This document shows positions 1 through 37,416 of a stretch of DNA of 37,416 nt, piece after piece (position 1 is the first letter of the stretch; each line of letters starts with the position of its first letter). The stretch comes from Streptomyces aureus (GTDB lineage: Bacteria; Actinomycetota; Actinomycetes; Streptomycetales; Streptomycetaceae): the NCBI RefSeq assembly GCF_001418135.1, contig NZ_LIPQ01000138.1, positions 1 through 37,416 of the forward strand, written 5' to 3'. The notes beneath the pieces were generated by a model. The model was not told the origin of the DNA, did not search any database, and worked only from the letters and a program-made list of their open reading frames with translations. A program made the position numbers and the translations under genes.

Positions 1-908
1 GAGCACCAGGTGCCGCCCGTCTGCTCGAACTCTCCGACGGGCGGCACCTGGTGCTCAAGACCGCGCCTCCAGCGAGCGCCCCCGCCCTCACCCACGAACG
101 GGGGCTCCTCGGCACCGAGGCGCTCTTCCACCGTCTCGCCGCCAGGACCGGCACCCGGGTGCCCACCGTCCTGCACCATGAGCCCGCGGGTCCCGGCACC
201 CCCGCCGAGTGGCTGCTCCTCTCGTACGTCCACGGCACCACCTGGGACGCCGCGCGCGACCGGCTCACGCCGACCGATCGCGCGTCGCTGCGCCGTGAGC
301 TGGGAGAGAGCCTGGCCCGGATCGCCACCGTCACAGGGCCGGCGTACGGATACCAGCAGCCCGCGGCGGGGCTCTCCGCCCCCGACTGGCCCACCGCGTT
401 CACCGCCATGCTGCACGCCGTCCTCGCCGACGCGAGCCGGTTCGACGTGGCCCTGCCCGCCCCCACCGGGTTCCTCGCCGGCCTGCCCGTACGGTTCGGC
501 CACCGGCTCGCCGAGGTGCGCCGTCCCGCGCTCGTCCACTTCGACGCCTGGGAGGGCAACGCCGTCCTCGCCCGGACCGGGAGCGGCCCATGGCACCTGA
601 GCGGGCTGATCGACGGGGAACGCGCCTTCTTCGGCGATCCGTTGGCCGAGCTCGTCGGGCTCGACCCGCTCGGGACGGCCGAGGACGATGCCGACCTCCT
701 GGCCGGCTACCGCTCCGTCGACCCCGCCCTGACCGTCGACGTCGGCGCCCGCGCCCGCCTCGCCCTCCACCGGGTGTATCTCGCCCTCGTGATGCGCGTG
801 GAATCCGTCCCCCGCGCCTACGGGGGAGAGTTCGCGGCCTGGCTCGACACCTGGTCCGCCGACCGCGTCATGGAGCAGCTCGCCGTACTGGACGCGCTGG
901 AGGCGTGA
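1..908 (+). CDS. Aminoglycoside phosphotransferase-fold kinase, 5' end missing
   Basis: The reading frame is open from base 3 and the residues before the first internal ATG/GTG (LLELSDGRHLVLKTAP) already look like the N-lobe of an APH-type kinase, including the strand with the ATP-binding Lys, so the true start lies left of the window. The C-lobe carries the catalytic loop HFDAWEGN (around 538-561) and the metal-binding segment IDGERAFFGDP, which fit the Brenner/HxDxxxGN and DxD motifs of the family (Pfam APH). Members phosphorylate small molecules such as aminoglycosides, homoserine or choline; the substrate cannot be told here. It ends about 100 bases before the convergent LacI gene. I see no frameshift. 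Confidence 0.85.
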   Translation, partial: APGAARLLELSDGRHLVLKTAPPASAPALTHERGLLGTEALFHRLAARTGTRVPTVLHHEPAGPGTPAEWLLLSYVHGTTWDAARDRLTPTDRASLRRELGESLARIATVTGPAYGYQQPAAGLSAPDWPTAFTAMLHAVLADASRFDVALPAPTGFLAGLPVRFGHRLAEVRRPALVHFDAWEGNAVLARTGSGPWHLSGLIDGERAFFGDPLAELVGLDPLGTAEDDADLLAGYRSVDPALTVDVGARARLALHRVYLALVMRVESVPRAYGGEFAAWLDTWSADRVMEQLAVLDALEA

Positions 909-1008
909 CGCGCGGAGGTCGGTCGGCAGGGACGGTCTCCGTGCTCGTCGCGATCCCCACTGTCAACGCTGTCCGCGCCGTCACCGCGGTCACCGCGCCC
1001 CGGGACGG

Positions 1009-2028
1009 TCAGGTCGAGTCGCGTACGACCAGGACCGGTTCGAACACCTTCGAGGCCGTCTCGGACCGGGCGCCGTCGAGCTGCTCGACGAGGAGCGTGG
1101 CCATCGCGGCCGCCATGCGCTCCACCGGCTGGCGCACGGTGGTCAGCTGCGGACGTGCCTTCCGTGCTGCCACCGAGTCGTCGAAGCCGACCACGGCCAC
1201 CTCGCCGGGGACGGAGACCCCCTGCTCACGCAGGTACTGGCAGGCGCCCTGGGCCATCAGGTCGTTGGCGGCGAACACGGCGTCGATCCCCGGGTGGTCC
1301 TTCAGGAGTCTGGCCATGGCGCGCCTGCCGCTGTCCACCGTGAACCGGCCCCGTACGACGGGGACCGAGGTCACCCCGTGTGCCGCGAGCGCCTCACGGA
1401 AGCCGTCGAGGCGTTCGTCCGCCGTGGGGGCGGTGACCGGTGCGGCGATGGTGGCCGGGCGTCGTCGGCCGGTGGCCCACAGGTGCTCTGCCGCCAGACG
1501 CGCGCCGGCGGGGTTGTCGAGGTCGACGTAGCCGCACCGCTCCCCGTCGCGGGGGCGGCCGAACAGCACCGTGGGAAGGCCCGCCGCCACCAGCATCGAC
1601 GGCAGCGGGTCGTTCTCGTCCAGCGGCACCACCAGGGCTCCGTCGGCGCCGCCCTGGCGCAGGTACTCGACGAGTTGGGTCCTGGCCTGCTCGGACTCGG
1701 CGACGAGCAGCACGGGCTGGATCGCGCGGCGGCGCAGGACCGGCAGGACACCGTCCACCACGCGTCCGAAGAACGGGTCGGAGAACACCCTGGCGGTGAA
1801 GGACCTTCCCGTGGCGCAGAGCACCAGGGCCACGGTCCCGGTGCGCCGGGTGACCAGGGAACGGGCGGCCTGGTTGGGGGTGTAGCCGATGCGGGCGATG
1901 GCCTCGCGCACGCTCCGCTGGATGTCGGGAGCCACGTTGCGCACGCCGTTGACGACGCGGGACACCGTCGCGCGCGATACGCCCGCCTCGCGTGCGACGT
2001 CTTCCAGAGTCGGTCCTCGATACCCCAC
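1009..2028 (-). CDS. LacI-family transcriptional repressor
   Basis: The 339-residue protein has the normal length and order for LacI/GalR regulators: an N-terminal helix-turn-helix (TLEDVAREAGVSRATVSRVV, about residues 7-26), the hinge helix (NQAARSLVTRRTGTVALVL), then a periplasmic-binding-protein-like sensor domain with VVGFDDS and LTTVRQP near the end. It is divergent from the glycanase genes, with a perfect palindrome between them, so it most likely represses that locus and is released by an oligosaccharide. The start is GTG at 2028. No Shine-Dalgarno is visible; instead TAAGGT lies exactly six bases upstream (2035-2040), so the mRNA may be leaderless. The inducer is unknown. Confidence 0.93.
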   Translation of the reverse strand: MGYRGPTLEDVAREAGVSRATVSRVVNGVRNVAPDIQRSVREAIARIGYTPNQAARSLVTRRTGTVALVLCATGRSFTARVFSDPFFGRVVDGVLPVLRRRAIQPVLLVAESEQARTQLVEYLRQGGADGALVVPLDENDPLPSMLVAAGLPTVLFGRPRDGERCGYVDLDNPAGARLAAEHLWATGRRRPATIAAPVTAPTADERLDGFREALAAHGVTSVPVVRGRFTVDSGRRAMARLLKDHPGIDAVFAANDLMAQGACQYLREQGVSVPGEVAVVGFDDSVAARKARPQLTTVRQPVERMAAAMATLLVEQLDGARSETASKVFEPVLVVRDST

Positions 2029-2034
2029 CCGCGC

Positions 2035-2040
2035 ACCTTA
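2035..2040 (-). promoter_or_regulatory. -10 element for a leaderless LacI transcript
   Basis: On the minus strand TAAGGT is followed by six bases and then the GTG start, which would put the first transcribed base on the start codon. No convincing -35 hexamer is seen 16-18 bases further up. Confidence 0.4.
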
Positions 2041-2172
2041 ACGGTGTCGTGTGTCCGGTGGGAGGACGGTCCGCGCCTGGCCGGAACCGGTTGGCGTCGA
2101 CACTTAATGAAAGCCAAAAGAAAAGTCGTGTCATACGCCTTGACCGTCAACTCGCCCTGCGGGCAAGGTTTC

Positions 2173-2188
2173 GGGAGAGCGCTCTCCC
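2173..2188. promoter_or_regulatory. LacI-type operator palindrome
   Basis: GGGAGAGCGCTCTCCC is a perfect 16-bp palindrome with the central CG-containing GAGCGCTC core typical of actinobacterial LacI sites such as those of CebR/CelR (TGGGAGCGCTCCCA). It lies 31 bases before the ATG of the beta-helix gene and about 145 bases from the LacI start. A TTGACC at 2140-2145 could be the -35 of the plus-strand promoter, which would place the palindrome near the transcription start, a good position for repression; the -10 is not clear. Binding by the neighbouring LacI protein is inferred. Confidence 0.8.
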
Positions 2189-2219
2189 ACGTTTCCCCCA
2201 TGTATCCAGAGGAGACCCC

Positions 2220-4415
2220 ATGTCTTCCGTCGGGTCCCCGCCGGTCTTCCGGCGACCCGCCTCACGCGTCCGCCGGGCCACCGTCGGCGCACTTGTCACC
2301 TCACTGGCCGGCAGCCTGCTCGCCCTCGCCCCCGCCACGACGGCGCAGGCGGCCCCCACCCTGCTCTCCCAGGGAAGGACCGCGACCGCCTCCTCCACCG
2401 AGGGCGCCGCCTTCTCCGCCTCCGCCGCCGTCGACGGCGACCTGACCGGCACCCGCTGGGCCAGCGCCTGGCAGGACGCCCAGTGGATCCAGGTCGACCT
2501 CGGCAGCAGCGCCACGCTCAGCCACGCGGTCCTCAACTGGGAGGCGGCGTACGGCAAGAGCTACGAGATCCAGGCCTCCGACAACGGCACCACCTGGCGC
2601 ACCGTCACCTCCGTGACCGCGGGCGACGGCGGCACCGACAACGTCACGCTCTCCGGCACCGGCCGCTACATCCGGATGAACGGCCTCACCCGGGCCACCG
2701 GATACGGCTTCTCCCTCTGGGAGTTCCAGGTCTACGGCACCACCGGCGGCACCGGCCCCACGCTCCCCGGCGGCGGCGACCTCGGCCCCAACGTGCACGT
2801 CGTCGACCCGTCCACACCCGGCATCCAGGCAAAGCTGGACCAGGTCTTCCAGCAGCAGGAGTCGGCCCAGTTCGGCAGCGGCCGGCACGCCTTCCTCTTC
2901 AAGCCCGGCACCTACAACGGCCTCAACGCCCAGATCGGCTTCTACACCCAGATCGCCGGCCTCGGTCTGCGCCCCGGCGACACCACCATCAACGGTGACG
3001 TGACCGTCGACGCCGGCTGGTTCAACGGCAACGCCACCCAGAACTTCTGGCGCGGTGCGGAGGGCCTGACCCTCAACCCGGTCAACGGCACCGACCGGTG
3101 GGCCGTCTCGCAGGCCTCCTCCTTCCGCCGCATGCACGTCAAGGGCGGCCTCAACCTGGCACCGAACGGCTACGGCTGGGCCAGCGGCGGCTACATCGCC
3201 GACTCCAAGATCGACGGCCAGGTCGGCAACTACTCCCAGCAGCAGTGGTACACCCGGGAGAGCTCCATCGGCGGCTGGTCCAACAGCGTCTGGAACCAGA
3301 CCTTCTCGGGCGTCGAGGGCGCACCGGCCACCTCCTTCCCGGAGCCGCGCTACACCACGCTCGACACCACGCCGATCTCGCGCGAGAAGCCGTACCTCTA
3401 CCTCGACGGCAACGAGTACAAGGTCTTCGCCCCCGCCAAGCGCGTCAACGCCCGCGGCACCAGCTGGGCCAACGGCGCCCCGCAGGGCGAGTCGATCCCG
3501 CTGAGCCAGTTCTACGTGGTCAAGCCGGGCGCCACCGCCGCCACGATCAACCAGGCGCTGGCCCAGGGCCTGCACCTGCTGTTCACCCCGGGCATCTACC
3601 ACGTCGACCAGACCATCGACGTGAACCGGGCGAACACCATCGTGCTCGGCCTCGGCCTCGCCACCATCATCCCGGACAACGGCGTCACCGCGATGAAGGT
3701 CGCCGACGTCGACGGCGTCCGCCTCGCCGGCTTCCTGATCGACGCCGGCCCGGTCAACTCCCCGACGCTGCTGGAGCTCGGGCCGCAGAACTCCTCCGCG
3801 GACCACGCCGCCAACCCCACCACCGTGCAGGACGTGTACATCCGCATCGGCGGCGCGGGCGCGGGCAAGGCCACCACCAGCGTGGTCGTGAACAGCGACG
3901 ACGCCATCATCGACCACACCTGGGTGTGGCGCGCCGACCACGGCGAGGGCTGGGGCTGGGAGACCAACCGCGCAGACTACGGCGTCCGGGTCAACGGCGA
4001 CGACGTGCTCGCCACCGGCCTGTTCGTCGAGCACTTCAACAAGTACGACGTCGAGTGGTACGGCGAGCGCGGCCGCACGATCTTCTACCAGAACGAGAAG
4101 GCGTACGACGCCCCCAACCAGGCCGCCATCCAGAACGGCTCGACGAAGGGGTACGCCGCCTACCGGGTCGACGACTCCGTGAACACCCATGAGGCCTGGG
4201 GCCTCGGCAGCTACTGCAACTACAACGTGGACCCGACCATCGTCCAGGACCACGGCTTCAAGGCACCCGTCAAGCCGGGGGTGAAGTTCCACAGCCTCCT
4301 GGTGGTGTCCCTCGGCGGTATGGGCCACTACAACCACGTCATCAACGACACCGGGGCGTCCACCATCCCCGCCGGCACCTCGACCGTGCCGTCCACCGTC
4401 GTCAACTTCCCCTGA
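2220..4415 (+). CDS. Secreted right-handed beta-helix glycanase-like protein with F5/8C domain
   Basis: The 731-residue protein starts at ATG 2220 behind GAGGAG. An Arg-rich, hydrophobic signal peptide ends near ATTAQA-AP (about residue 41). Residues 43-165 form an F5/8 type C (discoidin, CBM32-like) domain with SQGRTATASSTEG, the RWAS turn and WIQVDLG. The rest (about 180-731) resembles pectate-lyase-like beta-helix proteins of the GH55 type: ALLFKPGTY-like, VLGLGLATIIPDNG, GVRLAGFLIDAG and a C-terminal SLGGMGHYNHVIND. GH55 enzymes cleave beta-1,3-glucan, but I cannot exclude GH87 or another helix family, and similar Streptomyces proteins are often misnamed adenylyl cyclase. First gene after the LacI operator; probably regulated by it. 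Confidence 0.78.
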   Translation: MSSVGSPPVFRRPASRVRRATVGALVTSLAGSLLALAPATTAQAAPTLLSQGRTATASSTEGAAFSASAAVDGDLTGTRWASAWQDAQWIQVDLGSSATLSHAVLNWEAAYGKSYEIQASDNGTTWRTVTSVTAGDGGTDNVTLSGTGRYIRMNGLTRATGYGFSLWEFQVYGTTGGTGPTLPGGGDLGPNVHVVDPSTPGIQAKLDQVFQQQESAQFGSGRHAFLFKPGTYNGLNAQIGFYTQIAGLGLRPGDTTINGDVTVDAGWFNGNATQNFWRGAEGLTLNPVNGTDRWAVSQASSFRRMHVKGGLNLAPNGYGWASGGYIADSKIDGQVGNYSQQQWYTRESSIGGWSNSVWNQTFSGVEGAPATSFPEPRYTTLDTTPISREKPYLYLDGNEYKVFAPAKRVNARGTSWANGAPQGESIPLSQFYVVKPGATAATINQALAQGLHLLFTPGIYHVDQTIDVNRANTIVLGLGLATIIPDNGVTAMKVADVDGVRLAGFLIDAGPVNSPTLLELGPQNSSADHAANPTTVQDVYIRIGGAGAGKATTSVVVNSDDAIIDHTWVWRADHGEGWGWETNRADYGVRVNGDDVLATGLFVEHFNKYDVEWYGERGRTIFYQNEKAYDAPNQAAIQNGSTKGYAAYRVDDSVNTHEAWGLGSYCNYNVDPTIVQDHGFKAPVKPGVKFHSLLVVSLGGMGHYNHVINDTGASTIPAGTSTVPSTVVNFP

Positions 4416-4422
4416 CGGTCCG

Positions 4423-4454
4423 CCGGGACGCGCCCTCACGGCGGCGCGTCCCGG
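4423..4454 (+). terminator. Intrinsic hairpin after the beta-helix gene
   Basis: Perfect 12-bp stem (CCGGGACGCGCC with its complement at 4443-4454) and an 8-base loop, eight bases past the stop codon. There is no U-tract, as usual in Streptomyces. It may cut down read-through into the next hydrolase gene. Confidence 0.6.
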
Positions 4455-4464
4455 CCTTCCCACC

Positions 4465-4506
4465 CCTTCCGGGCGGCGCCCAGTCCCCGCCGCGCCGCCC
4501 GGAAGG
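4465..4506 (+). terminator. Second hairpin before the TIM-barrel hydrolase gene
   Basis: Perfect 14-bp stem (CCTTCCGGGCGGCG at 4465-4478 with 4493-4506) and a 14-base loop. It sits about 20 bases before the ribosome-binding site of the next gene, so it could be a terminator, an mRNA-stabilising end or a 5' leader structure. Confidence 0.5.
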
Positions 4507-4536
4507 CGATCCCCTCCCCTCCGTCCAGGAGCCGCC

Positions 4537-6735
4537 ATGACCGCGACCAACTCCCCCACGACACGAAGGCGCGCCGGCGCCCGCACCCGCACCCGCACGA
4601 CGGCCTCGCTCGTCTCCGTCGGTGCCCTGCTCACCACCGCCCTGTCCGCCGCCACGATGCTGACCGCGGCGCCCGCCACCGCCGCCGAGACCCTCCTCTC
4701 CCAGGGGAAGAGCGCCACCGCCTCCTCGACCGAGGGCGCCGCCTGGGGCGCCTCCGCCGCGGTCGACGGCGACCTCACAAGAACCCGCTGGGCGAGCCAG
4801 TGGAGCGACGCCCAGTGGATCCAGGTCGACCTGGGCAGCAGCGCGAACATCAGCCGCGTCGTCCTGAACTGGGAGGGCGCCTACGGCAAGGCGTACGACA
4901 TCCAGCTCTCCGACAACGGAAGCGACTGGCGCACCGTCAGGTCCGTGACGGCGGGCGACGGTGGCACCGACGAGCTCGCGGTCACCGGCACCGGCCGCTA
5001 CGTCCGCCTCCAGGGTGTCACCCGGGGCACCGGGTACGGCTACTCCCTGTGGGAGTTCCAGGTGTACGGCGGCGGATCCACCCAGCCCGAGCCCGGCGGC
5101 GCCGTCCGCGTGAGCGGCACGCAGGGCAACTGGCAGTTGACGGTGGGCGGACAGCCATACACCGTCAAGGGCGTCACCTGGGGCCCCGCGATGGCCGACG
5201 CCCCCCGCTACATGCCGGACGTGAAGTCCATGGGCGTCAACACCGTCCGCACCTGGGGAACGGACGCCGGCACCAAGCCGCTGCTCGACGCGGCGGCCGC
5301 CAACGGCGTCAAGGTGATCAACGGCTTCTGGCTCCAGCCGGGCGGCGGCCCGGGCTCCGGCGGCTGCGTCAACTACGTGACGGACAGCACGTACAAGAGC
5401 ACCATGCTCACCGAGTTCGCGAAGTGGGTGGACACGTACAAGTCCCACCCCGCCACCCTCATGTGGAACGTCGGCAACGAGTCCGTCCTCGGTCTGCAGA
5501 ACTGTTACAGCGGCACCGAGCTCGAGGCCCAGCGCAACGCGTACACGACCTTCGTCAACGACGTCGCCAAGAGGATCCACGCCATCGACCCCGACCACCC
5601 CGTGACCTCCACGGACGCGTGGACCGGCGCCTGGCCCTACTACAAGCGCAACGCGCCCGATCTGGACCTCTACTCGATGAACGCCTACGGCGACATCTGC
5701 GGGGTCCGCGAGGACTGGGTGGAGGGCGGCTACACCAAGCCGTACATCATCACCGAGACCGGGCCGGCCGGCGAGTGGGAGACCCCCAAGGACGCCAACG
5801 GCGTCCCCGACGAGCCCACCGACGTCCAGAAGGCCGACGGGTACACCAAGGCCTGGAACTGCGTCACCGGTCACCAGGGCGTCGCCCTCGGCGCGACCGT
5901 CTTCCACTACGGCACCGAGCACGACTTCGGCGGCGTCTGGTTCAACCTCCTCCCCGACGGCCTGAAGCGCCTCTCGTACTACGCCCTCAAGAAGGCGTAC
6001 ACCGGCTCCGTCGCGGGCGACAACACCCCGCCGGTCATCAGCGGCATGACGGTCACGCCCGCCGGATCCGCCCCGGCCGGCGGCGAGTTCACGGTCCGCG
6101 CCGACGTCCGCGACCCCGACGGCGACCCCGTCACCACCAAGATCTATCTGAGCGGCAACTACGCCAACGGAGACAAGCGCCTGATCGACGCGCAGTACCG
6201 CTCCCTCGGCAACGGCACCTTCGCGGTCACCGCGCCCGAGAAGCTCGGCGTGTGGAAGGTGTACGTGCAGGCCGAGGACGGCCGCGGCAACGCCGGCATC
6301 GAGACGAAGTCCGTCAAGGTCGTCGCCCCGCCGGTCGCCGGCACCAACATCGCCCTGAACCGGCCCACCACCGCCTCCTCCGCGCAGGCCTCCTACGGCG
6401 ACTGCCCCTGCCCGGCGACCAACGCGACCGACGGCACCACCACCACCCGCTGGGCCAGCGACTGGAGCGACCCGCAGTGGATCCGGGTCGACCTCGGCTC
6501 GGTCCGCTCCTTCAACCGGCTCCAGCTGGTCTGGGACCCGGCCTACGCCCGCTCCTACGAGGTCCAGGTCTCCGACGACGGCGGCACCTGGCGGACCATC
6601 CACGCCACCACCACCGGAAACGGCGACATCGACACCATCGAGACCGCTGCCACCGCACGGTACGTCCGGCTCCAGCTCACCGCGCGCGGCACCGGCTGGG
6701 GCTACTCGCTCCACGAGTTCGGAATCTACAGCTGA
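4537..6735 (+). CDS. Secreted clan GH-A (GH2/GH5-like) hydrolase with two F5/8C domains
   Basis: The 732-residue protein begins at ATG 4537 behind CCAGGAG. A long Arg-rich signal peptide (RRRAGARTRTRTT, twin arginines but no full Tat motif) ends near PATAAE. Order: F5/8C domain (about 50-172), TIM barrel (about 185-490), a short Ig/Calx-like linker domain (VISGMTVTPAGSAPAGGEFTV region, 495-595), and a second F5/8C domain (605-732). The barrel has MWNVGNES with Glu315 as likely acid/base and YIITETGP with Glu407 as likely nucleophile, the spacing of retaining clan GH-A enzymes; automatic annotation would say glycoside hydrolase family 2 TIM barrel. Exact family and substrate are open; a beta-glucan fits the neighbours. 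The two hairpins upstream suggest it may also be transcribed separately. Confidence 0.85.
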   Translation: MTATNSPTTRRRAGARTRTRTTASLVSVGALLTTALSAATMLTAAPATAAETLLSQGKSATASSTEGAAWGASAAVDGDLTRTRWASQWSDAQWIQVDLGSSANISRVVLNWEGAYGKAYDIQLSDNGSDWRTVRSVTAGDGGTDELAVTGTGRYVRLQGVTRGTGYGYSLWEFQVYGGGSTQPEPGGAVRVSGTQGNWQLTVGGQPYTVKGVTWGPAMADAPRYMPDVKSMGVNTVRTWGTDAGTKPLLDAAAANGVKVINGFWLQPGGGPGSGGCVNYVTDSTYKSTMLTEFAKWVDTYKSHPATLMWNVGNESVLGLQNCYSGTELEAQRNAYTTFVNDVAKRIHAIDPDHPVTSTDAWTGAWPYYKRNAPDLDLYSMNAYGDICGVREDWVEGGYTKPYIITETGPAGEWETPKDANGVPDEPTDVQKADGYTKAWNCVTGHQGVALGATVFHYGTEHDFGGVWFNLLPDGLKRLSYYALKKAYTGSVAGDNTPPVISGMTVTPAGSAPAGGEFTVRADVRDPDGDPVTTKIYLSGNYANGDKRLIDAQYRSLGNGTFAVTAPEKLGVWKVYVQAEDGRGNAGIETKSVKVVAPPVAGTNIALNRPTTASSAQASYGDCPCPATNATDGTTTTRWASDWSDPQWIRVDLGSVRSFNRLQLVWDPAYARSYEVQVSDDGGTWRTIHATTTGNGDIDTIETAATARYVRLQLTARGTGWGYSLHEFGIYS

Positions 6736-6762
6736 CCCCCTGAGGAGAACGAGGAGATCACG

Positions 6763-7869
6763 ATGAGAATCCGCGGCCGGACCCTGTCCGCCTTACTGCT
6801 CGCCGCAGCGATGGGCGTCTCCGCCCTGACGGTGAACACCTACACCGCGGCCACCGCCCACGGGGAGACCACCGCCCCGGCCGCCGGCGCCCACGGGGCG
6901 CACACGGCGGGCACCGCCGAGGGCCATGTCATGGCGGCCTCCGCGCTCCCCTCGGCGGACGACCCCGACGGCGACGGCTACATCCCGGCCGTACCCCAGG
7001 TCACCGGGGTGACCCCGTCCACGGCCACCCCGCCCCCGGCCTACCACCACGAGTTCCAGGCCGGCTGCTCCGTCACCCACACCGCGCCGGACGACCCGAT
7101 CGTCTACCCGGGCCAGTTCGGCAAGTCCCACGACCACACGTTCATGGGCAACACCTCCACCGACGCGGCCAGCACCACCGGCTCGCTCTACGGAGGCGGC
7201 ACCACCTGCAAGGCGCCCGCGGACGCCTCCGCGTACTGGATGCCCTCGCTGTACAAGGGCGACCAGAAGATCCTGCCCGTCGGTCCGCAGGTCATCTACT
7301 ACAAGGCGGGCGTCACCGACTACCGGAGCGTGCGGCCCTTCCCCAAGGGTCTGCGGTTCGTCGTCGGCAACCCGACGCAGACCGCCCAGGAGTTCCGCAG
7401 CCACAAGGGCTTCGTCGAGGGCTGGGAATGCGGTGACAGCTTCTTCAACACCGACATCCCGGCGAGCTGTCCGAGCCGGCCCGACGTACAGCTCAACCTG
7501 CGCATGCAGGCGCCCAGCTGCTGGGACGGTCTGTACCTCGACACCCCCGACCACAAGAGCCACATGGCGTACCCGGTGGTCAAGCCCGGCACCAACGACA
7601 ACATGTGCCCGGCCTCCCACCCGGTCGCCCTGCCGATGATCGAGTTCAAGATGGCGTGGCCGGTCAACGGCGACATGAGCCAGGTCCGCCTGGCCAGTGG
7701 TCGCGGCTACTCCTTCCACTACGACTTCTTCAACGCATGGGAGGAACGCACCCTCAAGGCCCTCGTCGACCACTGCATCGTCGGCGGCCTGCAGTGCGAC
7801 ACACGGGGCTTCGACCTGTACCGCCCCGAACGCGGAGTCGTGCTGAACGCGGACCACCGCCTGCCCTGA
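6763..7869 (+). CDS. Secreted DUF1996 protein
   Basis: The 368-residue product starts at ATG 6763 behind GAGGAG, 27 bases after the upstream hydrolase, so it is co-transcribed. A signal peptide covers about residues 1-33. The DUF1996 domain fills about 95-365: HHEFQAGCSVTHTAPDDPIV, SHDHTFMGN, YWMPSL, QEFRSHKGFVEGWECG, CWDGLYLDTPDHKSHMAYP and a C-terminal YSFHYDFFNAWE. Many conserved His, Asp and paired Cys (at least six) point to a disulfide-bonded extracellular enzyme or binding protein. The family has no activity I can name with confidence; it also occurs in fungi. Position inside a glycan-degradation locus suggests a role on the same polysaccharide. Confidence 0.9.
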   Translation: MRIRGRTLSALLLAAAMGVSALTVNTYTAATAHGETTAPAAGAHGAHTAGTAEGHVMAASALPSADDPDGDGYIPAVPQVTGVTPSTATPPPAYHHEFQAGCSVTHTAPDDPIVYPGQFGKSHDHTFMGNTSTDAASTTGSLYGGGTTCKAPADASAYWMPSLYKGDQKILPVGPQVIYYKAGVTDYRSVRPFPKGLRFVVGNPTQTAQEFRSHKGFVEGWECGDSFFNTDIPASCPSRPDVQLNLRMQAPSCWDGLYLDTPDHKSHMAYPVVKPGTNDNMCPASHPVALPMIEFKMAWPVNGDMSQVRLASGRGYSFHYDFFNAWEERTLKALVDHCIVGGLQCDTRGFDLYRPERGVVLNADHRLP

Positions 7870-7884
7870 TCCGTCTCCCGAACA

Positions 7885-7916
7885 CGGCCCGGACGCCCGC
7901 GAGGGCGCCCGGGCCG
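7885..7916 (+). terminator. Intrinsic hairpin after the DUF1996 gene
   Basis: A 14-bp stem with one mismatch (CGGCCCGGACGCCC against GGGCGCCCGGGCCG) and a four-base loop, starting 15 bases after the stop codon and ending 35 bases before the GH1 start. It could uncouple the GH1 gene from the secreted enzymes. Confidence 0.6.
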
Positions 7917-7951
7917 CTTGCCCGTCCGCCTCTCGGCACCAGGAGGATCCC

Positions 7952-9370
<1,419 letters not shown>

Positions 9371-9411
9371 CCCTCCCGGGCGCCCCGGATCGGCCGGGTG
9401 TCACGGCTGCC

Positions 9412-9518
9412 GGTCCCGGGGGCTTCCCTCGCGGCCACGGTCCCGAGCCTGCGCTCGCGGGTACCGGTCCCGGGTGTTCCCTCGGGCTACTGGTCCCGGG
9501 TCTGCTCTTCGCGGCCGA
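9412..9518. repeat. Four-copy 27-bp tandem repeat
   Basis: GGTCCCGGG (or GGTCCCGAG) recurs at 9412, 9439, 9466 and 9492, spacing 27, 27 and 26 bases, with partly conserved CTCGCGGC in the second half of each unit. It fills the gap between the convergent GH1 gene and the small minus-strand gene and runs into the 3' end of the latter. Confidence 0.75.
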
Positions 9519-9708
9519 GGCCCGGGCGCTGGCGCTTGGCCCGGTGACCGTCGGCGCCCGCCCGGTCGGTGTCACCGGCGCGACCCGCCACGGCCGCCTC
9601 CGCGTCCTCGCGGGCCTCCTTGTCACCGCTCTCGCCCTCGGCGCCCGCCGGAGTGGTGGGGGCGGTGCGGCGGTGCCGCCGCTCGTCCTCGTTTCCTCGT
9701 TCCTTCAC
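9487..9708 (-). CDS. Small, highly charged hydrophilic protein
   Basis: The 73-residue protein starts at GTG 9708 behind a strong GAAGGAGG. It is rich in Glu, Arg, Asp and Gly (MKERGNEDERRHRR start), with no membrane segment or Cys, and is probably disordered. I do not recognise a family. It follows the small membrane protein gene by 46 bases on the same strand and is probably in one operon with it. Such charged small proteins are often stress-induced in Streptomyces, but no function is claimed. Its last codons lie in the 27-bp repeat, so its C-terminus may vary among strains. Confidence 0.65.
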   Translation of the reverse strand: MKERGNEDERRHRRTAPTTPAGAEGESGDKEAREDAEAAVAGRAGDTDRAGADGHRAKRQRPGLGREEQTRDQ

Positions 9709-9754
9709 GGGGTCCTCCTTCGGGGATCGTCGTCGGTCCGGCTCCGGGGCGACC

Positions 9755-9979
9755 TCATCGGTCCGGCCGCTCGTCCGGCGCGGTCCAGGAGTCCCGCCTC
9801 GCCTCGGCCGCCGGCGGCTGAGCGACAGCGGCGGACGCCCGTCTGCGGGCCGAGCGCCGGGAACCCCACCAGAAGGCGGCGATCAGCAGCACGGCGATGA
9901 CCACCCCGACCAGGATCAACAGCAGGGCGGGTGAGCCGGAGGCGGCAAGTTCGGAGGTTGTGGCGGTCGAGAAGGGCAT
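9755..9979 (-). CDS. Small single-pass membrane protein, DUF6479-like
   Basis: The 74-residue product starts at ATG 9979 behind GGAAGGA. After a short N-terminal stretch (ELAASGSP) comes one membrane helix (ALLLILVGVVIAVLLIAAFWWG, about residues 15-36), then a basic stop-transfer RRSARRRA and a tail with RRDSWTAPDERPDR. This layout matches the DUF6479 small proteins of streptomycetes. A longer in-frame start at 10045 exists, but it lacks a ribosome-binding site. Function unknown; a possible stress promoter lies upstream. Confidence 0.75.
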   Translation of the reverse strand: MPFSTATTSELAASGSPALLLILVGVVIAVLLIAAFWWGSRRSARRRASAAVAQPPAAEARRDSWTAPDERPDR

Positions 9980-10026
9980 GGGGGTCCTTCCTGTCGAGAA
10001 CGGATCGAACCGTCTGAGTTCCGCGG

Positions 10027-10051
10027 CTACCCCCTGACAACGCAATCAATC
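10027..10051 (-). promoter_or_regulatory. Possible SigB-type promoter
   Basis: On the minus strand GATT is followed after 15 bases by GGGTAG, close to the GNNT-N14-16-GGGTA[C/T] consensus for the SigB/F/H group of Streptomyces. It lies about 50 bases before the ATG of the small membrane protein gene. Confidence 0.4.
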
Positions 10052-10247
10052 ACACGGTTCCCCGGGGCGACCGCGGCGAGCGCCTCGTCCGGCACCTCAG
10101 CTCTGCCGTGACGAGCGCCGCTCCGCCCCGCCGTCGAGGTGCGGGAAGCGGGCCGTTCAGACGGCTGTCCGGACGGGCCGGCCGCCAGGAGACGGCGTCG
10201 CGCGGCGTCCGCCCCGAACGAGCCACGGAGTACGAGCCCCACACAAA

Positions 10248-10263
10248 CCTACCGGCCGGTAGG
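10248..10263. promoter_or_regulatory. TetR-type operator palindrome
   Basis: CCTACCGGCCGGTAGG is a perfect 16-bp palindrome with the TACCGGCCGGTA core common to TetR-family operators. It is 55 bases upstream of the DoxX-like start. Its right edge runs into TAGGGT (10260-10265), a good -10 match, so binding would block transcription. No TetR gene is in the window. Confidence 0.65.
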
Positions 10264-10317
10264 GTGTGCTCCGCCTTCCCTCTTCGCCCGCCGATCCGCC
10301 TCGTCCGAAGGAATCCG

Positions 10318-10689
10318 ATGTCCCGGTCCGCACGCTCCGCCTTCCTGCTCGCCGGCCTGCTCGCCTCCGCGGGCGTCGCCCACTTCGCCTCCCCGAAGCA
10401 GTTCGACGCCACCGTGCCGGAGTTCCTTCCGGGCAGCCCCCGGACCTGGACCAAGGCCAGTGGGGTCGCGGAACTCGCCCTCGCCGCCGGCCTCGCCCTT
10501 CCGGCGACCCGCAAGGCGAGCGCCCGCGCCGCCGCCGTGTTCTTCGCCGGAGTCTTCCCGGCCAACGTCAAGATGGCCTACGACTGGCGAGACCGCTCAC
10601 CGAAGGCGCAGGCGATCGCCTACGGTCGGCTGCCCCTCCAGATCCCCCTGGTCCTGTGGGCGCGCGGCATCGGTCGCGCCGACTCCTGA
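10318..10689 (+). CDS. DoxX-like small membrane protein
   Basis: The 123-residue protein starts at ATG 10318 behind GAAGGA. Four hydrophobic segments are visible (FLLAGLLASAGVAHF, VAELALAAGLALP, AAAVFFAGVFPANVKMAYD, and LPLQIPLVLWARGI), and the motif ASAGVAHFASPKQFDATVP together with PANVKMAYDW is typical of the DoxX-like membrane proteins of actinobacteria. DoxX relatives are linked to redox or thiol stress membranes complexes, but the role of this subgroup is unsettled. The palindrome upstream suggests control by a TetR-family repressor encoded elsewhere. Confidence 0.82.
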   Translation: MSRSARSAFLLAGLLASAGVAHFASPKQFDATVPEFLPGSPRTWTKASGVAELALAAGLALPATRKASARAAAVFFAGVFPANVKMAYDWRDRSPKAQAIAYGRLPLQIPLVLWARGIGRADS

Positions 10690-10690
10690 C

Positions 10691-10713
10691 ACCCGCCGCC
10701 CGACGTGGCGGGT
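10691..10713. terminator. Short hairpin between convergent genes
   Basis: A 7-bp stem (ACCCGCC with GGCGGGT) and nine-base loop two bases after the DoxX-like stop. Weak on its own. Confidence 0.3.
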
Positions 10714-10809
10714 CCCCGCCCCACCGGTGAGCGCGACGTCGATCACGGCGAGCCCTTCGCCGGTGACAGTGACACGGAACCTGCGCCGTCCGCCGCCGTC
10801 ACCCCTCGA

Positions 10810-11151
10810 TCACCAATCCCGCGTGGCGATCAGTTCCTCCACGTCCGCGTCCGAGAACCCGTAGGCCGACGCGACACGCCAGAAGTCCTCGGCGATCACC
10901 TCCCGCGCGACCGTCTCGATCTCACTCCCCGCAGCCTCGAACTCCGCCTCCAGAAGGTTGAACTCGTCCGTCGCGGCCCGAGTCAGTTCGTACAGGGCCG
11001 CCAGGTCGGCCGGCCGCTCGGCCTCGATCCGTTCGCACAGCCGCAGCAGGATCGCTCTGCCCTTGTCGACGACGTGGTCGGGGAAGTACGCGTCCGCGTA
11101 CATCTGCCGCAGAAACCCGTGCCCGGCCACCTGCCGGTTCGTGAGGGCCAT
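10810..11151 (-). CDS. DUF5713 family protein
   Basis: The 113-residue protein starts at ATG 11151 behind GGAGGCGTC; the longer frame to 11220 has no ribosome-binding site. The sequence (VAGHGFLRQMYADAYFPDHVV, GRAILLRLCERIEAERPADL, EEFN-like DEFNLLEAEFEAAGSEIETVARE, ending ATRDW) matches the DUF5713 family of small cytosolic proteins. It is acidic and mostly helical. Function unknown; members occur in many streptomycetes as single genes. Confidence 0.88.
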   Translation of the reverse strand: MALTNRQVAGHGFLRQMYADAYFPDHVVDKGRAILLRLCERIEAERPADLAALYELTRAATDEFNLLEAEFEAAGSEIETVAREVIAEDFWRVASAYGFSDADVEELIATRDW

Positions 11152-11479
11152 GACGCCTCCGTCTCTGAAGAGGGGATGAAGAGGGAAAGACGTGCCCATC
11201 TTGAACGGGACCACTGACAACGCGCGGCGTCACGCACCCCGGTGGGCCCCGTTCGCTTCGTCCCACCCCGTCCCGCTCGCACGCTCAGGACGGCGTCGGC
11301 GTTTCGGCCACTGGCACATCGACGCCCGGGCCAGCCCCGGCAAGGGTCGGTGTAACCGGAACGAACGCACTTTCGCCTGGAGCCGGGGTTCACAGCACGT
11401 CCAAAAGTCATGTGTTCGAGAGGGCGGGGGTCGTCGTTGAGCCTGGCAACCCCTCACCGCACCCCTCCCGGAGGCTGAC
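11152..11479. other. Intergenic region upstream of the ABC operon
   Basis: About 330 bases between the divergent DUF5713 gene and the small ORF at 11480. It must hold promoters for both sides; I see no convincing -35/-10 pair and no gene. Confidence 0.5.
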
Positions 11480-11623
11480 ATGTACCCCCTGCCTCATCCC
11501 CTGACCGCCCTTCCTCCCGCCGCTGAGCCTGTGCCCGTCCGGCTCTCGACCGCGGCGGCACGGCCCCGACGTACCGCCGGCGCCGCCCGCGCTGCACGAC
11601 CGCGTACGGGGTGGTGGGGATGA
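11480..11623 (+). CDS. Possible 47-residue peptide or leader ORF
   Basis: A short frame from ATG 11480 to TGA 11623 has a near-ideal ribosome-binding site (GGAGG at 11470-11474, five-base spacing) and its stop overlaps the ABC exporter ATG as ATGA, the usual sign of translational coupling. The product begins MYPLPHPLTALPP, is rich in Pro, Ala and Arg, has no Cys, and ends in GWWG. About 70 percent of its codons end in G or C, lower than its neighbours, so it may be a leader ORF rather than a selected protein. A peptide substrate for the exporter is possible but unproven. Confidence 0.45.
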   Translation: MYPLPHPLTALPPAAEPVPVRLSTAAARPRRTAGAARAARPRTGWWG

Positions 11624-13638
11624 CCGACGACAACGTCACCGCTCCGTCCTCGATGGACGGGCCCTCACCCTCCGAGCAGCTGCTGTTCGGCGGCGAGCTC
11701 ACCTACGACTACGGCTGGGGCAGCCACGACGGGGCCTGGCTGAAGCTCGGACTGCGTCAGATGGGCGGCGCGCTGCCACGACAGGTCGCGGTCGCGATCC
11801 GGCTGGCGCGCGAGGCCGACCAGCGGGCGTTCGTCACGGTCGCGGTCTGCGAGATCGCCCGCGGGATCGCGCAGGCCGTCTCCCTGATCGCGGTCAACTC
11901 CCTCCTCGTCGAACTGCTCGCGTCCGGCGACATCACCGGAAGGCTCCGCGCCGCGCTGCCGTCGCTCGCCCTGGTCGCCGTGCTGGCGGTGATCGGCTCG
12001 GCGTGCAAGTCGGCCTCGGCCGCCGCGACCGGGATCCTGGAGCCGAAGGCCCAGAGGGTGGCGACCGAGCGCTATCTCGGGCTCGTGGCGAAGGTGGAGC
12101 TGGAGGCGATCGAGGACGACGCCTTCCACAAGCTGATGGACTCCGCGCAGTGGGGCGCCGACTCGGCCCGGCGGATGGTCGGCTACTGCACCGCCGTGGT
12201 CACCTCCGCGATCTCCCTGATCGCCGCCGCCGGTGTTCTCGCGGTGCTGCACTGGACACTCCTGCCGCTGCTGGCGTTCATGGCGCTCCCGAGCGCGTGG
12301 GGCTCGCTCACCATGGCCAGGCACCGGTACGTCAGCTGGCACCGCTTCGTCCAGCACGTCCGGGCAGCCAAACTGATCAGCCAGCTCCTGATCAACCCGC
12401 AGGCCGCGGCCGAGATCCGCGTCCACGACGTGGCTCCCTTCCTTCTCACGCACTTCCGGGAGATGGCGCTGACGAGCGAGCGCGAGCAGACCCGGCTCGC
12501 CTGGACCGGCGCACGCACGCATGTGCTGGCGGACTCGGCCCGCGGGCTTGCGACCGTCGCCACCTACGGAGTCCTCGGACTGCTGCTGTGGAACGGACGC
12601 ATGGACCTCGCGGTGGCCGGCACGGCCGTACTGGCGATCCGCACCGGCTCGGCCAGCATCACCGACCTCGTCCTCCGTGTCACGGACGTGCAGGAGGAGG
12701 CGCTGTTCGTCGCCGACCTGGAGACCCTGTGCACCGAGGCCGTCCGGCGCGCCATCCCCGCCGGCGGGCGCGACCTGCCCGACGAGGTGGACGAGATTCG
12801 CTTCGAGGGGGTCACCTTCACCTACCCCGGCAAGGACAAGCCGTCCCTGTCCGAGGTCGACCTCGTCATCCCCCGCGGCAGGACCGTCGCCCTCGTCGGG
12901 AGCAACGGCGCCGGCAAGTCGACGCTGATCAGCCTGCTCAGCGGCGCCCGGCTCCCCGACAGCGGAAGAGTCCTGTGGGGCGGGGTGAGCACCGCGGAGG
13001 CCGACCGGGCACAGGTCTTCGCGCGCGTGGCGATGGTCGCCCAGGACTTCTTCCGGTGGCCGTTCACCGCCCGCGTCAACATCGGCATCGGGCGCACATC
13101 CGGTTCGATGGACGACGCGGCCGTCGAACCGGCCGCCGCGTACTCGGGCGCGGACAGGGTCGTCACGGGACTCCCGCGTCGCTGGGACTCCCTCCTCTCC
13201 CGCGGCTACAAGGGCGGGCAGGAGATCTCCGGCGGCCAGTGGCAGAAGTTCGGCCTCGCCCGGGCCCGGCACCGCGACGGCGCCGTGCTCATCGTCGACG
13301 AGCCCACCAGCGCCCTGGACGCGGCCGCCGAGCAGCGGGTCTTCGACCAGATCCACCAGCTGGCCGACAAGGGGCAGACCACCGTGCTGATCACCCACCG
13401 CCTGGCCAGCGCCCGCCACGCCGATGTGATCTACGTGCTCGACGAGGGCCGGGTCGCCGAGCGGGGCACCTTCGCGGAGCTGATGGACCCGGCCACCGGC
13501 ACCGGGGCGTTCAGAGAGGCGTACGAGCTGCAGGCCCGTCAGTTCGTACAACCGGCCGTTCCGGCGCAGCCCGTACGGTCCACGGCGCCGCCGGGCGCTC
13601 CGGGCGCCCGGGCGGACAGCGGGGAGGCCACGTCATGA
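11620..13638 (+). CDS. ABC exporter, fused membrane and ATPase domains
   Basis: The 672-residue half-transporter (ATG 11620) has an unusual acidic N-terminus with TYDYGWGSHDG, then about six membrane helices (roughly 70-330) and a nucleotide-binding domain from about 390. Walker A GSNGAGKST (about 427-435), signature ISGGQ (about 534), Walker B VLIVDEPTSALD (about 556) and the H-loop LITHR are intact, so it should be an active ATPase; it would work as a dimer in the membrane. The Q-loop region reads VAQDFFRWPFT. The stop overlaps the Nudix start (ATGA), so the genes are translationally coupled. The substrate is unknown: lipid, peptide and drug exporters share this fold. Confidence 0.92.
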   Translation: MTDDNVTAPSSMDGPSPSEQLLFGGELTYDYGWGSHDGAWLKLGLRQMGGALPRQVAVAIRLAREADQRAFVTVAVCEIARGIAQAVSLIAVNSLLVELLASGDITGRLRAALPSLALVAVLAVIGSACKSASAAATGILEPKAQRVATERYLGLVAKVELEAIEDDAFHKLMDSAQWGADSARRMVGYCTAVVTSAISLIAAAGVLAVLHWTLLPLLAFMALPSAWGSLTMARHRYVSWHRFVQHVRAAKLISQLLINPQAAAEIRVHDVAPFLLTHFREMALTSEREQTRLAWTGARTHVLADSARGLATVATYGVLGLLLWNGRMDLAVAGTAVLAIRTGSASITDLVLRVTDVQEEALFVADLETLCTEAVRRAIPAGGRDLPDEVDEIRFEGVTFTYPGKDKPSLSEVDLVIPRGRTVALVGSNGAGKSTLISLLSGARLPDSGRVLWGGVSTAEADRAQVFARVAMVAQDFFRWPFTARVNIGIGRTSGSMDDAAVEPAAAYSGADRVVTGLPRRWDSLLSRGYKGGQEISGGQWQKFGLARARHRDGAVLIVDEPTSALDAAAEQRVFDQIHQLADKGQTTVLITHRLASARHADVIYVLDEGRVAERGTFAELMDPATGTGAFREAYELQARQFVQPAVPAQPVRSTAPPGAPGARADSGEATS

Positions 13639-14117
13639 CGCCTGACGACGGCCGGGGCTACTATCCATTGCACCTCCGCGACGCCAACAAGCCCGAGATC
13701 TGGCAGCCGGGAGCCTGGTCGCTGCTCGGGGGCGGGCGGGAGCCGCAGGACACCACCCTGCTGGACACGGTCCGCCGCGAACTCCCGGAAGAGGCAGGCC
13801 TGGAGATCGCCGGCTTGCGGCCGTACGCGGTCGAGCACGCCATCGGTACGGACGGCACGCTCGTGCCGATCCAGGTCTTCACCGGCAGCCGGAACGGCGA
13901 CCCGTCCGCCCTGCGGCTGACCGAAGGCGTGATGCTCGCCTGGATGGACCCGGGCAAACTCCCGTTCCTGACGATGGCGGCGTCGACCAGGGAGCTCCTC
14001 CAACGACACGCGGCCGAGCACGCCGTACCCGCTGCCGGCCTCGCAGCGACTGCCGGGGCGGGCGCCCTGGGAGTCCGGGCCGGCCGGCCCCCTAGGGAAT
14101 CGGGGTGGACACGTTGA
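13635..14117 (+). CDS. Nudix hydrolase-family protein with degenerate box
   Basis: The 160-residue protein starts at ATG 13635, overlapping the ABC gene by four bases, behind GGGGAGG. It has the Nudix layout WQPGAWSLLGGGREPQD followed by RRELPEEAGLEI. The REUXEEXGU half of the Nudix box is intact, with the metal-binding Glu pair, but the leading Glu is Asp and the spacing to RE is one residue longer than the consensus. It probably hydrolyses a nucleoside diphosphate derivative, but substrate cannot be read. The last 13 bases overlap the methyltransferase gene. The C-terminal Ala/Gly-rich tail after residue 135 looks dispensable. Confidence 0.85.
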   Translation: MTPDDGRGYYPLHLRDANKPEIWQPGAWSLLGGGREPQDTTLLDTVRRELPEEAGLEIAGLRPYAVEHAIGTDGTLVPIQVFTGSRNGDPSALRLTEGVMLAWMDPGKLPFLTMAASTRELLQRHAAEHAVPAAGLAATAGAGALGVRAGRPPRESGWTR

Positions 14118-14896
14118 CCGACTTCGCCACCGTCGGGGCCGCGTACTCCGCCCACTCCCTCAGTGCCCGGGGCCGCCTGCGTCACGACCTCGTCGCGCGC
14201 CGACTCCTCGCCGAACTGCCCACCGGGCACGCACGGGTCCTGGACGTCGGCTGCGGGGACGGCGAGATGACGCTTCGGCTCGCCGCGGCCGGGCACCGTG
14301 TGACGGGCGTCGACCCGTCCGCGGAGATGCTGGGGGCCGCGGCCCGCCGCCTGGGCGCCCGGCCCGACCTCGCCCCGCAGATCCGGCTCCTCGAAGCAGA
14401 CATCGACGGCCTTCCCTTCGGACGGGAGCGGTTCGACGCCGTGTGCTGTCACGGGGTACTGATGTACCTGGACGACGCGGCCGGCGCGATCGGCCGCCTC
14501 TCGGGGTTGGTCGCCCGTGGCGGGGTGCTGAGCATCCTGACGAAGAACCGGGCCGCGATCGGCTTCCGCGAGGCCCTGCGCGGCGAGTACCGGGCGGCGC
14601 GTGACCTCATCGAGCACGGTGCGGCGGCGAGCGTGGGGAATCTCGGCATCGAGACGCGTGGGGACACGGCCGAGGCGCTCGACGGGATCGCGGCAGAGCA
14701 CGGGCTCGCTCCGCTCCCCTGGCAGGGGGTGCGGATCTTCCACGACCACCTCGTGGACTGGGCTCCCGGCCCCGAGGAGTACGCGCAGGCGCTGCAGACG
14801 GAGTGGGCCGCCTCGACGCGGGACCCGTACCGGCAGCTCGGCCGCCTCGTCCACACTTTGGCCCGCCGCGGGACGGAACGACGGAGGACCCCATGA
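14105..14896 (+). CDS. Class I SAM-dependent methyltransferase
   Basis: The 263-residue protein starts at GTG 14105 inside the end of the Nudix gene; TTG 14114 is an alternative. SAM-binding motif I is VLDVGCGDGEM (about residues 40-50), followed by the acidic VTGVDPSAEML and LLEADIDGLPF, and the post-motif VCCHGVLMYLDDAAGAIGRL. Its N-terminal AAYSAHSLSARGRLRHDLV resembles CmoM/SmtA-like methyltransferases, which modify tRNA in other bacteria, but a small-molecule substrate is equally possible. It is the last intact gene of the ABC-Nudix-methyltransferase operon. Its stop overlaps another ATG (ATGA). Confidence 0.88.
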   Translation: MDTLTDFATVGAAYSAHSLSARGRLRHDLVARRLLAELPTGHARVLDVGCGDGEMTLRLAAAGHRVTGVDPSAEMLGAAARRLGARPDLAPQIRLLEADIDGLPFGRERFDAVCCHGVLMYLDDAAGAIGRLSGLVARGGVLSILTKNRAAIGFREALRGEYRAARDLIEHGAAASVGNLGIETRGDTAEALDGIAAEHGLAPLPWQGVRIFHDHLVDWAPGPEEYAQALQTEWAASTRDPYRQLGRLVHTLARRGTERRRTP

Positions 14897-14961
14897 CGGA
14901 ACCGGGTCCGGCCACCCGCGCATCGCCTGCGCGCACGCCCCGGGTGCGACCGAGGTAGTTC
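14893..14961 (+). pseudogene. Truncated next gene of the operon (about 22 codons)
   Basis: An ATG overlaps the methyltransferase stop as ATGA and has GGAGG eight bases before it, the same coupling used for the previous genes. The frame (MTEPGPATRASPARTPRVRPR) stops after about 22 codons, within DNA that matches a dehydrogenase on the other strand. The simplest reading is that a further operon gene lost its body by rearrangement; it might also be a chance overlap. Confidence 0.35.
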
Positions 14962-15170
14962 GTCAGCCCTTCACCGTGGACGCCGGCCTCGGCCGCCGCG
15001 CTCTCGTCGATGCCCACGTTCGCGACGCACTCCCCGGCCACCGCGCCGGGCTCGATCACCGCGACCGTGAGACCGACCGGGGTGGCGACCGGGGCCAGGC
15101 TTTCCGTGCAGCCCTCGGCCGCCAACTTGGCAGCACGGTATGCCTCGTTGACCACCGGGGGATCCTGCCG
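14940..15170 (-). pseudogene. Short-chain dehydrogenase remnant
   Basis: Read on the minus strand the segment gives NEAYRAAKLAAEGCTESLAP, then VATPVGLTVAVIEPGAVAG and a short tail. This is the YxxxK active-site helix and following EPG strand of classical short-chain dehydrogenases/reductases. The N-terminal Rossmann part with GxxxGxG, the catalytic Ser and any start are missing, and the C-terminal side runs into the methyltransferase gene. It is a dead fragment of about 75 residues. Confidence 0.7.
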
Positions 15171-15307
15171 CCACCTCTCGACCGAGAACGGCGCAGAGCG
15201 CCGCCCCGTGCTCATCGGCGCGCCGGCATCCACTCGACTCACGGGTCCTCGTGAACTCCCACCCGCCTGGCAGACACGCGATCTAGGCCGAGACACGGTC
15301 GGGAAAG

Positions 15308-15313
15308 TATGAT
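15308..15313 (+). promoter_or_regulatory. -10 element for a leaderless transcript
   Basis: TATGAT lies six bases before the ATG at 15320, which would start transcription on the start codon. No good ribosome-binding site precedes that ATG. The -35 is not clear. Confidence 0.5.
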
Positions 15314-15319
15314 CAAGCG

Positions 15320-15856
15320 ATGTCCGACATGACAGAGACCACGCCCGGCTGGCTGAGCACGGACGAGCTGAACACGGCTCGGGCCCAGATGCCGATCCTT
15401 TACGTCGAGGCCGTACCCGTGCGTGTGGACGACAGCGGCGAAGTCACCAGTATCGGTCTGCTCCTGCGGATCGGCGCGGACGGCACCATCAGCCGCACCC
15501 TGGTCTCCGGCCGGGTCATGCACCACGAGCGCGTCCGTGACGCACTCCTACGCCACCTGGAGAAGGACCTCGGCCCGGTGGCCCTGCCACGCGTCCCTCC
15601 CGCACTGCAGCCCTTCACCGTCGCCGAGTACTTCCCCACGGCCGGCATCACGCCGTACCACGACCCACGCCAGCACGCGGTCTCGCTGGCGTACATCGTG
15701 CCGGTGAGCGGCGACTGCCGCCCACGGCAGGACGCACTGGACCTCGTCTGGTTCAGCCCGCAGGAAGCGGCCTCCCCCGCCGTACAGAACGAGATGCCGG
15801 ACGGCCGCGGGGCGCTGCTGAAGCAGGCTCTCGCGCACGTGGGGCACGCGTACTGA
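15320..15856 (+). CDS. DUF4916 / Nudix-superfamily protein
   Basis: The 178-residue protein (PGWLSTDELNTARAQMPILYVEAVPVRVDDSGEV start, then IGLLLRIGADGTISRTLVSGRV, LLRHLEKDLGPVALPRVP, and VAEYFPTAGITPYHDPRQHAVSLAYIVPVSGDCRP) matches the DUF4916 proteins of actinobacteria, which have a Nudix fold. The Nudix box itself is lost: where REXXEE would be expected it has LLRHLEKDLG, so hydrolase activity is doubtful. It stands alone between the decayed dehydrogenase and a strong hairpin. The start at 15320 is supported by the -10 element just upstream. Confidence 0.82.
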   Translation: MSDMTETTPGWLSTDELNTARAQMPILYVEAVPVRVDDSGEVTSIGLLLRIGADGTISRTLVSGRVMHHERVRDALLRHLEKDLGPVALPRVPPALQPFTVAEYFPTAGITPYHDPRQHAVSLAYIVPVSGDCRPRQDALDLVWFSPQEAASPAVQNEMPDGRGALLKQALAHVGHAY

Positions 15857-15881
15857 GAGTCGGGTCGACGAAGCAGGACGC

Positions 15882-15919
15882 CACGGTGCCGCTGCCCGGG
15901 AACAGGCAGCGGCGCCGTG
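15882..15919 (+). terminator. Strong intrinsic hairpin
   Basis: A 15-bp stem with a single G-T wobble (CACGGTGCCGCTGCC pairing with 15905-15919) and an eight-base loop, 25 bases after the DUF4916 stop. Confidence 0.8.
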
Positions 15920-16075
15920 CCCCCCTCCGCCGGAAGTGACACCGCCTCAGTCCTCCCGCACGCGGCGGCGACGGCATCCGCCGCACCGGGCGGCCGCACT
16001 CCGCCCTCTTTCCGCGTTGCCTCCGCAGATCGGCACCACAGCCCCCGCGACCACCCGCCCCGCAGCCACGTTCGA

Positions 16076-16103
16076 TTGTCAGTGGTGGGTGAGACGGTAG
16101 GCG
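16076..16103 (+). promoter_or_regulatory. Probable housekeeping promoter of the vWA gene
   Basis: TTGTCA at 16076-16081 and TAGGCG at 16098-16103, 16 bases apart, about 30 bases before the ATG. The -35 is a good match to HrdB-type sites; the -10 is moderate. Confidence 0.5.
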
Positions 16104-16131
16104 CATCGAGTCGGAACGAGGGGGAGCTGTC

Positions 16132-17172
16132 ATGACCCGAAGCCAGAACTACATCAACCACGTTGCCCTTGTGCTGGACGCCAGTTCGTCCATGTCGCAC
16201 CTGAGCCGCAAGGTCATCGAGGTCGCCGACCAGCAGATCGCGTACCTGGCCCGCCGGTCGAAGGACCTGGACCAGGAGACCCGCGTCACGGTGTACGTCT
16301 TCGCCGACAAGGTGGAGTGCGTCATCTACGACAAGGACGTGCTGCGGATGCCGTCGCTGAAGCAGCTGTACCGGGTGGGCGGTATGACGGCTCTGCTGGC
16401 GGCCGCGCTGAAGTCCCAGCGGGAGCTCGCGCAGACGGCGCAGCTGTACGGCGACCACAGCTTCCTGACATTCGTGCTCACCGACGGTCAGGAGAACGCG
16501 AGCCATCGCTGCCCGGACGCTCCGGCCAAGGATCCGCGTGAACTGGTGCAGGCCGTGGCGGAGATGATCCGGACGCAGGAGGACAACTGGACGCTGGCCG
16601 TCCTCGTACCGGACCAGATGGGCAAGCACGAGGCCATGCAGGGCGGCTTCCCGAAGGACAACATCGCCATCTGGGACGCCACGAGTACGCAGGGTCTCGA
16701 GGAGGCCGGGCAGGTCATCCAGGAGGCCACCGAGAAGTTCATGGTGGGGCGCAGCAAGGGCATCCGGGGATCGCGGGCCGTGTTCTCCGTGGGGGCCGAG
16801 GCCGTGAACAAGGACAGCGTCGAAGCGGCGGGCCTGGCCCCTGTGGATCCTTCGGAGTACGACCTGATCGCGGTGGCTCGCGACGTGGCGATCCGGGACT
16901 GGGTCGTCGAAAGCGGGCACACGTACCGAACCGGTGGTGCGTTCTACCAGCTGAGCAAGTCGGAGAAGATCCAGGCTCGGAAGCAGATCGCGGTGCTGGA
17001 GAAGAAGACGGACCGGGTGTACACCGGGCCCGAGGCCCGATCGCTGCTGGGCCTGCCGGACGTCGAGGTGCGCGTCAAGCCTGACCACAACGACGACTTC
17101 ACGATCTTCGTGCAGAGCACCAGCGTGAACCGCAAGCTCGTTCCGAACACCCGGCTGCTGCTGATGCACTGA
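16132..17172 (+). CDS. von Willebrand factor A domain protein
   Basis: The 346-residue cytosolic protein starts at ATG 16132 behind GAGGGGGAG. Residues about 8-200 form a vWA domain with an intact metal-binding MIDAS: Asp16-x-Ser18-x-Ser20 in LVLDASSSM, Thr86 in GGMTALL and Asp118 in VLTDGQEN. A second part (about 230-346) has SEYDLIAVARDVAIRDWVVESG and ends in a region rich in Lys and Asp that I do not recognise. There is no signal peptide or membrane helix. Such stand-alone vWA proteins often work with chelatase or tellurium-resistance-type partners, but none is adjacent. The gene is a single transcription unit between two strong hairpins. Confidence 0.88.
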   Translation: MTRSQNYINHVALVLDASSSMSHLSRKVIEVADQQIAYLARRSKDLDQETRVTVYVFADKVECVIYDKDVLRMPSLKQLYRVGGMTALLAAALKSQRELAQTAQLYGDHSFLTFVLTDGQENASHRCPDAPAKDPRELVQAVAEMIRTQEDNWTLAVLVPDQMGKHEAMQGGFPKDNIAIWDATSTQGLEEAGQVIQEATEKFMVGRSKGIRGSRAVFSVGAEAVNKDSVEAAGLAPVDPSEYDLIAVARDVAIRDWVVESGHTYRTGGAFYQLSKSEKIQARKQIAVLEKKTDRVYTGPEARSLLGLPDVEVRVKPDHNDDFTIFVQSTSVNRKLVPNTRLLLMH

Positions 17173-17215
17173 CGCCTTGTCAGGGGATCGGTCGGGGCCC
17201 GGGTCCCCAGGCCCC

Positions 17216-17263
17216 ACCGTGCCCGGCCCCACCGGAGGCAGAGCCGGTGGGGCCGGGCACGGT
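17216..17263. terminator. Very long perfect hairpin, bidirectional terminator
   Basis: A 20-bp perfect stem (17216-17235 with 17244-17263) and eight-base loop, between the convergent vWA and L,D-transpeptidase-like genes. It would serve both strands. Confidence 0.85.
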
Positions 17264-17349
17264 CTCGCGGGCTGCCGCCCTGTACAGGAGTACGCGCTGC
17301 CGGCCTGCTGTGTACGGCGACGGCTCGGCGGTCGCTCTCCCCGGCCGCG

Positions 17350-17937
17350 TCAGGACACCACGCGCAGGTGCGTCGGCCAGCCGATCTCCTTGCGGTCCAG
17401 GAGGCGGAACATCTTCTTGATGTCTGTCGGGTTCAGCTTCACGCAGCCGTTCGACTTGTGGTCGCCGACGCCGTCCCAGCGGCGGGGCTCCGTACGGCCC
17501 TCGCTGCCGTCGCGGTTCATCTCGGAGTGGATGAACATCTCCGTGCGCGTCGCGGTGCCCTGGGAGCACTTCATGTCTTCAAGGTAGACGGCGTAGCCCT
17601 TGATGAGGTTGCCGTCGTAGGTGCGGGACCTGAGCTTGATCTTCCAGTTGCCGTTCGGGATCCAGCCCTTGGAGCGCACGCAGTCGTCCTTGACGCCGAG
17701 GCCCGATCCGGCCCGGTACGTGGCCCAGAGCTTCTCGCCCTTGAAGACGGAGAGACGGGAGTCGGTGGGGTCGCTCGGGTTCTTGTCGAAGACCAGGGTG
17801 GTCGCCACGTCCTTGCCCGCCGCCTGCGCCTTGGCGGACGTGGTGCCCTGGGCCATGGCGGCGGGGGTCAGCGCCAGGGTGGTCGCCACGATTCCGGTGA
17901 TCAGCGTGCCGCGCAGATGACGTCCGTTGCTGCTCAT
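17350..17937 (-). CDS. Secreted L,D-transpeptidase-like (YkuD-type) protein
   Basis: The 195-residue protein starts at ATG 17937 behind GAGGG. A signal peptide ends near PAAMAQ (about residue 30). The rest shows strand-rich segments (TLVFDKNPSDPTDSRLSVFKGEKLWATYRAGSG) as in YkuD domains, then MFIHSEM with His137 and SNGCVKL with Cys165, matching the family HxnS/T-x-G-C-x-x motif; the usual His before Gly is Asn163. If active it would cross-link peptidoglycan stems with a catalytic Cys outside the membrane. Two other Cys (86 and 134) may form a disulfide. It lies near other envelope genes on the same strand but with its own leader. Confidence 0.75.
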   Translation of the reverse strand: MSSNGRHLRGTLITGIVATTLALTPAAMAQGTTSAKAQAAGKDVATTLVFDKNPSDPTDSRLSVFKGEKLWATYRAGSGLGVKDDCVRSKGWIPNGNWKIKLRSRTYDGNLIKGYAVYLEDMKCSQGTATRTEMFIHSEMNRDGSEGRTEPRRWDGVGDHKSNGCVKLNPTDIKKMFRLLDRKEIGWPTHLRVVS

Positions 17938-18024
17938 GTGCGTCGTCCCTCGTTCTTTCCGTACGGCTCCGGGGTGTCCTTGGCCGTACCTGTGCGGGTG
18001 TGTGGTGTCGGCGTTCGGTGGTGC

Positions 18025-18065
18025 GTGGGGCGGGCCGCCCGTGTCGGGAGCACGGCCCGCCCCAC
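18025..18065 (-). terminator. Terminator of the four-cysteine secreted protein gene
   Basis: A 13-bp perfect stem (GTGGGGCGGGCCG with CGGCCCGCCCCAC) with a small inner CCCG/CGGG hairpin in the loop, 11 bases past the stop codon. Confidence 0.75.
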
Positions 18066-18075
18066 CGGTGGGCGG

Positions 18076-18426
18076 TCAGGCGATGGCGAGGCGCACCTGC
18101 GCGTTCTTCGTGCCCTTGAAGGTGTAGGAGAACTGCTCTCGTACGCCGGAGCCGCAGGCGGACTTCGTGCGGTACTCGCCGTTGCCGGCGTTGATGCGGA
18201 CCAGGGCGCACTTGCCGTCGGCCCGGGTGTCCTGGAGCCAGCCGGACACGGTCACGTCGTTGCCCGAGCAGCGCAGGGTCCAGCCGGCCGACGCCCCGTC
18301 CGCCACAGGGGACGCGGAGGACGGACAGGACGCGGCGTTGGCCGGGCCGGCGGTGCCGAGGGCCAGACCGCCGGCGAGGACGGCGGCCGAGAGTACGGAC
18401 GTGAGGGTCTTGCGGGCTGCGAACAT
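18076..18426 (-). CDS. Small secreted four-cysteine protein
   Basis: The 116-residue precursor starts at ATG 18426 behind GAAGGGGAC; the longer frame upstream has no ribosome-binding site. A clear signal peptide (MFAARKTLTSVLSAAVLAGG, cleavage after AGPANA) leaves about 83 residues with four Cys (in ASCPSS, LRCSG, GKCAL and SACGSG), enough for two disulfides, and a strand-rich pattern (WTLRCSGNDVTVSGWLQDT, FSYTFKGTKNAQVRLAIA). I do not recognise the family. It lies downstream of the peptidoglycan-sensing HTH gene on the same strand, 250 bases away, and could be a target. Confidence 0.75.
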   Translation of the reverse strand: MFAARKTLTSVLSAAVLAGGLALGTAGPANAASCPSSASPVADGASAGWTLRCSGNDVTVSGWLQDTRADGKCALVRINAGNGEYRTKSACGSGVREQFSYTFKGTKNAQVRLAIA

Positions 18427-18675
18427 GGTTGTCCCCTTCGGGTGGCGTGCTGACAGGGCGGACCGGGGCGATGACTCGGACCTGGACACCTCGCCGAGGG
18501 GCGGAGTGTCCAGGAGTGCCGGCCGCGGCAGCAGCATCCGCCGGGAAGCATGGGCAGGGGAAGCCGATCCCGGCTCCTTGCCGAGGTGCATCGATGCGCC
18601 CTGCACTGCATGGCCCTGACCTGCGGCTATGCGGGGATGCGCATGCGCAGGGTCTCCGTGGGCCGGACGGCGGAC

Positions 18676-19791
18676 TCACACGGGAGGCGTCGGCTGCGGG
18701 CTGGTGGCCCGCTGGTAGGCGGGGGCCTTGACGGGAGGGAGCTGTTTCACCAGCAGAGCCAGCCATGTGTCCACGTTCACCCGGCCGGTCGCGCGCAGGC
18801 CGTGAGTGCGCTGGAAGTACCTCACGTCCGCGGTGGTCGCCGCGGTGAATTTCCCCGACACCGCCGTGCCGCCCTGGTCCACGTTGTTCAGAAGCTCCTG
18901 CACGGCCCGTACCTCGAAGGCGCCGGATCCGGGCCCGACTTCCTTCGCCACGAGCTCAGGCCAGGTCTGGTTGCCCACCTTGCCGTCGACCGACAGGTCA
19001 TGCCGGTGCTGGAAGTCCATGACCGCGTCCCGCGTGTCCTCCCGGAAGAAGCCGTCGGCCCGCACGTCGTAGCCGTGGGAGTTCAGCAGGTACTGCAGGG
19101 CACGGGCACGGGCGAACTGGTCCTCCTCGCCCATCCGCAGCAACGGCCACGCATACGGTGCCTCGCTCGCGGAAACCGCGCCTGCCGCTCCCGCGCCGGC
19201 TCCCACCGTGGCCCCGTGGTCCCGGGCGGTGAGCCGTTCCTGTACGGCCATTCCGGCGGCGAAGGCCGCAGCCAGGGCCGCCGCGACCAGCACCGGCCGT
19301 AACCACGGGGAACGGCGGCGGCCGGACGCGTCGCTGCTGTCCGGGTCGCGGGCGGCCTTGAAGGGGGCGGTTCGCAGGGTGGCGGTTCCGTCGTTCCCCG
19401 GGGTGGCTTCGGCCGGGGCGGTCTCATGGGGTCCGTCCGTGGCCTGGAGCGGTGTCGAGGGCACACCTGCGTTGCCACTGGTCGGTTGGCGACCGTTGTC
19501 ACGAAGTGCGGCGCGGCACAGTGCCTTTGCCTGTTCGAGTTCCTCGGCCGGGGCACGCAACTGGGCGTGCAGAGCCTCGACCACCCTCAGCGAGGCGATG
19601 GACGGGTGCCTGGGGTTCAGGTAGCGCGAGAGCGTTGTCTGGTCGATGCCCAGCCTCGCCGCCAAGGCCTGCTGCGTCGGCCGCGTGCCACCTGCCGAGT
19701 TCCCGCTCTCCTCCCACCAACCACGCAGCAGCAGCGCCAGCCGCGCCGCCGCGCCCTGTGACTGGTCCTGACCGCCCCGCTCTTGTGGCAT
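18676..19791 (-). CDS. Membrane-anchored HTH protein with two peptidoglycan-binding domains
   Basis: The 371-residue protein starts at ATG 19791 (GAGGG nine bases before). Residues about 38-60 form a helix-turn-helix (TQQALAARLGIDQTTLSRYL, Cro/C1 type). An acidic, disordered linker follows, then one membrane helix (about 163-184, PVLVAAALAAAFAAGMAV). Outside the cell are two PG_binding_1 repeats (about 225-282, RALQYLLNSHGYDVRADGFF..., and about 292-350, AVQELLNN...YFQRTHGLRATGRVNVDTWLALL). This joins a DNA-binding head to wall-binding domains in one chain, so it may report wall state directly to DNA. Targets unknown. Confidence 0.85.
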   Translation of the reverse strand: MPQERGGQDQSQGAAARLALLLRGWWEESGNSAGGTRPTQQALAARLGIDQTTLSRYLNPRHPSIASLRVVEALHAQLRAPAEELEQAKALCRAALRDNGRQPTSGNAGVPSTPLQATDGPHETAPAEATPGNDGTATLRTAPFKAARDPDSSDASGRRRSPWLRPVLVAAALAAAFAAGMAVQERLTARDHGATVGAGAGAAGAVSASEAPYAWPLLRMGEEDQFARARALQYLLNSHGYDVRADGFFREDTRDAVMDFQHRHDLSVDGKVGNQTWPELVAKEVGPGSGAFEVRAVQELLNNVDQGGTAVSGKFTAATTADVRYFQRTHGLRATGRVNVDTWLALLVKQLPPVKAPAYQRATSPQPTPPV

Positions 19792-20088
19792 GTGCACGTC
19801 CCTCACCCGGTTCGTCGTATGACAGCCAGGCCTCCGTATCGACGCATCACCGCCTGCATAGCGACATAACAGCAGGTCAGGTCCATGCATGACGGCAGCG
19901 TCAACGCATCGGCCTCAGCGGCGCCGATCGTAGCGGCGTGATCGCGAGCCCAGCACCACCACATACGGGCCGACGGCACGCCCGGGCCGACTCGCCGTGA
20001 TCCACAGGGCGTGGGGGGAGTACGCCGTTGCGCCCGGGCCGAGCCGGGGCGAGGTCGATGGGAGACGCTCTCCGTTCACCCGGACGGG
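19792..20088. other. Intergenic region between two minus-strand genes
   Basis: About 300 bases holding the promoter of the HTH/peptidoglycan-binding gene. A TTGACG on the minus strand (19899-19904) could be a -35, but no -10 fits. GGAGACGCTCTCC at 20060-20072 is a 5+3+5 palindrome of unknown meaning. No gene is seen. Confidence 0.4.
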
Positions 20089-20742
20089 TCACGCCTTGCG
20101 GGCGAGGAGCTGGACCTCCTGGAACTGCCGTCGGTCGGTGGGCAGTGGCTCGATGGTCGTGCGGCCCACCTCAGCCAGTCCGTGGTCGCGCAGGAGTCCG
20201 GCAAGACGGTCGGGGTGCCAGCGGTAGGCCGTCATCACGGCGTGGTCGTAGCTCTGCGTCTCGACGTGCGGGCCGTCTGTGGCGGGGAAGGCGATCAAGA
20301 GGTGCCCGCCAGGTGCAAGGACCCGGGCGATCTCGGCCACGATGGCGGGGACGTCCTGCGGCGGGGTGTGGATGACGGACCACCGCGAGAGCACGCCGGC
20401 CAGAGCGCCGTCCTCGATGTCGAGGGCGGCCATCGAGCCGACCTCGAACCGCAGCCCGGGGTGTGCTGAGTGCGCGAGTTCGACCATCACGGGCGAGGCG
20501 TCGACACCGAACGCCTTCAGGCCCAATCCGTGCAGGTGGGCGGTGACGTAGCCCGGCCCGCAGCCGAGGTCCGCGACCTCGCCGGGGCCGTCACCGTTCG
20601 TCCGCACCAGTTCCGCGAAGGCGCCCAACAGGGCGCGCTCCAGCGGCCGGTCCCGCAGGGAGTCCTGGAACTTCTGCGCATAGACGGTCGCGATGGCGTC
20701 GTAGGCGTCGCGGGTCGCGCCCAAGGTGTCGAGTTCGGTCAT
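20089..20742 (-). CDS. Class I SAM-dependent methyltransferase
   Basis: The 217-residue protein has motif I VADLGCGPGYVTAHL (about residues 56-70), the acidic FGVDASPVMVELA, then MAALDIEDGALAGVLSRWSVIHTPP and VLAPGGHLLIAFPA, the standard methyltransferase-11/25 order. The substrate is unknown. The start at ATG 20742 fits the family; the longer frame to 20865 is not supported. No ribosome-binding site is seen, but TACGGT lies six bases upstream (20749-20754), so it may be leaderless. It is a single gene, divergent from the large secreted hydrolase. Confidence 0.88.
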   Translation of the reverse strand: MTELDTLGATRDAYDAIATVYAQKFQDSLRDRPLERALLGAFAELVRTNGDGPGEVADLGCGPGYVTAHLHGLGLKAFGVDASPVMVELAHSAHPGLRFEVGSMAALDIEDGALAGVLSRWSVIHTPPQDVPAIVAEIARVLAPGGHLLIAFPATDGPHVETQSYDHAVMTAYRWHPDRLAGLLRDHGLAEVGRTTIEPLPTDRRQFQEVQLLARKA

Positions 20743-21094
20743 CCGAAGACCGTAGCGGGAGACCGGGGCGTACGCCGAGGCGGGTGGCCCGTCGCCCGTC
20801 GACCGCTCCTTCGGAGGAATCGGCTTCAGGGCAGCCTCCCCACCGCAGCCGGGTGTTCCGTGCAACAGGATCCGCCGCCCGGCCCCGGGACAGGCGCACC
20901 GCGCCCCGAGGCGAGAACGCGCCTCCTGGCGCCCTGTTCACGCCATCAGGCAACCCACACACCGCCGTTGTCATCCTCCGAGGGCGAAAGAGGGGGCCGG
21001 GGAGGAGGGCGTATTCGGGCGTTCCGCGGGATCCGAGTCCCGACACGTCTCCACACGCCTCCACACGCCTCCCCCACACCCCACAAGACCGATC
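20743..21094. other. Divergent intergenic region
   Basis: About 350 bases between the methyltransferase and the secreted hydrolase. CCACACGCCT occurs twice in tandem at 21051-21070, close to the hydrolase start. A TTGTCA near 20966 could be a -35 but has no matching -10. No gene is supported. Confidence 0.4.
20749..20754 (-). promoter_or_regulatory. -10 element for a leaderless methyltransferase transcript
   Basis: TACGGT on the minus strand, six bases, then ATG, the same layout as at 2035 and 15308. No clear -35. Confidence 0.4.
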
Positions 21095-23932
21095 GTGAGG
21101 AAGTCCGTTTTGATACGTGCTACACGCGGCGTGGCCACCGCCGCGGCGTTACTCGCGCTGGCCTCGGTGTCATCCGGGGCGGCGTACGCGCAGTCGTCAC
21201 CGTCCTCCGGTGCGCCGTCCCCCGGAGCACCTTGGGCCACCGCCCCCAGCAGCGGGCTCGGCACTCTCGACCTTCCCGAGGGCTGGCAGGTTTCCGGCAC
21301 CGGGGCGAGCCGGCAGCTGGTGTGGACGTCGCCCGAACCCGTCCCCATGGGCGACTCCCGCGTCGCGTTCCACGCCGGCGACCGGCTTCTCGGCCACCCG
21401 GTGGCCGCGCGGGACGGCCGGTCCTTCCGGCTGCCCCTCCGCGACGTGCGGCTCACCGAGGGAACCGGCTTGCGGGTCACGGCCGCCGGGCGGCGGCTCG
21501 ACGCGGCCGGGCCCGCCCGCTCCGCGCGCCTCGCCCCCTCCGCCCCGACCGCGCTGTCGGGCGCCCCTCTTCCCGCGAACGGCGTGGACCCCGGAGTGCC
21601 GGGTGGCTACCGCACCGTCAGCGGCGAGTACGACCTGAAGTCCGTGCGGCTGCCCGGGTTCCCCGAGCCCGTCGAGATGCGAGCCACGGTCGTCGGGCCG
21701 GCCGGTGCACCGGGGAAGCGACCCGTGGCCCTCTTCCTGCACGGCCGCCACGGCACCTGCTACACCCCCGGGACCGAGGACGTGACCGGCGACTGGCCCT
21801 GCGCCGCCGGTTCGAAGCCGATACCGAGCCACCAGGGGTATCTGAGGGCACAGCGGCTCCTGGCCTCCCAGGGCTACGTGACCCTGTCCATATCCGCCAA
21901 CGGCATCAACGGCCAGGACTTCCGTGCCGAGGACGGCGGCGCCCAGGCCCGCTCGTCCCTCATACGGCAGCACCTGGCGCGCTGGGCAGACTGGTCCGCC
22001 AACCGGGCCGCCGCCCCGGCCGCCGTACGCCGGTCCTCCGCCGCGGACCTGTCGCGGGTCCTGCTCGTCGGCCACTCGCGGGGCGGCGAGGGCGTCAACC
22101 GGGCCGCCCTCGACACCCTCACCCCGCCACCCGCCGACCAGGACGGCCACCGGGGCCCCGTACGGTGGAAGATCCTCGGCACCGTGCCGATCGGACCGAC
22201 GATCTTCGGCAACAACCCCGCGCCCGACGTGCCCTCCATGACCATCCTGCCGGGCTGCGACGGCGACGTGTCCGACCTCCAGGGCCAGAACTTCGTCGAC
22301 GGCACGCGTGGTGTCAGCCGGGGCACCGCCCTGCACAGCGCGGTCTACATGGTCGGCGCCAACCACAACTTCTTCAACAGCGAGTGGACTCCTGGCCAGG
22401 CGCAGGCGCCGGCGTTCGACGACTTCTGGTCCGACGAGCAGCCCGACCCGGTCTGCTCCCCCGGCACGGACACCCGTCTCACCGCCGCACAGCAGCAGGC
22501 CGCCGGCGCCACCTACATCGCCGCGGCCGCCCGGCTGTTCGTCGCCGGTGACGACCGGGTCCGTCCGCTCCTCGACGGCACCGGCCGCCGCGCGCCCTCG
22601 GCCGACCCGGTCCGCGCACTCAGCCACGCCGTCGGAGCGAACCGGACGCCGGCCTTCGTGCCCGGCTCCTCCGCGCTCACCGTGTCCGGCGGTGGCAGGC
22701 TCTGTGCCCAGATCGACCCCGACGCCGGCCGCGCGTGCCTGTCCCCCGACGCGGGCGGTGCGTCGCCGCACTTCGCGTACTGGGAGGCCTCGCCCGAACC
22801 GGGCCGTGACGCCGTCGCCATGGAGTGGGCCCGTCCCGGAACCCCGGTCGCGGTGCGCTCGGCGCGGCCGGTCTCCCTGGCCGGCTCCGACACCCTCGCC
22901 CTTCGGGTGATCGTCCCGCCCAACAGCACGGGCACCGAGCTGGACGTCGCCGTGACCGACGCCTCGGGGCGCCGCGCGCACCTGGGCCGTACCCGCGTCG
23001 ACGGGCTCCCGGGCAGCGAGCGGACCACCTCCCACTGGGCGCGCGAGGTCCGCGTACCGCTGGCCGCCGCCGCCCGGTCCGGCGTGGACCTGAAGCGGAT
23101 CACGGCTCTTGAGCTGACGCCGCGCACCACCGCCGGTCGTGCGTGGCTGATGGACGCGTGGGGCTGGCGCCCCGGCACTCCGGCCGTACGTCCGGCCGCG
23201 CTGGCGCGCGTCGACGTCGGACGCCTGACGGTCGCGGAAGGTGACTCCGGCGTCCGGACCTACCGGGTGCCGGTCCGGGTCTCCGGTCGGGGCAGCGGCC
23301 AGGTCCGGCTGTTCGTCCCCGATCCGGACACCGGCGAGCTCGCCTCCCGCACGGTGACGGTACGTCCGGGACGTCATGACATCGACGTACCGGTCGAGGT
23401 ACGGGGCAACGACCGCTTCGGCCACGACGTCACGCACGACGCCTTCGTCAAGGCGGTGCGCGGCACGGCGATCGGCGCGCACCGCGGCGGCGTGACCGTG
23501 CAGAACGACGACCCCGTGCCCGAGGTGACCGTGACACCCGTCGCCGACGCGGTGACGGAGGGCGCCGCACTGACCTGGCGGGTGACGCTGTCCGAACCGG
23601 CCGACGCCGAGATCGGCGGCCACGTCGCCTTCCTGCCGCCGGCCGGCGGTACGGAGCTGACCACGGCGGACGTCGACCAGGAGTGGCTGAAGGAGCAGCT
23701 CGGGGAGGTGCCTGCCACGCCCACGCCCCTCTCCCAGATCGAGTTCGGCGGCCTGAACCCGCCCGTCTCCGTCCCGGCCGGGGCGACGACCGCGGAGGTG
23801 CGCGTGCCCACGGTCAAGGACGACGTCAGCGAGCCGGAGGAGTCGGTGCGGGCTCGGCTGACCACGTACGACGCCGCCTGGGAGCCCGTGCCGGGGCCCG
23901 AGTTCGTGGGGACGGTGCGGGACGCGTCGTAG
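21095..23932 (+). CDS. Large secreted alpha/beta hydrolase with Calx-beta-like repeats
   Basis: The 945-residue protein starts at GTG 21095; the ribosome-binding site is weak. A signal peptide ends near SSGAAYAQ (about residue 33). Residues about 170-500 form an alpha/beta hydrolase: LFLHGRHGTC oxyanion loop, then LLVGHSRGGEG with nucleophile Ser328, an acid candidate in LPGCDGDVSDLQGQ, and NHNFFNSEW with a likely catalytic His, as in platelet-activating-factor-hydrolase or chlorophyllase-like enzymes. A beta-rich jelly-roll region follows (about 510-700), then two Calx-beta-like domains (about 705-810 and 815-940, VAEGDSGVRTYRVPVRV, VTEGAALTWRVTLSEP). It acts outside the cell on an ester of unknown kind. 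Confidence 0.82.
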   Translation: MRKSVLIRATRGVATAAALLALASVSSGAAYAQSSPSSGAPSPGAPWATAPSSGLGTLDLPEGWQVSGTGASRQLVWTSPEPVPMGDSRVAFHAGDRLLGHPVAARDGRSFRLPLRDVRLTEGTGLRVTAAGRRLDAAGPARSARLAPSAPTALSGAPLPANGVDPGVPGGYRTVSGEYDLKSVRLPGFPEPVEMRATVVGPAGAPGKRPVALFLHGRHGTCYTPGTEDVTGDWPCAAGSKPIPSHQGYLRAQRLLASQGYVTLSISANGINGQDFRAEDGGAQARSSLIRQHLARWADWSANRAAAPAAVRRSSAADLSRVLLVGHSRGGEGVNRAALDTLTPPPADQDGHRGPVRWKILGTVPIGPTIFGNNPAPDVPSMTILPGCDGDVSDLQGQNFVDGTRGVSRGTALHSAVYMVGANHNFFNSEWTPGQAQAPAFDDFWSDEQPDPVCSPGTDTRLTAAQQQAAGATYIAAAARLFVAGDDRVRPLLDGTGRRAPSADPVRALSHAVGANRTPAFVPGSSALTVSGGGRLCAQIDPDAGRACLSPDAGGASPHFAYWEASPEPGRDAVAMEWARPGTPVAVRSARPVSLAGSDTLALRVIVPPNSTGTELDVAVTDASGRRAHLGRTRVDGLPGSERTTSHWAREVRVPLAAAARSGVDLKRITALELTPRTTAGRAWLMDAWGWRPGTPAVRPAALARVDVGRLTVAEGDSGVRTYRVPVRVSGRGSGQVRLFVPDPDTGELASRTVTVRPGRHDIDVPVEVRGNDRFGHDVTHDAFVKAVRGTAIGAHRGGVTVQNDDPVPEVTVTPVADAVTEGAALTWRVTLSEPADAEIGGHVAFLPPAGGTELTTADVDQEWLKEQLGEVPATPTPLSQIEFGGLNPPVSVPAGATTAEVRVPTVKDDVSEPEESVRARLTTYDAAWEPVPGPEFVGTVRDAS

Positions 23933-23971
23933 GGTGCGCGTCGCTGATCCAGGGTGATCCGGCGTGACGTA

Positions 23972-24007
23972 GGCGGACACCGGTCCCTTCACGGGTCGGT
24001 GTCCGCC
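23972..24007 (+). terminator. Intrinsic hairpin after the secreted hydrolase
   Basis: An 11-bp perfect stem (GGCGGACACCG with CGGTGTCCGCC) and a 14-base loop that can pair further, 40 bases after the stop codon. Confidence 0.75.
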
Positions 24008-24097
24008 CTGTCGTTCCGCCCCGGTGCGGGCACGACGAAGCGGCGTATCGGGAGTCGCTCGGAGAGCACGGAATCGCCTCGGGCAGGATGAGTGACC

Positions 24098-26170
24098 ATG
24101 ACAGGTGGGCGAGAGAAGCTCGTGGAGCGGCTGCGGCAGGCCGGACTGGACGTCGTGGAGGGAGATCGGGTCGAGGAGGTCATGAGGCCCTGGGCCGCGT
24201 GGCGACCGGTCATCTCGGGCAACGCCACACCGACGGTGGCCGTACGGCTGGACGCTCCGGAGCTGGTCGCCGAGCTCAACAGGCAGTGGTACCGGCTGGC
24301 GGTCGAGCTCGGGATCATCGGCGCGGACGGCACCTTCCTCATCGACGTCGCCGGCACCTGGTCGGACCGCACGCCCCGGCGCTGGACACGGGTGCGGCTC
24401 ACCGAACGGTGGGACCTCGCCGGTGTCCTCGGTGAGCGGCCCGGCCGGCCCGAGTTCGTCACGCTCTCCGCGGACGGCGACGCCCTGATCGGGGCGACCA
24501 CCGAGGAGTACGACGTCTGGCTCGTCGCGCTGGACCGCTTCAAGGAGCGGCAGGAAGCGGAGGCGCGCGCCGCGGCCGACGAGACCGCCGAGCAACGGGC
24601 AGCCGCGTGGCAGTGGTTGTTCCGCGGGCCAGGACCTTCGGTGGGCGTGCGTGACGAGTGGGCGCACGGGCTGGCGCACAACCCCGCCATCTCCGAGGAC
24701 CTTCGCGCGGGTCTCCTGGGCCTGACCCACCACCTTCTGTGGCGTGCTCTCCCGGCGTCGGTCGTCGAGGCCGCGATGGTCCACCCGGAGTGGCAGGTGC
24801 GCGCGTTGCTCGCCGAGGTCCAGCCGAACATCACCGCTGAGCAGTGGACCCGCCTGATCCTGGGCGAGCCGGATGCCCGGAGGCGGTGGGTCCTCACGCT
24901 GCTCGCGGCAGACCGGCGCGTCGAGCTCACCGGCACCGCGTACGCCCGACTCACCGCGGATCCGTCCGCGAGGACGCGACATGAGGCAGCGCGGCTGACC
25001 GGCCTGCCCGCCCGCCTCCTCGCGGTGCTGGCCCGCGACGTCGATCCCTCCGTACGCGCCTCGGCGTGCCGTGGGACGGCCTGGTCGCAGCTGGACAGCT
25101 CTCTCCGGCTCGCGCTGCTCGACGACCCCGACGGCAAGGTCCGCGTCGCGGCACGCCTCCGGCACCACCAGGAGCACCCCCTGTCCCGGTCCGTCTACGA
25201 CTCCGAGGGCCTCGGGACGAGCGACGCCGTGAGGACCTGCCGGCTCGCGCGCGACCTCGCCGGACATCTGGCCCATCACGGCGACCTCAGCCGGCGCCGT
25301 GACCTCGCGGGCAACCCGTGGCTGGAGAGTGACCTGGTCGCCGTTCTCGCCCGGGACCCCGACGAGAGCGTCCGGTTCTCGGTCTCCACGCGCCCCGATC
25401 TCACCGAGGAGCAGCGGGCGGGCATCGCCGTCGACTTCGATCCGAGTACGCGCTCCAACTCCCTCGACTGGGTCGTGGCGCTGCACGAGGACCCCGACGC
25501 CATGCGGCGCCTGGGGGCCTCCTCGCACCCCCTCGTACGCAGAAGCGTCGCGCGGGCCAGGCGCCTGCCGCCGGACGTCGTCGAGTCGCTCGCGCGCGAC
25601 GAGGACCGCGTCGTGCAGCTCTTCCTCGCCGAGTCGTGCGACGACGCGCCCGCCGAGATGCTGCTGCGGGTGTGGCAGTGGTGGAACGGGAGTCTCAGCA
25701 CACCCGACCGTCCCCACGGCCATCCGAACTTCCCCCGCCGCGACCTGGTCCGTCACGCCGACGACCCGAACCCGCGGATGCGCCAACTCGCCCTGGACGA
25801 CCAGGAGTCGACAGTCGAGCTCGTCGAGCGCTTCAGCCGGGACAGCAACGAGGAGGTCCGGCTGCGGGCCGCGACCGACGCCCGGCTGACGCCCGCGTCG
25901 GCGGTGCGGCTGCTCGACGACCCGTACGAGCAGATACGGCGCGCGGCCGCCAGGCACCCGCGACTCCCGGCGCGGACCCTGGTGCCGTTGCTGCGCAACG
26001 AGGACACCGCGTACGCGGCTGCCCAGAACCCGGGACTGCCCGAGCCGGTCATCGCACGGATGATCCAGCTGATGCGGCGGCTTCGGGCCGAGGCCGGAGC
26101 CGGGGCCGGGGACGCCGTCGGGCCCGCTGCCGAGGCCTCGGCCGGGGCGCGGATCGAGTCTCGTCCATGA
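24098..26170 (+). CDS. LRV/HEAT-like helical repeat protein
   Basis: The 690-residue cytosolic protein starts at ATG 24098, nine bases behind AGGA; GTG 24092 is an alternative. The N-terminal 170 residues (LRQAGLDVVEGDRVEEVMRPWA, TVAVRLDAPELVAELNRQWY) are not recognised. From about 190 on there are many short helical repeats of the type HNPAISEDLRAGL, RDVDPSVRASACRG, RDPDESVRFSVSTRPDLTEEQ, DDPNPRMRQLALDDQ, DSNEEVRLRAATDARLTPASAVRLL, which fit leucine-rich-repeat-variant/HEAT-like solenoids. Such proteins bind partners rather than catalyse. No signal peptide or membrane helix is seen. It ends in an Ala/Gly-rich tail. Confidence 0.8.
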   Translation: MTGGREKLVERLRQAGLDVVEGDRVEEVMRPWAAWRPVISGNATPTVAVRLDAPELVAELNRQWYRLAVELGIIGADGTFLIDVAGTWSDRTPRRWTRVRLTERWDLAGVLGERPGRPEFVTLSADGDALIGATTEEYDVWLVALDRFKERQEAEARAAADETAEQRAAAWQWLFRGPGPSVGVRDEWAHGLAHNPAISEDLRAGLLGLTHHLLWRALPASVVEAAMVHPEWQVRALLAEVQPNITAEQWTRLILGEPDARRRWVLTLLAADRRVELTGTAYARLTADPSARTRHEAARLTGLPARLLAVLARDVDPSVRASACRGTAWSQLDSSLRLALLDDPDGKVRVAARLRHHQEHPLSRSVYDSEGLGTSDAVRTCRLARDLAGHLAHHGDLSRRRDLAGNPWLESDLVAVLARDPDESVRFSVSTRPDLTEEQRAGIAVDFDPSTRSNSLDWVVALHEDPDAMRRLGASSHPLVRRSVARARRLPPDVVESLARDEDRVVQLFLAESCDDAPAEMLLRVWQWWNGSLSTPDRPHGHPNFPRRDLVRHADDPNPRMRQLALDDQESTVELVERFSRDSNEEVRLRAATDARLTPASAVRLLDDPYEQIRRAAARHPRLPARTLVPLLRNEDTAYAAAQNPGLPEPVIARMIQLMRRLRAEAGAGAGDAVGPAAEASAGARIESRP

Positions 26171-26299
26171 TCCGCACGCTCCATCGGGGTGATCACTCGT
26201 TCGTGAGTTTCCCCTCGTCCGCGCCCGCCATCCCGCGACGCTGTCATTCGCGGCGCGCGACCGCGTCGCCGTATCGGTGCGGTGTGGAGGGAAGTCGGC

Positions 26300-26578
26300 A
26301 TGACGCGGGAAACGAGGCGCCGCGAGAGTCCCGGTGAGCAGGCGGTCCTCCTGGTCGCCGGGCTGGCCGATGTGGCCGTGGGCACGCTGGGGTCCGCACT
26401 CGGAGTCTTACGGGGGCTGGCCCGACGCTCGGACGCGGCGGAGCTGGTCTCGGAGGCCGAGCGGGATCTGACCGCGCGTGGGCGCCTCGTCCTGGACCGC
26501 TACGCGGCCGCGCCCCCGGCGCATCTGGAGATTCTTGCCCGGCACGCCCTGGCCGAGCGGGCGGGCGAGAGTGGCTGA
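26300..26578 (+). CDS. Small helical protein of the prenyl operon
   Basis: The 92-residue product starts at ATG 26300, nine bases behind GGAGGG; the longer GTG start at 26282 is less likely. It is helical and amphipathic: EQAVLLVAGLADVAVGTLGSALGVLRGLARR could be a membrane-active or hairpin segment, followed by a charged helix and a C-terminal LEILARHALAERAGESG. I do not recognise the family. Its stop overlaps the polyprenyl synthase start by eight bases, so the two are translationally coupled and probably work together. Confidence 0.75.
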   Translation: MTRETRRRESPGEQAVLLVAGLADVAVGTLGSALGVLRGLARRSDAAELVSEAERDLTARGRLVLDRYAAAPPAHLEILARHALAERAGESG

Positions 26579-27623
26579 GGGGTGGGAGTCGGCCGCGTTC
26601 AAGGCGCGTGTCGACGAGGTCCTGCACCGTTTCGTCGCCGAGGAGGCCGACCTGCTGGCCGCGGTCGACCCGACGCTCGGTCCGGTGGCCGAGCAGTTGG
26701 AGGCGTCGGTCGCGGTCGGGAAGAGGCTGCGGGCGGCGTTCTGCTACTGGGGCTGGCGGGCGGCCCGGCAGCCCGACAGCGACGCGTTGGTGCGGGCGGC
26801 GGCCTCCATGGAGCTGGTGCACGCGGCCGCCGTCGTGCACGACGACCTCATCGACGACAGTCCACTGCGGCACGGGCGGCCCACCGCCCACGTGGCCCTC
26901 CGGGACGCCGTACGGCACCACCCGCGGGCCGCGGACGCCGCCCGGTCCCTCGCGATGCTCGTCGGGGATCTGCTCATGTCGCTCGCCGGGCAGCTGTTCG
27001 CCACCAGCGGTCTGCCCGCCGCCTACCTCGGCCGGGCCCGTCCGCTGTGGGCGGCGCTCGCCCGCGATCTCGTCGCCGGTGAGTGTCTTGAGATCCTCCA
27101 CACCGGTGTCACCCCGGACACGACGGCATCGCTGAAGGTGATCCGCTACAAGACCGCCAAGTACACCGTGGAGCAGCCTCTGTTGATCGGCGGTGCACTC
27201 GCCGGGGCCGGCGACCGGCTGCGCGAGGGGTACAGCGCCTACGGGCTGCCGCTGGGCGAGGCGTTCCAGCTCAGGGACGATCTGCTCGGCCTGTTCGGCG
27301 AGACGCGGCACACCGGCAAGGCCAACACCGATGACGTACGCGGTCATCGGCCCACCGCGCTCCTCGCGGAGACGTGGCGCATCGCCGGCGCCGACGCGCG
27401 TGAGCGGCTGCGCGCCCTGCTGGGGCGGCACGACCTCGACGACGAGGGTCTGGAGGCCGTACGCGACGTGATGCGGCGGCTCAAGGCGCCCGACCGGGTC
27501 GAGAGCATGATCGCCGCCAGGGTCGAGGAGGCGCTCGGCGCACTCCATGAGCTGGACGTACCCGCGCCTGCGGCCCATGCCCTGACCGGCTTGGCTCATT
27601 CGGCCGCGGTCCGCCTGTCCTGA
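26571..27623 (+). CDS. Polyprenyl diphosphate synthase family protein
   Basis: The 350-residue protein starts at GTG 26571 within the end of the small gene. The first aspartate-rich motif is intact: HDDLIDD with Asp91, Asp92 and Asp95. The second reads RDDLLG (Asp236, Asp237, Gly240) rather than DDXXD, a common variant in actinobacterial enzymes. GKRLRAAFCYWGW (about 57) and KTAKYTVEQPL are the expected substrate-binding segments. It joins isopentenyl diphosphate to allylic diphosphates; chain length cannot be read reliably, but Met81 and Leu83 ahead of the first motif are small to medium. It is followed by an oxygenase gene, not a terpene cyclase. Confidence 0.93.
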   Translation: MAEGWESAAFKARVDEVLHRFVAEEADLLAAVDPTLGPVAEQLEASVAVGKRLRAAFCYWGWRAARQPDSDALVRAAASMELVHAAAVVHDDLIDDSPLRHGRPTAHVALRDAVRHHPRAADAARSLAMLVGDLLMSLAGQLFATSGLPAAYLGRARPLWAALARDLVAGECLEILHTGVTPDTTASLKVIRYKTAKYTVEQPLLIGGALAGAGDRLREGYSAYGLPLGEAFQLRDDLLGLFGETRHTGKANTDDVRGHRPTALLAETWRIAGADARERLRALLGRHDLDDEGLEAVRDVMRRLKAPDRVESMIAARVEEALGALHELDVPAPAAHALTGLAHSAAVRLS

Positions 27624-27699
27624 CCCGGGTCGGGGAAGCCGGACCTGCCACCGCCTCTCCTCTCCTCCCCTCCCTCACGCAGATACGAAGGAACCCCCC

Positions 27700-28863
27700 G
27701 TGCTCCACACCGAGACATCGATGAACGCCCTCCGGCAGAGCGGCGACGAGCTCGCCGACGCCACCGTCGCCGCTCTCTTCGAGCGCGGCGAGATGGGCAC
27801 CTTCAACACCTTGATGCGGTTCTTCTCCACGGCCGGCGCGCCCGTTCCGGACGGGCTGCCCGATGTCGCCAGGGAGTACCTGGAGGCCACGAGCGCCCCG
27901 CCGGCCTGGGTGGACTGGGACGAGATGGAGCGTGCCCGGCTGTTCTTCATCGACAACAACGTGCACATCGCCACCGCCCTGTCCTTCGCCTCCATGCCCG
28001 CCTGCTATCTCGTCCCCCACGTGGCGAAGCTGCTGTCGACGACCCACGGTCTGAACTACCCCTCGACGCGGATGGCGGCGACCGGCCAGTTCACCGTCCA
28101 TCTGATGCGGCCCGATGCCTTCGAGGCAGGCAGCCGTTTCATCCCCGCCGCGCAGAAGGTCCGTCTGCTCCACGCCTCCATCCGCCACCACCTCACGCGC
28201 GAGGACCGCTGGGACTCCGGGGCACTGGGGGTGCCGATCTGCCAGGAGGACATGATCGGCGGGCAGATGTTCTTCTCGCTGCTCGTCCTCGACAGCCTGC
28301 ACCGCCTCGGCATCCACATGTCACAGGAGGGAGCGGAGGCGTACTTCTACGCCTGGCGTGTGGTCGGCGCGATGCTCGGCGTGGACCAGGAGGCCGTACC
28401 CAAGTCCCTCGACGAGGCGCGCCGGTTCCTCGACCAGTACATGATCCGGTACATGGGGCCGTCCCCCGAGGGCGCGCACCTGACCCGGCAGCTCATCGAG
28501 CTCTACGAGGACATCGTGCCCGGGACGCTGCTCGACCCGGTCGTGGCCGCTCTCGTCCGGTACCTCATCGGCGACACGAGCGCCGACTGGCTCGAGGTTC
28601 CCAGCACGCCCTGGGACACGGTGGTCAAGGCCGTGCCCCACCTCCTGGGCGTACTGGAGACCATCGAGGACCGCTCACCGCTCGGCGCCTGGGCCCTCGA
28701 CCGGCTCGGGCACCTCACGACGGTCTTCGAGCTGTCCTCGCTCACCCGGGGGCGCGTCATGCATTACGCCGTCCCCGAACATCTCAGGAAGGAGTACGGC
28801 GTCCCCGACGCACCGTCCCGTACCCGTCGCTGGACTCCACCGGCGGCCACGCTCTCTCCGTGA
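27700..28863 (+). CDS. MpaB/Lcp-type (DUF2236) haem oxygenase
   Basis: The 387-residue protein starts at GTG 27700, behind GAAGGA. It belongs to the DUF2236 family that contains rubber oxygenase Lcp and the fungal prenyl-cleaving MpaB. The family core is visible: KVRLLHASIRHHL with His158, the probable axial haem ligand, and the flanking Arg; then GVPICQEDMIGGQMFFSLLVLDSLHRLGI and the YFYAWRVVGAMLGV segment. No signal peptide is seen, so unlike secreted Lcp it should act inside the cell. Together with the prenyl synthase 76 bases upstream it may oxidise or cleave an isoprenoid chain. Confidence 0.88.
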   Translation: MLHTETSMNALRQSGDELADATVAALFERGEMGTFNTLMRFFSTAGAPVPDGLPDVAREYLEATSAPPAWVDWDEMERARLFFIDNNVHIATALSFASMPACYLVPHVAKLLSTTHGLNYPSTRMAATGQFTVHLMRPDAFEAGSRFIPAAQKVRLLHASIRHHLTREDRWDSGALGVPICQEDMIGGQMFFSLLVLDSLHRLGIHMSQEGAEAYFYAWRVVGAMLGVDQEAVPKSLDEARRFLDQYMIRYMGPSPEGAHLTRQLIELYEDIVPGTLLDPVVAALVRYLIGDTSADWLEVPSTPWDTVVKAVPHLLGVLETIEDRSPLGAWALDRLGHLTTVFELSSLTRGRVMHYAVPEHLRKEYGVPDAPSRTRRWTPPAATLSP

Positions 28864-28898
28864 GGCGGGCCCACCGCGGTCGCTGCCCTGACCGCCCG

Positions 28899-29723
28899 TC
28901 AGTCGTTCCCCTCGTGGTGCGGCAGCACCCCTTCCGCTCCCGGGACGGGAACGAAGCCGCCGTCGGCCCGAATCTTCGCGACGAGCCGTCCGAGTTCGGT
29001 CAGGGTGTCCTCGCCGAGCAGCGAAGGGTTCGCTTCGAGCAGCAACGCGACGTGTTCCCCGATGCGCTGAGGCGTGAGGTCGTCCGTCGTCCCCAGCTCC
29101 ACCGGACCGTCCTCCCCCTCGTCCACGACCCGGGCGTTGCGCAGCAGCCGGAGCTGCCCATCGCTGTACACCCTGGCCACCACAGCCGCAGCGAACCGCT
29201 TCCGCGCCTCCGCGCCGCTCATGGTCGTCCGCTGATCGCCGGAAGTGGTGACGACCTCCTGCGGTTCCTCCGTGCCCTCAGCCCGGCGGTCACTCGTGCG
29301 ACTTCGTGCCACGCTGCTCCACTTCGCTTTCACGGACGGGAGCGCCTGGTCGTTCCACTTGGCCTTCACTGCCGGAAGCGCGTGTTCGTTCCACCACTTC
29401 CTGACGTGCGGCGCGGCCTTCTCCGCCAGTCTGAGGCTGATCTGGACGAGCACCTCGGCGAGGAACTCCGCGTTCTCTCGACGTTCCTGTGCTCGGGCCT
29501 CCGACTCGTGCCGGTCGTGGTCGAGCCCGTCCTGTGGGTACGCCGTCACCGGATCGGGCTCGTCGTCCTCCTTCAAGAAGATCTCGGCCTGACCCACCTG
29601 GTTGGTGTCGGGGTCACGTGTCATGCCGCGATGAGCGCCCGCGGTCTTCCTCGACCGCGCGAAACGCGCGCCCTTCCGGACTCTGACGATGGCCTCGTAC
29701 TCGTCGTACTCGCTGCTGTCCAT
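28899..29723 (-). CDS. Hypothetical protein with internal 12-residue repeat
   Basis: The 274-residue protein starts at ATG 29723 behind GGTGGGG. It is very hydrophilic. The first 80 residues are acidic (KEDDEPDPVTAYPQDG), residues about 85-145 are helical and contain two copies of a 12-residue unit (NEHALPAVKAKW and NDQALPSVKAKW, DNA repeat 29319-29390), and the C-terminal 100 residues (GAEARKRFAAAVVARVYSDGQ, LTPQRIGEHVALLLEANPSLLGEDTLTELGRLV) look folded. I do not recognise a function. It is convergent with the oxygenase gene and divergent from the isomerase-like gene. Confidence 0.75.
   Translation of the reverse strand: MDSSEYDEYEAIVRVRKGARFARSRKTAGAHRGMTRDPDTNQVGQAEIFLKEDDEPDPVTAYPQDGLDHDRHESEARAQERRENAEFLAEVLVQISLRLAEKAAPHVRKWWNEHALPAVKAKWNDQALPSVKAKWSSVARSRTSDRRAEGTEEPQEVVTTSGDQRTTMSGAEARKRFAAAVVARVYSDGQLRLLRNARVVDEGEDGPVELGTTDDLTPQRIGEHVALLLEANPSLLGEDTLTELGRLVAKIRADGGFVPVPGAEGVLPHHEGND
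29319..29390 (-). repeat. Two-copy 36-bp tandem repeat inside the hypothetical gene
   Basis: 29319-29354 and 29355-29390 are related 36-base units, encoding the 12-residue repeat with ALPxVKAKW. Confidence 0.8.
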
Positions 29724-29981
29724 GCCCCACCTTCGACCTGCGGGATGCCCTGCGGCCGCCGCCCGCGCCCCGGGAGCGACGCCCCCGACACTGTACGTTC
29801 CGGCCGCCGTTCGTCCGGCGGATCGCCAGATGTGGCCTCCTGGCGGAGGTGACCGGATGCATCCCCGCCGGCCTCCTGGGATGGGGGTTGACGCTGGAGG
29901 TGATCGGAGCGCGGAACCACTGTCGCCACGCCACTACCCGACGGTAACCTTCGTGGCTCGTCAGCGACTTGGGGGAGCTGT

Positions 29982-30839
29982 ATGGGCACCGTCACGAGGT
30001 TCGACGCCGTCGCGGAGCACGAGAGGACCCGTGCCGCGCTGAGGGCCGTGGTCCCGCGCCTGGTTCGGCTCCTGCGGGATGTTCCGGACCTGGAAGCGGC
30101 GTCCGGGGTCCCCGTGTGGACGGTGGGGGACGTCGGCGCACATCTCGCGGGCGTGCACTTCGCGTACTCCGCCGGTTTCACCGACGAGGCCGTGGAGTGG
30201 GACGCCCTCCTCCCGACGGGCGACGGTTCGTTCAGCGAGCGGATCGCGGCCGTGAACGCCACGTCCGTCGGCCTCTTCGTCGGCGAGGAGCGCGCCCGTA
30301 TCGGTGATTTCATCGCCGAGCGGAGCGAGACGTTCCTCCGGGTCACCGAGGGACTCCCACCCGACACCCCTGTCAACGCCCCCTGGTTGGGGAAGGATCC
30401 GGCCCTCACGCTGGCGGCCGCGACCGGTCTGATGCTCAGCGAGAGCCTCGTACACGGCCTGGACATCGCCCGCGGCGCCGGGCTCCCCTGGGCGATCGGC
30501 CCCGCCGAGGCGGGCCTGGTGCTCGGTCAGTCGATGCCGACGATGATGCCGCTGGGCCTGGACGCGGAGAGGGCGCGGGGCGTCAGCATCGCGTTCGAGC
30601 TGGTCATCAAGGGCGGGCCCCGGCTGGCGGTCGTCGTCGAGAACGGAGCGGCGACCGTGACCCGTGACGCCCCGCCGCGCGCGTACGACTGCCGGATCAC
30701 GGCGGAACCGGTCGCGTTCCTGCTGGTCTCCTTCCGCCGCATGCCCGTGTGGAAGGCGATCGCTCACGGCCGGATGCGGGCCGGCGGCCGCAGGCCGTGG
30801 CTCGCCATGCGGCTCGGCGAGCTCATCGGCAGTCCCTGA
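29982..30839 (+). CDS. Mycothiol-dependent maleylpyruvate isomerase-fold protein
   Basis: The 285-residue protein starts at ATG 29982 behind GGGGGAG. The N-terminal half has the MDMPI_N (DinB-like) motifs: WTVGDVGAHLAGVHF with metal-ligand His, and SESLVHGLDIARG with the second His cluster. The C-terminal part (about 200-285, FELVIKGGPRLAVVVENGAATVTRDAP) resembles the SCP-2-like domain often attached. Family members use mycothiol in aromatic or sulfur-compound metabolism; the substrate here is unknown. It stands alone, divergent from the hypothetical gene. Confidence 0.88.
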   Translation: MGTVTRFDAVAEHERTRAALRAVVPRLVRLLRDVPDLEAASGVPVWTVGDVGAHLAGVHFAYSAGFTDEAVEWDALLPTGDGSFSERIAAVNATSVGLFVGEERARIGDFIAERSETFLRVTEGLPPDTPVNAPWLGKDPALTLAAATGLMLSESLVHGLDIARGAGLPWAIGPAEAGLVLGQSMPTMMPLGLDAERARGVSIAFELVIKGGPRLAVVVENGAATVTRDAPPRAYDCRITAEPVAFLLVSFRRMPVWKAIAHGRMRAGGRRPWLAMRLGELIGSP

Positions 30840-30899
30840 TCCGAGGGACGTACGACGGTGTTCGCCTTCTTCACGGCGGTCGGCGGTTTCGACGGCATC

Positions 30900-31832
30900 T
30901 CACAGGTCGCGCCTCTGCACTCCGACGGTCGCCAGCGCCGCCGTGCCCAGCGTCCACGCCGCGTAGACCGTCCAGGCTCCGCCGGTGCTCCAAGGGAAGT
31001 CGGACGGGGAGGGAGTCCCGACGTCCACGAGTCGGGTCCACGCACGGAAGGGCAGGGCGTGGCTCGCGAGCGCCGACCCGTAGCGGCCGTCTGTGAGGAC
31101 GTTGGGCAGGACCAGGACGACCGCGACCGTCGTGATCATGGTGGCCGCCGTGTGACGGACGACGGTTCCGATCGCCAGCCCCGCCAGCGCGCACACAGGA
31201 GCGAGCAGCGCCGAGGCGAGCACCACGCGCTGGGCCCCCGGGTCGCCGAACGACACGCCCACACCCCGGCCTCCGAGGATCGTCTGGGTGAGGACGAACG
31301 AGGCTCCGGCGACGAGCGCGCCGAAGACGGTCGCCACGGCCGCGACGACGACGGCCTTCGCCGCCATCACCGAGCGACGGGCGGGAACGGCCGCGAAGGT
31401 CGTACGCGAGGTGCCCGTGCTGTACTCCCCCACCATGGCGAGAGCGCCGACGGCCCCGAGCGCGATCACCATGACCATGGCCGCGTTTCCGGTGAAGGCG
31501 ATCTGCAGGGGGATGCCGTCGCGAACGAAGTCGGCCCGGTCCCCCGCGTTCTCTTCGGTCCAGTACGTGTACGTGTCGTACGCGGTACCCACATTGAAGG
31601 CGATCACGGCCAGTGCCGCGGCGCCGTAGGCGATCCAGGTCGAGCGGAGCGAGCGGAGTTTGATCCACTCGGAGGCGACGAGGTCGAGGAAGCGGGGGCG
31701 GGGCTCCTCGTTCACGCAGGTTGCGGGGGCGAGTGGCGTCGACGTCGACGTCGACGTTGACGTTGACGTTGACGTCTGTGTCGGCGTTGACGTCTGTGTC
31801 GGCCTCTGAGTCGGCGTCGGGGTCGGGTTCAT
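30900..31832 (-). CDS. ABC-2 type transporter permease with low-complexity N-terminus
   Basis: The 310-residue protein starts at ATG 31832, overlapping the ATPase stop by four bases. Residues 1-45 are almost only Thr, Pro, Ser and Gln (MNPTPTPTQRPTQ, then repeated TS), coded by a hexanucleotide repeat. The rest has DLVASEWIKLRSLRSTWI, the usual ABC-2 permease start, and about six membrane helices (IAYGAAALAVIAF, MVMVIALGAVGALAMVGEYSTGTSRTTFAAVPARRSV, VFGALVAGASFVL, VLASALLAPVCALAGLAIG, ATMITTVAVVLVLPNVL, and the last near the C-terminus). It likely exports a peptide or small molecule with the ATPase next to it. Confidence 0.88.
   Translation of the reverse strand: MNPTPTPTQRPTQTSTPTQTSTSTSTSTSTSTPLAPATCVNEEPRPRFLDLVASEWIKLRSLRSTWIAYGAAALAVIAFNVGTAYDTYTYWTEENAGDRADFVRDGIPLQIAFTGNAAMVMVIALGAVGALAMVGEYSTGTSRTTFAAVPARRSVMAAKAVVVAAVATVFGALVAGASFVLTQTILGGRGVGVSFGDPGAQRVVLASALLAPVCALAGLAIGTVVRHTAATMITTVAVVLVLPNVLTDGRYGSALASHALPFRAWTRLVDVGTPSPSDFPWSTGGAWTVYAAWTLGTAALATVGVQRRDL
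31738..31803 (-). repeat. Hexanucleotide microsatellite in the permease gene
   Basis: Six tandem hexamers (GTCGAC three times, then GTTGAC three times) at 31738-31773, followed by GTCTGTGTCGGC-GTTGAC-GTCTGTGTCGGC, i.e. an 18-bp unit twice (31768-31803). In frame it encodes Thr-Ser dipeptides. Confidence 0.9.
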
Positions 31833-32740
31833 CGGGGTTCTCCTGCGAGGTACTGGACGCTGTCGGCGGTGAGTTCCATGAACACGTCCTCCAGGGACGC
31901 GGACCGGGTCCTCAGCGCGCGCAGCGGGACGGCGTGTTCCAGGGCGATCTCACCGATCCGGTCCGCGGTAAGGCCCGTGACGGTCAGCTCGTCGCCCGCT
32001 TCCCGGTCCACCACCGCGCCCTCGGCCAGCAGTCGTTCCCGCAGTACGGCCGTCGCGCGCGTGCTGACCTGAACGCTCCCGCGGGCGCCTCGCGCGGAGA
32101 AATCCGCGAGGCTCTCCGCCGCGATCAGCTCGCCCCGCCCGATGACGATCAGCTGGTCGGCGGTGTGCTCCATCTCGGACATCAGATGGCTCGACACGAA
32201 TACGGTGCGGCCCTCGGCGGCGAGCCGCCGGAACAGCTCGCGCACCCACTTCACGCCCTCGGGGTCGAGGCCGTTGAGCGGCTCGTCGAACAGCAGCACC
32301 GGCGGGTCGCCCAGCAGCGCGGTCGCGATGCCGAGCCGCTGCTTCATGCCGAGTGAGAATCCCCCGATACGGCGCCGGGCGACGTCGGCGAGACCGACCT
32401 CCCGCAGCACCTCCGGCACCCGCCGGCGTGGGATGCGGTTGCCGCGTGCGAGCGCGGACAGCTGCGCCAGCGCGCTCCTCCCACCGTGCGCGTCGTGCGC
32501 GTCGAGGAGCGCGCCGACGTGACGCAGGCCGCGGGGCCGTTCGCGGAACGGGCGACCGTTCACGGTGACCGTGCCGCTGCTGGGAGCGTGCAGGCCGAGG
32601 ATCATCCGCAGCGTCGTGCTCTTGCCCGCGCCGTTGGGGCCGAGGAACCCGGTCACCTGGCCCGGGCGCACGGTGAAGGACAGCTTGTCGACGGCGGTCG
32701 TGTCGCCGTACCGCTTGGTGAGTTCGTTGACTTCGATCAC
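31829..32740 (-). CDS. ABC transporter ATP-binding protein
   Basis: The 303-residue protein starts at GTG 32740 and has every ATPase motif: Walker A GPNGAGKST (about 33-41), the Q-loop region LRHVGALLDAHDAHG, signature FSLGMKQRL (about 138), Walker B VLLFDEPLNGLDPEG and H-loop VSSHLMSE. The C-terminal 90 residues (RGSVQVSTRATAVLRERLL ... SLEDVFMELT) are the regulatory extension seen in bacteriocin/drug-export ATPases of the BcrA/CcmA type. It pairs with the overlapping ABC-2 permease. The ribosome-binding site is weak (GGGAGGG is too far away). Confidence 0.93.
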   Translation of the reverse strand: MIEVNELTKRYGDTTAVDKLSFTVRPGQVTGFLGPNGAGKSTTLRMILGLHAPSSGTVTVNGRPFRERPRGLRHVGALLDAHDAHGGRSALAQLSALARGNRIPRRRVPEVLREVGLADVARRRIGGFSLGMKQRLGIATALLGDPPVLLFDEPLNGLDPEGVKWVRELFRRLAAEGRTVFVSSHLMSEMEHTADQLIVIGRGELIAAESLADFSARGARGSVQVSTRATAVLRERLLAEGAVVDREAGDELTVTGLTADRIGEIALEHAVPLRALRTRSASLEDVFMELTADSVQYLAGEPR

Positions 32741-32964
32741 ACGAACAAGGTGCCGTCGCGCGGCCCTCCCTGTCGTCCGACCGCCGCCGACAGTTCACGG
32801 CGCCGGAAGTCGCCCCTGGTCGTACAGCCTCGGTCGACCACCTGCTCCCACCACGCCGTCCCTCGCGCGCCGCGCAGCCACTCTGTGGCCACCACGGTGG
32901 CCCTCGTCTTCGGCCCCCTGGCCGGAAACCTCGCCGGTCCCGGGGGCGGGACGAACGTCGACCC

Positions 32965-33092
32965 GTGGAGAGCGCGCAGAGTCCGTACATCCCGGCCGGT
33001 GCCGTGGCCCTGCTGCTCGGCGTCGACCGGATCATGGACGCGATGCGCGTCGCGACGAATCTGTGGCAACTGCGTGGCCGTCTTCGTGGTCA
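32965..33092 (+). pseudogene. Dicarboxylate/amino acid:cation symporter remnant
   Basis: In one frame the plus strand gives AQSPYIPAGAVALLLGVDRIMDAMRVATNLW, and in the next frame GNCVAVFVVTADA, which together are the conserved C-terminal signature of the DAACS (GltP/DctA-like) symporters, joined by a one-base frameshift near 33065. Everything before and after is missing. Dead fragment. Confidence 0.65.
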
Positions 33093-33197
33093 CTGCGGAT
33101 GCGTCAGCACACAGATGTGGGCGGTCTCGGCGGGCCAGGCACGGTATCCCGCCGCGGCCACCACCTCGGACCCTTCGCGCACGTCCCCTTCGCGCAT
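33090..33197 (-). pseudogene. Inverted middle fragment of a GNAT acetyltransferase
   Basis: A 35-codon minus-strand frame (MREGDVREGSEVV...HICVLTHPQ) reads like the beta-4/beta-5 part of a GNAT fold (VAAAGYRAWPAETAHICVLTHP) just before the acetyl-CoA loop. GGAGG precedes the ATG, but it stops where the CoA-binding RGxG should begin. The missing continuation is next to it on the opposite strand. Segment ends carry an imperfect 12-bp inverted repeat (33095-33106 and 33197-33208). Confidence 0.6.
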
Positions 33198-33208
33198 GAC
33201 GCCTCCGC

Positions 33209-33422
33209 GTACGGGCGAGGCCGCCGGCTCGCCCGCCACGCCGGATCCGCCGCAGTGGCGCACGCGCTGGCAGCGGGTCTGCTCCCCCAGTGGCGGGCCC
33301 GTCCACCGGCCTCTCGAAGGGTCGCGCGGTCACTCGGGTTCCGGGAGCTGGGCAGTCAGCTGAGTGTCCGCCTGGAGATGGAGGCGCTCGACCCCGTGTC
33401 GACTCACTCGGTGGATGGCTGA
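33209..33422 (+). pseudogene. C-terminal fragment of the same GNAT acetyltransferase
   Basis: The plus strand encodes YGRGRRLARHAGSAAVAHAL, then AAGLLPQWRARPPASRRVARSLGFRELGSQLSVRLE and a stop at 33422. This is the RGxGxA CoA loop region and the ASRRVARxLGF helix of a GNAT/FR47-like enzyme. It has no start and lacks the N-terminal half. Confidence 0.7.
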
Positions 33423-33453
33423 GTGGGCACAGGCGGGCTCGGTGTGAGCGTGG

Positions 33454-33888
33454 TCAGGCGCCGGTCGTCGCGGGCAGTAGCGGCGCGAAGTCGTCCCAGC
33501 GGGCGATCTCGCAGCCGTCGGTTCGCCTGAAGCTCGCGTCCACCGGCCGGCCCGCCCAGGTGCCCGTGACATGGGCCGTGGCCGGTCCTCCGTACTGCAT
33601 CGTGCACATGGAGTCCGGCCGCACCGGCGCGAAGAGGTCGGTGCCCCACGTGGTCAGTGCGTCGAGCCTGTCGCAGGCCGCCTGCGCTGCGGGATGAGTA
33701 CCGCCCGCAGGGTGGCAGCTGAGCTCGAACGTGCCGTCGGCGGCCGGGTCGCCGCTGTCGGTCACCGTCAGGGTGAGGTGGTCCGGAGGGGCCGGTGCGA
33801 CTGCGGCGGCGGAGGCGACCGAGGCGGTGGAACAGATGGCGAGGGCGGCCAGGGCCAGGGCGAACGCAAGGCCTGTGAAACGCGGCAT
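33454..33888 (-). CDS. Subtilisin inhibitor-like (SSI family) protein
   Basis: The 144-residue precursor starts at ATG 33888, eight bases behind GGAG. The signal peptide ends near SVASAAA (about residue 29); the mature protein has about 115 residues. The four Cys (58, 72, 95, 126) match the two disulfides of Streptomyces subtilisin inhibitor. The reactive-site loop reads SMCTMQYGGP, so by alignment with SSI (CPMVYDP) P1 is Met97, P2 Thr and P1' Gln. It should block secreted subtilisin-like proteases and act as a dimer outside the cell. Single gene. Confidence 0.88.
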   Translation of the reverse strand: MPRFTGLAFALALAALAICSTASVASAAAVAPAPPDHLTLTVTDSGDPAADGTFELSCHPAGGTHPAAQAACDRLDALTTWGTDLFAPVRPDSMCTMQYGGPATAHVTGTWAGRPVDASFRRTDGCEIARWDDFAPLLPATTGA

Positions 33889-34113
33889 GGACGACTCCGG
33901 GTCAAGGGGATCGACGCGGCCCGGGACGGCCGGGATCAGCGCCGACCCAGGGTGGTGGCGGGCGGGGGTGCTGTGCCGAAGCACTTCCTCCGGCCCAACC
34001 CCGGCGCGCTCGAAGAGGTCACGGCGCGTGGGCTGCCGGCGCCGCCCCTCGGGCCACGGTCAACCCCGATGGCCCACCGGCCCTCTTCGACAGCGGCAGG
34101 GCGGTGGGCGGTT

Positions 34114-34153
34114 GGGCTGTAGGGCTGTAGGGCTGTAGGGCTGTAGGGCTGTA
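34114..34153. repeat. Five-copy 8-bp tandem repeat
   Basis: GGGCTGTA is repeated five times without change, ending just before CGTAACAT. It lies 37 bases upstream of the ATG at 34190 in the promoter region; TAACAT at 34156-34161 may be the -10. Confidence 0.9.
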
Positions 34154-34189
34154 CGTAACATTCCTCGCGGACAGAGGGAGGCGCACGGC

Positions 34190-34480
34190 ATGGGAATGTT
34201 CCGCAGGAAGCGCGCTGAGCAGCTGGTACCTCCGCCCCAGTTGGTCGACGAGGCCAAGGCCAACCCGGGGGGCCGGGTGTACGAGATCGACAGAGACATG
34301 GTCGACGACCCGAACGGGGCCGTGCCCCCCGAGGCCATCATCGGGGCCTGGCAGGTAGACGCGCGCGGGAAGCTCTCCGGCAACTGTCAGGCGAATCCGA
34401 CTACCGGCCTCGGGCGACAGGCCGCTAGGCCAGAGCGTTTTCTACGGATCATCCGATCGTTGGCTGATGTGCGTCGTTGA
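34190..34480 (+). CDS. Small hypothetical protein, C-terminus probably frameshifted
   Basis: The 96-residue frame starts at ATG 34190 behind GGGAGG; a second ATG is two codons later. The first 65 residues (MGMFRRKRAEQLVPPPQLVDE, then a segment ending in AWQVDARGKLSG) look like a short conserved actinobacterial protein of unknown role, soluble with no Cys. From about residue 67 the reading frame becomes unusual (NCQANPTTGLGRQAARP); the next frame instead gives NP-DYRPRATGR and a stop, so one base may have been lost near 34398. The remaining tail lies in DNA that seems to belong to the IS remnant. Confidence 0.6.
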   Translation: MGMFRRKRAEQLVPPPQLVDEAKANPGGRVYEIDRDMVDDPNGAVPPEAIIGAWQVDARGKLSGNCQANPTTGLGRQAARPERFLRIIRSLADVRR

Positions 34481-34843
34481 CTGACGCCCAGTGGGCGAGG
34501 ATCGGACACCGAAGCGGGGAGAGCAGTGGCGTGATCACCGCCAGGTGGTCGACGCGATTGCGTTCAAGTTCCGCACCGGAACTCCGTGGATGTGCGACGA
34601 CGTGGCATCAGAGCGGTGATTCCCCAGCCTGCGGACCAGGTCGCGCATCGCATGCGTCGCGGCAAGTCTGGAGGTCGGCCTCCCGCGTTTGATCGCGACG
34701 CCTACAAGCAGCGCGACACCGTAGAGCGATGCATCCATCGCCTCAAGCAGTGACGCGGGCTCGCCACCCGATACGACAAGACCGCCACGATCCATCTCGC
34801 CGCGCTCCACATCGCCGGGATCTTCATCCGGGCTGCGGGGTGA
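34478..34843 (+). pseudogene. IS5-family transposase remnant
   Basis: Two transposase pieces are fused. The first, with a one-base frameshift, reads LTDAQWARI then EQWRDHRQVVDAIAFKFRTGTPWM, the N-terminus of IS5-type transposases. The second (from about 34592, another frame) reads RRGIRAVIPQPADQVAHRMR, then GGRPPAFDRDAYKQRDTVERCIHRLKQ, a TGA at 34751 where Trp is normal, then RGLATRYDKTATIHLAALHIAGIFI. The catalytic core between is deleted. No right-hand inverted repeat is seen before the next gene. Confidence 0.85.
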
Positions 34844-34845
34844 CG

Positions 34846-35463
34846 TCAGTCGTCGAACCAGACGACCAGCCTGACGTCGTCGCCGCCGTGGAGTTCGGCC
34901 AGGGTGCGCATGACGGTCCAGACCGGCCCCCACTCATCGTCGGGCACGGCGTCGCGGCGCCTGAGGCGCTCAACACGGAACATTAGGTCTCCATCGATCC
35001 ACTGGGAGCCCTCCGGGAAGTGCAGCTTGGGTCGGACCGCGATATGAGCCGGCTGTCCGCAGAGGTCGACGAATCGCTGAGGGGCGGAGTAGTGCCGCTG
35101 GAGGAACTGCCAGTCGCCCCGTGGATCACGGTAGTACTCGCGGATGTAGGCATCGGGCTCGGCGGATTCCTCATCCCAGTCGACCCGCTTGATCTCTGCC
35201 CAGCTGACCCAGCTCGCGCTTCGCCCTCCCGTCGTCTCATGGCCGTCGCGGACACGGTTCGACGCGTCGGCAGGCAGCCCACGGACAGGAGCCACCGGCA
35301 CGAACTGCTCGTTGTCGCAGACGCCGAACAGAGCGCCGAAGGCTTCGTAGTTCCTCGGCACCTTCAGGTGGTCCAAGTCGATGGCGGCGTGCCAGAACGA
35401 GTCCGCCTCATGGTCTCGATAGTCACGGTGGCACTCGATGAAGCCCCAGATGTCCTTGCCCAT
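34846..35463 (-). CDS. Hypothetical protein of the MGCDIH type
   Basis: The 205-residue protein starts at ATG 35463 with MGKDIWGFIECHRDYRDHE, and has DHLKVPRNYEAFGALFGV followed by FVPVAPVRGLPADAS. This pattern (short MGCDIH-like start, RNYxxFxxL and RGLPxDxS) is shared by small proteins of phages and actinobacteria with no known activity. It also has several aromatic-rich acidic segments (WDEESAEPDAYIREYYRDPRGDW) and ends RLVVWFDD. No signal peptide. Its 3' end abuts the IS remnant. No ribosome-binding site is obvious. Confidence 0.7.
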   Translation of the reverse strand: MGKDIWGFIECHRDYRDHEADSFWHAAIDLDHLKVPRNYEAFGALFGVCDNEQFVPVAPVRGLPADASNRVRDGHETTGGRSASWVSWAEIKRVDWDEESAEPDAYIREYYRDPRGDWQFLQRHYSAPQRFVDLCGQPAHIAVRPKLHFPEGSQWIDGDLMFRVERLRRRDAVPDDEWGPVWTVMRTLAELHGGDDVRLVVWFDD

Positions 35464-35774
35464 GCCGCGATGATGCCGGGCCGGCGTCCGCCAGACCAGG
35501 CATTACTCTCCCCAGGCTTGATCCAACAGTTCCCAGTCCGCTTCTCCAGGGGCTTTCCGGGGGCCAGGGTGACTGCGGCAGGTACTCGGTCCGCTCTGCG
35601 CGGGATCTGTGATCAGTCATGATGACCGGAGACTGAAACAGACCGGTCCAGATCAGACCGGTCCAGTTCAGTCCAGTTCAGTCGTAGATCAGAACAGAGC
35701 AGAGCAGACCGAGCGCGGTCCTCTCGCACGGACTGCGAGGAGGGTCGGCCTCGGGCGGATGCACGGGGGCGTTG
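35464..35774. other. Intergenic region upstream of the acyl-AMP ligase gene
   Basis: About 310 bases. The right half is a purine-and-C rich repeat (35640-35715) with two GACCGGTC palindromes; the left half holds nothing I recognise. The promoter of the ligase gene must be here. Confidence 0.5.
35640..35690. repeat. 15-bp direct repeats with GACCGGTC palindromes
   Basis: AGACCGGTCCAGATC (35640-35654) and AGACCGGTCCAGTTC (35655-35669) are tandem, followed by shortened AGTCCAGTTC (35670-35679) and AGTCGTAGATC, and by AGAACAGAGCAGAGC up to about 35705. Could bind a regulator at repeated half-sites. Confidence 0.75.
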
Positions 35775-37416
35775 ATGCGGGGATACGGCGAGACAGTGCT
35801 GCTGGACGTGCTGGCCGGTGCGGCCGAGGCCGCGCCCGGCCAGGCCGTCGTCCATGTCGACGGGGACGGTACGGAGAGGACCGTCAGCCATCGCACGCTG
35901 TTCGCCGATGCCCTGCGCGTTGCCGGAGGATTCCTCGACGCCGGGCTCGCGCCGGGCAGCCAGGTGGTGCTGCCCGTCGAGCGGAGCGAGGAGTTCCTGC
36001 CGCTCTTCTGGGGCGCCGTCGCCGCCGGGCTCGTACCTGTGCCGCTCGCCCCGGACGTACGGCGAGTGCTGCCCGTATGGGAGTTCCTCGGCCGGCCGCC
36101 GGTCGTCGTCGGCGGATCCACCGAGTCGCTGCTCGACGCGCTGCCCGGCCTCGTACCTTCCCTGACGCTCGACGGTCTCCGCGAGCACCCCGCTGCTCCG
36201 ACCCTGCCGAAGCGGGCGCCCGACGACGTGGCGTTCCTGCAGTTCTCCTCCGGCAGCACGGGGGCGCCCAAGGGGGTCGAGCTGACCCACGCGGCCGTTC
36301 TCGCCAATCTGGCGCAGATCCGTGCGGCGGCCGGTATCAACTCCGCTGATGTCCTCGTCACCTGGATGCCGTACTTCCACGACATGGGGCTGATCGGCAC
36401 CCACCTCGTGCCGTTGTCCGCACGGATCAAGCAGGTGCGTCTCGAACCGCTGACGTTCGCCAGGCGACCCCTTCGGTGGCTGGAGGCTGCCGCACGGCAC
36501 CGGGCGACGCTGCTCTCGGCCGCCAACTTCGCCCTGGCGCTCGTCGAGCGACGCGTACCCCCGGACGCGCTCGCGCGTCTTGACCTGACGTGTGTACGGA
36601 TGATCCTGGTCGGCGCCGAGCCGATCTCGCCGGCCGTGTGGCGGGCCTTCGTCGGGCGGATGCGGCCGACGGGGCTCCCGGCGTGCGCGCCCACGCCCGT
36701 GTACGGTCTCGCGGAGTCCACCCTCGCTGTCACCTTCCCACCGCCGGGAGAGGTCGCCCGGCCGCTGGCCCTGGACAGGGCCGCGCTCGGGCGTGGCCAC
36801 GCCGTGGACAGCGCGCCCGGACCGGAGGCGGTGGAACTGATGGACGTGGGCGGCCCCGTGCACGGGTGCTCCGTACGGATCACCGACGACACGGGCCGCC
36901 CCGTCGATGAACGCCGGGTCGGACACATCGAGGTCAGCGGCCCCCAGGTGGCCCGCGGCTACCACGGCGCCCCGGAGGCGACGGCGGGGGCGTTTCGTGG
37001 TGCGTGGCTGCGCACGGGTGATCTGGGATTCCTGCGCGAGGGCCGCCTCTGTGTGACCGGCCGGTCCAAGGACGTCGTCTTCGTCGACGGGCGCACGCTG
37101 CACGCGTCGGACCTGGAGGAGGTCGCGGCGAGCACGCCGGGGCTCGGTCTGTGCCCGGTCGCGGTCGTGGGATCGACCGATCCCGCGGACGGCGGCGAGC
37201 GGGTCGTCGTCTTCCTCGCACCCGCGCCTCCCCTGTCCGCCGTGGCCCCCGAGCTCCTGCACGCGGTCCGCCGACGGGTCCGCGAGGCCCTGGGGCACGA
37301 CGACGTACGGGTGCTGGCGCTGCCCGCACGCGGGTTCCCGCGTACGACGAGCGGGAAGGTCCGTCGCGGAGTGCTGCGCGATCGCTTCGAGGGCGGGGAG
37401 TATCCGGAGATCGCGG
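35775..37416 (+). CDS. Fatty-acyl-AMP ligase-like AMP-dependent synthetase, 3' end missing
   Basis: The frame from ATG 35775 is open to the window edge (547 codons). The ATP-binding motif is FLQFSSGSTGAPKGVELTH (about residues 153-171); WMPYFHDMGLIGTHLVPL, RRPLRWLEAAARHRATL and the VYGLAES motif are typical of fatty-acyl-AMP ligases, which load fatty acids on carrier proteins in polyketide or peptide pathways. Later come LRTGDLGFL, TGRSKDVVFVDGRTLH and TTSGKVRRGVLRDRF with the catalytic Lys. The family usually has about 560-600 residues, so little is missing unless a carrier domain follows. The ribosome-binding site (GGGGG) is weak. The cluster it may start lies beyond the window. Confidence 0.88.
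   Translation, partial: MRGYGETVLLDVLAGAAEAAPGQAVVHVDGDGTERTVSHRTLFADALRVAGGFLDAGLAPGSQVVLPVERSEEFLPLFWGAVAAGLVPVPLAPDVRRVLPVWEFLGRPPVVVGGSTESLLDALPGLVPSLTLDGLREHPAAPTLPKRAPDDVAFLQFSSGSTGAPKGVELTHAAVLANLAQIRAAAGINSADVLVTWMPYFHDMGLIGTHLVPLSARIKQVRLEPLTFARRPLRWLEAAARHRATLLSAANFALALVERRVPPDALARLDLTCVRMILVGAEPISPAVWRAFVGRMRPTGLPACAPTPVYGLAESTLAVTFPPPGEVARPLALDRAALGRGHAVDSAPGPEAVELMDVGGPVHGCSVRITDDTGRPVDERRVGHIEVSGPQVARGYHGAPEATAGAFRGAWLRTGDLGFLREGRLCVTGRSKDVVFVDGRTLHASDLEEVAASTPGLGLCPVAVVGSTDPADGGERVVVFLAPAPPLSAVAPELLHAVRRRVREALGHDDVRVLALPARGFPRTTSGKVRRGVLRDRFEGGEYPEIA

Follow-up and report, generated by a model that had tools for sequence, protein, structure and literature searches.

Three neighbouring genes of Streptomyces aureus, coding for a small helical protein, a prenyl diphosphate synthase and a haem-type oxygenase, probably build a long isoprenoid chain and oxidise it inside the cell. 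In our preferred reading, to which we give a probability of roughly 45%, they amount to a self-standing pathway in which a long all-trans prenyl chain is first synthesised and then cleaved by oxidation. Making and then oxidising a prenyl chain had already been proposed in the initial annotation of this DNA, and the idea stands as the best inference from the data below. The trio is a self-contained unit widespread in Streptomyces, and we found no description of it in open-licence PMC text.

Gene order, spread and the upstream repeat

The window analysed here is the whole stretch of 37,416 nucleotides (contig NZ_LIPQ01000138.1). The trio and a repeat that precedes it are laid out as follows:

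26193-26209, + strand: TCACTCGTTCGTGAGTT, an inverted repeat of the form TCAC-N6-GTGA that may serve the trio as operator or activator site
26300-26578, + strand: small protein gene, ATG start, 92 aa, unnamed helical family
26571-27623, + strand: trans-polyprenyl diphosphate synthase gene, GTG start, 350 aa, PF00348
27700-28863, + strand: DUF2236 (Lcp/MpaB) haem-type oxygenase gene, GTG start, 387 aa, PF09995

These coordinates agree with the 8-base overlap of the small gene and the synthase gene noted in the initial annotation; the synthase and the oxygenase genes are 76 nt apart, and a GGAGG-like site, judged by eye, lies 5′ of the small gene. Pfam searches match the synthase to PF00348 (E=1.1e-37) and the oxygenase to PF09995 (DUF2236/MPAB_Lcp_cat, E=5e-18). 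The whole genome has seven PF00348 genes and five PF09995 genes, trio members included. A simple scan of 25900-29100 found no sigma-70-like site and no terminator-like site, the spaces between the trio genes included. Upstream of the trio, at 24092-26170, lies the gene of a 692-aa protein with weak, below-cut-off matches to leucine-rich-variant and HEAT repeats; it is present in 3 of the best 80 of 206 loci.

Conservation of the three genes had been set as a test beforehand. A species-genome scan retained the best 80 of 206 loci, every one titled Streptomyces, and the full trio is found in 79 of them, with the small gene and the synthase gene overlapping by 8 or 11 nt in 77. The single exception (L041) has neither small gene nor synthase within the 13 kb fetched. 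At this locus, a transposase-like ORF (4482-5678, IS110-like by eye) stands immediately upstream of the partnerless oxygenase gene. Among 150 Streptomyces genomes, 49 carry the oxygenase at 63% identity or more; the synthase is present in all 49 and adjacent in 48. In one genome (G350) oxygenase and synthase are split over two contig ends. Outside these 49, no synthase of at least 51% identity was found among the 150 genomes at E<=1e-60. The genes thus travel together, which supports the view that they form one operon.

All three genes are under purifying selection, with dN/dS below 1 in 12 pairs (0.15-0.42 for the small gene, 0.17-0.32 for the synthase and 0.14-0.26 for the oxygenase). Accordingly, the small ORF is a real gene. 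Some copies are broken: the synthase genes of L065 and L152 are disrupted, and the oxygenase gene of G318 has an internal TGA.

Apart from the trio itself, any flanking family is shared by at most 8 of the best 80 of 206 loci, and therefore no cyclase belongs to the trio, as had been claimed at the outset. The apocarotenoid-like pathway suggested at the same time found no support. No carotenoid gene recurs beside the trio, the unit contains no carotenoid cleavage oxygenase (its oxygenase is of PF09995), and a distinct carotenoid-type cluster elsewhere in the genome comes with a synthase of its own.

The trio is also found beyond the best 80 loci. At the level of the order, a profile of the small protein matches 85 of 245 genomes, which belong to three of the eight genera; two of the 85 (G550 and G562) are weak partial matches. 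All eight further loci chosen with this profile hold the complete trio, and four of them belong to another family. A phylum-wide draw of 246 genomes gave 16 with any match and four with an orthologue of at least 82% identity, all four being Streptomyces and including the window. Orthologues at 72-83% identity are borne by five plasmid records, and the trio is present on all three plasmid records inspected (for example L020).

TCAC-N6-GTGA is present in 61 of the trio upstream regions at the best 80 of 206 loci (59 of 78 after thinning), compared to none of 423 control regions upstream of flanking genes and a mean of 0.1 in shuffled sequence. It begins 85-127 nt before the first trio gene, and several further trio upstream regions contain near variants. 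The copy in the window is the only mismatch-free match to the consensus in the 7.9-Mb genome; three other sites with two mismatches were taken as chance. This conservation suggests that a trans-acting regulator may bind the element, and its gene probably lies away from the trio. The element is missing from most of the divergent trios, which counts against a general role: among 23 trios outside the 80-locus set, a profile recognised it in one (L170), and L066, L067, L073 and L076 are without it.

One half of the repeat resembles a half-site of BldM, for which a 16-bp Group I consensus, TCACcCgnncGgGTGA, is given in PMC4125116. We rejected the trio as a Group I target, since TCACYCGNNCGRGTGA occurs in none of the upstream regions of the best 80 of 206 loci. 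The BldM half-site plus core is found in 64 of these 80 regions versus 12 of 423 controls.

The prenyl synthase and its putative small partner

The synthase carries both Asp-rich motifs (DDLID and QLRDDLLG), in which it comes close to PDB chains 8f8f and 3lk5. Of the synthases at the best 80 of 206 loci, 79 have Ala at both -4 and -5 ahead of the first motif, and the sole copy without this pair is the broken synthase of L065. In all 77 trio synthases found by pattern, Ala occupies -5 and either Val or Ile occupies -8; Ala at -5 was read in two more. The size of the side chains at -4 and -5 is commonly regarded as the determinant of chain length, and CrtE with its -5 Met replaced by Ala is reported to have yielded a C25 product (PMC7261888). 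The small residues at these positions are of the long-chain type. From the Ala at -5 and this residue-size rule, the trio product is predicted to be longer than C20, with the reservation that chain-length rules based on one helix are approximate.

Trio synthases form one group (0.96, FastTree) beside the synthases of cyclase clusters, and the nearest relatives sampled share 39-47% identity. These relatives belong to bacterial diterpene clusters and are presumably of GGPP type. We opened 7 of 23 places with a non-trio synthase. All seven adjoin a terpene synthase or class-II-type cyclase gene and have Phe at both -5 and -8, whereas the trio has Ala, Val or Ile, no cyclase and a small partner.

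In principle, the synthase could instead make a common diphosphate, either GGPP or one for a quinone side chain, that is used by enzymes encoded elsewhere, and the oxygenase could act upon a complete prenyl lipid, for instance menaquinone. Such a division of labour would fit the cyclase genes next to the seven related synthases, as well as the finding that neither a phosphatase nor an acceptor gene recurs beside the trio in the best 80 of 206 loci. We nevertheless judge it quite unlikely: the genome contains a further six PF00348 genes, including one in the carotenoid-type cluster, Ala at -5 departs from the related synthases, and the trio, with its patchy distribution (49 of 150 genomes) and its presence on plasmids, is unlike core quinone genes.

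Family 2 encapsulin cargo polyprenyl transferase (NF041169) was discarded as an identity for the synthase, which scores 177 bits against a curated cut-off of 450. In three loci, a second prenyl synthase gene lies directly upstream of the small gene (L066 3358-4434, L073 3447-4520 and L157 2307-3467). These second synthases carry His at -5, and we suggest that they feed a shorter primer. L067 and L076 have two synthase matches each as well.

The small protein is confined to trio loci, its profile having no match beside the seven other synthases examined. A crude gene caller picked up the gene in 47 of the best 80 of 206 loci, and with the profile only L041 was left without it. The protein scores above the cut-off of no family in Pfam or NCBIfam, and searches gave no Foldseek match with an E value under 9 and no convincing relative among PDB profiles. 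A model (pLDDT 71) predicts three helices. The first is hydrophobic and contains a nearly invariant Asp24, and the Kyte-Doolittle maximum over 19 residues is at least 1.6 in 77 of the small proteins of the best 80 of 206 loci. Plasmid annotation names the protein 'polyprenyl synthetase', a name for which no basis is given.

Across 78 loci (L057 and L065 excluded), distances between small proteins correlate better with those of the synthase (r=0.71) than with those of the oxygenase (r=0.52). This closer tracking fits, but does not prove, a role of the small protein as a synthase subunit or as an anchor. A small helical protein is likewise encoded with the catalytic subunit in HexA/HexB and HepS/HepT, and HexA is described as possibly controlling chain length (PMC7839719). 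The profile of the small protein (A2) found no PDB chain of this kind: it gave only two unrelated weak matches at E up to 10, and entry 3aqb, which contains HexB, is not among them.

The oxygenase beside the rubber oxygenases

The oxygenase aligns with Lcp of Streptomyces K30 (5o1l) at E=2.2e-32, and the two share PF09995. Arg164, Thr168 and His198 of Lcp correspond to Arg124, Thr128 and His158, and these residues, which hold or surround the haem in Lcp, are kept in all 81 copies. Two other Lcp residues are replaced. Val108 stands in place of Glu148 in all 81 oxygenases, and at the Lys167 position 74 have Glu and seven, the window among them, have Ala. In the divergent trio clade the Glu148 position is Val, Leu or Met and the Lys167 position is Asn, so that across all trios Glu148 gives way to Val, Ile, Leu or Met and the distal Lys167 to Glu, Ala or Asn. 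Both residues occur in the nine Lcp rows of our alignment (one of which, L133, is without the Arg164 and Thr168 equivalents) and in none of the 49 other rows. The idea that Lys167 has been exchanged for a Glu base is weakened by the seven copies with Ala and the divergent clade with Asn.

Absence of haem had been named beforehand as an outcome that would speak against the proposal. Given the residues kept, the oxygenase likely binds haem, and this test, like that of gene conservation, came out in favour of the proposal. Since Glu148 and Lys167 are replaced, the chemistry of Lcp need not carry over, and cleavage is possible but not implied. In work on Lcp K30, activity was reported to be abolished in R164A and reduced to 2% in T168A, while E148A and K167A each kept about 20%; the Glu148 and Lys167 positions thus matter but are not essential, and only 59% of Lcps have kept Lys167 (PMC5522427).

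The oxygenase may instead oxidise the chain without cutting it, by allylic hydroxylation, epoxidation or peroxidation, leaving an oxidised long-chain prenol. Replacement of both Lcp positions points in this direction, as do the activities of 5% and 2% reported for the E148Q and E148H variants of Lcp K30 (PMC5522427). We consider this outcome rather unlikely, as C=C cleavage has been reported or proposed for the characterised relatives considered here, Lcp, Nro1 and MpaB. Even less probable, to the point of being remote, is a non-catalytic oxygenase that serves as a haem sensor or protects the synthase or its product. The Arg and Thr on which Lcp catalysis depends are invariant in the 81 copies and under purifying selection.

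The oxygenase was initially described as intracellular, and our results agree. By eye it has no visible signal peptide, and the alignment with Lcp starts at residue 16 of the oxygenase and residue 56 of the Lcp chain. Four loci in which only 13 nt separate the synthase and oxygenase genes also speak against a signal peptide. An AlphaFold model of the oxygenase (34 rows of at least 81% identity to the window) was too poor for a channel to be made out, with a pLDDT of 44.3.

We placed the oxygenase in a tree of 48 rows, obtained by removing 14 of 62 and covering neither MpaB and Nro1 nor the stronger PF09995 paralogues of the genome. Trio oxygenases form one clade (100/99) and Lcp proteins another (100/99); the two join with a small third group (L131 and L132) at 97/94, although the tree program warns of long branches, including the one that joins the trio with L131 and L132. 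A 100/100 branch separates the trio from the 14 other DUF2236 rows, one of which comes from a terpene cluster. Among the DUF2236 rows sampled, the oxygenase is thus a clade of its own on the rubber-oxygenase (Lcp) branch in this sequence tree. The original label of Lcp/MpaB type, to which DUF2236 can be added, is accordingly refined to the Lcp side among the rows sampled. MpaB, for which cleavage of a prenyl side chain has been reported (PMC12724181), and Nro1 have a Pfam domain in common with the oxygenase. Unlike Lcp, with which it shares the haem-site residues and a tree branch, the oxygenase falls outside the Lcp clade and sits in an operon with a prenyl synthase.

Two single cases point to an isoprenoid role of DUF2236 proteins outside the trio. 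A terpene cluster of G050 (L137 4695-13620) contains a DUF2236 gene, a FAD-type enzyme, a prenyl synthase, a terpene synthase (PF19086) and apparent MEP-pathway genes IspH, DXS and IspG, all but the terpene synthase named by eye. On a plasmid of S. globisporus (L132 1683-7122), a DUF2236 gene of the small third group lies 3.5 kb from a prenyl synthase gene, with two genes in between and a FAD oxidoreductase close by. Most other DUF2236 neighbourhoods fetched contain no synthase match. A distant oxygenase relative (G113; L134 7597-8361) overlaps the gene of a Pyr4-like transmembrane protein (PF25129, E=1.7e-9). In G025, the gene next to the oxygenase relative has the same length and codes for a visibly different protein.

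Proposed pathway and its meaning

In the pathway that we favour, the synthase would build a linear all-trans polyprenyl diphosphate longer than C20, and the small helical protein would probably partner it or anchor it to the membrane. The oxygenase, as an intracellular b-haem protein, would bind the polyprenyl chain or its alcohol in a hydrophobic channel that leads past the haem. It would then cut a C=C bond with O2, and the product would be a shorter prenyl aldehyde or ketone. That no phosphatase gene recurs next to the trio in the best 80 of 206 loci counts against this pathway.

Taken further, and more tentatively, Streptomyces may synthesise a long polyprenyl chain for the sole purpose of cleaving it themselves, giving a class of apo-polyprenoids that needs neither a cyclase nor a carotenoid step. 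The rubber oxygenases and the trio oxygenase would descend from an ancestor acting on the cell's own polyprenyl chains, the secreted enzymes having later gained a signal peptide and Glu148, and the small protein would represent a novel type of synthase subunit. We regard this combined scenario as possible but doubtful.

If the proposal is true, the rubber oxygenases would gain a counterpart inside the cell whose candidate substrate is tied to it by genetic linkage, and the origin of rubber degradation would become testable. With only three genes, the unit would lend itself to simple reconstitution in E. coli. The trio would also mark a widespread isoprenoid product, as yet without assignment, in a genus heavily studied for its antibiotics.
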